NCBI RefSeq assembly: GCF_001641285.1
Contig: NZ_CP014841.1
Span: forward strand, 1,612,001 to 1,676,000
DNA length: 64,000 nt
From: Dyella thiooxydans
GTDB taxonomy: Bacteria > Pseudomonadota > Gammaproteobacteria > Xanthomonadales > Rhodanobacteraceae
Direction of reading: 5' to 3'
Each line of letters starts with the position of its first letter. The first letter of the stretch is position 1. The notes below the pieces were generated by a model. The model searched no databases. It had not been told where the DNA came from and worked only from the letters and a program-made list of their open reading frames with translations. The translations under genes and the position numbers were made by a program. This document shows, piece after piece, positions 1-64,000 of this stretch.

Positions 1-1440
1 GCCCGCGGGGAGGATGACCCTGTTTGCCGGATTTGAAACGTTCGGTCTGCTTTGATTGGGAAAAAAATACGGTATATCGGCAGTATCCGGGCTCGAGAAT
101 ATGGCCGTACCGTTTATCGCTTCACCGGTCTTTGGGTCCAGCAACACATTTGATATCTGCACCAACAGTGACGCACGAATCCGCGCAGACCGACGATCAA
201 ACGCGGTCGGGAATGGCCGGATAGGTCGGCTCAAGAACTCACTAGCAAACTCCGGGCCGGCCTCCTCTCGACTGACCGCCCGCAGGATGTCAGCGGCCCT
301 CCGGAGATCCGTAGTGTTCGCACCGGCAAACCAGCCGTTAAAGGAAGTCGCCCAAAACCACTTCTTGAGACTCATCAAGAGGTTCGCTGAAAGCTGACTG
401 CGGACCGCGCCGTGTTCAGCGAAGAATATCGAAAGCAACACAAAGATAGACGAATACGGCAAAAGCTTGCTAGTGCGCAGGCCAACCTGCTCGTTGAGGA
501 AACCAGCCGTTTCCAGCAGCGCCTGAGACGCCGTCTGGACCGCAGCTCTCATTCGAGCGGCAGAACTCCGGTCCACTAAACGCTCGTACGAGGGTCGCGT
601 GAAGTCCAGTCCGGCGATCGCTAGCACCACCTGCAGAATGATCCGTCGATGAAGGTCCCCGAAGCCGGTCGCACGCAAGCTGCCAAGCAACTCGTCGATA
701 GAGCTCGCCAAGTCAAACGCGTTGCCGGCAGCGTCCGAGTAAGTGAGAGCTGAAAGCATTTGATCGGGCGTCATATCCCGCCCGCGCTGATTGATTCGCG
801 CAAAGATGGTCACAGCGTCATCAATGGAGCCGTTTTTCAAAATCGTGAGAGGCAGACGGTACTCGCGAAGAGCCCGCTGCAGGGCGTCAGCCTTGTCAAG
901 CAGCAGGCTTGCCTCTGTCTCCGAATAGGCCGAGCTGGCTGCAATATCACGCGTCCGGCGTGCGAAGTCGACAGTGCGCAGAATGTTCCGCAGCGGCAAA
1001 AAATGAAGCGGGACGGACCGGCAGGTGCCCTTTAGATGAACAAACTGCTCGGCCTTCAAATCGTATGCGATCCACCAGCGCCAGTCTTCCAAGCGCTCGC
1101 ATGGATGGTTCTCGGGAAGCTTGAGCACGCCGAGTAGCGTCGCCAAGCGCTGGTGGCCGTCCACCACGTATGACTTCACCAATGGGCCGTCACTCGGGAG
1201 GACAATGGGACCGATTGCCTTCAAGCTCGCAATGTCTGACCGTTCTGTCTGCCAGATCAGAAGCGAACCGATCGGATAACCTTTCAGCACGCTGTCAAAC
1301 AGCTGAAGCATGTCTTCCGGCGACCACACGTAAGGCCGCTGGAAGCGTGGCACTCGATACTCGCCAGACACAACCCCGTCCAGCAGGTCGTTTACGGCAA
1401 TGATGTCCGGGCGGGCAGAAGCAGCAGGAAGTTGCGTCAT
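1..1440 (-). CDS. DUF262 (GmrS-N/ParB-like) protein, 3' end beyond window
   Basis: The frame is open for 480 codons from an ATG at 1440 to the window edge, so the C-terminus is missing. The N-terminus has the hallmarks of DUF262: VPRFQRPYVW near residues 30-39, LKGYPIGSLLIW near 52-63 and the nucleotide-binding/nuclease motif DGHQR at 94-98. A helical region follows, with an FARINQRG motif typical of these proteins. In known systems this fold is the NTP-dependent nuclease half of GmrSD type IV restriction enzymes, and it occurs in several other defence systems. Its ATG lies one base after the stop of the upstream TOPRIM-like gene, so the two are probably translated together. Composition is clearly less GC-rich than icmF. 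The family call is firm; an anti-phage role is inferred from context. Confidence 0.85.
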   Translation of the reverse strand, partial: MTQLPAASARPDIIAVNDLLDGVVSGEYRVPRFQRPYVWSPEDMLQLFDSVLKGYPIGSLLIWQTERSDIASLKAIGPIVLPSDGPLVKSYVVDGHQRLATLLGVLKLPENHPCERLEDWRWWIAYDLKAEQFVHLKGTCRSVPLHFLPLRNILRTVDFARRTRDIAASSAYSETEASLLLDKADALQRALREYRLPLTILKNGSIDDAVTIFARINQRGRDMTPDQMLSALTYSDAAGNAFDLASSIDELLGSLRATGFGDLHRRIILQVVLAIAGLDFTRPSYERLVDRSSAARMRAAVQTASQALLETAGFLNEQVGLRTSKLLPYSSIFVLLSIFFAEHGAVRSQLSANLLMSLKKWFWATSFNGWFAGANTTDLRRAADILRAVSREEAGPEFASEFLSRPIRPFPTAFDRRSARIRASLLVQISNVLLDPKTGEAINGTAIFSSPDTADIPYFFPNQSRPNVSNPANRVILPAG

Positions 1441-1441
1441 A

Positions 1442-2485
1442 TCACAGCGCCTCGCAAATTGCGTCAATTAGCCCGCCGAGCTCGACGGCGTCATCCGTGT
1501 GGGCAACGGTCATTCGTTGGTCGGGCCGGCCAGTTTCCTCGACGAAGATAGAGCTTAGTCCGGAACCGAACCCCTCAGCCAGAAGAACCCAGTCCTGCTC
1601 CGAAACAGAGCCGTAGAGCGCCTTCTCCTCAGAGCTTATTGCCGCGGACGCGAAATAATCGGCCTTCGATACCGGCCTCTTCTCTATGCGAAAGCCGCGC
1701 TTCATGTGGTAGTGGCGGCGCTGCTCGACCGTCATACGGAAAAGTGCCTCTACCTTCCGCTTAAAGTCCCGCGACCGATCCCGGGCGAGAAGCGCTGACT
1801 GAGGCAGATAGCTCTCGATAGATCGCTTACTTAGCTGGTGGGTGAAAATACCCAGCTGGCCTGCCTGCCGAACTATGTCCGCGTTCGGATCGTCCGCGCC
1901 ATGCTTGGCGTCGTTGTCCAAAAATGCCCCCAACCACATCCGGAAGTCACGCCTATACCTCCCGTCGCTGCGTGCCCAAATGCCGGCAGAGAAAATGCGC
2001 ATCGATCTGACGATCGAATCCTTCCCACCCGCGTGTCGGAAAACAAACCGCTGCTGCCGGTAGGCCTTGAGAAGGCGCGGCTGGCTCAGTAGCCTGCTCA
2101 TCCACAATAGAAAGGCACCGTCGTATTCCTCGTTCTCAACGACAATTTGGAAAGGCGTGGAAAGAAACAGTAGCGCCTCCAAAGGGCGTACCCGTGTCCG
2201 GCGGACGCCGGCGCTTTCCAGGTACTCTCCACCGATTGGTGCTGCGTCGTCGATTTCGACTATCGACCGGTGGTCGCGCGGGGTGTACGACGCGGCCAGC
2301 GCCACGTGCTCGAGAAATTCGTAGAGATCGGACGGACGCTGAGCGACCCACTCGCTGCGTTCAATCGCTTGCAGAGTGTCGGCATCGACAACGTGCCGCT
2401 CTTCCTCAACGAGAAGAGCGACCACGTCTAGAACCGAGAAGTACCGAGCGTCGGACAGCACCGACGGTGTGAAGGAGACCCTCAC
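1442..2485 (-). CDS. TOPRIM-like protein of a three-gene ATPase/DUF262 cassette
   Basis: A 347-residue soluble protein without a confident family match. The middle looks like a degenerate TOPRIM fold: a buried strand ending in an acidic cluster (VVENEEYDG, E117-E119-E120-D122), then HAGGK at 151-155, then FLDNDAK with D190 and D192 as a DxD pair, then LSKRSIESYLP at 218-228. That last motif is common after the DxD strand in OLD-type and DUF4435-like TOPRIM nucleases. The ATG overlaps the stop of the upstream ATPase by four bases, which points to a stoichiometric partner. An ATPase plus separate TOPRIM protein recalls the AriA/AriB pair of PARIS or a split OLD nuclease. The TOPRIM assignment is my reading of motifs, not a database hit, and could be wrong. 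Confidence 0.7.
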   Translation of the reverse strand: MRVSFTPSVLSDARYFSVLDVVALLVEEERHVVDADTLQAIERSEWVAQRPSDLYEFLEHVALAASYTPRDHRSIVEIDDAAPIGGEYLESAGVRRTRVRPLEALLFLSTPFQIVVENEEYDGAFLLWMSRLLSQPRLLKAYRQQRFVFRHAGGKDSIVRSMRIFSAGIWARSDGRYRRDFRMWLGAFLDNDAKHGADDPNADIVRQAGQLGIFTHQLSKRSIESYLPQSALLARDRSRDFKRKVEALFRMTVEQRRHYHMKRGFRIEKRPVSKADYFASAAISSEEKALYGSVSEQDWVLLAEGFGSGLSSIFVEETGRPDQRMTVAHTDDAVELGGLIDAICEAL

Positions 2486-3726
2486 TTGGCTCTAGCTCGA
2501 GCAGCAGCCCTGAGTTCCTTAAGGTCGTCTAGCGATTCCTCGAAAACGCCAGCGGGCCAAGAACTGGGATCTCCGCGCTCGTTGAAAGAGACGTCGCACA
2601 CCGGTAACGGCGCTTCCTCGAGGCCTTCAGCATGATCCACCGACACAAGGTTCACCAGCGATGCGTCAAGCGTCCCGTCTGCAATACGGCGCCTAAAGCG
2701 CATTATGAGTTGCTCCGAATGCGTCTCGACAAGGACCTGGGCTCCCTTCCTCGCGGAGGCGATGAACAGGTCAGCGAGCGCACCATGCGCAGCTGGATGG
2801 AGGTGCAGCTCCGGCTGCTCCACAATTAGCAGCCCTGCAGGGAGACGTCCACACTGATATGCCAGGTGCTGAATTACCACCGGAACGCTCTGCGAGAAGC
2901 CGGCACCTGTATCGGACAGGTCAACCTCGGTTTTTGAACCGCTGTCAGAGACCCAGACGCGGGGACGGTCCCCTGTAACGTCAATCTCGAGTGCACTCCC
3001 CATAGCTTGGGCGAACCAGGTAGCAACCGCACGGCTAAGCGCGCCGCCGTGTCGCAACTTATCGTCCGCGAGAACCTCAAGAGCGCGCTGGCCCCGCGGG
3101 CCCAAACTATCAATGTGCTGACTAGGCATCTTTAGCGACGCGCCGCTTTCAACGCGGAACGGTCCCAGATAGGACGTTGCCGGCATCGCCGCGCGGAGGA
3201 GGTCCACAACGGCCTCACCTTCGCCTGGCAAGTTCAGCGTAGGCAGCAGGCCCTTGAAGCCTAGGTCGACAGGCTCACCCTCGACACCCGACACTCGATA
3301 CCGGGGAGAGCTGTATGTTGGGTCACCTGTATCGGCAAGCGTCGCTTCGAAAACGCGGTCGTCATTTCGCCTGAGCACGCAACTTTCGACCACGAGCAAG
3401 CGAATCTCGTGCACGTACCGAATGCGCGTCTCGAAGCGAAGGACGTCTTCGCCGACGTCCATTGCTGCGCCGAGTAGAAACGGCAGCGCTCCACGGGCAT
3501 GCACCAAGTCTTGAAAAGTTGCGGCGTGGTCGATATCCCCAGCGGAAAGACTGAGTATCCCCTCGGGAGACGGCGAAAGCGCCTTCTCAATAAGTAATGG
3601 CAACCGGGATAAGACGCTCTTCCCGCTTCCGTTCTTGCCAATAATGATGGTGACCTGCGCAAGACGCACGTCCTGCCGGTCCTTGAATTTGCGATAACGC
3701 TCGAACGAGAGTGAGGTGATGGCCAT
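2482..3726 (-). CDS. AAA ATPase with DUF3696-like C-terminus
   Basis: A 414-residue SMC/RecF-like ATPase. Walker A is GKNGSGKS at 30-37, following an N-terminal strand-helix typical of AAA15 proteins. A DTGAGFSQSVPVV signature and the Walker B segment LLIVEQPELHLHP follow. The C-terminus (ETHSEQLIMRFRRRIADG, then a Trp-Pro-containing tail) matches the DUF3696 tail of these ATPases. Such proteins act as sensors or assembly platforms for an associated effector in defence operons. The ATG lies nine bases beyond the icmF stop, preceded by AAGGA, so it probably rides on icmF transcription. It overlaps the next gene by ATGA. Lower GC and mixed wobble bases mark it as acquired relative to the icmF body. 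Confidence 0.85.
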   Translation of the reverse strand: MAITSLSFERYRKFKDRQDVRLAQVTIIIGKNGSGKSVLSRLPLLIEKALSPSPEGILSLSAGDIDHAATFQDLVHARGALPFLLGAAMDVGEDVLRFETRIRYVHEIRLLVVESCVLRRNDDRVFEATLADTGDPTYSSPRYRVSGVEGEPVDLGFKGLLPTLNLPGEGEAVVDLLRAAMPATSYLGPFRVESGASLKMPSQHIDSLGPRGQRALEVLADDKLRHGGALSRAVATWFAQAMGSALEIDVTGDRPRVWVSDSGSKTEVDLSDTGAGFSQSVPVVIQHLAYQCGRLPAGLLIVEQPELHLHPAAHGALADLFIASARKGAQVLVETHSEQLIMRFRRRIADGTLDASLVNLVSVDHAEGLEEAPLPVCDVSFNERGDPSSWPAGVFEESLDDLKELRAAARARAK

Positions 3727-3735
3727 AGTGTTCCT

Positions 3736-6700
3736 TCACATATTCCGCCGATATTCGCCACCCACCTCATACAACGCGTGACTAATCTGCCCCAACGAGT
3801 TGTACTTCACCGCCTCAACCAACTGCTCAAACACATTCTTCCGCTCCCGAGCCGTCTGCTGCAACCGCTTCAGGCTCTGAGGCTCCAGCCCATTCCGCGC
3901 CTCCCCGAACCCCCGCACGTTCGCAATCTGCTGCCCCTTCTCCTCTTCCGTGGAGCGGATCAGCTCGATCTCGGTGGCGATCTCGCCGCCGTGGTCCTTG
4001 GGCAGGAAAGTGTTGACGCCGATCAGCGGCAGGCTGCCGTCGTGCTTCTTGTGCTCGTAGTACAGGCTCTCTTCCTGGATCTTGCCGCGCTGGTACATGG
4101 TGTCCATCGCGCCGAGCACGCCGCCGCGCTCGCTGATCGCCTCGAACTCCTTGTACACGGCCTCTTCGACCAGGTCGGTGAGCTCGTCGACGATGAAGCT
4201 GCCCTGCCAGGGGTTCTCGTTGAAGTTGAGCCCCAGCTCCTTGTTGAGGATCATCTGGATCGCCACGGCGCGGCGCACGCTCTCTTCGGTCGGCGTGGTG
4301 ATCGCCTCGTCGTAGGCGTTGGTGTGCAGGCTGTTGCAGTTGTCGAACAGCGCGTACAGCGCCTGCAGCGTGGTGCGGATGTCGTTGAACTGGATCTCCT
4401 GCGCGTGCAGCGAACGGCCGGAGGTCTGGATGTGGTACTTCATCATCTGGCTGCGCGGGCTGGCGCCGTAGCGCTCGCGCATGGCGCGGGCCCAGATGCG
4501 GCGGGCGACGCGGCCGATGACGGTGTACTCCGGGTCCATACCGTTGGAGAAGAAGAACGACAGGTTGGGCGCGAAGTCGTCGATGTTCATCCCGCGCGCG
4601 AGGTAGTACTCGACGATGGTGAAGCCGTTCGACAGCGTGAAGGCGAGCTGGCTGATCGGGTTCGCGCCGGCTTCGGCGATGTGATAGCCGGAGATCGACA
4701 CCGAGTAGAAGTTGCGCACCTTGTGGTCGACGAAGTACTGCTGGATGTCGCCCATCATGCGCAGCGCGAACTCGGTGGAGAAGATGCAGGTGTTCTGCGC
4801 CTGGTCTTCTTTCAGGATGTCCGCCTGCACGGTGCCGCGCACGGTGGCTAGCGTCTCGGCCTTGATCCTGGCGTAGGTCTCGGCATCCACCAGCTGGTTG
4901 CCGGTGACGCCGAGCAGGGCTAGGCCGAGGCCGTCGTTGCCGGCCGGCAGCTCACCCGAGTAACGCGGGCGCTCGAGGCCTTCGAACAGCTTGGCGATTT
5001 TCTTTTCCGCCTCGGCCCAGCGGGCGGGGTCGGCCTTGAGGTACTTCTCCACGTTCTGGTCGACGGCGGTGTTCATGAACATCGCCAGGATGATCGGCGC
5101 CGGGCCGTTGATGGTCATGGAGACCGAGCTGGTGGGCGCGGACAGGTCGAAGCCGGAGTACAGCTTCTTCATGTCGTCGAGCGTGGCGATGTTGACGCCG
5201 GAGTTGCCGATCTTGCCGTAGATGTCCGGACGCGGCGCCGGGTCTTCGCCGTACAGGGTGACCGAGTCGAACGCGGTGGACAGACGCGTGGCCGCGCCGC
5301 CCTGGCTGAGGTAGTGGAAGCGGCGGTTGGTGCGCTCGGGCGTGCCTTCGCCGGCGAACATGCGGGTGGGATCTTCGCCGCTGCGGCGGTACGGGTACAC
5401 GCCGCCGGTGTAGGGGTAGTGGCCCGGCAGGTTCTCCTTGCCGAGGAACAGCAGCTGGTCGCCCCAATCGCGGGTCTTGGGCGGCGCCACCTTGGGGATC
5501 TTCTGGTGGCTGAGCGACTCGCGGTAGTTCTCCACGCGGATGGTCTTGCCGCGCACCTGGTACTCGTTGACCTCGGCGGTGACCGACTCGCGCAGGGCGG
5601 GCCAGTTGCGCAGGAGTTCGAGGGATTCCTTGGTCAGCTCGCCGAGGGCGGCGTTGTAGCGCTGGCGGAGGAGCAGGAGCGAGCGGTCGACCACAGGCTT
5701 TTGTGTAGGAGCGGCTTCAGCCGCGATGCTCTCGCCCACGCCCTCGCCCTGCCCGGTCGCGGCTGAAGCCGCTCCTACGGGGGTGAGGTCGGTGGAGGGA
5801 TAGAGGTCCAGCGGCTTGGGCAGCTTGTCGTCGCCCAGCTCCTTCAGCGCCTCGTAGCAGTGCTGGGCCTTGCTGGCCTGCTCGGCCTGTTTGGCGATGG
5901 AGGCGTTGATGCCGCGGCCCTGCTCGGCGATCTCGGCGAGGTAGCGCACGCGGTTGCCGGGGATCAGCACGGTGGCGCGCGGTTCCTTCAGGCTGGTGTC
6001 CAGGTGCGGCTGCCAATCGCACCCGCCCTTGTAGGAGCCCACCTTGTGGGCGACCTCGGCGGCGTCGCTGCCTGGAGCGCTCTGGTCGCGCACAGGGTGC
6101 GCTCCTACGGCGTGCGTGGAGTCCGCGCCGAGGTGGAGCTTTTCGCGCATCAGGCGGCACAGGTTGGTGAACATCCAGGTGACGCCCGGATCGTTGAACT
6201 GGCTGGCGATGGTCGGGTAGACCGGCACGTCTTCGTCCTTCATGGCGAAGGCGGTGCGGTTGCGCTTCCACTGCTTGCGCACGTCGCGCAGGGCGTCTTC
6301 GGCGCCGCGCTTGTCGTACTTGTTGAGCACGATCAGCTCGGCGAAGTCGATCATGTCGATCTTCTCCAGCTGGCTGGCCGCGCCGTATTCGCTGGTCATC
6401 ACGTAGACCGGGAAGTCGACGAGATCGACGATCTCCGAATCGCTCTGGCCGATGCCGGCGGTCTCCACGATCACCAGGTCGTACGGCTGGCTCTTGAGGA
6501 AGTCGATGCAGTCGTGCAGCACGGTGTTGGTGGCGGCGTGCTGGCGACGGGTGGCCATCGAGCGCATGTAGACGCGATGGGACCTCAACGAGTTCATGCG
6601 GATGCGGTCGCCGAGCAGCGCGCCGCCGGAGCGGCGACGGGTCGGGTCCACCGCCAGCACGGCGATGCGCATCTCGGGGAAGGCCTGCAGGAAGCGCAGC

Positions 6701-7398
6701 AGCAGTTCGTCCACCACGCTGGACTTGCCGGCGCCACCGGTGCCGGTGAGGCCGAGCACCGGGGTGTGCTTGCCGGCGAGCTTCCACTGCTTGCGCTGAT
6801 GCTCCAGCTCGGCGTCGCTGAGCGCGCCCTCTTCGATCGCCGAGAGCATGCGGCCGATCGAGATCTCGTCGTCCACTCGCACGGCGGGCACGCCCTGGGT
6901 TTCCTCGGCACGCTTGGCCGCGGCCGCGCCGGCGCGGGCCATCACGTCCTCGATCATCTCGGTGAGGCCGAGCTTCATGCCGTCGTTCGGGTGGTAGATG
7001 CGCTCCACGCCGTAGGCCTGCAGCTCCTTGATCTCTTCCGGCGTGATGGTGCCGCCGCCGCCGCCGAACACGCGGATGTGGCCCGCGCCGCGCTCCTTGA
7101 GCATGTCCACCATGTACTTGAAGTACTCGACGTGGCCGCCCTGGTAGGACGACAGCGCGATGGCGTCGGCGTCTTCCTGCAGCGCGGCGCGCACCACGTC
7201 CTCCACCGAGCGGTTGTGGCCCAGGTGGATCACCTCGGCGCCCTGCGCCTGGATGATCCGGCGCATGATGTTGATCGCCGCGTCGTGGCCGTCGAACAGG
7301 CTGGCGGCGGTGACGAAGCGCAGCGGCGAGGCCTCGCCCGGGGTGCGCGCCTGCTGGGTGTCGCCGGCGGTGGGGACGTGCTTGGGCTGGGAACTCAT
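3736..7398 (-). CDS. icmF: Fused isobutyryl-CoA mutase IcmF
   Basis: A 1220-residue fusion of three parts: a B12-binding domain at the N-terminus ([12 protein letters not shown] near 36-47, FGGGGG near 111-116), a MeaI/MeaB-type GTPase chaperone (P-loop GTGGAGKS at 219-226) and the TIM-barrel mutase in the C-terminal half. The family interconverts isobutyryl-CoA and n-butyryl-CoA with adenosylcobalamin, feeding valine-derived or short-chain acyl-CoA into beta-oxidation; some members also take isovaleryl-CoA. The ATG is preceded by GGAGTTGCC. Two REP-like palindromes lie in frame within linkers, at residues about 431-456 and 540-565, adding residues that IcmF does not normally have. About the last 60 codons show more A/T wobble than the rest. 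Confidence 0.95.
5705..5778. repeat. REP-like inverted repeat inside icmF
   Basis: GTAGGAGCGGCTTCAGCCGC at 5705-5724 is matched by its inverse complement ending in GCTCCTAC at 5778. This is the same outer hexamer-plus-hairpin architecture as the repeats around the RAYT gene. It is read in frame as a Gly/Ala/Glu-rich linker between the GTPase and mutase parts of IcmF. Confidence 0.85.
6031..6108. repeat. REP-like inverted repeat inside icmF, array type
   Basis: It begins GTAGGAGCCCACCTTGTGGG and ends with GGTCGCGCACAGGGTGCGCTCCTAC in two parts, the same sequence as the units of the 87-bp array at 8381-9017. It is translated in frame within IcmF, giving about 26 extra residues before the segment that normally follows the GTPase domain. 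Confidence 0.88.
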
Positions 7399-7503
7399 GG
7401 CAACTCCGACCTCAGTGTGCTTAGCCCCGCAATTCTAGAGGATCGGGGTTGAAGGCGCGGAGAAGTCGGTGTTGCACCTGCAGCAAAATCGCCTGCCTCA
7501 ACT

Positions 7504-7790
7504 GTAGGAGCGCACCCTGTGCGTGATTCGCCGGGGGTGGGGTTCGGGGTTGGTCGCCCACAGGGTGGGCTCCTACAGGGTGCGTTTGTCGGGATGTCTG
7601 GGGGGGCACACAAACGCCCTGCGTCCTACCTGTAGGAGCGCACCCTGTGCGCGACACGCCGGGGGGTGGGGTTACGGTTGGTCGCCCACAGGGTGGGCTC
7701 CTACAAGGGTGGTTTTGTCGGGATGTCTGGGAGGCACACAAACGCCCCGCGTCCTACCTGTAGGAGCGCACCCTGTGCGCGAACCGCCGT
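7504..7790. repeat. REP-like repeat, three copies at 128-bp period, upstream of RAYT
   Basis: The motif GTAGGAGCGCACCCTGTGCG starts at 7504, 7632 and 7760. After each of the first two copies comes the inverse half ending GGGTGGGCTCCTAC, then a spacer carrying GTCGGGATGTCTGGG and CACACAAACGCCC. Pairs of inverted GTAGGAGC palindromes of this kind form BIME-like units. The stretch 7399-7869 between icmF and the RAYT start holds these repeats and no gene I can support. Confidence 0.85.
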
Positions 7791-7869
7791 GGCCCAGCCC
7801 TCCCCTACCTACAAACCGTGCAGCGCATGTCCGACATTTTTTTCCTGCCCGGATCGGCATGGTGGGTCG

Positions 7870-8334
7870 ATGGCACCCATCGCATCTCCCGGCCATCGCG
7901 CGTTACGCAAGGGCCGGGTTTCCGTCCCCGGACAGATCTACCTACTCACCACCGTCACCGCCCATCGGATGCCATGGTTTCTCGATCCTGATGTGGCCCG
8001 GCTGGCCTGTCGCCAGATGATCGAGCCAATGACATGGGGTGACGCCAGGCCGCTGGGCTGGGTGTTCATGCCGGATCACTGGCACGGGCTGGTCGAACTC
8101 GGCCCGCGCGACGATCTCTCGTGTGTGATGAACCGGTTCAAGGCGCGCATCAGCAAGCAGCTTTGCCGACATCTGCAGGGCGACCGCCTCTGGTGCCGCG
8201 GATTTCATGACCGGGCGATACGGCGGGAGGAGGACGTTCGGGCGGTGGCGCGCTATGTCGTCGGCAATCCGCTGCGGGCGGGGCTGGTGGCGCAGTTGGG
8301 GGATTATCCGTACTGGGACTGTGTCTGGCTGTAG
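7870..8334 (+). CDS. REP-associated tyrosine transposase (RAYT, Y1_Tnp/IS200-like)
   Basis: A 154-residue protein with the HUH nuclease motif HWH at 70-72 inside VFMPDHWHGLVEL, an RFKARISKQL helix, and the catalytic tyrosine Y129 in ARYVVGNPLRAGLV, as in single-copy RAYT transposases. These enzymes nick single-stranded REP palindromes and are thought to have spread REP elements through genomes. The ATG at 7870 places the conserved domain at the N-terminus. Longer in-frame starts (for example 7666) run through the upstream repeat and give repeat-encoded sequence, so I reject them. Repeats flank the gene on both sides (7504-7790 and 8381-9017), the usual arrangement for an active or recently active RAYT. 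Confidence 0.93.
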   Translation: MAPIASPGHRALRKGRVSVPGQIYLLTTVTAHRMPWFLDPDVARLACRQMIEPMTWGDARPLGWVFMPDHWHGLVELGPRDDLSCVMNRFKARISKQLCRHLQGDRLWCRGFHDRAIRREEDVRAVARYVVGNPLRAGLVAQLGDYPYWDCVWL

Positions 8335-8380
8335 GTGGTGCTGGTCCGCGTTGGGCATGGCTTGCGCGGCGGGCTTGAGA

Positions 8381-9017
8381 GGTCGCGCACAGGGTGCGCT
8401 CCTACCGCCCTCCTGGAGGAGCCCACCTTGTGGGCGACCACGGCAGGCTTGGTGGTAGGTACGCGCTGGTCGCGCACAGGGTGGGCTCCTACCGCCCTCC
8501 TGTAGGAGCCCACCTTGTGGGCGACCTCGGCAGGCTTGGTGGTGGGTGCGCGCTGGTCGCGCACAGGGTGCGCTCCTACCGCCCTCCTGTAGGAGCCCAC
8601 CTTGTGGGCGACCTCGGCAGGCTTGGTGGTGGGTGCGCGCTGGTCGCGCACAGGGTGCGCTCCTACCGCCCTTCTGTAGGAGCCCACCTTGTGGGCGACC
8701 ACGGCAGCCTTGGTGGTGGGTACGCGCTGGTCGCGCACAGGGTGCGCTCCTACCGCCCTTCTGTAGGAGCCCACCTTGTGGGCGACCTCGGCAGCCTTGG
8801 CGGTGGGTGCCCGCTGGTCGCGCACAGGGTGCGCTCCTACCGCCCTCCTGTAGGAGCCCACCTTGTGGGCGACCTCGGCAGCCTTGGTAGTGGGTACGCG
8901 CTGGTCGCGCACAGGGGGCGCTCCTACCGCCCTCCTGGAGGAGCCCACCTTGTGGGCGACCTCGGCAGGCTTGGTGGTGGGTGCGCGCTGGTCGCGCATA
9001 GGGTGCGCTCCTACCGC
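8381..9017. repeat. Tandem array of seven 87-bp REP-pair units
   Basis: Unit starts (GTAGGAGCCCACC or the GGAGGAGCCCACC variant) lie at 8415, 8502, 8589, 8676, 8763, 8850 and 8937, exactly 87 bp apart. A partial unit leads in from 8381. Each unit holds two inverted palindromes: one reads GTAGGAGCCCACCTTGTGGG, the other ends CACAGGGTGCGCTCCTAC, with a GGCAGGCTTGGTGGTGGG spacer between. Copies differ by a few substitutions. Because 87 is a multiple of three, long artificial reading frames stay open on both strands. No other gene is seen in 8335-9037. Confidence 0.95.
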
Positions 9018-9037
9018 CGCACGCTGATCCGCTTCGC

Positions 9038-9967
9038 CTACAGCGCAGCGAGCGCCGGGCTGCCGATCACCCGCTGGCCGACCGGTTCGCCGCGCAGGAA
9101 GGCGAGTACACCGTCGACCACTTCCGGTGCGTCCACCACACGGCGATGACCCAGTCCCTGGGTGGTGAGCAGGCGCGCGCCAGGCCAGTACATGGCGTAG
9201 CGCTCGCCCTCGGACCACGGCACGTCGGGGTCGTCAAGGTCATGCACCACCAGCGCGGGCTGGCCGAGCGCGGGGAGCCGGCGCTCGACCTGGAGTTCGT
9301 CCACGTGCACGCCGGTGCGCCCGCGCAGCCAGGCGAAGAACGGTTCGCGGAGATGCCGGCCGAGCCGCACAAAGCGGAAGAAGCGATGCACCGCCGCGCG
9401 CATGTCCACGGCGGGGGCGATCAGCACCAGCTTGTGCGCCCGCCAGCGCTCGTCCTGCGCCAGGGTCACCGCGGCGCCGCCCAGCGAATGGGCGATCGCC
9501 AGCGCGGCGTTGCCGTAACGGCTGCCGACGGCGCGGACGGTGGCGATGAAGTCCGGCAAGGTACACAGGTGCCCGCTGCTGTGGCCGTGGCCGGGCTGGT
9601 CGAACGTCACCACCGCGTAGCCGAGTGCGCGCAGCCTGGCCACCCACGGCAGGAAGCGCAGGCCGAAGCTCGACCAGCCGTGCACCAGCAGCACATACGG
9701 CTGTTGCGCGGGATCGCCCCAGACATAGGTGGCGATGGTCTCGCCGTTCAACGTGAGGCTGCCGCGCTGCATGGCGTCGTCGCCGCGCACCGCGTCGGCG
9801 CGGGCTCGGCTGCTGGCGAACGGAGTGGAGAACAGCCGGGCGGCCCGGTTCACCGTGCGGCCGGGCGCCACCCGGCTGCCGACGGCAAAGAACGCACGGA
9901 CGGTGGACAGCTTGAGACGGGCGGACAAGCCGGCCTGGGCGGAAACTGCGGAAGTGGGGGAAGGCAT
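9038..9967 (-). CDS. Alpha/beta hydrolase
   Basis: A 309-residue single-domain alpha/beta hydrolase. The oxyanion loop is HGWSS at 96-100, the nucleophile elbow is AHSLGGA with S161, a candidate acid lies in DLDDPDVPW and the catalytic histidine in LGHRRVV near the end. The fold is clear; the substrate is not. I start at the ATG at 9967, 10 bp downstream of the TetR stop; an earlier in-frame ATG at 10030 would lie inside the TetR gene. Same-strand placement behind a TetR regulator suggests the two form one unit. Confidence 0.88.
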   Translation of the reverse strand: MPSPTSAVSAQAGLSARLKLSTVRAFFAVGSRVAPGRTVNRAARLFSTPFASSRARADAVRGDDAMQRGSLTLNGETIATYVWGDPAQQPYVLLVHGWSSFGLRFLPWVARLRALGYAVVTFDQPGHGHSSGHLCTLPDFIATVRAVGSRYGNAALAIAHSLGGAAVTLAQDERWRAHKLVLIAPAVDMRAAVHRFFRFVRLGRHLREPFFAWLRGRTGVHVDELQVERRLPALGQPALVVHDLDDPDVPWSEGERYAMYWPGARLLTTQGLGHRRVVDAPEVVDGVLAFLRGEPVGQRVIGSPALAAL

Positions 9968-9977
9968 GGGGAAGGTC

Positions 9978-10580
9978 TCAGGGCTGCCAACTGCGCCAGA
10001 GGCGCTCGAACGCCGCGTCGGCGCGCGCACTGGCCGAATCGAAACCGAACAGGCCGGCGTCGTGGTGCAGGCCCAGGATCAGCGCGTAGATCTCGAAGGC
10101 GATCTGCTCCGGGTCGGCGTCGGCGCGGAAGTGCCCCGCCTCGATCGCCTGCCCGGCCGCCTTGGCCAGCGCGGCCCGCCACTGCGCCTGCTGGGTCACC
10201 ACGCCGTCGTGCATGACGCCGTCGCGGCCGTCGTACTCGCTGGCGGCCGAGAGCAGCACGCAGCCCTCGGCGTGGCGGTCGGCCCAGTCGAACCAGCGCC
10301 GCACGATGGCGCGCAGCCGCGGCAGGCCGCGCGGCTCGCGCAGCGCCGGGCGCATCACCGCTTCGGTGAAGCGTTCCGCGCCTGAATGCAGCACGGCCAG
10401 CAGCAGGTCTTCGCGCGAACCGAAGTGAGCGAACACGCCGCTCTTGGACATGCCCACGTCGGTCGCGAGGTTGCCGATGGTCAGCCCTTCCAGACCGTCG
10501 CGACGGGCCAGCTCGTAGGCGTGGTCGAGGATGAGCTCGCGGGTCAGGGCGCGCTTGGTCGGGGCGGCGGCGGTCATCAT
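9978..10580 (-). CDS. TetR/AcrR family transcriptional regulator
   Basis: A 200-residue regulator. The N-terminal HTH is typical: a LILDHAYELARRDG helix, then LTIGNLATDVGMSKSGVFAHFGSREDLL, covering residues about 15-55. The C-terminal half is a helical ligand-binding domain of the kind found in TetR_C-type regulators of lipid or efflux genes. Two adjacent ATGs (10580 and 10577) are possible starts. It reads into the alpha/beta hydrolase gene and is divergent from the M48 protease gene 108 bp away, so it may control either or both. Confidence 0.92.
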   Translation of the reverse strand: MMTAAAPTKRALTRELILDHAYELARRDGLEGLTIGNLATDVGMSKSGVFAHFGSREDLLLAVLHSGAERFTEAVMRPALREPRGLPRLRAIVRRWFDWADRHAEGCVLLSAASEYDGRDGVMHDGVVTQQAQWRAALAKAAGQAIEAGHFRADADPEQIAFEIYALILGLHHDAGLFGFDSASARADAAFERLWRSWQP

Positions 10581-10688
10581 GGCGGCAAAATAGCACGACC
10601 GTTCGTTCTTTTTACAGTGCCGCGATGCCGCCTGCACGGCCGGGGCGTCTATCCTTGCGTGCGCCATCCATCGATCAGGGAGCTCTCC

Positions 10689-11492
10689 ATGCGCGCCACC
10701 GCGTTCGCCGCCACCCTTGCCGCCGCCACGCTCTGCCTGGCTGGCTGCGCCACCTCGCCCACCGGTCGCTCGCAGCTGATGATGGTGTCCGATGCGCAGA
10801 TGAGCCAGATGGGCATCACCGCGTTCAACGACATGCGCAAGCAGGGCAAATTCGTCGACGCGCCACGGCAGCGTGCCTACGCCACCTGCGTGGCGAACGC
10901 GCTGATCGCCGTGCTGCCGCCGCCGTGGAACGCCAACCAGTGGGAGGTGCAGATCGTCGGCGACGACAGCGCCAACGCCTTCGCCCTGCCCGGCGGCCGC
11001 ATCGGCGTGAACCAGGGCATGTTCAAGGTGGCCACCAACCAGGACCAGCTGGCCGTGGTGCTGGGCCATGAGCTGGCGCATGTGGTGGCGCGGCACGGCG
11101 CCGAGCGCATGTCCGACAACCTGGCTGCCCAGGGCGCTGTGTTGGCTGGCGCTGCATACGGCGCCAGCCGCGGTGGAAACACCGGAACCATCGTGGCTGG
11201 ATCCGCGGTAGCCGCCGAGGTGTTCTTCCTGCTGCCGTTCTCGCGCACCCAGGAGAGCGAGGCCGACGTGCTCGGCCAGCGCTACATGGCCGAGGCCGGC
11301 TTCGATCCGCGCGCGGCCGCCACGCTGTGGCAGAAGATGGGCGCGCAGGGCGGCAGCAAACCGCCGGCGTTCCTGTCCACCCACCCGTCCAGCAGCAAGC
11401 GCGAGCAGACCCTGCAGCAGCAGGCGCAGCAGCTGATGCCGGTGTACCAGCAGGCGCGTGCCCATCACCACGATCCGGAATGCCGGCTCTGA
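10689..11492 (+). CDS. M48 family metalloprotease lipoprotein (LoiP/YcaL-like)
   Basis: A 267-residue lipoprotein with a signal peptide ending in the lipobox LAGC (C20). The zinc site is HELAH at 127-131 with the third ligand in TQESEADVLG, and a glycine/alanine-rich segment lies between them. Family members are outer-membrane-anchored periplasmic proteases involved in envelope quality control. AGGGAG before the ATG at 10689 supports the start; the frame is open upstream but without a signal peptide. It is divergent from the TetR gene. Confidence 0.92.
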   Translation: MRATAFAATLAAATLCLAGCATSPTGRSQLMMVSDAQMSQMGITAFNDMRKQGKFVDAPRQRAYATCVANALIAVLPPPWNANQWEVQIVGDDSANAFALPGGRIGVNQGMFKVATNQDQLAVVLGHELAHVVARHGAERMSDNLAAQGAVLAGAAYGASRGGNTGTIVAGSAVAAEVFFLLPFSRTQESEADVLGQRYMAEAGFDPRAAATLWQKMGAQGGSKPPAFLSTHPSSSKREQTLQQQAQQLMPVYQQARAHHHDPECRL

Positions 11493-11544
11493 GGGCAGTC
11501 CGTCGCAGCGGAGCTGCCCGGTGTTGGGAGGCAGTGCTCTTGCT

Positions 11545-11658
11545 CGTGATTCCTGCGAAAGCAGGAGGCGCTTCATCAACAGTCGGAGGGCGAGTCATCC
11601 AGTGACTTTCAGCTCCAAAGAGCAGAGACGCTGGATCCCAGCGTTCGCTGGGATGACG
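11545..11658. repeat. CGTCATCC-family inverted-repeat element, full copy
   Basis: The ends are inverted (CGTGATTCCTGCGAAAGCAGG at the left, ending in TTCGCTGGGATGACG at the right), with an inner AGGCGCTTCATCAACAG box and a GTCATCCAGTGACTTT box. It is about 114 bp long. Related copies lie at 11749, 56660 and 58155. It is non-coding and has no transposase, so it is MITE- or REP-like. Confidence 0.8.
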
Positions 11659-11748
11659 TAAGGGAGCCTAGAACTCTCCGCGACTCATTCGGAAGCAGAG
11701 GCGTTTCTAAAGCAGCTAGGAATGACCGATGCATCTGGAATTTCCTCA

Positions 11749-11813
11749 CGTCATCCCAGCGAACGCTGGAGGCGCTGTATCAACAGCCGTAGGGCTGGTC
11801 ATCCAGTGCCTTC
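11749..11813. repeat. CGTCATCC-family element, left half only
   Basis: It begins CGTCATCCCAGCGAACGCTGG, then AGGCGCTGTATCAACAGCCG and GGTCATCCAGTG, matching the left half of the neighbouring 11545 copy. The right inverted end is absent. The whole gap 11493-11931 holds these two elements and no gene. Confidence 0.75.
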
Positions 11814-11931
11814 GCTTTTCGCCCGCCCCCGACCGCCGGCTGAACGTGTCGGCCCCGGCTACGTCAACAACACGACGGCCGGTTCGTTCTTCCGCCTGCC
11901 GCCGCGCGATGCGGCGATGACGGAGACCTGC

Positions 11932-12267
11932 ATGATCACGATGACCCGCAAGCTTGCCCTGCTCGCCGCCCTCGGCCTCGCCGCGGGTGCCGGCACCGGC
12001 TATGCCCCGCCGACCGAGGCCGCCCAGGTCGCCGTGGGCGTCACCATCGGCGTGCCCCCGCCGCCGCCGCGCTACGTGCGCGTGCCGCCGCCGCGGGTCG
12101 GCTACGTCTGGGCGCCCGGCTACTGGCGCTGGGATCACCGTCGGCATCGCCACGTCTGGGTGGCCGGTTACTGGGTGCACGCCCGCCCGGGTTACCGCTA
12201 CGTGCCGGAGCACTGGGTGCACCGGCGGGGCGGCTGGTACTTCCGCCCGGGCCACTGGGTGCGCTGA
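11932..12267 (+). CDS. YXWGXW-type repeat protein, exported
   Basis: A 111-residue protein with a signal peptide (hydrophobic stretch near residues 7-20). A proline run and then repeated aromatic-Gly units follow (VWAPGYWRWD, WVAGYWVHARPGYRYVPEHW, WYFRPGHWVR), rich in His, Arg, Trp and Tyr. This matches the YXWGXW repeat family, small periplasmic or secreted proteins of unknown function that are common in proteobacteria. GGAG six bases before the ATG at 11932 decides the start over an ATG at 11917. A strong terminator hairpin follows. Confidence 0.82.
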   Translation: MITMTRKLALLAALGLAAGAGTGYAPPTEAAQVAVGVTIGVPPPPPRYVRVPPPRVGYVWAPGYWRWDHRRHRHVWVAGYWVHARPGYRYVPEHWVHRRGGWYFRPGHWVR

Positions 12268-12335
12268 GCGCTCCAGCCCGGCTTGCTGCGCCGCGTCAGC
12301 AATTGCAGCGGCGACGTACTAAACTTCGCCCCCCG

Positions 12336-12372
12336 AAACCAAAGCCCCAGCCCCGCTGGGGCTTTGGTTTTC
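12336..12372. terminator. Rho-independent terminator
   Basis: A perfect 15-bp stem (AAACCAAAGCCCCAG with its complement) and a 5-base loop, followed by TTTTC. It ends the YXWGXW gene and shields leucine dehydrogenase. Confidence 0.9.
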
Positions 12373-12478
12373 AAGCTGTTGCAAGCGTGCATGCCGGAAA
12401 GGGCCGCCTGGTGCGGCCCTGTTCCATCCCGAACGGCCGCCATCCCCGGGCGCCGTCCCACCTGGAGTCATCGTTCGA

Positions 12479-13582
12479 ATGATCTTTGAAACCATCGCCA
12501 AGACGGATCACGAGGAAGTCGTGTTCTGCCAGAACAAGGACGCCGGCCTGAAGGCCATCGTCGCGATCCACAACACGGTGCTCGGCCCCGCCCTGGGCGG
12601 CCTGCGCATGTGGCCGTACAAGACCGAGGCCGAAGCGGTGAACGACGTGCTGCGCCTGTCGCGCGGCATGACCTACAAGAACGCCGTGGCCGGCCTGAAC
12701 CTGGGCGGCGGCAAGGCGGTGATCATCGGCGATCCGTCGAAGGACAAGTCCGAGGCGCTGTTCCGCGCGTTCGGCCGCTTCGTCAACTCGCTGGGCGGCC
12801 GCTACATCACCGCCGAGGACGTCGGCATCGACGTCAACGACATGGAATACGTGTTCCGCGAGACCGAGTACGTGACCGGCGTGCACCAGGTGCACGGCGG
12901 CTCGGGCGACCCCTCGCCGTTCACCGCCTACGGCACCCTGCAGGGCCTGATGGCCGCGCTGAACTTCAAGCACGGCAACGAGGACGTGGGCAAGTACAGC
13001 TACGCCGTGCAGGGCTGCGGCCACGTCGGCAGCGAGTTCATCAAGCTGCTGCGCGAGCAGGGCGCCAAGGTGTTCGTCACCGACATCAACAAGGAAGCGG
13101 TGCAGCGCTGCGTGGACGAGCTGGGCTGCGAGGCGGTGGGCCTGGACGAGATCTACGACGTCGACGCCGACGTGTATTCGCCCTGCGCACTGGGCGGCAC
13201 GCTCAACGAGAAGACCATCGACCGGATCAAGGCGAAGATCATCTGCGGCGCGGCCAACAACCAGCTGGCCACCAACGAGATCGGCGACGAGCTGACCCGT
13301 CGCGGCGTGCTGTACGCGCCGGACTACGCGGTCAACGCCGGCGGCGTGATGAACATCTCGCTGGAGATCGACGGCTACAACCGCGAGCGCGCGATGCGCA
13401 TGATGCGGCAGATCTACTACAACCTGGGCCGCATCTTCGAGATCTCCAAGACCGAGAACGTGCCGACCTACCAGGCCGCCGACCGTCTGGCCGAGGAGCG
13501 CATCGCGCTGATCGGCAAGATCAAGCTGCCGCACATGGGCAACGGCGGCACCCGCTTCCAGGGCCGCATGCGCGGTCAGTAA
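12479..13582 (+). CDS. ldh: Leucine dehydrogenase (Glu/Leu/Phe/Val dehydrogenase family)
   Basis: A 367-residue NAD-dependent amino acid dehydrogenase that deaminates branched-chain amino acids to 2-oxo acids. The substrate/catalytic region shows K67 (MTYKNAVAGL) and K79 in LNLGGGKAVI, and the Rossmann motif is VQGCGHVGSEF. Length and sequence fit leucine rather than glutamate dehydrogenase. With icmF and isovaleryl-CoA dehydrogenase in the same window it supports active leucine/valine turnover. The gene is monocistronic between two terminators. Confidence 0.93.
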   Translation: MIFETIAKTDHEEVVFCQNKDAGLKAIVAIHNTVLGPALGGLRMWPYKTEAEAVNDVLRLSRGMTYKNAVAGLNLGGGKAVIIGDPSKDKSEALFRAFGRFVNSLGGRYITAEDVGIDVNDMEYVFRETEYVTGVHQVHGGSGDPSPFTAYGTLQGLMAALNFKHGNEDVGKYSYAVQGCGHVGSEFIKLLREQGAKVFVTDINKEAVQRCVDELGCEAVGLDEIYDVDADVYSPCALGGTLNEKTIDRIKAKIICGAANNQLATNEIGDELTRRGVLYAPDYAVNAGGVMNISLEIDGYNRERAMRMMRQIYYNLGRIFEISKTENVPTYQAADRLAEERIALIGKIKLPHMGNGGTRFQGRMRGQ

Positions 13583-13609
13583 GCGCCCGTCGCTGCCGTG
13601 ACGATCGTG

Positions 13610-13638
13610 AAGAGCCCGGCCGCAGCGCCGGGCTCTTT
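13610..13638 (+). terminator. Rho-independent terminator after leucine dehydrogenase
   Basis: An 11-bp stem (AAGAGCCCGGC pairing with GCCGGGCTCTT) with a 6-base loop, then TTTCG. Confidence 0.85.
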
Positions 13639-13641
13639 CGT

Positions 13642-13919
13642 TGCGGCGCGCCATGACTTCCCTCCTCCCCCTCTTCAATCGGCGCGCTGCCCTGCTAAAC
13701 TTCACATTCGCTGAACAACTTGCAAGGCTTTGCCGGCAAAGGCAAAGCTGGAACCAGGGGAGGCCCGTTTCACGGGCAGTCGGCACAGGCCGGCGTCGAG
13801 CAGCATCCACCGGAACGGGGTACCGTGCCGGTTTCCCGTGCGCCACGGTCAGGTGGCCGCGCGATGGGTTGCGGGCGCGGGAGAAGCATCAATAAAAAGC
13901 AGGAACAGGTGGAACCGGT
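13642..13919 (+). promoter_or_regulatory. Leader region of the aryl-polyene operon
   Basis: About 280 bp separate the terminator from the first ACP gene. There is no convincing gene. It should contain the operon promoter. TAAACT at 13696-13701, echoing ACTAAACTTC upstream of leucine dehydrogenase, is a possible -10 box, but I see no good -35 partner. A short palindrome (TTGCCGGCAA) lies just downstream. AGGAACAGGTGGAACCGGT precedes the ACP ATG. Confidence 0.4.
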
Positions 13920-14189
13920 ATGAGCAGCGTTTTGGAAGCAGGGATCAGCGACGAGGAGATTCTGGACAAGCTCCGCGAAGTGCTGCGCGATACCTTCGAG
14001 ATCGACCCGTCGCGGGTCACCGCCTCGGCCCACCTGTTCACCGACCTGGAACTGGACTCGATCGACGCCGTCGACCTCGCCATCCAGGTGCAGGAGATGA
14101 CGGGCATGCGGATCCGGCCGGAAGACTTCAAGAGCGTGCGTACGGTGGGCGACGTGATCGCCACCGTGCATACCCTGCTCCGACGCTGA
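13920..14189 (+). CDS. Acyl carrier protein, aryl-polyene cluster (first ACP)
   Basis: An 89-residue acyl carrier protein with the phosphopantetheine site ELDSIDAVDL (S47). Its acidic helices are typical. It opens the aryl-polyene operon, whose ACPs carry the growing polyene chain; E. coli systems also use two (ApeE and ApeF). A second ACP lies at 22023. The glycosyltransferase gene begins 12 bp downstream. Confidence 0.93.
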   Translation: MSSVLEAGISDEEILDKLREVLRDTFEIDPSRVTASAHLFTDLELDSIDAVDLAIQVQEMTGMRIRPEDFKSVRTVGDVIATVHTLLRR

Positions 14190-14200
14190 CCCGCCGCAAG

Positions 14201-14971
14201 ATGTCCGCTCCGGATCGATTTGCGCCCTGCGCACTGATCCCGATCTACAACCACGGCAGCACCATCGCGCGCACGGTCCAGGGACTGCGCGCGCACGGCC
14301 TGCCGGTCGTGGTGGTGGATGACGGCAGCGACGCCGCCACGCGCGAGGTGCTCGACGCGCTGGATCGCGACGAACCCGGCATGACCCTGATCCGCCTGCC
14401 GCACAACCAGGGCAAGGGCCGTGCGCTGGCCGCGGGCATGCGCGCCGCGCACGCCGCGGGCTATACGCACGCACTGCAGATCGACGCCGACGGCCAGCAC
14501 GACACGGCCGACGCGCCGCGCTTCGTCGAGGAGGCGCGCGCGTTCCCGCGGGCGCTGGTCTGCGGCTGCCCGGTCTACGACGACAGCGTGCCGCGTGGCC
14601 GCCTCTACGGCCGCTACGTCACCCATGTCTGCGTGTGGGTGGAAACGCTGTCGCTGGCGATCCGCGATTCGATGTGCGGCTACCGGCTGTACCCGCTGGA
14701 GGCGACCTGCGCCGAACTTGATCGCGCGCCGGTGCCGGCACGCATGGATTTCGACACCGAGATCGCCGTGCGCCTGTTCTGGCGCGGCGTGCCGGTCCGC
14801 AACCTGGCGACCCGCGTGATCTACCCGGAGAACGGCCTGTCCCACTTCCGCATGCTGCGCGACAACCTGCGCATCAGCGCGATGCACACCCGCCTGTTGC
14901 TCGGCATGCTGCCGCGTGCGCCCATACTGCTGTGGCGCCGTCTGCGCCGGGAGCCGTCATGCGCCATCTGA
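14201..14971 (+). CDS. Family 2 glycosyltransferase, aryl-polyene cluster
   Basis: A 256-residue GT2 enzyme. The nucleotide-binding segment VVVDDGSD lies at 37-44 and the metal-binding DAD (D95, D97) in LQIDADGQHD. A typical IRDSMCGYRLYP acceptor motif and a C-terminal amphipathic stretch follow. In some aryl-polyene clusters this domain is fused to the acyltransferase; here the acyltransferase is a separate gene at 23196. A role in attaching the polyene to a glycolipid anchor is inferred. The stop lies 13 bases into the LolA-like gene. Confidence 0.88.
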   Translation: MSAPDRFAPCALIPIYNHGSTIARTVQGLRAHGLPVVVVDDGSDAATREVLDALDRDEPGMTLIRLPHNQGKGRALAAGMRAAHAAGYTHALQIDADGQHDTADAPRFVEEARAFPRALVCGCPVYDDSVPRGRLYGRYVTHVCVWVETLSLAIRDSMCGYRLYPLEATCAELDRAPVPARMDFDTEIAVRLFWRGVPVRNLATRVIYPENGLSHFRMLRDNLRISAMHTRLLLGMLPRAPILLWRRLRREPSCAI

Positions 14972-15588
14972 TCGCCGTGCTGTTCGCGCTGGGAGTGCTG
15001 CTCGGCACGCCCGATACCGGCCTTTGCGCGACCGGAACCCCCGCCCCCCTGCTGCAGCAGGTGCTGGGTGAGCTGGCCCGCCACGAGGCGGTGCGGGCCG
15101 ACTTCGTGCAGACCCGCTCCAATCCCGCGCTGGCCCGGCCGCAGGAAAGCCACGGGCAACTGCTGTTCGTGCTCGGCCACGGCATGCTGTGGCAGTCGCT
15201 GGCGCCGGTGGCCGAGACGCTGGCGTTCACCGGGCGGCAGGCCGCGCGCATCGACCCGCAGGGCCGGGCCTACCCGCTGCGCAATGCCCGCGGGGTGGCC
15301 CAGATCTCCGGGATGCTGCAGGCCATGCTCGGCGGCCACAGCGACGAAGTGAGCCGGCAGTTCACGATCACCGCGAGCGGCACCCCCGCCAGTTGGACAC
15401 TCCAGCTGGTTCCCCGGCAGGAACGCGTGGCGCAGGTGCTGGAACGCGTCGAGCTGAGCGGCGACGATTTTCTCCAGGGCATCCGCATCGTCATGCACGA
15501 TGGCGGCGACACCGATATCCGCTTCAGCCACAACCGTGACGCCGGCGCGCTCAGCGCGCTGGAAAAGCGCGTGCTCGGACTGCCGTGA
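14959..15588 (+). CDS. LolA-like outer-membrane lipoprotein carrier, aryl-polyene cluster
   Basis: A 209-residue periplasmic protein with a signal peptide (residues 1-25). The LolA-like beta fold starts at VRADFVQTRSNPALARPQ. Clustered LolA paralogues accompany MMPL exporters in aryl-polyene and flexirubin loci and are thought to carry the lipid-linked pigment across the periplasm. GGGAG precedes the ATG at 14959; an ATG at 14932 in the same frame lacks a ribosome site. The stop overlaps the exporter start. Confidence 0.87.
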   Translation: MRHLIAVLFALGVLLGTPDTGLCATGTPAPLLQQVLGELARHEAVRADFVQTRSNPALARPQESHGQLLFVLGHGMLWQSLAPVAETLAFTGRQAARIDPQGRAYPLRNARGVAQISGMLQAMLGGHSDEVSRQFTITASGTPASWTLQLVPRQERVAQVLERVELSGDDFLQGIRIVMHDGGDTDIRFSHNRDAGALSALEKRVLGLP

Positions 15589-18008
15589 AGTCTCGACTGA
15601 CCCTGCACGCCGCGCTGTTCGCGGTTGCCATGGCGCTGCTCGCCGGACTCGGCGCGTGGCTGCTGTTCGGTCGCGGCAGCGTTCCCATCCAGACCGACCT
15701 GCTGGCGATGTTGCCGGCCACCGAACAGCAACCGCTGGCCGAGGCCGCGGTGCAACGGCTGGCCCACGCCAACGGCGACCGCGTGGTGCTGCTGGTGGAA
15801 AACGTCGACGACGACCGCGCCAAGGCGGCGGCCCGCACCCTGGGCAAGGCGCTGGCGGCCGATCACGTGTTCCGCTCGGTGATGGCGGAGCTGCCGCCGT
15901 TCGACCTGCACGAGATGGTCGCTCCCTACCTGGCGCACCGGTTCTTCCTGTTGTCCGACGACGACCGTGCCGCGATGGCCGCGCCCGGCTACGACCCGGC
16001 ACGGGCGCTGGCGCAGCGGCTCAACGCACCGTTCCTCGATGGCGTGGGCACCACGCTGCAGGACGACCCGTTCGGCTGGCTGCAGCACTGGCTCGACCAG
16101 CAGCCCTGGAGCCGCTCGCCGCTGCTGCCGGAGGACAACCTGCTGGTCGCGCACCAGGACGGTGGCACCCGCGTGCTGGTTACCGCGACGCTGGCTGGAT
16201 CCTCCTACGACGACACCGTGCAGCGCCGCGCGCTGGCGGCCGTGGACGCCGCGGTCGCGCAGGTCGAACGCGAGCAGCCCGGCACCGAGGTGCTGCGCAC
16301 CGGCGCGGTGTTCTATGCCGCCGCCGCCCGGGCCGGTGCCGAGCACGACGTACACCTGGTCGGCTGGATCTCCACGCTGGGCATCGCGCTGCTGCTGATC
16401 GGCATGTTCCGTTCGCCCGGGCCGCTGCTGCTGGCCTTCCTCTCGACCGCCGCCGGCGTGCTGACCGCCACCGTGGTCAGCCTGCTGGTGTTCAAGCAGA
16501 TCTACCTGCTGACCCTGGTGTTCGGCGCGGCGCTGCTGGGCGAGGCGGTGGACTACTCGATCCAGTACCTCACCGCGCGCGCCAACGCCGGCAGCCGCTG
16601 GGATGCCGCTGCCGGCCTGCGCCAGGTGCGGCCGGCCCTGCTGCTGGCGCTGGCCACCTCGCTGCTGGGCTATGCGCTGCTGGCCGGGGTGCCCTTCCCT
16701 GCGCTGCGCCAGATGGCGGTGTTCGCGATGAGCGGCATGCTCGCCGCCTGCCTCAGCGTGTTCTGGCTGCTGCCGGCAATGCTGCAGCGCGCGGCCCGGC
16801 CGCTGTCGGCGGCCCCGGTCCGCTGGGCGCTGGCGCTGCAGCGCGCGGTCGGCCGCGCCGGCCAGGGGCGACGCGGACGGTGGCTGGCGCTGCTGTTGCT
16901 GCTGCTCGCCCTGCCCGGCTGGCAGCGGCTCGGTCACGACGACGACGTGCACCTGCTGATTTCCCCGCCGGCCTCGCTGGTCACCCAGGAACACCGCATC
17001 CGCGACATCACCGGGCTCGGCAACGGCAGCCAGTTCTACCTGGTGCAGGGCGCCAACATCGAACAGACCCTGCAGCGCGAGGAACTGCTCGAGCAGCGGC
17101 TGCAGGCGATGGTGCGCCGCGGCCAGCTCGCCGACTGGCTGGGGCTGGCCCGCATGGCACCCTCGCAGGCGCGCCAGATGGCCGATCACGCGCTGATCGC
17201 GCGCAGCCTGCCGGCGGACGACACCGTGCCCGCATCGGGCGAAGCACCGGCCGGGGATCCGGCCTCGCTGCGCACCCGCACCGATCGCGCCCGTCTGCAG
17301 TCGCTGCTGGTCGCCGGCGGACTGCGCAGCGACGCCGCGGCCGGCTATGCCGACACCTGGCCCGGCACGCCGCTCGACTTCGCCCGCTGGCTGGAGTCGC
17401 CGCTGGCCACGCCGTTCCGCTACCTGTGGATGGGCTGCAACGCACAGGGCTGTGCCTCGATCGTGCTGCCGCAGGGCGACGACGACGCGCAGCTGCAGAG
17501 CGCCGCCGATCGCCTGCCTGGCGTGACCCTGGTGGACAAGGCCGCCAGCGTCTCGCAGTTGTTCGGCCGCTACCGCCGCTACGCCAGCCTGTGGCTGTTC
17601 GCCGCGCTCGTGCTGGTGGTGCCGGTGTTCGGCTGGCGCTACGGCTGGCGAAGCATGCTGCGGGTGATGCTGCCGCCGGTCGCCGGCATCGCGCTGGCGC
17701 TGGCCGCGCTCGGCTACCTCGGCCAGCCGCTGACGCTGTTCCACTGGATGGCGCTGATGCTGGTACTCGGCGTGGGCGCCAACTATGCGGTGTTCCTGCA
17801 TGAGGGCGAGCCGTACACCGCGCATCGCCCCGGCGCGATGTACGCCAGCGTGCTGCTGTCGGCGATCACCACCCTGCTTTCCTTCGGCCTGCTGTCGCTG
17901 AGCTCGATGCCCGCGCTGCACGACTTCGGCCTCACCCTGCTGCTGGGTATCGGTTTCACCGTGCTGCTGGTGCCGACCAGCCGCCCACCCGTGATGGACG
18001 CTCCATGA
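15585..18008 (+). CDS. MMPL/RND-family exporter, aryl-polyene cluster
   Basis: An 807-residue transporter with two RND halves. TM1 is at residues 5-25, followed by a periplasmic loop of about 220 residues and a block of membrane helices near 260-410; a second periplasmic region and a helix block run from about 650 to 800. It starts with GTG in a GTGA overlap with the LolA-like gene. MMPL proteins move lipids out of the inner membrane, so the substrate here is probably the aryl-polyene lipid. The C-terminus ends shortly after the last helix. Confidence 0.9.
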   Translation: MKSRLTLHAALFAVAMALLAGLGAWLLFGRGSVPIQTDLLAMLPATEQQPLAEAAVQRLAHANGDRVVLLVENVDDDRAKAAARTLGKALAADHVFRSVMAELPPFDLHEMVAPYLAHRFFLLSDDDRAAMAAPGYDPARALAQRLNAPFLDGVGTTLQDDPFGWLQHWLDQQPWSRSPLLPEDNLLVAHQDGGTRVLVTATLAGSSYDDTVQRRALAAVDAAVAQVEREQPGTEVLRTGAVFYAAAARAGAEHDVHLVGWISTLGIALLLIGMFRSPGPLLLAFLSTAAGVLTATVVSLLVFKQIYLLTLVFGAALLGEAVDYSIQYLTARANAGSRWDAAAGLRQVRPALLLALATSLLGYALLAGVPFPALRQMAVFAMSGMLAACLSVFWLLPAMLQRAARPLSAAPVRWALALQRAVGRAGQGRRGRWLALLLLLLALPGWQRLGHDDDVHLLISPPASLVTQEHRIRDITGLGNGSQFYLVQGANIEQTLQREELLEQRLQAMVRRGQLADWLGLARMAPSQARQMADHALIARSLPADDTVPASGEAPAGDPASLRTRTDRARLQSLLVAGGLRSDAAAGYADTWPGTPLDFARWLESPLATPFRYLWMGCNAQGCASIVLPQGDDDAQLQSAADRLPGVTLVDKAASVSQLFGRYRRYASLWLFAALVLVVPVFGWRYGWRSMLRVMLPPVAGIALALAALGYLGQPLTLFHWMALMLVLGVGANYAVFLHEGEPYTAHRPGAMYASVLLSAITTLLSFGLLSLSSMPALHDFGLTLLLGIGFTVLLVPTSRPPVMDAP

Positions 18009-18046
18009 TCGATCTCTCCCTGCCGTCCCGGATGTCCCGGCCATGA
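18005..18046 (+). CDS. 13-codon minicistron bridging exporter and ketosynthase genes
   Basis: An ATG overlapping the exporter stop (ATGA) opens a 13-codon frame, MIDLSLPSRMSRP. Its TGA overlaps the ATG of the next ketosynthase in a second ATGA. No family can be assigned. It may be a translational-coupling device, or the stump of the lipoprotein gene (DUF3261 type) that often sits between the exporter and ketosynthase genes in related clusters. Confidence 0.35.
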   Translation: MIDLSLPSRMSRP

Positions 18047-19266
18047 AGCGCGTCGTCATCACCGGCATGGGTGGCATCACCGCGCTGGGCCATGACTGGC
18101 CGAGCATCGCCGCCCGCCTGCGCGAGGGTCGCAACGCCGTGCGCCGGATGCCCGAGTGGGACTATTTCGACGGACTGAACGGCCGCCTCGGCTGCCCGGT
18201 GGACGATTTCGTCGCACCGGCCTGGCCGCGGCAGAAGACCCGTTCGATGGGCCGCGTCTCGCAACTGGCGGTGGCCGCCAGCGAACACGCGCTGCGCGAT
18301 GCCGGCCTGCTCGACGACGACGCCATCCGCGACGGCCGCATGGGCGTGGCCTACGGCTCGTCCGGCGGCAGCGTGGAGCCGGTGCGCGTGATGGGCCGGA
18401 TGCTCGACACCGGCTCGATGCAGGGCGTCACCGCCACCAGCTACATCCAGATGATGGGGCACACCACGGCGGTAAACGTCGGCGTGTTCTTCGGCCTGAA
18501 GGGGCGCATCATCCCGACCTCGAGCGCCTGCACCTCGGGCAGCCAGGCGATCGGCTACGGCTACGAGGCGATCGCGCAGGGCAAGCAGGTGCTGATGCTG
18601 TGCGGCGGCGCGGAGGAGCTGTCCGGTCCCGGCGCGGCGGTGTTCGACACGCTGTTCGCCACCAGCACGCGCAACGACGAGCCGCAGCTCACGCCGCGTC
18701 CGTTCGACCGTACGCGCGACGGCCTGGTGGTCGGCGAAGGCGCTACCACGCTGATCCTGGAGGAGTACGAACACGCGAAGGCGCGCGGCGCGACGATCTA
18801 CGCCGAGGTGATCGGCTTCGGCTGCAATTCCGACGGCGTGCACATCACCCAGCCCACCGCGGCGACGATGGCGGTGGCGATGCGCCTGGCGCTGGCCGAC
18901 GCGAAGCTGCCGCCGGAGGCGATCGGCTATGTCAGCGCCCACGGCACCGCCACCGACCGCGGCGACGTGGCCGAGAGCCATGCCACCCACGAAGTGCTCG
19001 GCGCGCGCGTGCCGGTGAGCGCGATAAAGAGCTACGTCGGCCACACCCTGGGCGCCTGCGGCGCGCTGGAGTCGTGGTGGGCGATCGAGATGATGCGCGC
19101 GGGCCGATTTGCGCCCACGCTCAACCTGGCCGAGGTCGACCCGGACTGCGCCGAGCTGGACCACATCGCCGGCAGCGAGCGCGCCATCGCCACCGACTGC
19201 GTGATGAACAACAACTTCGCGTTCGGCGGGATCAACACCTCGCTGATCTTCCGGGCGGTCGACTGA
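18043..19266 (+). CDS. Beta-ketoacyl-ACP synthase, aryl-polyene cluster (first KS)
   Basis: A 407-residue FabF-type ketosynthase with an intact catalytic triad: C163 in SSACTSG, H300 in SAHGTATD and H334 in KSYVGHTLGA. It condenses malonyl-ACP with the growing chain. The stop shares one base with the next ketosynthase start. It is one of three complete ketosynthases in the operon; which one extends the polyene and which primes it cannot be settled here. Confidence 0.92.
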   Translation: MKRVVITGMGGITALGHDWPSIAARLREGRNAVRRMPEWDYFDGLNGRLGCPVDDFVAPAWPRQKTRSMGRVSQLAVAASEHALRDAGLLDDDAIRDGRMGVAYGSSGGSVEPVRVMGRMLDTGSMQGVTATSYIQMMGHTTAVNVGVFFGLKGRIIPTSSACTSGSQAIGYGYEAIAQGKQVLMLCGGAEELSGPGAAVFDTLFATSTRNDEPQLTPRPFDRTRDGLVVGEGATTLILEEYEHAKARGATIYAEVIGFGCNSDGVHITQPTAATMAVAMRLALADAKLPPEAIGYVSAHGTATDRGDVAESHATHEVLGARVPVSAIKSYVGHTLGACGALESWWAIEMMRAGRFAPTLNLAEVDPDCAELDHIAGSERAIATDCVMNNNFAFGGINTSLIFRAVD

Positions 19267-20513
19267 TGCGTCTGGTCGACGCCAACGGCCTGCCGCGCGT
19301 GGTGGTGACCGGCACCGGCTCGGTGTCCTGCCTGGGCGCCGGCAACGCCGCGCTGCTCGACGGCCTGCGCAATGGCCGCAGCGGCCTGCGCCCGATGGAC
19401 GGCTTCGCCGCGCTCGACATGCAGGCGCGCATCGGCGGTCCGGTCGACCTTTCCGGTCTGCCCGAACCGCCGCGCAAGCTGCGGCGCTTTCTCGCCGCGC
19501 CGGGCCTGTACGCCTGGCATGCGATGAACGAGGCGCTGACGCAGGCCGGCCTGACCGAAGAGCGCCTGCACCGCGACGACTGCGGCCTGGTGCTGGGCGG
19601 CGGCGCGGCGCTGAGCGAGCACGAGACGGCGCTGGAACTGCATCGCAGCCGCGGCATCCACAAGCTCTCGCCCTTCATCGTGCCGCGCGGCATGAGCAGC
19701 GCGCTGTCGGCCAGCATCGCGCACGCCTTCGGCATCGGCGGCACCAGCCTCACCATCAGCTCGGCCTGCACCAGCAGCGCGCACGCGATCGGCCAGGCGA
19801 TGGAGCTGATCCAGCTCGGCCGCCAGCAGGTGGTGGTCACCGGCGGCGCGGAAGAACTGCACGACAGCACCGCGATGTGGTTCGACGCGATGGGCGCGCT
19901 GTCGCCGCAGCACGACGCCACGCTCGCCTCGCGCCCGTACGACCGCGATCGCGACGGCTTCGTGCTGGCCGCGGGCGCCGGCGTGCTGGTGCTCGAATCG
20001 CTGGAACACGCGCGGGCCCGGGGAGCCACCGTGCTGGCCGAACTGGCCGGCTACGGCAGCGCCACCGAGGCGGCCAGCATGGTCGGCCCCGGCGCCGACG
20101 GCATCGCCCGCGCGTTGCGCCAGGCGATCGTGCGCGCCGGCACCCTGCCCGACTACATCAACACGCACGCCTGCTCCACCCCGCAGGGCGACCTCGCCGA
20201 ATGGCAGGCGATCCGCACCGTGTTCGCCGAACGCAATGCGCCGGTGCCGCCGCTGTCGTCGATCAAGGGACTGCTCGGACACGCGCCCGCCGCCGCCGGC
20301 GCGCTGGATGCCATCGCCGGCCTGCTGATGCTGCAGCATGGATTTCTCGCGCCCGGCCGGGTGCCGGACCCCGTCGACGAGGCATTTGCCGACGCGCCGC
20401 TGCTCGACGCGTGCCGCGAACACACGGTGGACAGCGTGCTGTCGGGCAACTTCGGTTTCGGCGGCAGCTGCACCGCCCTGCTGTTCCGGCGCCTCGCGGA
20501 GGCTCACGCATGA
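19266..20513 (+). CDS. Beta-ketoacyl-ACP synthase, aryl-polyene cluster (second KS)
   Basis: A 415-residue ketosynthase with C168 in SSACTSS, H301 and H339 (KGLLGHAPAA). The first histidine sits in THACSTPQGD, where most FabB/FabF proteins have HG(T/S). The Ala replacement is conservative but unusual and may mark a specialised partner. In E. coli a KS pairs with a chain-length factor; the CLF-like gene follows directly with an ATGA overlap, so this KS is a good candidate for that pair. Confidence 0.9.
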   Translation: MRLVDANGLPRVVVTGTGSVSCLGAGNAALLDGLRNGRSGLRPMDGFAALDMQARIGGPVDLSGLPEPPRKLRRFLAAPGLYAWHAMNEALTQAGLTEERLHRDDCGLVLGGGAALSEHETALELHRSRGIHKLSPFIVPRGMSSALSASIAHAFGIGGTSLTISSACTSSAHAIGQAMELIQLGRQQVVVTGGAEELHDSTAMWFDAMGALSPQHDATLASRPYDRDRDGFVLAAGAGVLVLESLEHARARGATVLAELAGYGSATEAASMVGPGADGIARALRQAIVRAGTLPDYINTHACSTPQGDLAEWQAIRTVFAERNAPVPPLSSIKGLLGHAPAAAGALDAIAGLLMLQHGFLAPGRVPDPVDEAFADAPLLDACREHTVDSVLSGNFGFGGSCTALLFRRLAEAHA

Positions 20514-21259
20514 CCGCGCTGCGCATCGACGCCTGGCGCGCCTGGGCCCCCGGCCTGGAGACGCCCGAGGCATGGCAGGCCTGGGCGGCGGAGCCGCATG
20601 TCGTGTCCGACGATGGCCAGCAGCAACCGGCCTGCGCGTTCCTGCCGCCGATGCAGCGTCGCCGCCTGAGCCGTCTGGCGCGGATGACGATGGAGACCGC
20701 CTGGCCGCTGTGCGGCGAGGACGAGCAGCTGCCCTTCGTGTTCGCCTCGCGCCATGGCGAGACCACCCGCACGCTCGCCCTGCTCGGCGACATCGCCGAC
20801 GGACAGCCGCTGTCGCCGACCCAGTTCGGCCTGTCGGTGCACAACGCCATCGCCGGGCAATGGTCGATCCTGCGCGGGCAGCGCGGCGAATCGACCGCCA
20901 TCGCCGGCGAGGCCGACACCTTCGAGCACGCCATGCTGGAAGGCGCCCTGCTGCTGGACACCGGCGCGCCCGCGGTGCTGGTGGTGGTCGCCGAGGAACA
21001 GCCACCGGGCGCCTATGCGCCGTGGATCGACGATGTGCCGTTCTCCTACGCCGTAGCGCTTCGGCTGGGGCGGCAGGCGTCCGCCGGCAGCGCGCCGGGC
21101 GGGGCCGACTGGCAGCTGCGCCACGCGCGCGCCGACGGCGATCGCGCCCGCTGCACGTGGCCGCATGCGCTCGATTTCCTGCGCGCCACGATCACCCGGG
21201 AACCGTCACTGGAACACGCATGGAAGACACGCCGATGGATCTGGCAGCAGCGGGCCTGA
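20510..21259 (+). CDS. Beta-ketoacyl-synthase-like chain length factor
   Basis: A 249-residue protein of the short Ketoacyl-synt_2 family found in aryl-polyene and related clusters. Conserved blocks include RRRLSRLARM, FASRHGE and the FGLSVHNAIAGQWSI stretch. No active-site cysteine is seen at the expected place. Short proteins of this family are annotated as chain-length factors that pair with an active KS. The C-terminal 40 bases overlap the acyltransferase gene. Confidence 0.85.
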   Translation: MTALRIDAWRAWAPGLETPEAWQAWAAEPHVVSDDGQQQPACAFLPPMQRRRLSRLARMTMETAWPLCGEDEQLPFVFASRHGETTRTLALLGDIADGQPLSPTQFGLSVHNAIAGQWSILRGQRGESTAIAGEADTFEHAMLEGALLLDTGAPAVLVVVAEEQPPGAYAPWIDDVPFSYAVALRLGRQASAGSAPGGADWQLRHARADGDRARCTWPHALDFLRATITREPSLEHAWKTRRWIWQQRA

Positions 21260-22026
21260 GCCGCCGCACCGATGCCTGGGCGTGGCGACTGGTCGCCACC
21301 GGCGCCAGCTTCGTGCTGTTCGGGATCGGCGGGCTGCTGCTGCGGCTGCTGATCCTGCCGCTGATGGGCCTGCTGCCGGGCGGCGCCGATGCGCGCTGCC
21401 GCCGCGCCCGCGCCGCGATCAGCCGGTCGTTCCGCATGCTGGTGTGGTTCATGCACCGCAGCCGCGTGCTCGACTTCCGCATCGAGGGCGCCGAGCGGCT
21501 GGGCCGCCCCGGGCAGATGGTGGTGGCCAACCACCCCTCGCTGATCGACGTGGTGTTCCTGATCGGGCAGATCCGCAACGCCAACTGCGTGGTGAAGTCC
21601 GGCCTGTTCGGCAACCCGTGCACCCGCGGCCCGGTCAGCGCGGCCCGCTACATCAGCAACGACGGCAGCATGACCATGCTGGAATCGGCCGCCGACGTGC
21701 TGCGCGAGGGCCAGTGCCTGGTGGTGTTCCCGGAAGGCACGCGCACCCGGCCGGGCCATGCCCCGGTGTTCCATCGTGGCGCGGCGGCGATCGCCCTGCG
21801 CGGGGCCCGCACGATCACCCCGGTGTACATCACCGTGGCGCCCACCACGCTGACCAAGGCCGAGCCCTGGTACCGCATCCCCGAGCGGCGCGTGCAGGTG
21901 CACCTGCGCGTGGGCGAGGACATCGACCCGGCCACCTTCAACGCCGACGCACCGCTGCCGATCGCCTCGCGCCGGCTCAACGACCATCTGCACCAACTTT
22001 TCGAAAGGGAGCTCGCCGCCTCGTGA
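21220..22026 (+). CDS. Lysophospholipid acyltransferase family protein (PlsC-like)
   Basis: A 268-residue membrane-associated acyltransferase. A hydrophobic segment lies at residues 20-50, the catalytic HxxxxD motif is NHPSLID and the acceptor motif is FPEGTR. It probably transfers an acyl or polyenoyl group to the lipid anchor of the pigment. An ATG at 21235 is a possible alternative start. The stop overlaps the GTG start of the second ACP. Confidence 0.88.
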   Translation: MEDTPMDLAAAGLSRRTDAWAWRLVATGASFVLFGIGGLLLRLLILPLMGLLPGGADARCRRARAAISRSFRMLVWFMHRSRVLDFRIEGAERLGRPGQMVVANHPSLIDVVFLIGQIRNANCVVKSGLFGNPCTRGPVSAARYISNDGSMTMLESAADVLREGQCLVVFPEGTRTRPGHAPVFHRGAAAIALRGARTITPVYITVAPTTLTKAEPWYRIPERRVQVHLRVGEDIDPATFNADAPLPIASRRLNDHLHQLFERELAAS

Positions 22027-22310
22027 ACGCCGTCATCGACACCGCCTCGCTGGAACAGGACATCGCCGGCCTCATCATCGACACGCTGAACCTGGAAGAC
22101 CTCCAGCCCGGCGACATCCCGCCCGACCAGCCGTTGTTCCGCGACGGCCTGGGACTGGATTCGGTGGACGCGCTGGAGCTGGCGCTGGCGCTGCAGAAGC
22201 GCTACGGCATCCGCGTCGAGTCGGACGCGAAGAACGCGCGCGAGCACTTTGCCACCGTCGCCAACCTTGCCGCCTACGTCGCGTCCCAGCAGGCCCCATG
22301 CGCCGACTGA
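22023..22310 (+). CDS. Acyl carrier protein, aryl-polyene cluster (second ACP)
   Basis: A 95-residue ACP with the phosphopantetheine site GLDSVDALEL (S47). It starts with GTG in a GTGA overlap. It is clearly distinct from the first ACP, in line with two-ACP aryl-polyene systems where one may serve priming and one elongation. Confidence 0.92.
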   Translation: MNAVIDTASLEQDIAGLIIDTLNLEDLQPGDIPPDQPLFRDGLGLDSVDALELALALQKRYGIRVESDAKNAREHFATVANLAAYVASQQAPCAD

Positions 22311-22846
22311 GTGCCATCCTGCTGCCGATCGTCGGCGTGCTGTATCCGTTCGTCGTCTACTTCGGCATGGAGAAGGTCGCGCCGCCGGTGTTCGCGCTGG
22401 TGCTCGGCTCGATCTGGCTGATCCGTGCGCCGAGCCTGCTGCGCGAGCCGGGCGGTCGCTGGATGGTCGGCGCCGCGCTGGCCTACTGCGTGCTGCTCGC
22501 GGTCACCGGCGAAGGGCAGCTGCTGCGCTGGTACCCGACCCTGATCAGCCTGCTGCTGTTGGCCACCTTCGGGGTGAGCCTGATCTACGGCCCACCGATC
22601 ATCGAGCGGGTGGCGCGCCTGCGCGAACCCGAGCTGCCGCCGGAAGCGGTGCCGTACACGCGCAAGGTCACCTGGATGTGGGTCGGCTTCTTCGTGTTCA
22701 ACGCGGCCGTCTCGGCAGCGCTCACGCTGTGGGCACCGCTGAAGTGGTGGACGCTGTACAACGGTCTGCTGGTGTACTTCATCATGGGCGTGCTGTTCGT
22801 CGGCGAATGGCTGCTGCGCCAGCGACTGCGCAGGCGGCACGCGTGA
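22298..22846 (+). CDS. Integral membrane protein, aryl-polyene cluster
   Basis: A 182-residue protein with about five to six membrane helices, including a C-terminal pair around WTLYNGLLVYFIMGVLFVGEWLL. It matches the conserved COG4648-type membrane protein found in these clusters next to the second ACP. The biochemical role is unknown. It overlaps the ACP by 13 bases and the dehydratase by four. Confidence 0.83.
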   Translation: MRRLSAILLPIVGVLYPFVVYFGMEKVAPPVFALVLGSIWLIRAPSLLREPGGRWMVGAALAYCVLLAVTGEGQLLRWYPTLISLLLLATFGVSLIYGPPIIERVARLREPELPPEAVPYTRKVTWMWVGFFVFNAAVSAALTLWAPLKWWTLYNGLLVYFIMGVLFVGEWLLRQRLRRRHA

Positions 22847-23199
22847 ACGAGGTGCGCGATCCCGAGCTGCTCGACGAGCGTACGCACGACGGCACGTGGC
22901 TGCTCGACCTGCGCATCCCGCCGGAACTGGCGCATTTCCCCGGGCATTTCCCCGGGGCGCCAGTGGTGCCGGGCGTGTTGCAGGTGCAGTGGGCACTGGC
23001 GCTGGCGGCCCCGCGTCTGGCGATCGCACCGCATTGCCGCGAGATGGAGGCGCTGAAGTTCCAGCGCCTGCTGCGTCCCGGCGACGTGGTGCAACTCGAG
23101 CTGCGCCTGGACCGCGAACGCGGCAAGCTGCATTTCGCCTACCGCCTGGACGACCAGCACTGTTCGTCCGGGCGGCTGCGGGTGGAGCTGCGCGCATGA
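22843..23199 (+). CDS. ApeI-like 3-hydroxyacyl-ACP dehydratase
   Basis: A 118-residue hotdog-fold protein with the FabA/FabZ active-site motif HFPGHFPGAPVVPGVLQ (H31, H35). In E. coli aryl-polyene synthesis the ApeI dehydratase acts on the growing chain with ApeP. GTG start in a GTGA overlap. Confidence 0.88.
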   Translation: MNEVRDPELLDERTHDGTWLLDLRIPPELAHFPGHFPGAPVVPGVLQVQWALALAAPRLAIAPHCREMEALKFQRLLRPGDVVQLELRLDRERGKLHFAYRLDDQHCSSGRLRVELRA

Positions 23200-24179
23200 A
23201 CGGAACCCGGGTGCAGGCGAGCCACTGGGCGACCCAGAAGGAGCGCGGCAGCTTCGCGATGATGAAGCTCACCGCCTTCGCCGTGCGCCATCTCGGGCGC
23301 CGCTCGATGCAGCCGGTGCTGCATCTGGTGGTGCTGTATTTCTTCGTGTTCGGGCGGGCGCGACGCCACGTGCGGCAGTACCAGGCCTACCTCGCCGCAT
23401 GGAGCGGTCGCGCCGACCTGCGTCCGACCACCCGCCGCGTGTTCGGCCAGTTCATGGCCTTCGCCGACAGCCTGCTGGACCGGTTGGACGTCTGGCGCGG
23501 CACGCTGGGCGCGGCACAGGTGAGCCTGCACGACCCGGCCGACGTGCGCGGCCAGCTGCACCGGAGCCAGGGCGGCGAGCGTGGCCAGCTGCTGGTCTGT
23601 ACCCATCTGGGCAACCTGGACGTGTGCCGGGCACTGGCCGAGATGGAGGAGAAAGTCCCGCTCAACGTGCTGGTGCACAACCGGCATGCCGCGCATTTCA
23701 ACCGGCTGCAGAGCGAGGCCGGCGACCGCCAGCTGCGCCTGCTGCAGGTGAGCGAGGTGGACGCCGCGCTGATGCTGGACCTGTCGCAGCGGCTGGACCG
23801 CGGCGAGTGGATCGCCATCGCCGGCGACCGCATCCCGCTGCAGGACGGCCGCCGCGTGCTGGTCGACTTCCTCGGGCATCGTGCGGCCTTCGCGCAGGGC
23901 CCCTGGCTGATGGCCGGCCTGCTGCGCTGCCCGGTGCACCTGATGTGCTGCATCAAGATCGACGGTCGCTACCAGATCCGCCTCGAACCGTTCCTCGACG
24001 CCCCGTCGTGGGAGCGCGGCCAGCGCGAGCAGGCGATCGCCGGCTGGGCGCAGCGCTATGCCGACCGCCTCGCCCAGCTGTGCCTGCTGGCGCCCTGGCA
24101 GTGGTTCAACTTCTACGCCTACTGGCAAGCCGAAAGTGAAGGAGATGCGGATGCGAGCCCGCGGCGTGCTGCACGTTGA
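23196..24179 (+). CDS. LpxL/HtrB-like acyltransferase, aryl-polyene cluster
   Basis: A 327-residue inner-membrane acyltransferase of the lipid A late-acyltransferase family. An N-terminal hydrophobic helix lies at residues 45-60, the HxxxxD catalytic motif is THLGNLD and a conserved GDRIP motif follows. Together with the separate GT2 at 14201 it corresponds to the GT/acyltransferase fusion seen in some aryl-polyene clusters. It probably acylates the lipid anchor. The stop overlaps the thioesterase gene by 29 bases. Confidence 0.88.
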   Translation: MNGTRVQASHWATQKERGSFAMMKLTAFAVRHLGRRSMQPVLHLVVLYFFVFGRARRHVRQYQAYLAAWSGRADLRPTTRRVFGQFMAFADSLLDRLDVWRGTLGAAQVSLHDPADVRGQLHRSQGGERGQLLVCTHLGNLDVCRALAEMEEKVPLNVLVHNRHAAHFNRLQSEAGDRQLRLLQVSEVDAALMLDLSQRLDRGEWIAIAGDRIPLQDGRRVLVDFLGHRAAFAQGPWLMAGLLRCPVHLMCCIKIDGRYQIRLEPFLDAPSWERGQREQAIAGWAQRYADRLAQLCLLAPWQWFNFYAYWQAESEGDADASPRRAAR

Positions 24180-24636
24180 CAGCGAGGTGCTGGTGCCGTT
24201 TTTCGACGTCGACTCGATGGACGTCGTCTGGCACGGCCACTACGTGAAATACCTGGAGGTCGCGCGCTGCGCGCTGCTCGACCGCCTCGGCCACAACTAC
24301 ATGGACATGAAGGCCGAGGGCTATGTGTGGCCGGTGATCGACCTGCAGCTGCGCTACGTGCGCGCCGCACGTTTCGGCCAGCGCCTGCGCGTGCGCGCCG
24401 ATCTGGTCGAATGGCAGAACCGGCTGAAGGTGAATTACCTCATCAGCGATGCATCCAGCGGCGAGCGCATGACCCGCGCCAGCACCGTGCAGGTGGCCGT
24501 GCGCCTTGCCGACGGCGAGATGCAGCTGGCCTCGCCGCAAAGCTTTGTCGACGCCGTGGAACGGCACCTCTCCGGCGGCCATGAAGGCCGCGATGATCAA
24601 GCAAGTGCGGCCACCCACCGCCGCACTCCCCAGTGA
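24151..24636 (+). CDS. Acyl-CoA/ACP thioesterase (YbgC/4HBT type)
   Basis: A 161-residue hotdog thioesterase. The active-site region VDSMDVVWHGHYVKYLEVAR carries the Asp that defines the 4-hydroxybenzoyl-CoA thioesterase family. AAGGAG sits seven bases before the ATG at 24151, favouring it over the ATG at 24145. It may release the polyene or edit stalled chains. It overlaps the methyltransferase gene. Confidence 0.86.
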   Translation: MRARGVLHVDSEVLVPFFDVDSMDVVWHGHYVKYLEVARCALLDRLGHNYMDMKAEGYVWPVIDLQLRYVRAARFGQRLRVRADLVEWQNRLKVNYLISDASSGERMTRASTVQVAVRLADGEMQLASPQSFVDAVERHLSGGHEGRDDQASAATHRRTPQ

Positions 24637-25381
24637 AGTCGATCCGATGACCTACGCCAGCACCACCTACGTCGAAGAAACCCGCCTGGGCTTCCGCTTC
24701 CTCGCCACGCACACCTGGCAGCACCACGTGCTGCGGGTGGCGATCAACGATCTCAAGCGGCTGGCCGGCGAGCCGCTGCCGCGCGGCGGCACCCTGCTCG
24801 ATGCCGGCTGCGGCCAGGGCAAGTCGTTCCGCCTGCTGCGCGAGGCCTTCGCTCCCGACCACCTGATCGGCCTGGACGCCGACCCGCACAGCCTGGCACT
24901 GGCACAGGCCGAGGCGCAGCGCGAAGGCCTCGACGCGCAGATGCTCGCCGCCGACTGCGCCCGCATCGAGCTGCCCGACGCCAGCGTCGACGTCGTGTTC
25001 TGCCACCAGACCTTCCACCACCTGGTCGAGCAGGAGAAGGCGCTGGCCGAGTTCTGGCGCGTGCTCAAACCGGGCGGCTGGCTGCTGTTCGCCGAGTCCA
25101 CCCGGGCGTACATCGACACCTGGGTGATCCGCTGGTTCTTCCGTCATCCGATGCACGTGCAGAAGAGCGCCGACGAATACCTCGCCATGCTGCGTGGACA
25201 GGGTTTCGTGTTCGACGACACGAACGTCTCGCTGCCCTATCTGTGGTGGAGCCGCTCGAAGGACTTCGGCCTGCTCGAACGCTGGGGCCTGCGCGCCCCG
25301 CCTCCGCCGGGCCAGCGCGAGGAAACCCTGGTGAACGTGGCGGCGCGCAAGCCGCAGGCAGGATCGGAGCCGGGCGCGTGA
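24593..25381 (+). CDS. SAM-dependent methyltransferase, aryl-polyene cluster
   Basis: A class I methyltransferase with SAM motif I LLDAGCGQGKS, an acidic motif II ending GLDAD and the post-motif VFCHQTFHHL. It probably O-methylates the aryl head, as seen in several aryl polyenes. The start is uncertain: 24593 (GAAGG upstream, 262 residues), 24581 or 24647. The stop overlaps the GTG of the next ketosynthase. Confidence 0.85.
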   Translation: MIKQVRPPTAALPSEVDPMTYASTTYVEETRLGFRFLATHTWQHHVLRVAINDLKRLAGEPLPRGGTLLDAGCGQGKSFRLLREAFAPDHLIGLDADPHSLALAQAEAQREGLDAQMLAADCARIELPDASVDVVFCHQTFHHLVEQEKALAEFWRVLKPGGWLLFAESTRAYIDTWVIRWFFRHPMHVQKSADEYLAMLRGQGFVFDDTNVSLPYLWWSRSKDFGLLERWGLRAPPPPGQREETLVNVAARKPQAGSEPGA

Positions 25382-26571
25382 ACGACGGCTACCTCAACGC
25401 GCTCGGCGTAGCCTGCTCGCTGGGCATCGGCAAGCTCGCGGTGGCCGAGGCGCTGTTCGCCGGCGACGGCGACGGCCTGCGTCCGGAAGCCGGCTGGATT
25501 CCCGGCCATGCCCCGCCGATGGGTGCGGTGCGCACTCCGCTGCCGGACATTCCGGCACCGCTGTCGGCAACCCGCGACAACCGATGCAACCGGCTGGCGC
25601 TGGCCGCTGCGCTGGAGATCGAGGCCGATCTGCGCGATGCCATCGCCCGCTACGGCGGGGAGCGCATCGGCGTGGTGATCGGCACCAGCACCGGCGGCAT
25701 CGAGGAAGCCACCGCCGGCCTGGCCGACTGGCGTCGGGACGGCACCTGGCCCGATCACTACCGCTACGCGCACCAGGAGCTTGCCGGCACGGCCGAGTTC
25801 CTGGCCGAGTGGCTGGGCCTGTGCGGTCCGCGCTATGCCATCTCCACCGCCTGTACCGCCGGGGCGCGCGCCCTGATCAGCGCACAGCGGATGCTGCGCG
25901 CCGGGGTCTGCGATGCGGTGCTGTGCGGCGGCGTGGACACCCTGGCGCGGCTGCCGCTCAACGGTTTCCACGCGCTGGAGGCGATGGATGACGAGCGCTG
26001 CCGGCCGTTCTCCGGCCAGCGACGCGGCATCAATATCGGCGAAGCCGCCGCGCTGTTCCTGATGACCCGCGAACACGGCCCGGTGCAGCTGCTGGGCGTG
26101 GGCGCGAGCAGCGACGCCTACCACATGTCCAGCCCCGACCCGGAAGGTCGCGGCGCGGTCACCGCGATGCGCGCGGCGCTGGACGATGCGCGGCTGGAGC
26201 CCGCACAGATCGACTACCTCAACCTGCACGGCACCGCCACCGAGCACAACGACCGCATGGAAAGCCGGGCGGTCGCCGAAGTGTTCCCGCAGGGTGTGCC
26301 CTGTTCCTCGACCAAGTCGCTGACCGGCCACACCCTGGCCGCGGCCGGCGCGCTGGAAGCGGCGTTCTGCTGGCTGAGCCTGACCGATCCGCGCGCGGCG
26401 CGGCGGTTGCCACCGGCGACGACGCATGGCGAGGCAGATCCCGAGCTCCCCGCCCTGACCTTCGCCGAAGTCGGTGACACGCTGGCCCCGGGCGATCCGC
26501 GCCGGCTGATGAGCAACTCGTTCGCCTTCGGCGGCAACAACGCCAGCCTGATCCTGGGAGATGCGTCGTGA
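25378..26571 (+). CDS. Beta-ketoacyl-ACP synthase, aryl-polyene cluster (third KS)
   Basis: A 397-residue FabB/FabF-like ketosynthase with C159 in STACTAGA, H284 in LHGTATEHND and H318 in KSLTGHTLAAAG, all intact. GTG start in a GTGA overlap. It lies directly before a dehydratase and a ketoreductase gene, the order KS-DH-KR seen at the end of known aryl-polyene clusters, so it is a strong candidate for the elongating KS. Confidence 0.92.
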   Translation: MNDGYLNALGVACSLGIGKLAVAEALFAGDGDGLRPEAGWIPGHAPPMGAVRTPLPDIPAPLSATRDNRCNRLALAAALEIEADLRDAIARYGGERIGVVIGTSTGGIEEATAGLADWRRDGTWPDHYRYAHQELAGTAEFLAEWLGLCGPRYAISTACTAGARALISAQRMLRAGVCDAVLCGGVDTLARLPLNGFHALEAMDDERCRPFSGQRRGINIGEAAALFLMTREHGPVQLLGVGASSDAYHMSSPDPEGRGAVTAMRAALDDARLEPAQIDYLNLHGTATEHNDRMESRAVAEVFPQGVPCSSTKSLTGHTLAAAGALEAAFCWLSLTDPRAARRLPPATTHGEADPELPALTFAEVGDTLAPGDPRRLMSNSFAFGGNNASLILGDAS

Positions 26572-27041
26572 GCGACGCTGGCTACCCGCCGATCGCCGAC
26601 CTGCTGCCGCACGCCGGCGACATGGTGCTGCTCGACACCGTCATCGAGGCCGGCGAGGAACACATCGTGTGCTCCCGGCTGGTGCAGTCGGACGGCCTGT
26701 TCGAGTACGGCGACGGCCTGCCCGCCTGGGCCGGCGTGGAGCTGATGGCCCAGGCCGTGGCCGCCTGGGCCGGCTGGCAGGCGCGGTGCGAACGCCGGCC
26801 GGTACGGGTCGGCTTCCTGCTCGGCACGCGGCACTACCGCAGCGATCTGGATGTGTTCCCGTCCGGCACCGAACTGCGCGTGGAAGCCGTGAGAAGCTTC
26901 CACGACGATGGCGGCATGGGCGTGTTCGCCTGCCGCATCGACTCCGCTGCGGGCAGGGCCGAAGCCCGACTGAGCGTGTTCAGCCCGCCCGACCCGGATG
27001 CCTTCCTCGCCACTCTTGCACGAGCAGCCACCCATGACTGA
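26568..27041 (+). CDS. ApeP-like 3-hydroxyacyl-ACP dehydratase
   Basis: A 157-residue hotdog protein of the ApeP-type dehydratase family. The catalytic histidine is probably H15 in LLPHAGDMVLLD, with the partner acidic region in GVELMAQAVAAW. It works with the second, ApeI-like dehydratase. GTG start overlaps the KS stop; the stop overlaps the ketoreductase start by eight bases. Confidence 0.88.
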   Translation: MSDAGYPPIADLLPHAGDMVLLDTVIEAGEEHIVCSRLVQSDGLFEYGDGLPAWAGVELMAQAVAAWAGWQARCERRPVRVGFLLGTRHYRSDLDVFPSGTELRVEAVRSFHDDGGMGVFACRIDSAAGRAEARLSVFSPPDPDAFLATLARAATHD

Positions 27042-27762
27042 CACCATCCTGGTTACCGGTTCCAGCCGCGGCATCGGCCGCGCCATCGCGCTGCGCCTGG
27101 CCCGCGCCGGCTACGACCTGGTCCTGCACTGCCGTGCCCGCCGCGACGATGCCGAGGCGGTTGCCGACCAGATCCGGGCGATGGGCCGCAACGCGCGCAT
27201 CCTGCAGTTCGACATCGCCGACCGTGACGCCTGCCGCACTGCGCTGGAAGCCGACGTGACCGCTCACGGCGCGCCCTACGGCGTGGTCTGCAACGCCGGC
27301 CTGACCCGCGACGGCGCGTTCCCCGCCCTGTCCGACGACGACTGGGACAGCGTGCTGCGCACCAATCTCGACGGCTTCTACAACGTGCTGCATCCGCTGG
27401 CGATGCCGATGATCCGCCGCCGCGCAGCGGGCCGCATCGTCTGCATCGCCTCGGTCTCCGGGCTGATCGGCAACCGCGGCCAGGTCAACTACAGCGCCTC
27501 CAAGGCGGGCGTGATCGGTGCGGCCAAGGCGCTGGCGGTGGAGCTGGCCAAGCGCGGCATCACCGTCAACTGCGTGGCACCCGGGCTGATCGACACCGAC
27601 ATGCTCGACAGCGAGGTACCGGTGGAGGAGATCCTCCGGATCATCCCCGCCCAGCGCATGGGCACGCCGGAAGAAGTGGCCGCGGCCGTGCAGTTCCTGA
27701 TGAGCCCGGATGCCGGCTACATCACCCGCCAGGTGCTGGCGGTCAACGGCGGGCTGTGCTGA
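27034..27762 (+). CDS. 3-oxoacyl-ACP reductase (FabG/ApeQ-like)
   Basis: A 242-residue short-chain dehydrogenase. The NADP-binding motif is GSSRGIG at 9-15 and NAG lies at 87-89. The catalytic tetrad is N111, S140, Y153 and K157 (NYSASKAG). It reduces the 3-oxo intermediate in each polyene extension cycle. An in-frame ATG at 26998 would add twelve unrelated residues inside the dehydratase gene and is rejected. It is the last gene of the operon. Confidence 0.93.
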   Translation: MTDTILVTGSSRGIGRAIALRLARAGYDLVLHCRARRDDAEAVADQIRAMGRNARILQFDIADRDACRTALEADVTAHGAPYGVVCNAGLTRDGAFPALSDDDWDSVLRTNLDGFYNVLHPLAMPMIRRRAAGRIVCIASVSGLIGNRGQVNYSASKAGVIGAAKALAVELAKRGITVNCVAPGLIDTDMLDSEVPVEEILRIIPAQRMGTPEEVAAAVQFLMSPDAGYITRQVLAVNGGLC

Positions 27763-27828
27763 CCGGCCCATCCGCCACCCCGAAGTTCCTCACCAAACCA
27801 AACCGACCACACCAGGGAGAATCACCGC

Positions 27829-28272
27829 ATGCATGCACCATTCCGCCGCCTCGCCGTACTGCTGTTCGCCGCGCTGCCGTGCGCCAGCTTCGCCGCCGAC
27901 AAGACCGTGCACCTGGCCTTCGACCACGCCGTCCAGGCCGGCCTCGCCAGTGGCAAGCTCGACGGCAGCGTGAAGTTCTATCTCGCCGGCAACACGCCGC
28001 CGGGCCAGGTCCAGGTGGTCGACGACCTCGTCACCACGCACAAGAAGACCAACGCCTTCGGCAAGAGCGACCAGAAGACCTGCGACTGGGCGATGCTGTC
28101 GGCGTTGATCACCCTGCAGTCGGCGGCCAAGGACGCCGGCGCCAATGCGGTCACCGACATCGTCGGCGTGCACGAGGGGCAGGAGTACCGCGACCCGAAG
28201 AACTACGAGTGCCGTGTCGGCTTCCTGATGTCCGACGTGGACCTGAAGGCCAAGCTGGCCAAGGTGAAGTGA
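27829..28272 (+). CDS. Small exported protein of unknown function
   Basis: A 147-residue protein with a signal peptide cleaved near ASFA-AD (residue 22). Two cysteines lie in the mature part (TCDWAML and YECRVGF), probably a disulphide. The core ALITLQSAAKDAGANAVTDI matches a family of small periplasmic proteins often misnamed excinuclease ATPase subunit. AGGGAG precedes the ATG. It lies 66 bp downstream of the aryl-polyene operon on the same strand and may be co-transcribed. Confidence 0.78.
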   Translation: MHAPFRRLAVLLFAALPCASFAADKTVHLAFDHAVQAGLASGKLDGSVKFYLAGNTPPGQVQVVDDLVTTHKKTNAFGKSDQKTCDWAMLSALITLQSAAKDAGANAVTDIVGVHEGQEYRDPKNYECRVGFLMSDVDLKAKLAKVK

Positions 28273-28402
28273 TCGATGCGCCGGGGCGGGCCGCGCGGCC
28301 TGCTCCGGCCATCGTCCGCGGGCGCCATCGGCGCATTCCGCGGGATCGGGCAAGGCCCGGCGCGGCCCCGAACGTGCGGGCATTCCATCGTATCCTCGCC
28401 GG

Positions 28403-30550
28403 GTGAATCTCCCCGCCCTGTTCATTGACCCCTGGCGCCGCTTCCGCGGCTCGGACCGCTACGCCGAGAGCGTGCGCGTCGGGCTGGCGCTGGGCGGCAT
28501 CGTCGCCTGGTGCCTGGCGCGCGGCGACATCCATGCGGTGATCCCCGCCCTGCTGGGCGCGATCGCCTGCGCCCTGGCCGAAACCGAGGACCACTGGCGC
28601 AGCCGGCTCGGCACGTTGCTGGTCACCCTCGCCTGCTTCGCGATCGCCGCGATGGCCGTGCAATGGCTGCTGCCCACGCCGTGGCTGTTTGCCGCCAGCC
28701 TGCCGCTGGCCACTTTTGCCCTGGTGATGCTGGGTGCGGCCAGCGGGCGCTACGCGACCATCGCCGGCGGCACCCTGATCCTGTCGGTCTACACGATGAT
28801 CGGCGTGGACGCGGCGCACGGGAGCTTCACCGATCCCTGGCATGAACCACTCCTGCTGCTGGCCGGTGCCGGCTGGTACGGCGTGCTGTCGCTGGCCTGG
28901 AGCGCGCTGGCGCCGCAGCAGGCACTGCGCCTGGCGCTGGCCCGCTCGTTCGATGCGCTGGCCGACTACCTCGACTGCAAGGCCGCCCTGTTCGCCCCGG
29001 TGCACGGGGTGGACCGCGACGCGCTGCAACTGCAGCTGGCGCTGCGCAACGAGCGCGTGGTGCAGGCGCTCAACGCGACCCGGCTGGTACTGGTCGACCG
29101 CATCGGCAACCGCCGCCCGCGCGGCACCACGGCGGCGCGCCTGCAGCTCTATTTCATGGCGCAGGACATCCACGAGCGCGCCAGTTCCACCCATCACCCG
29201 TACGACGCGCTGGCCGAGGCGCTGTTCCACTCGGACGTGCTGTTCCGCTGCGGCCACCTGCTGCGGCTGCAGGCCGACGGCTGCCGCGCCCGCGCCGCGG
29301 CGCTGCGCCTGCGCGTCCCGTTCCGCCGCTCGCCGATCGCCGCCGCCGCACTGGCCGACCTGCACGATGCGGTGGCAGCGATGAAAACCCAGGCGTCGCC
29401 ACCGCCCGCCGAAGTGCAGCACGCGGTCGACGCGCTGGCGCACAACCTCGAGGCGATCCAGATCCGCCTCGGCGATGCCACCCGCCACGCCCCGGCCGTC
29501 GACGACGGGCTGGTGCTGCAGGATCCGGGGCCGCAGACACCCAGTGAAGCGTGGGCGCGCATCCGTATCCAGTTCACCCCGCGCTCGATGCATTTCCGTC
29601 ATGCGCTGCGGCTGGCGCTGGCGCTGCTGGCCGGCTATCTCGTGCTGCTGGCGGTGCATCCGCGGCAGGGCTACTGGATCCTGCTGACCACCCTGCTGGT
29701 GTGCCAGCCGACCTACGGCGCCACGCGCCGCCTGCTACTCGAGCGCATCGTCGGCACCGTGCTCGGCCTGGTCGCCGGCTGGGCCGCGTTGAAGCTGGCC
29801 CCGTTCGGCCTGTGGCAGATGGGGCTGATCGTGCTCACCGGCGTGGGTTTCTTCGCCACGCGGCAGCGCCGCTACGCGCTGGCCACCGCCTTCATCACCC
29901 TGTTCGTGCTGCTGTGCTTCAACCAGATCGGCAACGGCTATTCGGTGATGTGGCCGCGCCTGCTCGACACCCTGATCGGCGCCGCGATCGCCGCGCTGGC
30001 GATCTACCTGGTGCTGCCGGACTGGCGCGGCCGGCAGCTGGGCGAAGTGCTGGCCGAGGCACTGCGCAGCGACGCGCGCTATCTCGAGCGGATCCTCGCC
30101 CAGTACGCCAGTGGCAAGCAGGACGACCTCGCCTACCGCATCGCCCGTCGCGACGCGCACAACGCCGACGCCGCGCTCAGCGGCCAGTTCGCCGCGATGC
30201 TGCGCGAGCCGGACCGCGCCCCGGCGAGTCGCGAGGCGCTGCTGCGCTTCCTCACCGCGGCACACCTGCTGCTGGGCCAGCTCTCGGCGCTCGGCGCGCA
30301 CCGTCAGGCGATGCCGCCCGCGGCGCTGGCGCCGGTGCAGGCGACCGGACGCCAGGTGATCGACGCGCTCGACGAGCTGGCGGACGTGCTGTCCGGGCGC
30401 CCGGCGGTGCCGCCGGCGTCGAGCGAGTCCGCATTCGTCGCACCGACCGCCGAGGACGCCGCCAGCCGCTTCGTGCTGGGCCAGCTGGTCCGCGTGATGA
30501 CCCAGTACGCGCGCCTTTCCGAGCATGCGCGGGAGCTTGCGGCGCACTGA
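28403..30550 (+). CDS. FUSC/YccS-family inner-membrane protein
   Basis: A 715-residue protein with the two-block layout of YccS/YhfK. An N-terminal membrane block (about residues 25-165) is followed by a cytoplasmic region of about 220 residues, a second membrane block (about 400-540) and a C-terminal soluble domain. The family is related to aromatic-acid exporters of AaeB type, but transport is not proven for YccS. It starts at GTG 28403. It lies near the aryl-polyene operon, but no functional link is shown. Confidence 0.88.
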   Translation: MNLPALFIDPWRRFRGSDRYAESVRVGLALGGIVAWCLARGDIHAVIPALLGAIACALAETEDHWRSRLGTLLVTLACFAIAAMAVQWLLPTPWLFAASLPLATFALVMLGAASGRYATIAGGTLILSVYTMIGVDAAHGSFTDPWHEPLLLLAGAGWYGVLSLAWSALAPQQALRLALARSFDALADYLDCKAALFAPVHGVDRDALQLQLALRNERVVQALNATRLVLVDRIGNRRPRGTTAARLQLYFMAQDIHERASSTHHPYDALAEALFHSDVLFRCGHLLRLQADGCRARAAALRLRVPFRRSPIAAAALADLHDAVAAMKTQASPPPAEVQHAVDALAHNLEAIQIRLGDATRHAPAVDDGLVLQDPGPQTPSEAWARIRIQFTPRSMHFRHALRLALALLAGYLVLLAVHPRQGYWILLTTLLVCQPTYGATRRLLLERIVGTVLGLVAGWAALKLAPFGLWQMGLIVLTGVGFFATRQRRYALATAFITLFVLLCFNQIGNGYSVMWPRLLDTLIGAAIAALAIYLVLPDWRGRQLGEVLAEALRSDARYLERILAQYASGKQDDLAYRIARRDAHNADAALSGQFAAMLREPDRAPASREALLRFLTAAHLLLGQLSALGAHRQAMPPAALAPVQATGRQVIDALDELADVLSGRPAVPPASSESAFVAPTAEDAASRFVLGQLVRVMTQYARLSEHARELAAH

Positions 30551-30640
30551 GGCCGCGGGGTCTTGTGCGTCGCGCCAAGGCCGCCACTGGCCCACGCGCT
30601 ACCATTGATGGGCTTTGTCCCCTCCATGGAGTAGCACCGC

Positions 30641-31798
30641 ATGCGCCCGTTCCCCCTCGGCGAAGACCTCGACCTGCTGCGCGAGACCGTCCACGCGTTC
30701 GCGGAAAAGGAGATCGCCCCGCGCGCCGACCAGATCGACCGCAACAACGCCTTCCCGGCCGACCTGTGGCGCAAGTTCGGCGAACTCGGCCTGCTCGGCG
30801 TGACCGTGCCTGGCGAGTACGGCGGCAGCGACATGGGCTACCTGGCGCACATGGTGGCGATGGAGGAGATCTCGCGCGCCTCCGGCTCGGTCGGCCTGTC
30901 CTACGGCGCGCACTCCAACCTGTGCGTCAACAACATCTTCCACAACGGCAACGAGGCGCAGCGGCAGAAATACGTGCCGAAGCTGTGCTCGGGCGAGTAC
31001 GTCGGTGCGCTGGCGATGAGCGAACCGGGCGCCGGCTCAGACGTGGTCGGCTCGATGAGCTGCAAGGCCGAGAAGAAGGGCGACGTATGGCTCGCCAACG
31101 GCTCGAAGATGTGGATCACCAACGGTCCCGACGCCGATGTGCTGCTGGTCTACATGCGCACCGCGCCGCGTGCCGCCGGCAGCCGCTGCATGACCGCCTT
31201 CATCGTCGAGAAGGGCATGAAGGGCTTCTCCACCGCGCAGAAGCTGGACAAGCTCGGCATGCGCGGCTCCAACACCTGCGAGCTGGTGTTCGAGGACTGC
31301 GAGATTCCCGAGGAGAACATCGTCGGCGAGGTCAACGAAGGCGTGCGCGTGCTGATGAGCGGCCTGGATACCGAGCGGCTGGTGCTCTCCGGCGGTCCGA
31401 TCGGCCTGATGCAGGCGGCGATGGACCTCACCCTGCCCTACGTGCGCGAGCGCAAGCAGTTCAACGCGCCGATCGGCACCTTCGGCATGATGCAGGCGAA
31501 GGTCGCCGACATGTACACCGCGCTGCAGTCCTCACGCGGCTTCGCCTATATGGTGGCGCAGCAGTTCGACTCGGGCGTGAAGTCGCGCATCGACCCGGCC
31601 GCCTGCCTGCTCAACGCCTCGACCAACGCCGTGAAGGTGGCACTGGAGGCGATCCAGGCGCTGGGCGGCAACGGCTACATCAACGAGTTCCCGGCCGGCC
31701 GCCTGCTGCGCGACGCCAAGCTGTACGAGATCGGCGCCGGCACCAACGAGATCCGTCGCATGCTGATCGGCCGCGAGCTGTTCCACGGCAAGAGCTGA
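30641..31798 (+). CDS. ivd: Isovaleryl-CoA dehydrogenase
   Basis: A 385-residue acyl-CoA dehydrogenase. The catalytic glutamate is E245 in the IVD-specific position ([14 protein letters not shown]) rather than the C-terminal position used by short- and medium-chain enzymes. FAD-site segments MSEPGAGSD and WITNGPDAD are intact. It oxidises isovaleryl-CoA in leucine breakdown. GGAG precedes the ATG. A perfect terminator follows, so the gene is probably monocistronic. Confidence 0.93.
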
Positions 31799-31813
31799 GT
31801 ACCAGCCCCACGC

Positions 31814-31850
31814 AAAAGAAACGGCCCGCATCGTGCGGGCCGTTTCTTTT
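31814..31850. terminator. Bidirectional terminator
   Basis: A perfect 17-bp stem (AAAAGAAACGGCCCGCA and complement) with a 3-base loop and A/T tracts on both flanks. It serves both ivd and the convergent autotransporter gene. Confidence 0.95.
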
Positions 31851-31866
31851 CGGCGGGACGGAAGGA

Positions 31867-34668
31867 TCAGAAGCTCAGTCGATAGTTCAGCGTCGCCATC
31901 TTGGCATGGTCGTGCTGGCCCACGTACTGGTCGACGCCGATGCCGAAACTGCTGCTTGGCGAGAAGTTCCAGTCCAGCTCGCTACCGACCATGCCGCCGT
32001 AACGCGACAGGCCGATGCCGCCGACCGGCGCCCACTGGTTGACGCCGGTGAAGCTCGCCTGCAGCACGTCGCCGCGCAGGCCGAACGCCCGCTGCCACAG
32101 CATGTGCGACTGCCAGGACAGCCGCGTGCCGCCGGCCAGCGTCCACGAGCGCATGGCGCGCAGGCCGACGCCGGCCTGCCAGCGCGCGGTCAGCCCCGAC
32201 GGCGACTTCAGGCCGAAGCCGCTGCCACCGACCTCGCTGAAACCGTCGCGACGGATCTGCGCGTACTGCAGGTTGGCGTACGGGGTGACCTGCAGCCCGC
32301 CCAGCCCGAACCGGTAACCGCTTTCGCCATAGGCCACGCCGTAGCGACCGTGGCTCATGCTGGCCACGCCGGTGGCGAAGCCGCCCAGCTGCACGCCGCG
32401 GCGCATGGACTCGCGGTACTGGCCCAGGCCGACGCGCCCCATCGTGTACCACGAGCCGTCGACCACGCCGCCGTAGAACATCGCCTCGGTGGAGTGGCTG
32501 CGGCCTTGGTCGGCGGTTTCGGCCAACCGGCCCAGTCCGCTGGCCTGGCTGATCGCATAGCCGGCGAAACCGTGGGTGCCGACGCGCTGATCGGCGCCGG
32601 TCATCCAGCCGTTGAGGTCGATCCCCACGTTGCCGTAACCGGCACGGGAGAGGTTGCCCTGGTAACCCAGCCCCTGGCTCCACAGGCTGGCCTGACGACC
32701 GTCGAGCAACTGGTCGACATGGTCGGACAACGCCCGGGTTCCCGCGTCGATCGCCTCGAAGGTCATCGCCGCACTGGCCGCGTGCAGCTGACCCGAGAGA
32801 CTCTGCAGCGACTGCTCCAGCGCCGCGGTGCTGGACACCTGCTGCAGGCTGGCGGCACCGGCCAGGAGCGCGCTGTTGGTCGGCATCGCGGTGGTCGAGG
32901 TGCCGGCGAGCTGGCTGTTGAGGTACTCGAACGCCCCCTGCACCCGCTGCGCCGCGCCGTAGGAAGCAGGCGTATAACTGGCGCCGGCCACCTTGGTGAC
33001 GCTGACCTGGGACACATTGAGCCAGGCACTGTTGCCGTCGTAACCGAGCGTGGCAGTCAGCAGCACGCTGCTGGGTGTGGTCACCCCACTGAACGTGCCG
33101 GTCAGCCCGCCGCTGGCCGTGAGCACGTCGGTATGCGCGCTGACGGTGTAGTTGCTGTTCTTGTCATAGACATACACGTCGCCACCGTTCAGCGTGGCCG
33201 TGCCGGAAACCGTCAGCACCGAGCCCAGCGAGAGTGCCAGCCGGCCGCCGACCTCCTGCGTATAGTTGCCGCCGACCGTGGTGCCACCGGCGTTACCGAT
33301 GTCCAGCGTGCCGGTGTTGTCGATGCTGCCTCCCACGTGGCTGGCGCCGAGGCTGGCCTGCGCGGCGATGGTCGCGCTGCCGGCCAGTGAGTTGGCCATC
33401 AGCGTGCCGCCCTGGACCTGGGTCAGCCCGGTGTAGGTCGAGGGCTGGCTCAAGGTCAGCGTGCCGCCACCCTGCTTGATCAGGCCACCCGCGCCGGAAA
33501 TGGCGTTACCCCAGGTGGAGGAACCGGTGAAGCTGACCGTCACGTCGCCCCAGTTGAACTGCGCCGGCCCCTGCACCGCCTTGCCGACATCGAGCAGGCC
33601 ATAGCCGAATACCGGGTCCACGCCCGGGGCGCCGAGGTCCTTGGCCGTGCCCAGCAGGGTCTGGCGGACCAGGTCGTTGGTGAAATAGGGAAAGGCCTGC
33701 CACACGTCCGCCGCCGCCCCGGAGACGGCCGGCGTGGCGAACGAGGTGCCCTCCACCACATAGTAGGTCGGGTTGCCGGCGGTATCGGTGGCGCCGGTGA
33801 CGATCACGTCGCCAGGCGCCACCAGGCAGTAGTTCATCGCCTTGCCGCACTGGTTGGAGTAGGAGGCCAACTGGGTCGGATGCAGCGAATCCAGAGCGGC
33901 CACGGCGAGCCAGCCCCGTTCCAGGTCGGGGGCGTAGTACGGGATGGCCGCCGTATCGGAAGGCTGGGCCAGGCTGTCGTTGCCGGTAGCGAAGACCACC
34001 AGGCCGTTGTGGTCGATCACGAACGAGCGGAACGCATTGCCGAAGGCGGTGCCCACGGCGGTGGCATTGGACGGGTCGAAGTACAGCCCGCCCCAGGAGT
34101 TGTTCATCACCTGCACGCCCTGGTTGATCAGGTCCGGCAGCAGGGTCTGGCCGAAGAAGTCGGCATCGGACGGCTGCACCATGTTGCCTTTGCCCGAACC
34201 GTCGTCCACCGGCGCCTTGTCGTTGATGATGCGCGCGGACACCAGCGTCGCGTCCGGCGCGATGCCGCCCGGCCACTGGCCGAACGACTTGCCGGCGGCG
34301 ATCTGCGATACCCAGGTACCGTGCCCGACCACGTCGTCCACGGCAGTATTGTTGGTCGCCGGGTCGACATAGACCAGCAGCGCCTTGACCCTCCCGGTCA
34401 GCGCCGGATGGTTGGCATTGATGCCGGTATCGACCACGCCGATGGTGACGCCCGCACCGGTGAAGCCCGCCGTGTGTGCGGCATAGGTGTCGGTCAGTGC
34501 CAGGTGGGCGTCGATCGGCGGCTGGGTGCTGGCCGGTGGCGGCGAGGGAGGCGGCGCCGGGGTCGTCTTGACGTTTCCGCCCCCGCCACCGCAGCCGGAA
34601 AGGCCGAGAATGGCTGCAATCACCACCGACATGCGACGCTGCACCAGCGTCCGTCCCTGCTCGCTCAT
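31867..34668 (-). CDS. Lipoprotein-type S8 subtilase autotransporter
   Basis: A 933-residue type V secreted protease. The N-terminal signal ends in a lipobox (LSGC, C26) followed by poly-Gly. The subtilisin domain carries D80 (VVDTGIN), H116 (GHGTWV) and S309 (GTSFATP). A passenger with PATR-type glycine repeats (GGLIKQGGGTLTLSQPSTYTG) follows, and the last ~280 residues form an autotransporter beta-barrel ending in Phe. Bordetella SphB1 has the same lipid-anchored subtilase-autotransporter design and matures surface adhesins. The GGGG-containing site before the ATG at 34668 sets the start; the frame extends 27 codons upstream without a signal. Confidence 0.93.
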   Translation of the reverse strand: MSEQGRTLVQRRMSVVIAAILGLSGCGGGGGNVKTTPAPPPSPPPASTQPPIDAHLALTDTYAAHTAGFTGAGVTIGVVDTGINANHPALTGRVKALLVYVDPATNNTAVDDVVGHGTWVSQIAAGKSFGQWPGGIAPDATLVSARIINDKAPVDDGSGKGNMVQPSDADFFGQTLLPDLINQGVQVMNNSWGGLYFDPSNATAVGTAFGNAFRSFVIDHNGLVVFATGNDSLAQPSDTAAIPYYAPDLERGWLAVAALDSLHPTQLASYSNQCGKAMNYCLVAPGDVIVTGATDTAGNPTYYVVEGTSFATPAVSGAAADVWQAFPYFTNDLVRQTLLGTAKDLGAPGVDPVFGYGLLDVGKAVQGPAQFNWGDVTVSFTGSSTWGNAISGAGGLIKQGGGTLTLSQPSTYTGLTQVQGGTLMANSLAGSATIAAQASLGASHVGGSIDNTGTLDIGNAGGTTVGGNYTQEVGGRLALSLGSVLTVSGTATLNGGDVYVYDKNSNYTVSAHTDVLTASGGLTGTFSGVTTPSSVLLTATLGYDGNSAWLNVSQVSVTKVAGASYTPASYGAAQRVQGAFEYLNSQLAGTSTTAMPTNSALLAGAASLQQVSSTAALEQSLQSLSGQLHAASAAMTFEAIDAGTRALSDHVDQLLDGRQASLWSQGLGYQGNLSRAGYGNVGIDLNGWMTGADQRVGTHGFAGYAISQASGLGRLAETADQGRSHSTEAMFYGGVVDGSWYTMGRVGLGQYRESMRRGVQLGGFATGVASMSHGRYGVAYGESGYRFGLGGLQVTPYANLQYAQIRRDGFSEVGGSGFGLKSPSGLTARWQAGVGLRAMRSWTLAGGTRLSWQSHMLWQRAFGLRGDVLQASFTGVNQWAPVGGIGLSRYGGMVGSELDWNFSPSSSFGIGVDQYVGQHDHAKMATLNYRLSF

Positions 34669-34866
34669 GGCTTTACCCCAAAATGGATTGATCACGCTGG
34701 AACAGCAGCCCCCCCTTGGCTTCACCGCTCCTTGACGCGATCTTCGCATAAGCCCGGTTCACCGGGATGACTGGATGCCGGTTTGCCGCTCCCGTCCGGG
34801 CACTGCGATAATCAACCGGTTACCAGTGCGCCCAGCGCCCCCGAAGGTCTTTCCCCGGAGAATCCC

Positions 34867-36051
34867 ATGTCTGATGTCAGCGTAGTGATCGCCGGTGCCA
34901 AGCGCACCGCCATCGGTTCCTTCCTCGGCCAGTTCACCGGCGTGCCCACCCCGAAGCTCGGCGCGGCCGCCATCAAGGCGGCGCTGGAGCAGTCCGGCGT
35001 GGCCGCCGCCGACGTGAGCGAGGTGATCATGGGCTGCGTGCTGCCGGCCAACCTCGGCCAGGCGCCGGCGCGGCAGGCGGCGATCCACGCCGAGCTGCCG
35101 CTGGCGGCCGGCGCCACCACCATCAACAAGGTGTGCGGCTCGGGCATGAAGGCGATCATGCTGGGCCACGACCTGATCAAGGCCGGCTCGGCCAGCGTCG
35201 TCGTGGCCGGCGGCATGGAGTCGATGACCAACGCCCCGCACATGGTGCAGGCCCGCACCGGCATCCGCTACGGCGACGGCCAGCTGGTCGATCACATGGC
35301 CTGGGACGGCCTGACCAACCCCTACGACGGCAAGGCGATGGGCGTGTTCGGCGAACTGTGCGCCGACAAGTACCACTTCACCCGCGAGGAGCAGGATGCG
35401 TTCGCCACCGCCTCGGTGACCCGTGCGCTGGACGCGCAGAAGAACGGCGCCTTCGCCGGCGAGATCGTCCCCTTCACCGTGGCCGGCCGCAAGGGCGACG
35501 TGGTGGTGGACTCCGACGAACAGCCCGGCCGTTCGGACGTCAGCAAGATCCCGACGCTGCGCCCGGCGTTCAAGAAGGACAACGGCACCATCACCGCCGC
35601 CAGCTCGTCGAGCATCTCCGACGGCGCCGCCGCCGTGGTGCTGCTGTCGGCCGACGACGCCAAGGCCCGCGGCCTGGCCCCGCTGGCCCGCATCGTCGCC
35701 CACGCCACCCATTCGCAGGAGCCGGAGTGGTTCACCACCGCCCCGGTCGGTGCGATCCAGAAGGTGCTGGACAAGGCCGGCTGGAAGGTCGGCGACGTGG
35801 ACCTGTTCGAGATCAACGAGGCGTTCGCCGTGGTGGCAATGGCCCCGATCAAGGAGCTCGGCATTCCGCATGACAAGGTCAACGTCAACGGCGGCGCCTG
35901 CGCCCTCGGTCACCCGATCGGCGCCAGCGGCGCCCGCCTGGTGGTGACCCTGCTCAATGCGCTGAAGGTGCGTGGTCTGAAGCGCGGCGTCGCCACCCTG
36001 TGCATCGGCGGCGGTGAAGCCACCGCGATTGCCGTCGAGCGTCTCGACTGA
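34867..36051 (+). CDS. Acetyl-CoA C-acetyltransferase (thiolase)
   Basis: A 394-residue biosynthetic-type thiolase with C90 (NKVCGSGMKA), H349 (GHPIGASG) and C379 (TLCIGGG) all present. It interconverts acetoacetyl-CoA and two acetyl-CoA, fitting the end of leucine catabolism or butanoate metabolism. GGAG before the ATG at 34867 decides the start. It is divergent from the autotransporter gene. Confidence 0.93.
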   Translation: MSDVSVVIAGAKRTAIGSFLGQFTGVPTPKLGAAAIKAALEQSGVAAADVSEVIMGCVLPANLGQAPARQAAIHAELPLAAGATTINKVCGSGMKAIMLGHDLIKAGSASVVVAGGMESMTNAPHMVQARTGIRYGDGQLVDHMAWDGLTNPYDGKAMGVFGELCADKYHFTREEQDAFATASVTRALDAQKNGAFAGEIVPFTVAGRKGDVVVDSDEQPGRSDVSKIPTLRPAFKKDNGTITAASSSSISDGAAAVVLLSADDAKARGLAPLARIVAHATHSQEPEWFTTAPVGAIQKVLDKAGWKVGDVDLFEINEAFAVVAMAPIKELGIPHDKVNVNGGACALGHPIGASGARLVVTLLNALKVRGLKRGVATLCIGGGEATAIAVERLD

Positions 36052-36060
36052 ATCGTCACG

Positions 36061-36092
36061 CGCCCGGGCGAACAATCCCGGGCGTCGTTTTC
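36061..36092 (+). terminator. Terminator after acetyl-CoA acetyltransferase
   Basis: An 8-bp G/C stem (CGCCCGGG with CCCGGGCG), 8-base loop, then TCGTTTTC. Confidence 0.75.
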
Positions 36093-36215
36093 GACACTCA
36101 GTTAACGGGCGCATTAATGACGCGATTGGGCCCACTTGGGGGCCGGTAGCGGCTTTCACGGGAAAGCGCTATTAATACGCGGCCATACGGCATTCCACGG
36201 CAAAGGAGATTCAAC

Positions 36216-36638
36216 ATGAAGTTCACGCGTACCCTTCTCGCCTCCGCGCTCGTCGCGCTGCTGGCGGCTTGCAGCAACGGCGCGCAGGATTCCGCGCAGG
36301 ACGCCCAGAAGTCGGCTGACCAGGCTCAGCAGGCTTCCGAACAGGCCCAGAAGGCTGCCGCCGCTGCGCCGACCACGGCCACCGAGCAGGCTGCCGACCA
36401 GGCCAAGGCTGCTGCCGATACCGCCGGCATGGCGGCTGACCAGGCCAAGAGCGCAGCCTCGGCTGCTTCCTCGGCCGCCCCGGCTGGTGCGATGAGCGCC
36501 TCGGGCGATGGCATGATGAAGGACGCCAAGGCAGCTGCCTCCAACGCCGCCGACCAGGCCAAGCAGGCGGCCGACGCTGCCAAGAGCGCCGCCGACAACG
36601 CCAAGGACGCGATGAAGGACGCTTCGGGCAAGAAGTAA
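36216..36638 (+). CDS. Ala-rich coiled-coil lipoprotein
   Basis: A 140-residue lipoprotein with lipobox LLAAC (C19). The mature part is almost entirely Ala, Gln, Asp and Lys in heptad-like ADQAKxAAD repeats, predicting a long helix. AAAGGAG before the ATG gives strong translation, and terminators follow, so it is a separate, probably abundant envelope protein. It resembles Lpp-like or LEA-like envelope helices, but the function is unknown. Confidence 0.8.
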   Translation: MKFTRTLLASALVALLAACSNGAQDSAQDAQKSADQAQQASEQAQKAAAAAPTTATEQAADQAKAAADTAGMAADQAKSAASAASSAAPAGAMSASGDGMMKDAKAAASNAADQAKQAADAAKSAADNAKDAMKDASGKK

Positions 36639-36665
36639 TCCGCCCATCGTTGCACGCGTAATGAA

Positions 36666-36695
36666 TCGGCCGCCTCCGGGCGGCCGATTTTTTTT
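36666..36695 (+). terminator. Terminator after the Ala-rich lipoprotein
   Basis: A 9-bp stem (TCGGCCGCC/GGCGGCCGA) with a TCCG tetraloop and eight T residues. Confidence 0.92.
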
Positions 36696-36733
36696 GCGCT
36701 CGATATCCCTGCCACCGTGAGTCGCGCAGGGCG

Positions 36734-36766
36734 AAAAAAAAGCCCCGGAAAATCCGGGGCTTTTTT
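36734..36766. terminator. Terminator after the TonB receptor
   Basis: An 8-bp stem GCCCCGGA/TCCGGGGC with a run of A before and T after, so it can act on either strand. It lies 24 bp beyond the receptor stop. Confidence 0.9.
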
Positions 36767-36790
36767 CAACAGGCGCCGATTTACCCCAGC

Positions 36791-39268
36791 TCAGAAATCC
36801 TGGGTAAAGCGCACGCCGATCGTCCGTGGCTGGTTGGTCACCGTATAGACCTGGCCGTTCGGATACTGCGGCACCACGCCGTGCGCGGCGCACACCGATT
36901 CGGCGCACTCGGTGTACTTGTACAACGCGGCACGCTTGTCGAACACGTTGTTCACGTACACGTTCACCGAGAAGCTCGCCCAGTTGTAGCCCGCCGAGAG
37001 GTCCAGCGTGGTGTAGGCCGGCATGTCCCCGACCAGGCTGTTCTCGAGCGTGCGCAGATCCGACCGGCGCTTGCCCACGTGCACCACGGCTCCCTGCAGG
37101 TAGGCCTCGTTGTTGCCGACGTCCCAGGTGTATCGGGCGACCAGGTTGCCCTTGAACTTCGGGGTCACCGGCAACTGGCTGCCCTTCGGAGCTTCCGGCG
37201 TGGCGCAGGCGGTCACCGGCTTGCCGTTGGCATCGGTATAGCCGCAGTAGTTCGCCGTGAGCTTGGCGTCGTAGAACGCCACGCCACCGCTCAGCTGCAG
37301 GTTGTAGGTGGCCGCCCAGTTCAGCTCCGTCTCCATGCCGCGGACCTGGGCCTGGTTGGCGTTTCGGATCTCGGTCAGGCCGTTGGCGCCGAGGATGCTG
37401 AACTGGAAGTCCTTCCAGTCCTCCTGGAATACCGAGCCGTTGAACGACAGCCGGTTGTTGAGCCAGGTGGTCTTCCAGCCCAGCTCGTAGTTGGTGAGGT
37501 AATCCGACTTGTACGGCGGCAGCGAGCCGCGGCGGTTGATGCCGCCGGGACGATAGCCTTCCGAACGGGTGGCGTAGACCATCTTGGTCGGCGAGATGTT
37601 CCAGGTCAGGTTGATCTTGCCGAGCGATCCGGTCTCCTTGACGTTCTTGTTGAAGTCCAGGCAGGGCGCGCCACGGAACGGCGTGGGCGAAATGCAGCCC
37701 GCCTGGCCGTAGCTCGAACTCGGCGAGAAGCCGGAACTGAAGCCGTAGAAGCCGCCCAGGCTGTTGTCGGCGCGGAAGTAACGTCCACCGATGGTCGCGG
37801 TCAGGGTGTCGGGAATGAGGTCGTAGGACAGCTCGCCGAACACCGCCTCGTCCTTGTCGGTACGCACCTGCTCGGTCAGCCAGATGGTGTTCGGCCAGCC
37901 CGGTACCGTCAGCGCATCGGACAGGCCGTTGATCATGTAGCGCTGTTCGATGTCGTGTACCGACTTTTCCCAGAACAGGCCACCGACCGCGCGCAGGCGA
38001 CTGTCCTTCGGCGAGGCCAGGCGCAGCTCGTGGCTGTCCATGGTGTAGTGGTCCTTGCCGATGATGTACTGCGACGGATTGATCAGCGCTCCGCTGTTGT
38101 CGTAGATGTAGGTGCCGTAGCCGGCCAGCGTGTCGTACCAGAACGAGTAGTCGCTGTAATCGTTGTGCTCTTCCTGGTTGCGCTTGAGGTGCGCGTAGGC
38201 ATAGGTCAGGTCGAAATTGCCGATCTTGCCCTGCACCGTCATCGCCGCCTGCCACCAGCGGTCGGTCTGCCACTCGGGGTAGAAGTGAGAGATCGCCAGA
38301 TCGCCAAGCGCGGTGTCGCTGGCCATGTTGCCGTTGGCGGTGGTCTTCTGGCCCATGAAGGTGCCGTCGATCGACCAGTCGTCGTTGAGATTGACCCGCA
38401 ACGCGGCGCGTCCGCCGTTGGTGGTGTTGTCGTTGTAGTGGTTCTTGGCGGCGTGCGTGCACACCATCAGGCTGCTCGGCGTGCACGAGGAGGTATTGCT
38501 GACCGTACCGCCCCAGCTCGGATAGGTGCGGGTGCCGGGGATGTTGTCGACGTAACCCGCGTCACGCTCGTGCCAGCCGACCAGGCGGATCGCGGCATTC
38601 GAGGAGATCGGCACGTTGAGCATGCCCTCGGCCAGGTTGCCGATGCCGCCGTTGGCCACCGTGTCGACGCCCGCGGTGTAGCTGGCCGCGAAGCCCTGCG
38701 GATCGGGCTTGTTGGTGATGATGCGCAGGGCACCGGACTGGGCGCTGGCGCCGTAGAGCGAGCCCTGCGGGCCGGCCAGCACCTCGACGCGGGCGATGTC
38801 GTACATGTGGATGTCGAGCGGACCGGTCACGGTGGTGACGGGCTGTTCGTCCAGGTACACGCCGACGCTGGGCCGCGAGCCGGAGTGGTTGCCGTCACCG
38901 CCGCTGGCGATGCCGCGCATGTAGATCTCCGAGAATCCCGGTGCGGCACTCTGGTAGGACACGCTCGGCAGGTACTTCACGTAGTCGTCGAAGCTGTTGA
39001 TGTGCAGCTGCTCGATCTTCTCGGTACCCAGCACCTGGATGCTGATCGGCACCTTCTGCAGATTTTCCGTGCGCTTCTGCGCGGTCACCGTGACGGTGCT
39101 GAGCTGGGCCACCTTCTGGTCTTTCGGCGGCGTGGCGGACGACGGCGCGCTGGCGTCCTGCGCGAACGCCGGTGCGGCGATCGCCAGGCAGATGGCAGCG
39201 GCCAACGGCATGCGGGACAGGCGCCTGCGCGCAGCCCCGGAGGCTGGTGTATTTCGGTGTCGATGCAT
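36791..39268 (-). CDS. TonB-dependent outer-membrane receptor
   Basis: An 825-residue receptor with a signal peptide ending near AFAQD (residue 36), a TonB box-like STVTVTAQKR near 57-66, a plug domain (VEVLAGPQGSLYGASAQSGA) and a 22-strand barrel ending in a terminal Phe. The sequence is of the Fe-independent (CirA/IroN-like, large Sphingomonad/Xanthomonad) group, so the ligand may be a glycan, peptide or other small molecule. GGAGGGGAACCG precedes the ATG. It lies 44 bp behind the TPR-sulfotransferase gene and is probably co-transcribed with it. Confidence 0.92.
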   Translation of the reverse strand: MHRHRNTPASGAARRRLSRMPLAAAICLAIAAPAFAQDASAPSSATPPKDQKVAQLSTVTVTAQKRTENLQKVPISIQVLGTEKIEQLHINSFDDYVKYLPSVSYQSAAPGFSEIYMRGIASGGDGNHSGSRPSVGVYLDEQPVTTVTGPLDIHMYDIARVEVLAGPQGSLYGASAQSGALRIITNKPDPQGFAASYTAGVDTVANGGIGNLAEGMLNVPISSNAAIRLVGWHERDAGYVDNIPGTRTYPSWGGTVSNTSSCTPSSLMVCTHAAKNHYNDNTTNGGRAALRVNLNDDWSIDGTFMGQKTTANGNMASDTALGDLAISHFYPEWQTDRWWQAAMTVQGKIGNFDLTYAYAHLKRNQEEHNDYSDYSFWYDTLAGYGTYIYDNSGALINPSQYIIGKDHYTMDSHELRLASPKDSRLRAVGGLFWEKSVHDIEQRYMINGLSDALTVPGWPNTIWLTEQVRTDKDEAVFGELSYDLIPDTLTATIGGRYFRADNSLGGFYGFSSGFSPSSSYGQAGCISPTPFRGAPCLDFNKNVKETGSLGKINLTWNISPTKMVYATRSEGYRPGGINRRGSLPPYKSDYLTNYELGWKTTWLNNRLSFNGSVFQEDWKDFQFSILGANGLTEIRNANQAQVRGMETELNWAATYNLQLSGGVAFYDAKLTANYCGYTDANGKPVTACATPEAPKGSQLPVTPKFKGNLVARYTWDVGNNEAYLQGAVVHVGKRRSDLRTLENSLVGDMPAYTTLDLSAGYNWASFSVNVYVNNVFDKRAALYKYTECAESVCAAHGVVPQYPNGQVYTVTNQPRTIGVRFTQDF

Positions 39269-39312
39269 CGGTTCCCCTCCCAAAAAGAGACAATTCCCCA
39301 AACGGCCCTTGA

Positions 39313-41337
39313 CTACGCTCCCTCTTGATCCGGCACCCCGGGATACGCCCGGAGCACCGCTCCCAAACCCTGCTCGAGCGGTCCCAGCCAGGGCGCGTAA
39401 TGCCGCCACTGGTCCACGCCCTCGCGATAGATCGGCCGGCGCACCTGCTCGGAGCTGGCGGTTCGCACCGCGCGCTCGTTCTCGAAGAAGCGCAGGCACG
39501 CCTCCTCGAACGGCAGGCCGCAGTGCGCCAGCAAGCGGCGCACCTCCCCTTCGGTGTCCTCGACCATGTTCTCGTAGATGACCCGGTGCACCCGACCCGG
39601 CAGCACGGCGTCGAAATGCGCCATCAGCCGCACGTAATCGGCGTAGTAGCGGGCCAGGTCCTCGAGCCGGTAGCTGAAGCTCTGGCCACGCGCGAAATGC
39701 TGCTTGAAGCCGGAGAAGCAGCACGCCATCGGATGCCGCCGCGCATCGATGATGATCGCGTTGGGCAGCATCAGGTGGATCAGCCCGATGTGCATGAAAT
39801 TGTTCGGCATCTTGTCGATGAACAGCGGTGCCGGCGTCTTGCGCTGGATCCGCGTGTGCGCCAGGTAGCGCTCGCCCAGCTCGCGCAGCGCGTCGGCGTC
39901 GAGCCGGGCCAGCGCGTCGTGGTAGGGCATCGGACTGTCGCCCTCGACCTGCTCGCGTAGCAGCCGGGTGATCGATGTGATCTCCGGCAGCTCCATCGTG
40001 CCCTCGACCTGGCTGTGGCTGGACAGGATCTGCTCGATCAGGGTGGAACCGGAACGCGGCAGGCCGACGATGAAGATCGGGTCCCGCGCGGTGCTGCCGC
40101 TGCCGGCGCGCTCGGCGAAGAACTCGCGCGTGTAATGGCTCGCGATGTGTTCGACCCGCGCGTGCGTATCGTCGGCGCTGTAGTGGAGCTGGCCGTGACG
40201 GCGGGCGTTGCCCGCGGCGTAGTGGCGGAACGACGCCTCGTAATCGGCGGCGTCCTCCAGCGCCTTGCCCAGCGCGAAGTCCAGATGCAGGCGGTCGTCG
40301 TCGGACAGGTCGGTGCGCGCGAGCTGCGCGCGCATCGTCGCCATGTCCGCCTCGGTGAAGCGGAAAGTCTTGAGGTTGGCCAGGCTCCACCAGACTTCGC
40401 CGAACGACGGCGTCATCGCCAGCGCCCGCCGGTAGGCCTCGATCGCGCGATCGGTGAGGCCGGCAGTCTTCAGCGCGTGGCCGTAGCTCATCCACACCGG
40501 GGCATTGTCCGGGTACTCGGCCAGCAGCCCGGCGTAAAGGTCGATCGCCGTGTGGTAGTCGCCGGTGCGGCACAACACCACGGCCTTGAGGTTGCGGTGT
40601 GCCGGGTGCTTCGGCTCGGCGGCAAGCAGGCGCTCGAGCTCGACCAGCGCCTGCTCCGGCAGGTTGGCCCGGTGCAGCAGCAGGGCGTAGTTCTGCCGGG
40701 CGGCATGGAAGGCCGGGGCCAGTTCCAGGCAGCGCTCGAGCAGCAAACGGGCTTCGTCGGTGCGCCCGACCCGGGCCGCCAGCTCGGCGAACATGCGGAT
40801 CGCCACCACATCGGTGGGCGCCTCGCGCAGATGCTGGCGCAGCATGGCCTCGGCCTCGGGAATGCGCTCGTCGGCCAGAGCGGCCCCCGCCGCCATCAGC
40901 CGCGGATCGGTGGCGGCATGCCGCACGTGCCCGAGATACGCCTCGGCGGCCGCATCCGCGTCGCCGGCATCGAGCAGCCGATCGGCCAGCACGCGCCAGG
41001 CCTGCGGCAGGTCCGGCTTCAATGCCACCGCACGGCGCAGCGCGGCGATCGCATCGTCCAGGCGGCCGGCCTGGCTCAGCGCCAGGCCCAGCTCGAACTG
41101 CACCGCCGCCCACTTCGGCTGCGAGGCCGCCAGCGGCTCCAGCACGGCCAGCGCGCCAGCCAGGTTGCCTTGCGCCGCACGCGCCGCCGCCAGCAGTTGC
41201 AGCGTGGGCGGATGCTCCGGCACGGCCTTGAGGATCTCCCCCGCCTGCGCCTCGGCCATCGCGGGGTCGCGGGCCAGCAGGCGCCCGGCGTGCGCCAGTG
41301 CCTGCTCCAGCGAGCCGGTGGCCGCGGCCGCCGTCAC
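39313..41337 (-). CDS. TPR-repeat sulfotransferase family protein
   Basis: A 674-residue protein. The N-terminal ~380 residues are tetratricopeptide repeats (for example LEQALAHAGRLL, LGLALSQAGRLDDAIAALRRA). The C-terminal ~280 residues are a sulfotransferase domain with the PAPS-binding loop VGLPRSGSTLIEQIL and a conserved DKMPNNF motif. No signal peptide is seen. This pairing with a TonB receptor recurs in Xanthomonadales and related groups, but the sulfated substrate is unknown. Confidence 0.9.
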   Translation of the reverse strand: MTAAAATGSLEQALAHAGRLLARDPAMAEAQAGEILKAVPEHPPTLQLLAAARAAQGNLAGALAVLEPLAASQPKWAAVQFELGLALSQAGRLDDAIAALRRAVALKPDLPQAWRVLADRLLDAGDADAAAEAYLGHVRHAATDPRLMAAGAALADERIPEAEAMLRQHLREAPTDVVAIRMFAELAARVGRTDEARLLLERCLELAPAFHAARQNYALLLHRANLPEQALVELERLLAAEPKHPAHRNLKAVVLCRTGDYHTAIDLYAGLLAEYPDNAPVWMSYGHALKTAGLTDRAIEAYRRALAMTPSFGEVWWSLANLKTFRFTEADMATMRAQLARTDLSDDDRLHLDFALGKALEDAADYEASFRHYAAGNARRHGQLHYSADDTHARVEHIASHYTREFFAERAGSGSTARDPIFIVGLPRSGSTLIEQILSSHSQVEGTMELPEITSITRLLREQVEGDSPMPYHDALARLDADALRELGERYLAHTRIQRKTPAPLFIDKMPNNFMHIGLIHLMLPNAIIIDARRHPMACCFSGFKQHFARGQSFSYRLEDLARYYADYVRLMAHFDAVLPGRVHRVIYENMVEDTEGEVRRLLAHCGLPFEEACLRFFENERAVRTASSEQVRRPIYREGVDQWRHYAPWLGPLEQGLGAVLRAYPGVPDQEGA

Positions 41338-41399
41338 CGGAGGTACCGCGATGCGGAGGACGTCAGGGGCGTGGCACGGGACATGGTGGCGGCGGCTCC

Positions 41400-42800
41400 T
41401 TACAAGTTTTTAAGCAATCTATAGTCGAAATCGAGCGACTGGTAGTAGGACTTCACCAGAATGCGTTCGTCCTGCCCGTGCGAGCGGTCGTCGTCCACGT
41501 CGTAGGGGATGCCGTTGAACACGTAGGACGGCATCCCGGCCGCCCGCAGGAACACGCTGTCCGAGGCACCGGCGGACATGTACGGCGACACCGGCATGGC
41601 ATGCCCCCAGACCGCCTTCGCCGTCCGTGCGACCTGCGCGAACAGCGCCGGATCGATCGGACTGGGCGGACTGGCCGGCGCCGGGGCGACCGGCGCCACC
41701 TCGATCTGCGGATCGTCCAGCGCCTGCCGGATCGCCGCCTCGACCTGCGCCGGTGGCTCGTCCGGCAGGATGCGGCAATTCACCGTGGCCCGGGCCATCT
41801 GCGGCAACGCGTTCTCCGCATCGCCGCCAGCCAGCAGGGTCGGTACACAGGTCGTGCGCAGGTGGGCGTTGTTGTAGGGGCTGGAGGCGGCCAGCCGCTG
41901 CATTGCCGCGGGATCGGACGGATCGTGGGCGACCGCGCGCATGTCGGCCGCGGTCGAGCCGGTATACAGCGTGGCCAGCTGCGCGTAGTAGCCGCGCGTG
42001 GCCGAGTTGGTATGCAGCGGGAACTCGAGCTTGGACAGCCGCATCAGTCCCGCGGCGAGCCGGTAGATCGCGTTGTCCGGGGTCGGCAGCGAGCTGTGCC
42101 CGCCGGGGTTGCGCACGGTCAGGGTGTAGCTGGCATAGACCTTTTCGGCGGTTTCCACCGCGACGACCTCGGGCCGGCCGTTGCGGATCTCCGGGCCACC
42201 GCCGTCGACGTTGATCGAGTACTGCGAGCGGATCAGTTCCGGACGATGCGCCAGCAGCCACTGGATGCCGTTGGACTTGCCGTCCTCCTCACCCGCGGTG
42301 AGCGCCAGGATGTAGTCGCCCTTCGGCTTGAAGCCTTCCTGGTGCAAGCGCAGCAGGGTGGCGACCAGGCCGGCGCCGGCGCCCTTGATGTCCATGGTGC
42401 CGCGGCCGTAGTAATAGCCGTCCTTTTCGGTCAGCTTGAACGGCTGGAAGTGCCAGTCCTGCGGCAACGCCTCGACCACGTCCAGGTGCGCCAGCAGCAG
42501 CACCGGTTCGCGCTGGCCCTGCCCGCGCAGGCGCACCACCAGGTTGCGCCGCTTCGGATCGTCGCCCACCACCTGCACGTCCGCCGCCGGAAACCCGGCC
42601 TTGAGGAAACGCTGCGCCAGCGCCTCGGCCAGCACCGTGGTGCTGCCGTGCTCGGAGGTGGTGTCGGTGCCGATCATCTGCACCAGCAGATCGTGCGCCA
42701 GCGCCCGCTCACCCGCCGGCACCGGGTCGGCGGCCTGCGCGGCCCACGGCAGCACCACGCCCAGGGCGAGAGGAAGGGCACGACGGAGGATTCGGCTCAT
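41400..42800 (-). CDS. Exported M20 family peptidase
   Basis: A 466-residue zinc peptidase with a signal peptide (cleavage near AAQAAD). Metal and catalytic residues are visible: AHLDVV, GTMDIKG, the EE pair in TAGEEDG, NVDGGGP and a late histidine in SHGQDE. The family hydrolyses di- and tripeptides or N-acyl amino acids. It overlaps the thiolase gene by ATGA, so it is part of the IclR-thiolase operon. Confidence 0.9.
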   Translation of the reverse strand: MSRILRRALPLALGVVLPWAAQAADPVPAGERALAHDLLVQMIGTDTTSEHGSTTVLAEALAQRFLKAGFPAADVQVVGDDPKRRNLVVRLRGQGQREPVLLLAHLDVVEALPQDWHFQPFKLTEKDGYYYGRGTMDIKGAGAGLVATLLRLHQEGFKPKGDYILALTAGEEDGKSNGIQWLLAHRPELIRSQYSINVDGGGPEIRNGRPEVVAVETAEKVYASYTLTVRNPGGHSSLPTPDNAIYRLAAGLMRLSKLEFPLHTNSATRGYYAQLATLYTGSTAADMRAVAHDPSDPAAMQRLAASSPYNNAHLRTTCVPTLLAGGDAENALPQMARATVNCRILPDEPPAQVEAAIRQALDDPQIEVAPVAPAPASPPSPIDPALFAQVARTAKAVWGHAMPVSPYMSAGASDSVFLRAAGMPSYVFNGIPYDVDDDRSHGQDERILVKSYYQSLDFDYRLLKNL

Positions 42801-43993
42801 GGACGCTCCAGGATCAGGGCGAGGCCCTGGCCGACGCCCACGCAGAGGCTGACCAGGGCACGTTGCTGACGGTGCCGACGCAGCGCGAACGCCGCGGTCA
42901 TCGCCAGCCGGGCGCCGCTGGCGCCGAGCGGATGACCGAGCGCGATCGCACCACCGTTGGCGTTGACATGCTCCGCGTCGTCGGCGAGGCCGAGCGCACG
43001 CGTGCAGGCCAGCACCTGCGCGGCGAAAGCCTCGTTGATCTCGATGCGGTCGAAGTCGGACAGGCGCTGGCCGGTGCGCGCCAGCAGCTTGCGGATCGCC
43101 GGCACCGGGCCGATGCCCATGGTGCGTGGCGCGACGCCGGCCGAGGCCATGCCGGCGACGCGCGCCAGCGGCTCCAGGCCGAAGCGCTCGACCGCCGCGC
43201 CGGATGCCAGCAGCAGCGCCGCAGCGCCGTCGTTGAGGCCGGAAGCGTTGCCGGCGGTGATGCTGGTATCCGGTCCCAGCAGCGGCTTGAGCTTGTCCAG
43301 TTGCCCGGCGGTCGTGGCCGGACGGGGATGCTCGTCCACCGCGACCAGCTCGCCATCCTTGCCCACCGGCACCGCCGTGATCTCCTCGGCCAGCCAGCCC
43401 TCGGCCTGCGCATGCGTCGTGCGCGCCTGGCTGCGCAGTGCATAGGCGTCCTGGCTGGCGCGATCGATGCCGTGTTCGCGGGCGAGGTTCTCCGCGGTCT
43501 GCGTCATCGAGTCCACGCCGTAGCCGGCGCGCATCGCCGGGTTGACCAGCCGCCAGCCCAGCACGGTGTCCTCCAGTTGCTGGCCACGCGCGAAGGCGGC
43601 ATCCGCCTTGGCCATGACGTAGGGCGCGCGGGTCATGCTCTCCACGCCGCCGGCGATCACCAGTTCGGCCTCGCCGCAGGCGATCGCGCGGGCCGCCTGC
43701 CCCACCGCCTCCAGGCCCGAGGCGCACAGCCGGTTGACCGTCACACCCGGCACCTCCGGCGGCAGCCCTGAAAGCAGCGCGGCCATGCGTGCCACGTTGC
43801 GGTTGTCTTCGCCGGCCTGGTTGGCGCAGCCGAGGATCACCTCGTCGATCATGGCCGGATCGAGCTGCGGGTACCGCGCCAGCAAGGCGTGGATCGGCAG
43901 CGCCGCAAGGTCGTCGGTGCGGATGCCGGCCAGCGCGCCGCCCAAGCGGCCGAACGGCGTGCGCGTCGCGTCCACCAGGAAGGCGTTACGCAT
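42797..43993 (-). CDS. PcaF-like beta-ketoadipyl-CoA thiolase
   Basis: A 398-residue thiolase with C90 ([11 protein letters not shown]), H354 (GHPLGASG) and C384 (SLCVGVGQG). The block [22 protein letters not shown] is characteristic of 3-oxoadipyl-CoA thiolases, which split 3-oxoadipyl-CoA into succinyl-CoA and acetyl-CoA. It overlaps the IclR gene by 8 bases and the M20 peptidase gene by 4. Neighbouring CoA-transferase genes supply the matching upstream step. Confidence 0.9.
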
Positions 43994-44822
43994 AAGCCCC
44001 CCGGATCGCCTGCTGCGGCAGCCAGCCGCCGCGGGCGATCGCCTGCTGCACCGCCGCCTGCGTCTCGCGCAGCGCCGGCAGGATCTCCTTCAGCGCGCGC
44101 TTCGGCGCGTCCTCGCTGTACGGCATGCCGACGTTGAGCGCGGCGACCGTGCTGCCGTCGGCAGCGCGGATCGGCACCGCGATCGAGCACAGCCCGTGCT
44201 CCAGCTCGCGCGACACCAGCGCATAGCCCTGCTTGCGCACGCGGGCCAGTTCGGCCTTCAGCGCGCCGACCGTGTGCAGCGTCTGCGGCGTATAGGCGCG
44301 GAAGGTCTGTCCCTCCATCCACGCGGCCAGCGCGTCGTCGTCCAGGTCGGCCAGGATCGCCCGCCCCATCGAGGTGGCGAACGCCGGCAGCCGCGCGCCC
44401 ACGCCCAGCGCCACGCTCATCACGCGGCGCACCGGCACGCGCAGCACGTAGACGATGTCCTGGCCGTCAAGCACCGCCATCGAGCAGCTCTCGCCGACGC
44501 GGTGCGACAACTGCTCCAGGCTCTGCTGGGCCAGCTCGGTGAGGTCGAGCGAAGTGAGGTAGCTGTAGCCCAGCTCCAGCACGCGCGGGGTCAGGAAGAA
44601 GCTGCGTCCGCGACTGCCGACGTAACCCAGATGCTGCAGCGTCAGCAGCAGCCGGCGCGCCACCGCGCGCGACAGCCCGATGCGCTCGGCCACCTGCGAC
44701 AGGCTCGGGCTGGGCATCTCGTGGTCGAACGCCCGCAGCACCTGCAGGCCGCGCGCCAGCGACTGCACGTAGTCGGGACTTTCCTCGAAGGGTTGGGAGG
44801 CCATCGGCTCGCTTGGGTCCAT
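43986..44822 (-). CDS. IclR family regulator, PcaR/PobR-like
   Basis: A 278-residue regulator with an N-terminal winged HTH (LSQVAERIGLSRAVARRLLLTLQHLGYV, residues about 40-70) and a C-terminal effector-binding domain (MGRAILA, GLCSIAVPIR, AALNVGMP). The sequence is close to the Pca regulon subgroup that senses beta-ketoadipate or related acids. It starts at 44822, opposite the aminotransferase operon, with a palindromic operator in the 87-bp gap; an ATG at 44804 is an alternative start. Confidence 0.9.
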   Translation of the reverse strand: MDPSEPMASQPFEESPDYVQSLARGLQVLRAFDHEMPSPSLSQVAERIGLSRAVARRLLLTLQHLGYVGSRGRSFFLTPRVLELGYSYLTSLDLTELAQQSLEQLSHRVGESCSMAVLDGQDIVYVLRVPVRRVMSVALGVGARLPAFATSMGRAILADLDDDALAAWMEGQTFRAYTPQTLHTVGALKAELARVRKQGYALVSRELEHGLCSIAVPIRAADGSTVAALNVGMPYSEDAPKRALKEILPALRETQAAVQQAIARGGWLPQQAIRGAYA

Positions 44823-44871
44823 TGACAGGCCGAGCGTAGAAGCATTCCAATGAGTTCGCAATACGAATTCT

Positions 44872-44888
44872 TGTTCGATTATCGAACA
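44872..44888. promoter_or_regulatory. Perfect 17-bp palindrome, probable IclR/PcaR-type operator
   Basis: TGTTCGAT-T-ATCGAACA, eight bases each side of a central T. It resembles the TGTTCGATAATCGCACA boxes described for PcaR/PcaU/PobR regulators. It lies between the divergent IclR and aminotransferase genes, where an operator for both would be expected. Confidence 0.75.
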
Positions 44889-44909
44889 TTTATCGGGGGA
44901 GAGCGTGGC

Positions 44910-46229
44910 GTGAGCAACGAACGCGACAGCGTGCTGCACAGCTGGTGTGTACCGTCGACGTGGCAGGCGCCCACCGTGGTCAGCGGGCGTGGCGCCCACC
45001 TCGAGCTGGCCGATGGCCGGCGCGTGCTCGACATGAGCAGCCTGGCCGAGTGCAGCAACCTGGGCCACCAGCATCCGGCGGTGGTGCAGGCGATCCGCGA
45101 ACAGGCCGAGCAGCTGTGCTTCGTCACCGCCGCGTGGGGGGCCGAACCGCGCAAGGCGCTGGCCGAGGCACTGCTGGAGAAATCCGGCTTCGACGGCGGC
45201 CGGGTGTTCTTCACCCTGGCCGGTGCCGACGCCAACGAGAATGCGGTGAAGTTCGCGCGCCTGGCCAGCGGCCTGCCGCGTGGACACATCGTGGCGCGCG
45301 AGCGCTCCTACCACGGCGCCAGCTACGCCGGCATGGCGCTGTCCGGCGATGCGCGCACCAGCGACCAGGTCGACGCCGAGGCCTTCGGCGTGATCCGCGT
45401 GCCGGCGCCGTACGCCTACCGCTGTCCGTTCGGCAGCACCGACGACGACAGTTGCGGCCGGCTCGCCGCCGACGCCGTGGGCGAGGCGATCGACCGCGCC
45501 GGTGCGGACACCGTCGCCGCCGTGCTGATGGAACCGAACGCCGGCACCAACGGCATCGTCGCCCCGGACAGCTACTGGCCCGCCCTGCGCGCGGCGACCC
45601 GCGAACGCGGCGTGCACCTGATCGCCGACGAGGTGATGAGCGGTTTCGGCCGCTGCGGCGAGTGGTTCGCCTGGCAGCGCCACGGCGAAGCCGGCCGCCC
45701 CGACCTGATGACGCTGGCCAAGGGCCTCACCGGCGCGCACCTGCCGCTGGGCGCGGTGCTGCTGTCGGCCGAGGTGTACGCGCGGCTGGCCGATCGCATG
45801 CTCTACACCGGCCTCACCTACTGCGGCCATCCGCTGGCCTGCGCCGCCGGCGTCGCCGCCGTGCGCGCCTACGAGGACGAGCAGTTGATCGAACGCTCGC
45901 GTCGACTCGGCGCCACGATGTTTGCCGAGCTCAAGGCGATGCAGGCACGCCACCCGGTGATCGGCGACGTGCGCGGCGGCCACGGCCTGTTCGCGGTGAT
46001 CGAGCTGGTCGCCGACCGCACCAGCCGCACGCCGCTGGCGCCGTGGCCACAGTTGCCCGCCACGCTGGGCGCGCTGCTGCGCGAGGCGATGGACGAGGGC
46101 GTTTCGCTGGCTGCCCGCGGCAACCTGCTGATCCTCGCGCCGCCGCTGGTGATCGAGGAAACCGCGCTGGCCGACGCGCTGGCGCTGATCGACCGATTGC
46201 TGGGGAAGCATTTCCCCGCCCATGCCTAA
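44910..46229 (+). CDS. Class III aminotransferase (first of two)
   Basis: A 439-residue PLP enzyme of the omega-amino acid/beta-alanine-pyruvate type, with the PLP lysine K271 (LAKGLTG) and D240 (IADEV). GTG at 44910, with GGGGGAG upstream, is preferred over ATG 44850 because the earlier start would translate the operator. It opens the plus-strand operon and is followed by an aldehyde dehydrogenase gene 10 bp on, so its product is probably a semialdehyde. The substrate is not proven. Confidence 0.88.
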   Translation: MSNERDSVLHSWCVPSTWQAPTVVSGRGAHLELADGRRVLDMSSLAECSNLGHQHPAVVQAIREQAEQLCFVTAAWGAEPRKALAEALLEKSGFDGGRVFFTLAGADANENAVKFARLASGLPRGHIVARERSYHGASYAGMALSGDARTSDQVDAEAFGVIRVPAPYAYRCPFGSTDDDSCGRLAADAVGEAIDRAGADTVAAVLMEPNAGTNGIVAPDSYWPALRAATRERGVHLIADEVMSGFGRCGEWFAWQRHGEAGRPDLMTLAKGLTGAHLPLGAVLLSAEVYARLADRMLYTGLTYCGHPLACAAGVAAVRAYEDEQLIERSRRLGATMFAELKAMQARHPVIGDVRGGHGLFAVIELVADRTSRTPLAPWPQLPATLGALLREAMDEGVSLAARGNLLILAPPLVIEETALADALALIDRLLGKHFPAHA

Positions 46230-46239
46230 AGGGGTCCCC

Positions 46240-47823
46240 ATGAGCTTCCGCCTCACCTACGCCACCATGTACGACCCGCCGGAAGCCATGCACGAACGCT
46301 TCGAGGCGGCACTGGCCCGCGTTTCGGCCACGCTCGGCGCGCGGCACGGCCTGTTCATCGACGGCCGCGATGTCGATGCGGAGCATTCCTCCGACCGCCG
46401 CGCGCCGTTCGACAACGCCCTGCATCTGGGCCACTTCGCGCTGGCCGACGAAGCCGATGCCGACCGCGCCATGCGTGCGGCACAGGCCGCCTACCCCGCC
46501 TGGCGTGCCACGCCGGTGGCCGAGCGCGCGCGGCTGATGCGCCGCGTCGGCGACCTGCTGGAGGAGCGCGTCTACGACATCGCCGCCGCGCTGGTGCTGG
46601 AAGTGGGCAAGAACCGCATGGAGGCGCTGGGCGAGGCGCAGGAGACAGTGGACTTCTTCCGCCACTACGCGGACGACTTCGAAAGCCACGCCGGCTACCA
46701 CCACACGCTGCCCGACGACCCGATCGAGGGCGTCGTCTCGCACAACGCCAGCGTGATGCGCCCGTACGGCGTGTGGGTGGTGATCGCGCCGTTCAACTTC
46801 CCGCTGGCGCTGGCCGGCGGCCCGACCGCCGCGGCGCTGGTCACCGGCAACACGGTGGTGGTGAAAGGCGCCAGCGACACGCCGTGGGCCGCGCGCCTGC
46901 TGGCCGACTGCATCCGCGACGCCGGCCTGCCGCCGGGCGTGTTCAACTACCTCTCCGGCAGCAGCCGCGAAGTCGGCGCGGCGCTGGCGCAGCATCCGCT
47001 GGTCGCCGGCCTCACCTTCACCGGCTCGGTGGCGGTCGGCCGCCAGCTGATGCGGCAGATGGCCGGCGGCGCCTGGCCGCGACCGTGCGTCGCCGAGATG
47101 GGCGGCAAGAACCCGTGCATCGTCACCGAGCATGCCGACCTCGACGACGCCGCCGCCGGCATCGTGCGCTCGGCCTACGGCATGAGCGGGCAGAAATGCT
47201 CGGCACTGTCGCGGCTGTACGTGCACGAGCGCGTGGCCGACGCGCTGATCCAGCGCCTGCAGCAGCGCATCGGCGCGCTGCGCATCGGCGACCCGCGCGA
47301 GCGCGATCAATGGATGGGTCCGGTGGTCAACGCCACCGCCTACGGCCACTACCGGCAGTACATCGACGAGCTGGAGGCCGGTGGTGCCACCGTGCTGGCC
47401 GGCGGGCGCCGGCTGGGCGAAGGCACCGGCGGACCCGCGGAACTGGCCCGCGGATTCTTCGTCGAGCCGACCCTGGCCGAAGCGCCGCTGGGTCATCCGC
47501 TGTGGCAACACGAGATGTTCCTGCCGATCCTCACCCTGCACCGCGTCCGCGACCGCGACGAGGCGATGCGACTGGCCAACGACACCTCCATGGGCCTCAC
47601 CGCCGGCTTCTACGGCGGTGCCGACGAGGTGGCGTGGTTCCACGAACACATCGAGGCCGGCGTGACCTACGCCAACCGTCCGCAGGGTGCGACCACCGGC
47701 GCCTGGCCGGGCTACCAGCCGTTCGGCGGCTGGAAGGGTTCGGGCTCCACCGGCAAGGCGATCGCCTCGTTCTATTACCTGGCGCAGTACCTGCGCGAGC
47801 AGTCCCGCACGGTGGTCGAGTGA
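46240..47823 (+). CDS. P5C-type aldehyde dehydrogenase
   Basis: A 527-residue NAD(P)-dependent aldehyde dehydrogenase of the L-glutamate-gamma-semialdehyde (P5C) group, with the catalytic cysteine C320 (GQKCSALSR), E286 (EMGGKNPC) and the Rossmann region FTGSVAVG. Enzymes of this group oxidise amino-acid semialdehydes that can cyclise. AAAGGGG before the ATG at 46240 decides between it and 46222. It lies directly behind the first aminotransferase. Confidence 0.9.
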   Translation: MSFRLTYATMYDPPEAMHERFEAALARVSATLGARHGLFIDGRDVDAEHSSDRRAPFDNALHLGHFALADEADADRAMRAAQAAYPAWRATPVAERARLMRRVGDLLEERVYDIAAALVLEVGKNRMEALGEAQETVDFFRHYADDFESHAGYHHTLPDDPIEGVVSHNASVMRPYGVWVVIAPFNFPLALAGGPTAAALVTGNTVVVKGASDTPWAARLLADCIRDAGLPPGVFNYLSGSSREVGAALAQHPLVAGLTFTGSVAVGRQLMRQMAGGAWPRPCVAEMGGKNPCIVTEHADLDDAAAGIVRSAYGMSGQKCSALSRLYVHERVADALIQRLQQRIGALRIGDPRERDQWMGPVVNATAYGHYRQYIDELEAGGATVLAGGRRLGEGTGGPAELARGFFVEPTLAEAPLGHPLWQHEMFLPILTLHRVRDRDEAMRLANDTSMGLTAGFYGGADEVAWFHEHIEAGVTYANRPQGATTGAWPGYQPFGGWKGSGSTGKAIASFYYLAQYLREQSRTVVE

Positions 47824-47833
47824 GCGCCCACGG

Positions 47834-48691
47834 ATGAGCTGCCAGCACCTGCAACTTGCCGAAGCCATCGAGCGGTTCGTGCACGACGGCGCCAGCGTGG
47901 CGCTGGAAGGCTTCACCCACCTGATCCCGTTCGCCGCCGGCCACGAGATCATCCGCCAGCGCAAGCGCGACCTGCACCTGATCCGCATGACGCCGGACCT
48001 GGTCTACGACCAGCTGATCGGCATGGGCTGCGCGCGCAGCCTCACCTTTTCCTGGGGCGGCAACCCCGGCGTGGGCTCGCTGCACCGCCTGCGCGATGCA
48101 GTCGAGCACGGCTGGCCGCATGCGCTGGAGCTCAACGAACACAGCCACGCCGGCATGGCCGCGGCGTTCACCGCCGGTGCGTCGCGACTGCCGTTCGGCG
48201 TGCTGCGTGGCTATATCGGCACCGACCTGCCCGCGCACAACCCGAACATCCGCCGCATCGCCTGCCCGTTCACCGGCGAATCGCTGGCGGCCGTGCCCGC
48301 GCTCAATCCCGACGTCACCATCCTGCACGCACAGCGTGCCGACCGCGCCGGCAACGTCGCCATCGACGGCATCGTCGGCGCCGCGCGCGAGGCAGCGCTG
48401 GCGGCGAAGACGCTGATCGTTACCGTCGAGGAGGTCGTCGACGCACTGCCACCGGCGATGAACGGCATCGTGCTGCCGCACTGGACGGTGGCCGCGGTGG
48501 TGCACTGCCGCGGCGGCGCCTACCCGTCCTACGCACAGGGCCACTACGCCCGCGACAACGCCTTCTACCAGCGCTGGGACACGATCGCCCGCGATCGCCA
48601 GCGCTTCCTCGACTGGATGGACCACCACGTGCTCGGCACCCGCGACCACCGCGCCTTCCTCGCCTCGCTGCAGACGGAGGCCACCGCATGA
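47834..48691 (+). CDS. CoA-transferase subunit A (PcaI/GctA-like)
   Basis: A 285-residue class I CoA-transferase alpha subunit: ALEGFTHLIPFAAGHEIIRQ, MTPDLVYDQLIG and the glycine-rich SWGGNPGVGSLHRL. Class I transferases move CoA from succinyl-CoA or acetyl-CoA to a carboxylic acid; PcaI/PcaJ use 3-oxoadipate, Gct uses glutaconate. It overlaps subunit B by ATGA. Confidence 0.88.
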   Translation: MSCQHLQLAEAIERFVHDGASVALEGFTHLIPFAAGHEIIRQRKRDLHLIRMTPDLVYDQLIGMGCARSLTFSWGGNPGVGSLHRLRDAVEHGWPHALELNEHSHAGMAAAFTAGASRLPFGVLRGYIGTDLPAHNPNIRRIACPFTGESLAAVPALNPDVTILHAQRADRAGNVAIDGIVGAAREAALAAKTLIVTVEEVVDALPPAMNGIVLPHWTVAAVVHCRGGAYPSYAQGHYARDNAFYQRWDTIARDRQRFLDWMDHHVLGTRDHRAFLASLQTEATA

Positions 48692-49473
48692 GCGCCTGCA
48701 CCCGCGACGAGTGGATGACCGTGGCCGCCGCGCGCCTGCTGGCCAACGACAGCGTCTGCTTCGTCGGCATCGGCCTGCCCAGCGCCGCCTGCAACCTGGC
48801 CCGGCTCACCCACGCGCCGGAGATCGTGCTGATCTACGAGTCCGGCACCATCGGCACGCGGCCGGACGTGCTGCCGCTGTCGATCGGCGACGGCGAGCTG
48901 GCCGAGACCGCCGCCTGCGTGGTGCCGCTGCCGGAGATCTTCAGCTTCTACCTGCAGGCCGGACGCGTGGACGTCGGCTTCCTCGGTGCCGCGCAGATCG
49001 ACCGCTTCGGCAACCTCAACAGCACCGTGATCGGCCCGTACGAGCTGCCGTCCACGCGGCTGCCCGGCGCCGGCGGCGCGCCGGAGATCGCGCTGCACGC
49101 CCGGCAGGTCTTCGTGATGGCGCGGGCCACGCCGCGCAGCTTCGTCGAGCAGCTGGATTTCCGCAGCAGCGCCGGCTACCTCGACGGCCACGGCGCCCGC
49201 GCCCGCGCCGGCGCGCCCGGCGGCGGCCCGCGTGCGGTGATCACCGACTTCGGCATGCTCGCCCCGCACCCCGGGAGCGAGGAGCTGCAACTGGTCGCCC
49301 TGTTCGATGGCATTGGGGTGGAGGAAGCCCGCGCCGCCGTCGGCTGGCCGCTCAAGGTCGCCGACCGTCTCGACACCATCGCCCCGCCCAGCACGCACGA
49401 GCTGGACACCCTGCGCGCGCTCAACGCGCGTACCCGCGAGGCGCACGCGCGCCCCGTGCACATTCCTCTCTGA
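48688..49473 (+). CDS. CoA-transferase subunit B (PcaJ/GctB-like)
   Basis: A 261-residue beta subunit with the catalytic glutamate E51 in YESGTIG, which forms the glutamyl-CoA intermediate, plus the conserved GAAQIDRFGNLNSTVIG block. It pairs with the upstream alpha subunit. With the PcaF-like thiolase and PcaR-like regulator next door, 3-oxoadipate is the favoured substrate, but glutaconate-type acids remain possible. Confidence 0.88.
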   Translation: MSACTRDEWMTVAAARLLANDSVCFVGIGLPSAACNLARLTHAPEIVLIYESGTIGTRPDVLPLSIGDGELAETAACVVPLPEIFSFYLQAGRVDVGFLGAAQIDRFGNLNSTVIGPYELPSTRLPGAGGAPEIALHARQVFVMARATPRSFVEQLDFRSSAGYLDGHGARARAGAPGGGPRAVITDFGMLAPHPGSEELQLVALFDGIGVEEARAAVGWPLKVADRLDTIAPPSTHELDTLRALNARTREAHARPVHIPL

Positions 49474-49488
49474 CGCAAAGGTTCTGCC

Positions 49489-50808
49489 GTGAACGCCCAC
49501 ATCAAGACCGCTCTCCCCGGACCCAAGGCGCAGGCGATGATCGCCCGCGACGCCGAAGTGATCTCGCCGTCCTACCCGCGCGATTACCCGTTCGTGATGT
49601 CGCACGGACGCGGCACCGAAGTGTGGGACGTGGACGGCAACCGCTTCCTCGACTTCATGGCCGGCATCGCGGTGTGCGCCACCGGTCACGCGCACCCGCA
49701 GGTGGTCAAGGCGGTGCAAGACGCGGCGGAGAAATTCCTGCACATCTCCAGCGACTACTGGCACGAGCAGATGGTCGGCCTCGGTGAGCGCCTGGCCGCG
49801 ATCGCACCGATGGGTGAGCCGGCGATGAGCTTCATCTGCCAGTCCGGCACCGAGGCGGTGGAAGGCGCGCTCAAGCTGGCCCGCTACGTCACCGGTCGGC
49901 CGCGCTTCATCGGTTTCCTCGGCGGCTTCCACGGCCGCACCTTCGGCTCGCTGTCGTTCACCTCCAGCAAGTACACCCAGCAGAAGGGCTTCTCGCCCAC
50001 GCTGGCCGGCGTCACCCACGTGCCCTACCCCAATCCGTACCGGCCGCTGTTCGCCGGCAACGACCAGGGCGAGGCGGTGCTCGACTACATGCGCATGCTG
50101 TTCCAGCGCAGCGTGCCGCCGAGCGAGGTAGCGGCGGTGCTGGTGGAACCGATGCAGGGCGAAGGCGGCTACCTGACGCCGCCGGACGGCTTCCTCGCCG
50201 GCCTGCGCGCGCTGTGCGACGAGCACGGCATCCTGCTGATCTTCGACGAAGTGCAGTCGGGCATCGGCCGCACCGGCAGGATGTTCGCCTGCGAGCACTG
50301 GGGCGTGCAGCCGGACATCCTGACCTCGGCCAAGGGCCTGGGCTCGGGCCTGCCGATCGGCGCCGTGATCGCCAGGAAGTCGATCATGTCGCAGTGGAAG
50401 CGCGGCGCCCACGGCAATACCTACGGCGGCAACCCGATCACCTGCGCCGCCGCCAACGCCACGCTGGACCTGGTCCGCGGCGGCCTGTCCGACAACGCCG
50501 CCAGGGTCGGCGAGCACTTCATCGCCCGCCTGCGCGAACTGCAGCGCGACTATCCGTGCATCGGCGACGTGCGCGGCAAGGGCCTGTGGATCGGCATGGA
50601 GCTGGTCGAGAGCGACGCGAAGAAGACCCCTGCCACCGCGCTGTGCGACGCGGTGATCACCCGTGCGTACCACAACGGCCTGCTGCTGCTCTCCTGCGGT
50701 ACCAGCACGGTGCGCTTCATGCCGCCGCTGACGGTGAGCACGGAGGAAGTGGACGAGGCGATCGCGCTGCTGCGCGCCAGCCTCGACCAGGCACTGGCCG
50801 GGGCCTGA
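49489..50808 (+). CDS. Class III aminotransferase (second of two)
   Basis: A 439-residue PLP enzyme close to 4-aminobutyrate or beta-alanine aminotransferases, with the PLP lysine K282 (SAKGLGSGLPIG) and D253 (IFDEVQSG). GTG start 15 bp beyond subunit B. It differs clearly from the first aminotransferase, so the two probably act on different amino groups or different substrates. Confidence 0.88.
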   Translation: MNAHIKTALPGPKAQAMIARDAEVISPSYPRDYPFVMSHGRGTEVWDVDGNRFLDFMAGIAVCATGHAHPQVVKAVQDAAEKFLHISSDYWHEQMVGLGERLAAIAPMGEPAMSFICQSGTEAVEGALKLARYVTGRPRFIGFLGGFHGRTFGSLSFTSSKYTQQKGFSPTLAGVTHVPYPNPYRPLFAGNDQGEAVLDYMRMLFQRSVPPSEVAAVLVEPMQGEGGYLTPPDGFLAGLRALCDEHGILLIFDEVQSGIGRTGRMFACEHWGVQPDILTSAKGLGSGLPIGAVIARKSIMSQWKRGAHGNTYGGNPITCAAANATLDLVRGGLSDNAARVGEHFIARLRELQRDYPCIGDVRGKGLWIGMELVESDAKKTPATALCDAVITRAYHNGLLLLSCGTSTVRFMPPLTVSTEEVDEAIALLRASLDQALAGA

Positions 50809-50942
50809 GCATGCCGCCCCGCGCGAACGCCGCACCGATCGCCGCCGCTCTGCCGGCGGCGATGTCCGGTGCGGCGTCCGCACAAGCCACCCCCGCCGGA
50901 CGCCGGCCACACGCCTGCGCTTCCCATGCAAGGAGATCGTCG

Positions 50943-52979
50943 ATGATCCGACGCCTGTCCGGGCTCGCCCTTCTGGCGCTGCTGGCACTGCCGATGGCCG
51001 CACCCGCCGCGGAGAAGACCCCGTTCACCCCGGCCGACATCAACCGGCTCGCCGCACTGTCCGACCCGGCCCTGTCACCGGACGGCCGCTGGCTGCTCTA
51101 CACCGTCACCACGACCAATGCCGACACCGACCAGCCGCAGTCGGATCTGTGGCGGGTCGGCTTCGACGGTCGCGGACGCACCCAGCTCACCCATACGCCC
51201 GACGCCGACGAGTCGCAGGCGGAGTGGTCCGGCGACGGCAAGCTCATCGCCTTCCTCACCGACCGCAAGACCGGCACGGACAAGGACGACGAAGACAGCG
51301 GCTCGCAGGTCTGGACGATGCCCGCCGACGGCGGCGAGGCGCACCAGGTCACCCATCTCCCCGCCGGCGTGGAGGAGTTCGCGCTGTCGCCGGACGGCAA
51401 GCGGCTGGCGGTGATCGCCTTCGACCCCGAGCGTCCGCCGGGAACCAAGAAGCCGAAGAACCCGCCGCCGATCGTCACCGACCGCTTCCAGTTCAAGGAC
51501 GACGACTCGGGCTGGCTGGGTGCGCGCCACAAGCACCTGTACGTGGTCGACATCGCCAGCGGCCAGACTACCGAGCTCACCCCCGGCAAGCACGACGAGC
51601 AGTTGCCTGCGTGGTCGCCGGACAGCCGGCAGATCGCCTACGTCACCAAGCGCGGTGCCGACCCCGATCGCCATCTCAACTACGACATCTACGTCATCGA
51701 TGCCCGCGCCGGTGCCAGGGAGCGCCAGCTCACCACCTTCCCCGGCGCCGACCTCGACCCGTACTGGGTCTCGCGCCCAGCCTGGTCGCCGGACGGCAAG
51801 CGCATCGCCTACCTGCGCAGCGGCGAGGACAAGTGGATCTACTACGCGCCCTGGCAGCTGGCGGTGATCGACGTAGCCACCGGCAAGTCGACGATTCCCG
51901 CACCGATCGACCGCTGCTTCACCCACCCGACCTGGGCGCCGGACGGGCGCAGCGTGTACGCGCTCATCGAGCAGGCCGAGGTCACCCACCTGGCGCGCAT
52001 CGACGTGCCCAGCGGCAAGGTCACCGAGCTGACCCACGGCGACCGCTTCGACGTGGACCTGTCGGTAGCACGCGACGGCCGCATCGCCGTGCTCGGCGGC
52101 GACGACCTGCACCCCTACAACATCTCCGCGCTCGATGGCGGCCACCTGCGCCTGCTGGCCGACCACAACGAGTGGCTGGCCGGCAAGCAGCTGGCGAGCA
52201 CCGAGACCCTGCACTTCACCGGCGCCGACGGCACCCCGCTCGACGCGCTGCTGGTGAAGCCGATCGGCTACGTGAAGGGCAAGCGCTACCCGACCATCCT
52301 GCGCGTGCATGGTGGCCCGGTGTACCAGTTCAGCCATGAGTTCATGGAGGACTGGCAGGTCTACGCGGCCAACGGCTTCGCCGTGCTGGCGGTGAACCCG
52401 CGCGGCAGCTCCGGCCGCGGCTTCGACTTCGCCAAGGCGATCTACGCCGACTGGGGCGACAAGGACATGCAGGACCTGATGGCCGGCGTGGACCATGCGA
52501 TCAAGCTCGGCGTCGCCGATCCGGAGCACCTGGGCATCGGCGGCTGGAGCTACGGCGCGATCCTCACCGATGAGGTGATCGCCCGCACCACGCGCTTCAA
52601 GGCGGCGATCAGCGGTGCCGGCACCGGCAACATGTACGGCATGTACGGCGATGACGAATACGCCCGCGAATACGAGCTGGAACTGGGCACGCCCTGGGAC
52701 CACCGCGCCGCCTGGGACCGCGTCAGCTACCCGTTCCTGCACGCCGACCGGATCACCACGCCCACGCTGTTCCAGTGCGGCCAGATCGACTTCAACGTGC
52801 CGTGCATCGGCGCCGAGCAGATGTACCAGGCGCTGCGCTCTCGCGGCGTGCCGACCGAGCTGGTGGTCTATCCCGGCCAGCACCACGAGATCAGCGTGCC
52901 GAGCTACCTGCTCGACCGCATGCGCCGCAACCTCGCCTGGTACGAGCGCTTCCTCAAGCCGGGGGACAAGGCGCCGTGA
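50943..52979 (+). CDS. Exported S9 prolyl-oligopeptidase-family peptidase
   Basis: A 678-residue serine peptidase with a signal peptide (cleavage near AAPAAE), a seven-bladed propeller-like N-terminal region of repeating SPDG/WSPDG units and a C-terminal alpha/beta hydrolase with S536 (GGWSYGA), D616 (GQIDFNVP) and H648 (PGQHHEI). AAGGAG precedes the ATG. Longer in-frame starts from 50811 lack a ribosome site. It probably releases N-terminal dipeptides or acts as an acyl-aminoacyl peptidase. Confidence 0.9.
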   Translation: MIRRLSGLALLALLALPMAAPAAEKTPFTPADINRLAALSDPALSPDGRWLLYTVTTTNADTDQPQSDLWRVGFDGRGRTQLTHTPDADESQAEWSGDGKLIAFLTDRKTGTDKDDEDSGSQVWTMPADGGEAHQVTHLPAGVEEFALSPDGKRLAVIAFDPERPPGTKKPKNPPPIVTDRFQFKDDDSGWLGARHKHLYVVDIASGQTTELTPGKHDEQLPAWSPDSRQIAYVTKRGADPDRHLNYDIYVIDARAGARERQLTTFPGADLDPYWVSRPAWSPDGKRIAYLRSGEDKWIYYAPWQLAVIDVATGKSTIPAPIDRCFTHPTWAPDGRSVYALIEQAEVTHLARIDVPSGKVTELTHGDRFDVDLSVARDGRIAVLGGDDLHPYNISALDGGHLRLLADHNEWLAGKQLASTETLHFTGADGTPLDALLVKPIGYVKGKRYPTILRVHGGPVYQFSHEFMEDWQVYAANGFAVLAVNPRGSSGRGFDFAKAIYADWGDKDMQDLMAGVDHAIKLGVADPEHLGIGGWSYGAILTDEVIARTTRFKAAISGAGTGNMYGMYGDDEYAREYELELGTPWDHRAAWDRVSYPFLHADRITTPTLFQCGQIDFNVPCIGAEQMYQALRSRGVPTELVVYPGQHHEISVPSYLLDRMRRNLAWYERFLKPGDKAP

Positions 52980-52990
52980 CCCGGGCTCCC

Positions 52991-54148
52991 TCAGTGCGGC
53001 GGCTGGTAGCGACCGAAGCGCTTGAGCAGCGCGACCAGCTCCGCATGGGGGATCGCCTTCACGCAATGCCCGCCCTCGCCGCACATGTCCTTCGCCGCGA
53101 TCATCGCGTTGACGATGGCCTCCTCGCTAGCCTGCACGGTGGCCTCGAACAGCGGGTCGATGTGGTCGTTGCCGATGAAGCTGGCCTGCTGCAGCGGCCG
53201 GTCGTGCAGCGCGTCGGCATTGGCGGTGGAGAACGCCACGAAGATGTCGCCCGAGCCGTTGCCGGAGTAGCTGCCCATCCGCGCCAGCCCCATGCCGGCG
53301 CGCCGGGCGATGCGCTTCAACTGGTGCGGCAGCAGCGGCGCATCGGTCGCCACCACGATGATGATCGAGCCGGTGTCCACCGCCGCCGGGTTGGTCGCGC
53401 TGTACAGGCGGTCCTCGCGCAGGTACTGGCCCACCGGCACGCCGGCGATGCGCAGGCTGTCGCGCAGGCCGTAGTTGGCCTGCACCAGCACACCCAGGGT
53501 GTAGGTCGACTCGCCGATGCGCACGCGCCGCGAGGCGGTGCCGATGCCGCACTTGAACTCGTGGCAGATCATGCCGGTACCGCCGCCGACGTTGCCCTCG
53601 GCGACCGGCCCGCCCTTCGCCTCATGCAGTGCCTGCGCGGCGTCCGCGGCGTGCACGTGGAAACCGTTGATGTCGTTGAGCTCGCCGTCCCAGGTCTCGG
53701 CCACCACCGGCAGCGACCACCAGTAGCCCGAGGCGTCCGCACCGCCGGCGTGCACGCGCTCGGCGATCACCGCGTCGCGCACCACGCCCACGCTGTGGGT
53801 GTTGGTCAGCATCACCGGCCCCTCCAGCTGGCCGGACTCCTCCAGCCAGGTGGTGCCGGTCATCTCGCCGTTGCCGTTGAGCGCGAACCAGCCGCCGAAC
53901 GCGGGGATCTCGTAGCTGGCCTTGCCACGTGGCAGGATCGCGGTCACGCCAGTGCGCACCTTGTGACCGTCGGGGAGGTCGCGGATCAGGGTGACCTGGC
54001 CCACGGTGACGCCGGCGACGTCGGTGATGGCATTGAGCGGCCCCGGGGTGCCGTCGAACGGGATGCCCAGGTCGCGTGCGCGGGGACCGGCCGCCTGTGC
54101 CAGTCCGGCCAGCGCACACAGCGCCAGCGTCAACGTGAAACGGAACAT
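52991..54148 (-). CDS. Exported P1 family beta-aminopeptidase (DmpA/BapA-like)
   Basis: A 385-residue N-terminal nucleophile hydrolase with a signal peptide (cleavage near AQAAG). The autoprocessing site is the Gly-Ser pair at G260-S261 in DTGSIIIVV, followed by ATDAPLLP as in DmpA. Family members cleave N-terminal beta-amino acids, such as beta-alanine, from peptides, or act as D-aminopeptidases. GGAGG precedes the ATG at 54148. It is convergent with the S9 gene and divergent from the Rieske gene. Confidence 0.9.
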   Translation of the reverse strand: MFRFTLTLALCALAGLAQAAGPRARDLGIPFDGTPGPLNAITDVAGVTVGQVTLIRDLPDGHKVRTGVTAILPRGKASYEIPAFGGWFALNGNGEMTGTTWLEESGQLEGPVMLTNTHSVGVVRDAVIAERVHAGGADASGYWWSLPVVAETWDGELNDINGFHVHAADAAQALHEAKGGPVAEGNVGGGTGMICHEFKCGIGTASRRVRIGESTYTLGVLVQANYGLRDSLRIAGVPVGQYLREDRLYSATNPAAVDTGSIIIVVATDAPLLPHQLKRIARRAGMGLARMGSYSGNGSGDIFVAFSTANADALHDRPLQQASFIGNDHIDPLFEATVQASEEAIVNAMIAAKDMCGEGGHCVKAIPHAELVALLKRFGRYQPPH

Positions 54149-54163
54149 GAGGCCTCCCCCGAA

Positions 54164-54180
54164 GCGACCGTCGTGGTCGC
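54164..54180. promoter_or_regulatory. Palindrome between P1 peptidase and Rieske genes
   Basis: GCGACC-GTCGT-GGTCGC, six bases each side of a 5-base centre, within the 61-bp divergent gap. It differs from the operator at 44872, so a second regulator is implied if it is functional. Confidence 0.4.
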
Positions 54181-54209
54181 GCCAGTCTATTCCGATCGCG
54201 GAGCACTGC

Positions 54210-55277
54210 ATGCAAGCTGAGACGTACCCCCCCGGCCTCGACCGCGCCACCGCCCTGCCCGCCCGCTACTACGTGGGCGAGGCGATGCTGGCGATGGAAC
54301 ACCGTGCGGTATTCGCACGCAGCTGGCAGCTGGTGGCGCACCAGGGCCAGCTCGCCGAGCCCGGCGACCACGTGGTGGAACAGGTCGGCCACGTGCCGGT
54401 GATCGTGGTACGCGGACAGGACGGCGTGCTGCGTGGCTTCGTCAACGTCTGCCGCCACCGCGCCGGCCCGCTGGCGCTGTGCAACGGCAAGGGCGCGCGT
54501 GCCCTGCACTGCAAGTACCACGGCTGGACCTACACCCTGGAAGGCCAGCTGCGCAGCGCGCCCGAGATGCAGGGCGCGGCGGACTTCGACGTTGCCGACA
54601 TCCGCCTGCCGCCGATCCGCGTGCACGAGTGGCAGGGCCTGGTGTTCGTGGCGCTGGACGACGCCGTGCCGCCGTTCGAGCAAGTCTACGGCGGCATCGC
54701 CGAGCGCATCGCGCCGATCGATCTCGCGGCGATGCGCTACCTGCGCCGCGACAGCTACGACATCGACTGCAACTGGAAGGTCTACGTCGACAACTTCCTC
54801 GAGGGCTACCACCTGCCGCATGTGCATCCGGGGCTCTCGAAGGTGCTGGACTACCGCGCCTACGACACCGAGCTGTTCGACTGGTATTCGCTGCAGTCCT
54901 CGCCGCTGCGCAACAGCACCGCGATCTACGGCGACGGCGAGGCGTTCTACTACTTCGTCTATCCCAACGTGATGCTCAACATCATGCCCGGCCGCATGCA
55001 GACCAACCGCATCGTGCCGCTGGGTCCGGACCGCTGCCGCGTGGAGTTCGACTACTACTACGCGCAGGACGCCGCCGCGCAGGCGCGCATCGCCGCCGAC
55101 CAGGAGTTCAGCGACGAGGTGCAGCAGGAGGACATCGACATCTGCGTCGCCGTGCAGCGCGGCCTCACCTCCGGCACGTACGAAGCCGGCCGGCTGTGCC
55201 CGAAGCGCGAAAGCGGTGTCTGGCACTTCCACAACCAGTTGCGCGCGGCCTACGCCGCCGCGGGAGAGCACGCGTGA
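54210..55277 (+). CDS. Rieske oxygenase alpha subunit (GbcA/CntA/stachydrine-demethylase-like)
   Basis: A 355-residue oxygenase. The Rieske 2Fe-2S ligands are C81, H83, C101 and H104 (CRHRAGP, CKYHGWTY). The mononuclear iron site lies in NWKVYVDNFLEGYHLPHVHP (H201 and H206), with an acidic partner later in QQEDID. The nearest families oxidatively demethylate quaternary amines such as glycine betaine, carnitine or stachydrine. No reductase gene is in the window. GGAG precedes the ATG. The stop overlaps the amidohydrolase start. Confidence 0.88.
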   Translation: MQAETYPPGLDRATALPARYYVGEAMLAMEHRAVFARSWQLVAHQGQLAEPGDHVVEQVGHVPVIVVRGQDGVLRGFVNVCRHRAGPLALCNGKGARALHCKYHGWTYTLEGQLRSAPEMQGAADFDVADIRLPPIRVHEWQGLVFVALDDAVPPFEQVYGGIAERIAPIDLAAMRYLRRDSYDIDCNWKVYVDNFLEGYHLPHVHPGLSKVLDYRAYDTELFDWYSLQSSPLRNSTAIYGDGEAFYYFVYPNVMLNIMPGRMQTNRIVPLGPDRCRVEFDYYYAQDAAAQARIAADQEFSDEVQQEDIDICVAVQRGLTSGTYEAGRLCPKRESGVWHFHNQLRAAYAAAGEHA

Positions 55278-56581
55278 AAAAGGCCCTGCCCACCCTGCTG
55301 CTCGCCCTCGCTGCGGCCCTCGCCGCACCCGCCCATGCTGCATCCGCCCAGGCCACCGACCGCACCGTGGTGCATGCCGGCCACCTGCTCGACGTCGACA
55401 GCGGCAAGATGCTGGCCGACCAGGCGGTGACGCTCGCCGACGGCAAGGTCGTCTCGGTGCAGCCGTGGTCCGCCGACGCGGCCAAGGGTGCGCGCGTGCT
55501 CGACTGGACCGCCTGGACGGTGGTCCCCGGCCTGATGGACATGCACACGCACATCTCCGAGGAAGCCGAGACCGCCGACATCGCCGCGCCGCTGAAGATC
55601 AGCCCGGCGCAGCAGGCGTTCATCGGCGCGATGAACGCGCGCAAGACGCTGCAGGCCGGCTTCACCACCGTGCGCGACGTCGGCGTGTACCGCGGCTTCG
55701 CCGACATCGCCCTGCGCGATGCGATCAACGCCGGCGAGATTCCCGGGCCGCGCATGTTCGTGGCCGGCGCCTACATCACCGCGCCCGGCGGCGGCGGCGA
55801 GATCACCGGCCTGCCGCCCGGCACCGTGGTGCCGCCGGAGTTCCGCCAGGGCGTGTCGCGGGGCGTGGACCAGGTGCGCCAAAACGTGGACAAGATCCTC
55901 GACCACGGTGCCGACCTGATCAAGGTGATCGCCACCGGCGCCGTGCTGGCCAACGGCACCGAACCGGGCAAGCCGGAATTCACCGAGGCGGAGATCCACG
56001 CCGCCGTGGTGGAGGCGGCCAAACGCGGCAAGTTCGTCGCCGCCCACGCGCACGGGGCCGAGGGCATCAAGCGCGCCATCCGCGCCGGCGTGCGCTCGAT
56101 CGAGCACGGCTCGCTGATCGACGACGAAGGCATCGCGCTGCTGGTCAAGCACGGCACCTGGCTGGTGGCCGACATCTACGATGGTGACTACATCGAGGAA
56201 GTCGGCACCCGCGACCACTGGTCGCCGGAGATCCTGCGCAAGAACGAGGAGACCACGCTGGCCCAGCGCGAAGGCTTCCGCAAGGCGGTGAAGGCCGGCG
56301 TGCACCTGGCCTTCGGCACCGACGCCGGTGTCTACCCGCACGGCCAGAACGCCCGCCAGTTCGCCTACATGGTGCGCTGGGGCATGACCCCGCTGCAGGC
56401 GATCCGCTCGGCCACCATCGACGCCGCCCGCCTGCTCGGCAAGGAAAAGGAGCTCGGCTCGATCGCCCCCGGCAAGGCCGCCGACCTGGTCGCCGTCGGC
56501 TGCGACCCGCTGCATGACATCGACTGCCTGCGCTCCATCCGCGGCGTGATCAAGGCCGGTACGCCGGTGTCGCTGGAGTGA
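55274..56581 (+). CDS. Exported amidohydrolase (Xaa-Pro or Xaa-Lys/Arg dipeptidase type)
   Basis: A 435-residue metal-dependent amidohydrolase with a signal peptide (cleavage near AHAAS). Metal ligands are visible in DMHTH, AAHAHGAE, IEHGS and GTDAG. Members of this subgroup hydrolyse dipeptides with C-terminal proline, lysine or arginine. GTG start in a GTGA overlap with the Rieske gene, so the two are co-translated. Export of the hydrolase suggests breakdown of an external amide or peptide. Confidence 0.88.
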   Translation: MKKALPTLLLALAAALAAPAHAASAQATDRTVVHAGHLLDVDSGKMLADQAVTLADGKVVSVQPWSADAAKGARVLDWTAWTVVPGLMDMHTHISEEAETADIAAPLKISPAQQAFIGAMNARKTLQAGFTTVRDVGVYRGFADIALRDAINAGEIPGPRMFVAGAYITAPGGGGEITGLPPGTVVPPEFRQGVSRGVDQVRQNVDKILDHGADLIKVIATGAVLANGTEPGKPEFTEAEIHAAVVEAAKRGKFVAAHAHGAEGIKRAIRAGVRSIEHGSLIDDEGIALLVKHGTWLVADIYDGDYIEEVGTRDHWSPEILRKNEETTLAQREGFRKAVKAGVHLAFGTDAGVYPHGQNARQFAYMVRWGMTPLQAIRSATIDAARLLGKEKELGSIAPGKAADLVAVGCDPLHDIDCLRSIRGVIKAGTPVSLE

Positions 56582-56659
56582 TGGGCGTGTCGTGGTTTTT
56601 TAATGGCTCGGCTCAGCCGCTCCGGCCGGCTTCTGCCGGAAGGGCACAAGGCTCCTCTC

Positions 56660-56774
56660 CGTCATCCCGGCGAAAGCCGGAGGCGCTTCATCAACAGCCG
56701 AAGGGCTGGTCATCCAGCGTCTTTGCACTCCACAAGCTTGGAGTCACTGGATCCCGGCTTTCGCCGGGATGACG
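56660..56774. repeat. CGTCATCC-family element, full copy, left of the transporter gene
   Basis: CGTCATCCCGGCGAAAGCCGG at the left end, inverted CCGGCTTTCGCCGGGATGACG at the right, with the inner AGGCGCTTCATCAACAGCCG box shared with 11545. About 115 bp. The gap 56582-56833 holds this element only. Confidence 0.88.
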
Positions 56775-56833
56775 CTGAGGAATCACACGCATCACATGAA
56801 CACCCAACCCTCGCACCACCACGAGCGCACCCC

Positions 56834-58144
56834 ATGACCCACAGCACCAAGATCGGCTTCTGGACCTGCACCGCGCTGGTGGTGGGCAACGTGATCGGCA
56901 TGGGCATCTTCCTGCTGCCCGCCTCGCTTGCGCCCTACGGCTTCAACGCCCTGATCGGCTGGACCGCCACCCTGCTCGGCTGCCTCGCGCTGGCCCGCGT
57001 GTTCTCGCACCTGGCGCACGTGCTGCCCGATGCCGACGGCCCCTACGGCTACATCCGCCGCACTCTCGGCGACCTGCCGGCCTACATGGCGCTGTGGGCA
57101 TACTGGGTCTCGCTGTGGCTCACCAACGCGGCGCTGGCCACCGGTGCGGTGGGCTACATCACGGTGGTGTTCCCGGCGCTGCAGGTGATCCACCCGGCGG
57201 TGTTCGCGCTGGGGCTGCTGTGGCTGTTCGTCGGCATCAACCTGATGGGCGTGCGCGCCGGCGGTGGCGTGCAGATCGTCACCACCGCGCTCAAGCTGCT
57301 GCCGATGGCGGCGATCGCCCTGCTCGGCGCCTGGGTGCTGCTGCATTCGCCCGCCAGCTACACCGCACACCTGCCGGCCACCCCGGTAAGCCTCAAGGAC
57401 ACCATGGCCGCCGGCACCATCGCGCTGTTCGCCATGCTCGGCATCGAGGCGGCCAGCGTACCGGCCGGCCGCGTGGACAACCCCGGCCGCACCATCCCGC
57501 GCGCCACCATGGCCGGCACCGTGCTCACCGCGGTGATCTACATCATCGTTTCCACCGTGCCGCTGCTGCTGATCCCGCAGCAGGAACTGGGCAGCGCCAG
57601 CGCGCCGTTCGCATTGCTGATGGACCGCTTCGGTGGCGCCGGCTTCGGCCGCTGGCTGTCGCTGTTCGTGGTGGTCAGTGGACTGGGCGCGCTCAATGGC
57701 TGGACCCTGCTGGTGGGCGAGCTCACCCGCACCATGGCCAACAACGGCGTGCTGCCTTCGGTGTTCTCGCGCGACAACCGCCGCGGCGCGCCCGCGGTGG
57801 CGCTGGTGGTCACCGGCGTGCTTGGCTCGGTGATGGTGTGGATGAGCTACAGCAAGTCGCTGGTGGCCGCTTTCACCTTCATCACCCGCGTGGTTACCGC
57901 CGCCAACCTGCCGTTGTACCTGTGCTGCTCGCTGGCGCTGATCGTGCTGTGGCGCCGCGGCGCGGTGCGCAGCGCGGCGCTGGTCCCGGCTGTGCTGGGC
58001 GTGCTGTTCGTGGTGTTCGCCTTCATCGGCATCGGCCACGAACCGCTGGTGCTCGGCCTGGGCCTGATCGCCGTCGGCCTGCCGCTGTACGCCGTTATGC
58101 GGCTGCGTCGCAAGCCGCAGGCGGTCAAGGCCGCCACGCCATAA
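56834..58144 (+). CDS. APC family amino acid/amine transporter
   Basis: A 436-residue permease with about 12 membrane helices and the APC signature in helix 1 (VVGNVIGMGIFLLPASLA). The sequence is close to the AdiC/CadB-like basic amino acid group, but the substrate cannot be read off. It is bracketed by two CGTCATCC-family repeats and lies between the Rieske/amidohydrolase genes and the flavoprotein gene, suggesting uptake of their substrate. Confidence 0.9.
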   Translation: MTHSTKIGFWTCTALVVGNVIGMGIFLLPASLAPYGFNALIGWTATLLGCLALARVFSHLAHVLPDADGPYGYIRRTLGDLPAYMALWAYWVSLWLTNAALATGAVGYITVVFPALQVIHPAVFALGLLWLFVGINLMGVRAGGGVQIVTTALKLLPMAAIALLGAWVLLHSPASYTAHLPATPVSLKDTMAAGTIALFAMLGIEAASVPAGRVDNPGRTIPRATMAGTVLTAVIYIIVSTVPLLLIPQQELGSASAPFALLMDRFGGAGFGRWLSLFVVVSGLGALNGWTLLVGELTRTMANNGVLPSVFSRDNRRGAPAVALVVTGVLGSVMVWMSYSKSLVAAFTFITRVVTAANLPLYLCCSLALIVLWRRGAVRSAALVPAVLGVLFVVFAFIGIGHEPLVLGLGLIAVGLPLYAVMRLRRKPQAVKAATP

Positions 58145-58154
58145 GCCCCACGCC

Positions 58155-58242
58155 CGTCATCACCAGCGAACGCTGGGACCCAGTGACTTTTGGTCGCCCT
58201 GAAGTGCGAAGACGCTGGATCCCAGCCTTCGCTGGGATGACG
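58155..58242. repeat. CGTCATCC-family element, short copy, right of the transporter gene
   Basis: Left end CGTCATCACCAGCGAACGCTGG and inverted right end CCAGCCTTCGCTGGGATGACG. It is about 88 bp and lacks the TTCATCAACAG box of the longer copies. Confidence 0.8.
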
Positions 58243-58259
58243 GCAAATTCGAGGTAGCC

Positions 58260-60320
58260 ATGAGAGACCCCCGCTACGACATCCTGTTCACCCCGGTGCA
58301 GATCGGCCCGGTCACCGCGAAGAACCGCTTCTTCCAGGTGCCGCACTGCAACGGCATGGGCCACGCCATGCCGCTGGCCCACGCGGCCATGCGCGAGGTG
58401 AAGGCCGAGGGCGGCTGGGCGGTGGTGTCCACCGAGGAATGCGAGATCCACCCCAGCAGCGACCTCACGCCCTACGTCGAGGCTCGGCTGTGGGACGACC
58501 GCGACATCCCCGCCCTCGCGCTGATGTGCGACAAGGTGCACGCGCACGGCGCGCTGGCCGCGGTGGAGCTGTCGCACAACGGCCCCACCGCATCGAACCT
58601 GTATTCGCGCGAGGTGCTCATCGGCCCCTCGCACCAGCCGAGCAAGTACGGCTACCCCTCGCAGGCACGGGCGATGTCGCTGAAGGACATCGCCGAGTAC
58701 CGTCGCTGGCATCGCGAGGCGGCCGTGCGCGCGATGCGCGCCGGCATGGACATCGTCTACGTCTACGCCGCGCACGATCTCTCGCTGCCGATGCACTTCC
58801 TGCAGCGCCGCCGCAACCAACGCACCGACGCCTACGGCGGCTCGCTGGAAAACCGCGTGCGCCTGCTGCGCGAAGTGCTGGAAGACACCAGGGACGCCAT
58901 CGGCCACCGCTGCGGCGTGGCGCTGCGCTTCGCCACCGAGGAACTGCTGGGCGGCGGCGGCGTGGAATTGAACGAAGCGAAGGACATCGTGGCTATGCTC
59001 GCCGAGCTGCCCGACCTGTGGGACGTCAACGTGGCCGCCTGGTACAACGATTCCGTACCGTCGCGCTTCGCTGCCGAGGGCGCGCAGGAGCCGTTCGTCG
59101 CCTTCGTCAAACAGGTCACCAGCAAGCCGGTGGTGGGCGTGGGCCGCTTCACCTCGCCGGACACCATGGTGTCGCAGATCAAGCGCGGCGTGCTCGACCT
59201 GATCGGCGCCGCGCGCCCGTCCATCGCCGACCCGTTCCTGCCGGCCAAGGTGGAACAGGGCCGCATCGACGACATCCGCGAATGCATCGGCTGCAACATC
59301 TGCGTCTCCGGCGACATGACCATCTCGCCGATCCGCTGCACCCAGAACCCCACCATGGGCGAGGAGTGGCGCAAGGACTGGCACCCCGAGCGCATCGCCC
59401 CGGCAAGCAAGCCCGGCCGCGTGCTGGTGGTCGGCGGTGGCCCCGCCGGGCTGGAAGCGGCCCGCGCGCTGGGCCAGCGCGGCTACGAGGTGAGCCTGGC
59501 CGAAGCGCGCAAGGAACTCGGCGGCCGCGTCACCCGCGAAGCGCGCCTGCCCGGCCTAGCCGAATGGGCACGCGTGCGCGACTGGCGCCTCGGCCAGATC
59601 CACAAGCTCACCAACGTGTCGGTGTACCTCGACTCCGCGCTCACCGCGCAGGACGTGCTCGACTTCGGCGCCGAACACGTGGTGCTCGCTACAGGCTGCC
59701 ACTGGCGCCGCGACGGCTATGGCCGCAGCCACGGCGCCCCGATCCCCGGCTTCGTGGACAACCCGAAGGTCTACACGCTGGACGACCTGATGGACGGCCG
59801 CATTCCCGCCGGCCGCATCGCCGTGCTCGACGACGACGGCTTCTACTACGCCAGCATCGCCGCCGAACAACTGCACGCCCACGGCTGCGAGGTGGTCTAC
59901 GTGACCCCGGAAGACACCCTCGCCCCGTGGAGCCAGAACACGCTCGACTACCGCCACATCCGTAAGCGCCTGGCCAAGCTCGGCATCGAAGTGATCGTCT
60001 CCCATACCGTCACCGGCTACGACGGCGAGATCCTCACCCTCGAGCACGCCTGGGAAGACCGCCAGCAACCGCTCGCCGTCGACGCCGTGCTCACCGTCAC
60101 CGCCCGCCTGCCCAATGACGCGCTCTACCAGCAGCTACTGGAACGCGAAGCCGACTGGGCCGACGCCGGCACCCACAGCGTGCGCAATATCGGCGATTCC
60201 GACGCACCGGGGCTGATCGCCCACGCGGTGTATGCGGGGCATCGGTATGCGCGGGAGTTGGGGGAGCCGGTGACGGGAGAGGTGGCGTTCAAGCGGCACT
60301 TCCATGCGGCCGGGACGTAG
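58260..60320 (+). CDS. DgcA/StcD/trimethylamine-dehydrogenase-like FMN, 4Fe-4S and FAD-type oxidoreductase
   Basis: A 686-residue flavoprotein. An N-terminal old-yellow-enzyme TIM barrel is followed by a 4Fe-4S cluster with C342, C345, C348 and C360, and by a nucleotide-binding domain (GGGPAGLEAARALG, about 392-405). Length and layout match dimethylglycine demethylase DgcA and the N-methylproline demethylase of stachydrine catabolism. With a Rieske oxygenase nearby, a two-stage N-demethylation of a quaternary amine is plausible. The starting N-methyl compound is unknown. Confidence 0.9.
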   Translation: MRDPRYDILFTPVQIGPVTAKNRFFQVPHCNGMGHAMPLAHAAMREVKAEGGWAVVSTEECEIHPSSDLTPYVEARLWDDRDIPALALMCDKVHAHGALAAVELSHNGPTASNLYSREVLIGPSHQPSKYGYPSQARAMSLKDIAEYRRWHREAAVRAMRAGMDIVYVYAAHDLSLPMHFLQRRRNQRTDAYGGSLENRVRLLREVLEDTRDAIGHRCGVALRFATEELLGGGGVELNEAKDIVAMLAELPDLWDVNVAAWYNDSVPSRFAAEGAQEPFVAFVKQVTSKPVVGVGRFTSPDTMVSQIKRGVLDLIGAARPSIADPFLPAKVEQGRIDDIRECIGCNICVSGDMTISPIRCTQNPTMGEEWRKDWHPERIAPASKPGRVLVVGGGPAGLEAARALGQRGYEVSLAEARKELGGRVTREARLPGLAEWARVRDWRLGQIHKLTNVSVYLDSALTAQDVLDFGAEHVVLATGCHWRRDGYGRSHGAPIPGFVDNPKVYTLDDLMDGRIPAGRIAVLDDDGFYYASIAAEQLHAHGCEVVYVTPEDTLAPWSQNTLDYRHIRKRLAKLGIEVIVSHTVTGYDGEILTLEHAWEDRQQPLAVDAVLTVTARLPNDALYQQLLEREADWADAGTHSVRNIGDSDAPGLIAHAVYAGHRYARELGEPVTGEVAFKRHFHAAGT

Positions 60321-60515
60321 TCACCCAGCGACTGGCCCCTCGATCCCATAAGCGTTGGCGAATCCGATCCGTCCCGCCCATCGGTCACGAATCGCCCTCG
60401 CGATCCCGATCAGCGGAACGCCTCCGGCGGGAGGCGGGCGGAGCTCGTCACGTGTGCGTAGCGACTCGTCACGAAGCGCCACACCGTCCGCCTCTCGATA
60501 CGCTGGCCAACCCAG

Positions 60516-60836
60516 CTAGCGGACGGACACCGTCGTCACCAGCATGTTCAACCAAATCAGCGAGGAACCGAGGGCAAAGCCACCGAACACCAGCAGCCGC
60601 ACGATCCGCGGTGGTGCCTGCACGCCCTCCCTGAACCACGCCGCGTACCAGAGCCCCAGCATCGCGTACCACAGCACCAGCGGCGGCAGGAGAACCAGCG
60701 CACCCAACAGTGGGCCAGTGGAAAGCGTCCTGACGCGAACCAGGTAGAAAATCTCGGCCAGAAACACGAGCAAAGACGCCAGCGCCGCGAAGATCAGCGC
60801 TCGCCGGTGTCGGAAGATGGTCGTCGCGAGTGACAT
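60516..60836 (-). CDS. Small membrane protein of unknown function
   Basis: A 106-residue protein with three predicted membrane helices (about residues 14-35, 42-63 and 80-102). No family is recognised. The ATG has a weak upstream site, and there is little context. The gap 60837-61125 to the right shows no supportable gene. Confidence 0.6.
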   Translation of the reverse strand: MSLATTIFRHRRALIFAALASLLVFLAEIFYLVRVRTLSTGPLLGALVLLPPLVLWYAMLGLWYAAWFREGVQAPPRIVRLLVFGGFALGSSLIWLNMLVTTVSVR

Positions 60837-61125
60837 GGGCTCAACCCTGGAGTCGATCGGCGGCGCAATCTACCGCCCTGGATGAAAGGTCAGGCTCGAT
60901 GATAAGGCGTGGCTAGCGCCACACCCACGCTGGGGCTATGTTGCGGCGTCCTGGCGATGCATTCGCGTACATACCCCGCCATCACTTGATCCGGGTCCAG
61001 CCAGGTGAGTCGAACCGAGGGATAGCGGGGTCAGATTCACTTACCTCCCCCTAGGTTGGATTCAACCGGGCGCACCGAGGCGCGCTTCCATCGATAGACG
61101 GTCATCGTCACATTCGGAGTAGCCC

Positions 61126-61548
61126 ATGTCCCTGCTCGTCGCACTTCGGGAAACACCCGCCCACCGCTCCACCGCCGCCAGATACACCTCCCTCAACGGC
61201 TTGCTCTACCTGGCCAGCGGCGGCTTGCTGATCGCGTGGCCGGGCCTGATCCAGACGCTGCTGGGCGATGCGCCCTTCCAGGGATGCGAGGCCGCGCTGG
61301 TGCGCGTGCTGGGCATGGCGCTGGCGGTGATCGGCTGGCTCTACTTTTTCGGCGGTCGCTCCGGGGGCCGGCAGGTGGTGGCCGCCTCGGTGCTGGACCG
61401 GCTGATCCTGGTGCCGCTGGTGCTGGTGCCCACCGCGCTGGCCGGCGTGTTTCCGCACACGATGATTGCGTTCGCGATTCTTGATCCCGCGCTGGCGTTG
61501 GGGGCGTGGTGGCTGCTGGTGCGTGAGGCCCGGAGCGGAGCGGCTTGA
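61126..61548 (+). CDS. Small membrane protein of unknown function
   Basis: A 140-residue protein with four predicted helices and a short polar N-terminus. The layout (about residues 24-42, 60-78, 88-106 and 112-130) resembles small four-helix DUF proteins. GGAGTAGCCC precedes the ATG. No function can be assigned. Confidence 0.7.
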   Translation: MSLLVALRETPAHRSTAARYTSLNGLLYLASGGLLIAWPGLIQTLLGDAPFQGCEAALVRVLGMALAVIGWLYFFGGRSGGRQVVAASVLDRLILVPLVLVPTALAGVFPHTMIAFAILDPALALGAWWLLVREARSGAA

Positions 61549-61600
61549 GGGAATGCGTGGCGGGTTGATCGGGGTGCGCTGCGCGTTGCGCGTGCTGGCT

Positions 61601-61680
61601 GTAGGAGCTCGCTTGCGGGCGATGCTTCTGCTTTTGATGCGCATCAAAGCCAAGAGCATCGCCCGCGAGCGGGCTCCTAC
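61601..61680. repeat. REP-like inverted repeat
   Basis: GTAGGAGCTCGCTTGCGGGC at the left and its inverse ending GCGGGCTCCTAC at the right, around a loop with GATGCGCATC. Same outer GTAGGAGC palindrome as the RAYT-associated repeats more than 52 kb away. Confidence 0.85.
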
Positions 61681-61735
61681 AGGGGGAGCGGCGGCGTGCG
61701 TATCGTCATCGTGCGAGTGGTGATGCGCTTGCCGG

Positions 61736-62758
61736 TCAGCGCGCGTAGGGGGCGACGTTGCGGCGGATCACGGCCCACTCTCTCGGCGTGAGCGGCAGCT
61801 CGGGATACACGCGGCCGTAGTAGTCGGCGAGGTCGGTGCCGCCGTACGGCCAGTCCGAACCCGCCAGGAAGTGGCGCAATCCGATCCGGCGGATAAGGGC
61901 GACGATGGCTTGCCGGTCCGCCAGGGGCGTCTTGTCTGTCCAGACGCCAGAGAGATCGAACCAGACGTGGCAGAAATTTGCGGGCTTGGCCTCGATGGCG
62001 TCGGCGAACGCGCCGAGCGCGGCCAGCGTCGGCGGGTCGATCCCGCTCCAGCCGCCGACGTGGGCAATCTGGACGGGCGTACCGGCCGCGGCCGGCAGCA
62101 CTTCGTCGACAAAGCGGCGCACGTCCGCGGCACCGTAATCGCCGCGCTGGGTTCGGAGGTGGATCACGATCGCCCAGTGGTTAGTCGCCGCGGCCGCAAA
62201 CACCTTCTTCAGCGCGGCCACATCCCTGTCACGCCGCAGGTCCACACCCGAGCTGGTCAAGTGCAGCTTGAGCCCCGTGACGGCGGAGTTGCCTTTCCAG
62301 CGGGCGATCTCCGGCAACGCCGTGGCACGTAGCGGGTCGACCGAAATGAAGGCGCGGAAGCGACCGGGATGGTCGCGCGCGAGCTGGACCGTCCAGTCGT
62401 TGGCGGCTCGCATCAGATCGACCGCGTCGGCGCGCGGCGGATTCACCATCGGGCTCTCGGCCAGATACGCGGTCGACAGCACCAGCGCGCGCCGGATGCC
62501 CGCCTTGTCCATCGCAGCGAGCAGATCGGCCGGAGTCTGTGGCGTGGTCAACGCCGGATCGCATTTCCCGAAACGCGCCACGCTCCGGCAGAAATCGGGC
62601 AGGAACGCCTGGATCGCCGGTGAGTTCAGATGCGTGTGGTGATCCACGCGAACGACCACCGGCGCCGACCCGGAGCTACGGCTCGCGACGGCAAAGGGGG
62701 CGGCCGCCAGGCACGCCAGCGCGACGATCGGGGGAAACGTCCTGCTCATCCAACGCAT
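61736..62758 (-). CDS. Exported amidohydrolase (TIM-barrel, amidohydrolase 2 type)
   Basis: A 340-residue protein with a signal peptide (about residues 1-25) and a metal site starting DHHTHL near residue 39. Further candidates are KLHLTS, VIHLRT, AHVGG and GSDWPYGG. The family includes decarboxylases and lactonases; the exported form and substrate are not known. The start is at 62758 or 62749. Confidence 0.82.
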   Translation of the reverse strand: MRWMSRTFPPIVALACLAAAPFAVASRSSGSAPVVVRVDHHTHLNSPAIQAFLPDFCRSVARFGKCDPALTTPQTPADLLAAMDKAGIRRALVLSTAYLAESPMVNPPRADAVDLMRAANDWTVQLARDHPGRFRAFISVDPLRATALPEIARWKGNSAVTGLKLHLTSSGVDLRRDRDVAALKKVFAAAATNHWAIVIHLRTQRGDYGAADVRRFVDEVLPAAAGTPVQIAHVGGWSGIDPPTLAALGAFADAIEAKPANFCHVWFDLSGVWTDKTPLADRQAIVALIRRIGLRHFLAGSDWPYGGTDLADYYGRVYPELPLTPREWAVIRRNVAPYAR

Positions 62759-63125
62759 GGCGGGCGCCTCTTGCGCAGCTGCGGGAAAGCGGTTTCGCGG
62801 CAGGGCGCGAATGCGGCGATGAGGATAGCGCAGGCCGCATCACTGGCCGCAGGCGCGATGACCCGGCTCGAATCCGGAACCCCGGGCACCACGCCACGGC
62901 CGCGGCCAGCTCCCCCCCAAGATCCTGAGCCGGCGTGGCCATACGCGCACCATCGCGCGAGCTGGGTAAGATGAGCCGTACAAGCTGTGACATCGGGGGA
63001 TGGGGCATGCGAATCGAGATCCAGGGCGGTGACGCGCGGTGGGGGGCTGCGCACCACCGGCCACAGGCCATCCTGTGCGCTACGCGCGGACCGCTACACC
63101 GTCGGATCCACCGGCTGCGCCGCTC
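62759..63125. other. Intergenic region without a supportable gene
   Basis: About 370 bp between divergent genes. The short frames seen here have no family resemblance and poor codon patterns. It should contain promoters for both flanking genes; I see no clear box or repeat. Confidence 0.5.
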
Positions 63126-64000
63126 ATGAGGGCGGGCGCCCGGGCGGCGCTCATGGCCACCGTGGGACCTCGCGGCAGCGGGCGACGCCTGGGTATCTGC
63201 TTCGCGGCCATGGCAGCGCTCGGCCTGGGGTCGACGGGGGCGGCCGCGGCCGGCGACGCTGCTGCCCTGCTGGACCAGGCGTACGCCCTCAAGACCACCG
63301 ACCACAGCCGTTTCCTGCAGCTGCTACGGCAACTGCACCAGTCAGATGTGGCGCTGTCGCCCGACCAGCAGTGGCGCCTGCGCTACCTGGATGGCTGGGA
63401 GGGTTCGTTCACCGGCGACTACGCCGCGGCCCAGCCGTTGCTGCGCGATGTCGCCGACCACGCCCCGGACACCGACCTGCAGGCCCTGGCCGCGGGCACC
63501 CTGCTCAACACCCTGGCGATCAGCCATCACTACCAGGAAGCGTTCGAGCGGGCCGACAAGCTGGTGGCGAACCTTCCCCATATCCGCGACCGCAAGGTGA
63601 CCTACGTGGCGCTGTCGCAGCTGTCCCAGCTGATGGCCTCGGCGCAGCAGGTCGAGCCGGCGGTGAGCTATGCCCGGCAGATGCAGCAGCTTGCCGAGCC
63701 CGGGCAATCGCCATGCCGGCCGGACGTCTATCTGTTCGACGCACTGAACGCCGACGGCACCCTGCCTCCGACCGCGCCGATCTTTCGCCAGGCCATCGAC
63801 GCCTGCAAGGCCGCCGGGGAACTGATGTTCGCCGACGCCGTGGAGCTGGACCTGGCACGCCGGCTGGCGGAAACCGGCAAGCCCGGGGCCGCCCTGGTCC
63901 TGCTCGAGCAGATCGCACCGACGATCGATGCGCAAGGGTTCCAGGTACACGCCTACGGGCTTCGCTCCACCCTGGGTTTCGCCTACTGGAAGAGTGGCGA
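63126..64000 (+). CDS. Exported helical (TPR-like) protein, 3' end beyond window
   Basis: The frame is open from an ATG at 63126 to the window end, about 291 codons. A signal-like segment (LGICFAAMAALGLGS) is followed by Ala/Leu-rich paired helices spaced like TPR units (for example YAAAQPLLRDVADHAPDTDLQALAAGTLLN). In this bacterial group such N-termini often precede diguanylate cyclase or histidine kinase domains, but nothing here shows which. Alternative starts are 63153 and 63210. Confidence 0.7.
   Translation, partial: MRAGARAALMATVGPRGSGRRLGICFAAMAALGLGSTGAAAAGDAAALLDQAYALKTTDHSRFLQLLRQLHQSDVALSPDQQWRLRYLDGWEGSFTGDYAAAQPLLRDVADHAPDTDLQALAAGTLLNTLAISHHYQEAFERADKLVANLPHIRDRKVTYVALSQLSQLMASAQQVEPAVSYARQMQQLAEPGQSPCRPDVYLFDALNADGTLPPTAPIFRQAIDACKAAGELMFADAVELDLARRLAETGKPGAALVLLEQIAPTIDAQGFQVHAYGLRSTLGFAYWKSG

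What the first reader, a model, noticed from the sequence alone, without database searches (positions are those of the whole stretch)
7504..9017. RAYT gene flanked by two differently organised repeat arrays
Upstream there are three copies at a 128-bp period with the GCGCACC palindrome; downstream there are seven at 87 bp with the GCCCACC palindrome. Both kinds share the outer GTAGGAGC. A RAYT beside its own amplified REP pairs suggests recent activity or local amplification.
Basis: partly seen in the sequence, partly recalled or inferred. Interest (0 to 1): 0.6.

Follow-up and report, generated by a model that had tools for sequence, protein, structure and literature searches.

The report
Transposase flanked by its repeat arrays
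A small domesticated transposase gene sits between two tandem arrays of the short palindromes it probably cuts; this layout is already known from other bacteria, but the surrounding data suggest that such arrays mostly build up when the two palindromes of each repeat unit differ slightly.

Summary
An intact 154-aa RAYT (7870-8334, +) lies between two tandem arrays. Each array contains BOTH palindromes, alternating in inverted orientation: A (GTAGGAGCGCACCCTGTGCGCGA) and B (GTAGGAGCCCACCYTGTGGGCGA). Upstream: 3 A+ and 2 B-, period 128. Downstream: 8 A- and 7 B+, period 87. They share the unit type (tails inward, 27 or 32 nt apart) and differ in the head-to-head linker (55 or 9 nt). This is a REPtron with BIME-2-like flanks, a known kind (E. 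coli yafM, P. fluorescens, one third of RAYTs in Nunvar 2010).

The genome (a Dyella relative) holds 111 exact A and 28 exact B copies. Three congeners lack this RAYT and any A/B pair. The A palindrome is conserved beside most of the closest RAYTs (up to 70% identity) in Rhodanobacter and Dyella. Unit loops are alike within arrays (88%) but not between arrays (58%, shuffled 55%), so the arrays grew in place.

The less expected result: arrays are built from unlike pairs, lone pairs from like ones, both within this genome (7:2 against 6:42, p=2e-4) and at RAYT flanks (19:3 against 6:40, p=6e-9). Unlike arms weaken the joint hairpin by about 10 kcal/mol. The mechanism is inferred. Strain comparison was not possible.

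The parts
7504..7526 (+). REP A (1 mismatch), upstream array
7554..7576 (-). REP B, upstream array
7632..7654 (+). REP A, upstream array
7682..7704 (-). REP B, upstream array
7760..7782 (+). REP A, RAYT-proximal upstream copy
7502..7789 (.). upstream tandem array, period 128 (tail-tail gap 27, head-head linker 55)
7870..8334 (+). RAYT (TnpA-REP like), 154 aa; HWH motif H70/H72, candidate catalytic Y129
8383..8405 (-). REP A, RAYT-proximal downstream copy
8381..9018 (.). downstream tandem array, period 87: 8 REP A on - (8383, 8470, 8557, 8644, 8731, 8818, 8905, 8992) alternating with 7 REP B on + (8415, 8502, 8589, 8676, 8763, 8850, 8937); tail-tail gap 32, head-head linker 9
6031..6108 (-). 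single dispersed A/B pair inside the icmF-like gene (in frame); its loop resembles the downstream array units (73%, above 99% of shuffled pairs)

Best explanation
The locus is a REPtron: a RAYT (domesticated IS200/IS605-like HUH single-strand transposase) with its substrate REPs. Shown by sequence: the RAYT is intact; the A palindrome is the one conserved beside its closest relatives; A and its stem-compensated variant B are dispersed in this genome; each flank is a tandem array of one A/B unit with its own linker, that is, a BIME-2-like array grown in place. Inferred: the RAYT nicks single-stranded DNA next to the GTAG heads (CT precedes 30% of heads against 5% background), which moves paired REPs (REPINs) as MITE-like units and leaves ends from which units next to the gene are re-copied or recombined into tandem. 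Inferred: arrays persist mainly when the two REPs of a unit differ, because unlike arms form a much weaker joint hairpin, while each REP keeps its own fold and GTAG head for RAYT recognition.
For: NF047646 133 bits, Y1_Tnp 5.5e-7, TnpA-REP structure 4er8 at 5.8e-7. Conserved MPDHWHGL motif and Y129 in five aligned RAYTs. A flanks L058-L070, the closest relatives. 111 A and 28 B exact copies. The RAYT and all A/B pairs occur only in this genome of four in the genus; the sister genome has an empty syntenic site. Loops 88% alike within arrays, 58% between, shuffled 55%. Like or unlike arms against lone or tandem: 7 het and 2 homo arrays, 6 het and 42 homo lone pairs in this genome, p=1.9e-4; 19:3 against 6:40 at RAYT flanks, p=5.6e-9; per locus 14:3 against 3:30, p=3.8e-7; independent pairs on the tree 7 to 0, p=0.016. 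Folding energy -37 (like) against -27 kcal/mol (unlike). CT before 53 of 175 heads; a Stenotrophomonas TnpA-REP cleaves at CT (PMC8266576).
Against: No activity data. CT precedes only a minority of heads. Three homotypic arrays exist in the sample (L075, L093, L127) and two in this genome, although L075 and L093 have small consistent differences in the palindrome centre. P. fluorescens SBW25 is reported to have ordered clusters of nearly identical REPINs as well (PMC3116915). On branches with strong support alone only 2 independent pairs remain, too few for a test. Array growth by ordinary unequal recombination, with no role for the RAYT, fits equally well.
Confidence: 0.6

Rival explanations
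1. Arrays arise by RecA-dependent or slippage-driven unequal duplication of any REPIN; the RAYT only supplied the seed unit. Unlike arms are a founder accident, copied along with the unit.
For: Units within an array share loop and linker, and variants are mosaic among units, as unequal exchange and conversion would give.
Against: A pure founder accident predicts the same share of unlike pairs in arrays and in lone pairs; observed 19 of 22 against 6 of 46 and 7 of 9 against 6 of 48 in one genome.
Confidence: 0.3
2. Unlike pairs are the RAYT's true left and right ends (as E. coli Y and Z2), and only such end pairs are amplified into tandem by the enzyme; lone A/A pairs are products of an older or different reaction.
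For: Unlike pairs recur with different palindromes in several RAYT lineages, often on both sides of the gene (L071, L084, L107, L114). A/A pairs look partly shared among species while A/B pairs are found only where this RAYT is.
Against: The closest RAYT relatives carry A/A pairs only, so A/A also appears to be a substrate; both gene-proximal REPs here are A (A+ RAYT A-).
Confidence: 0.25
3. The arrays are selected for a host function (transcription attenuation, mRNA stability, gyrase or IHF binding), and the RAYT is a bystander.
For: Known for E. coli BIMEs (cited in PMC2817692).
Against: Array, unit number and linker differ at every site, and the whole locus is absent from congeners, so no conserved function at this site is seen.
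Confidence: 0.1

Closest known systems
E. coli TnpA-REP (yafM/rayt) REPtron with BIME-2 on both sides (Y and Z2 REPs)
   Same: RAYT flanked on both sides by tandem arrays in which two different REPs alternate in inverted orientation (PMC2817692); sequence similarity of the RAYT to 4er8
   Different: REPs here are short perfect palindromes (23 nt) that differ by one compensated stem pair; in Enterobacteriaceae dimer partners differ in loop length (PMC3733652)
Stenotrophomonas maltophilia REPtron Sm (TnpA-REP group 3) and its 23-nt GTAG REPs
   Same: GTAG head, 23-nt REP with perfect palindrome and 3-nt loop, order Lysobacterales; CT cleavage site (PMC8266576) matches the enriched CT before heads
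   Different: Different palindrome; cleavage not tested here; RAYTs of Stenotrophomonas loci are 45-50% identical
P. fluorescens SBW25 REPINs, RAYT-adjacent clusters and GI-GIII tandem arrays (PMC3116915)
   Same: Dispersed inverted REP pairs, ordered clusters beside RAYT genes, and tandem arrays of two REP types
   Different: Ordered clusters of nearly identical REPINs are common there; here arrays are mostly of unlike pairs
GTAG-family homo- and heterodimers (Di Nocera 2013, PMC3733652)
   Same: Same classes; that paper proposes that heterodimers escape hairpin-directed clearance such as SbcCD
   Different: In the sections read here it does not link heterodimers to tandem arrays; that link is what measure

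Membership tests
RAYT / TnpA-REP | IS200/IS605-like Y1 transposase domain with HUH motif and catalytic tyrosine | tested here: met
   NF047646 133 bits (cut-off 80), PF01797 over cut-off, HWH at 70-72, invariant Y129
RAYT / TnpA-REP | gene flanked by inverted REPs present in many copies in the genome | tested here: met
   A+ 7760 and A- 8383 flank the gene; 111 exact A
RAYT / TnpA-REP | REP type follows RAYT phylogeny | tested here: met
   GCGCAC stem beside nearly all loci of the clade L058-L070
RAYT / TnpA-REP | cuts its single-stranded REP | not testable with these tools
   needs purified protein
REPIN | dispersed pairs of inverted REPs forming a joint hairpin | tested here: met
   42 lone A/A pairs in fetched stretches; predicted hairpins
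BIME-2 (E. coli sense) | tandem array of two alternating, oppositely oriented REP types | tested here: met
   both window arrays and five others in this genome
BIME-2 (E. coli sense) | DNA gyrase binding | not testable with these tools
   needs binding assay
TnpA-REP group 3 | placement in group 3 by phylogeny | not tested
   inferred only from perfect palindromes and the order; no reference groups were put in the tree
autonomous IS200/IS605 element | multiple near-identical transposase copies in the genome | tested here: not met
   one copy; the only other relative found is about 50% identical with other REPs

The most novel reading that the evidence does not exclude
Unlikeness of the two REPs in a pair (a compensated stem change) is a general condition for tandem REP arrays to form or survive: like pairs stay single or are lost, unlike pairs build arrays, repeatedly and with different palindromes beside unrelated RAYT lineages, because the joint hairpin is weakened while RAYT recognition is kept.
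Probability: 0.4. Interest if true: 0.5.

Novelty: new member of a known kind. Interest (0 to 1): 0.33.

Why it matters
The locus itself is ordinary. The association between unlike arms and tandem arrays bears on a point that the 2013 survey left open (the preference for heterodimers 'has no obvious explanation', PMC3733652), and this genome, with lone A/A pairs and A/B arrays under one RAYT, makes that directly testable.

Tried and rejected
(1) First idea that A/A pairs belong to another RAYT, because A/A pairs occur in congeners without this RAYT: rejected, since A flanks nearly all of the closest RAYT relatives. (2) One genome-contig scan with the single protein found no relative; the alignment scan did. 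(3) An out-of-sample set from the whole class by NF047646 mostly lacks GTAG REPs next to the gene; only L190 carries an alternating array, of unlike stems, so it is not a usable validation. (4) Plasmids and viral contigs gave no match, no sign of a mobile carrier. (5) PADLOC gave nothing. (7) Coordinate slips that put stops in the translation were corrected.

Full report
Observation. The ORF at 7870-8334 (+) encodes 154 aa. It matches NCBIfam NF047646, REP-associated tyrosine transposase (133 bits, cut-off 80), Pfam Y1_Tnp and the solved TnpA-REP 4er8 (5.8e-7). The start at 7870 fits the aligned relatives, and HWH (70-72) and Y129 are invariant in five RAYTs. TRF finds a 128-bp period at 7502-7789 and an 87-bp period at 8381-9018. 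Both arrays alternate the A and B palindromes in opposite orientation. A and B differ by one compensated pair of the stem.

Genome. The window is 1612001-1676000 of a 4.23-Mb single contig. The genome has 111 exact A and 28 exact B. A/A pairs (exact heads) number 35 here and 0, 12 and 2 in G001, G002 and G003. Several have loops identical or nearly identical to congener copies, so part of the A/A population looks older than the species, although the flanks were not compared. A paired with a different stem type occurs 23 times here (one of these is a decayed A rather than a compensated variant) and never in the congeners. The RAYT is also only here; the best hits in congeners are 49-53% identical and have other REPs. 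At the syntenic site the closest congener (95-97% DNA identity in the neighbouring icmF-like gene) has about 100 bp between the two genes, where this genome has about 1.65 kb.

Relatives. An alignment search gave 80 RAYT loci, mostly Lysobacterales. The closest (56-70%) are nearly all flanked by the GCGCAC stem, that is, A, usually as like pairs. L071 (59%) shows the same A/B mixture. Other lineages show arrays of other unlike stems: GCGGCT/GCGACT, GGGGCT/GCGACT, GCCGCT/GCCGGC, GCGGAC/GCGCAC and more.

Arrays and unlike pairs. The idea arose from this genome and was then counted on the 80 loci plus the window; the exact definitions were set after viewing. At RAYT flanks, alternating arrays are 19 unlike and 3 like; lone inverted pairs are 6 unlike and 40 like (p=5.6e-9). 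Per RAYT locus (50 loci with a scorable cluster): 14:3 against 3:30 (p=3.8e-7). By distinct palindrome sets: 10:3 against 2:11 (p=0.005). On the best tree 11 independent pairs give 7 in the expected direction and 0 against (p=0.016), but only 2 pairs stand on strongly supported branches. Within this genome: arrays 7:2, lone pairs 6:42 (p=1.9e-4). Both like arrays here have wide head-to-head linkers (60 and 155 nt).

Growth in place. Loops are 88% alike within arrays and 58% between arrays, against 55% for shuffled loops; upstream against downstream of the RAYT is 40%. One dispersed pair is related to the downstream array: that in the icmF-like gene, 73% (shuffled 99th percentile 69%). Units of the downstream array are 97% identical on average, with mosaic variants.

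Mechanism. TnpA-REP enzymes cut single-stranded REPs at CT, and GTAG takes part in choosing the site (PMC8266576). CT precedes 53 of 175 heads, 30% against 5% background. Predicted folding of the pair is -37 kcal/mol for like and -27 for unlike arms, while the single hairpins keep about the same energy. I therefore propose that the RAYT supplies and nicks the units, that tandem growth follows by re-copying or recombination, and that unlike arms let the array survive. The last two steps are inferred; heterodimer protection from hairpin clearance was proposed by Di Nocera (PMC3733652).

Known kind. Nunvar 2010 reports that RAYTs are always flanked by inverted REPs, one third by BIMEs, and that E. 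coli rayt has BIME-2 on both sides (PMC2817692). Bertels 2011 describes tandem REPIN clusters beside RAYTs and GI-GIII arrays (PMC3116915). The locus is a new member of this kind.

Limits. No strain comparison, no activity data, one genome per species; clusters were found by GTAGGA-like heads and could miss divergent partners.

Noticed in passing
window 6011-6135 (ORF 3736-7398, -): An A/B REP pair (6031-6108) lies in frame inside a fused B12-binding/MeaB/methylmalonyl-CoA mutase gene and adds about 34 residues to a linker; all three congeners lack it.
   Followed up: partly
window 5705-5778: A second REP pair of another type (GTAGGAGCGGCTTCAGCCGCGA, only 4 copies in the genome) lies in frame in the same gene; G001 has it at the same place, G002 has a different insert there, G003 none. 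This linker seems to tolerate palindromic inserts repeatedly.
   Followed up: partly
L032 1350-2860 (G000:C1:2478223): A second RAYT, about 50% identical, flanked by like pairs of another REP (GTAGGAGCCCGCTCGCGGGCGA).
   Followed up: partly
L054 788-2390 and L055 1080-2470: Another RAYT lineage in two congeners has long arrays of two unlike REPs (GCGACT and GGGGCT stems, period about 91) on both sides of the gene.
   Followed up: partly
G003 (two A/A pairs): The closest congener has no RAYT match at all but keeps two A/A pairs whose loops match pairs here exactly or nearly so: a possible relict population.
   Followed up: no
loci L185-L214: Family NF047646 is broad: most high-scoring members across the class have no GTAG palindromes beside them, and some genomes carry ten or more matches.
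   Followed up: partly
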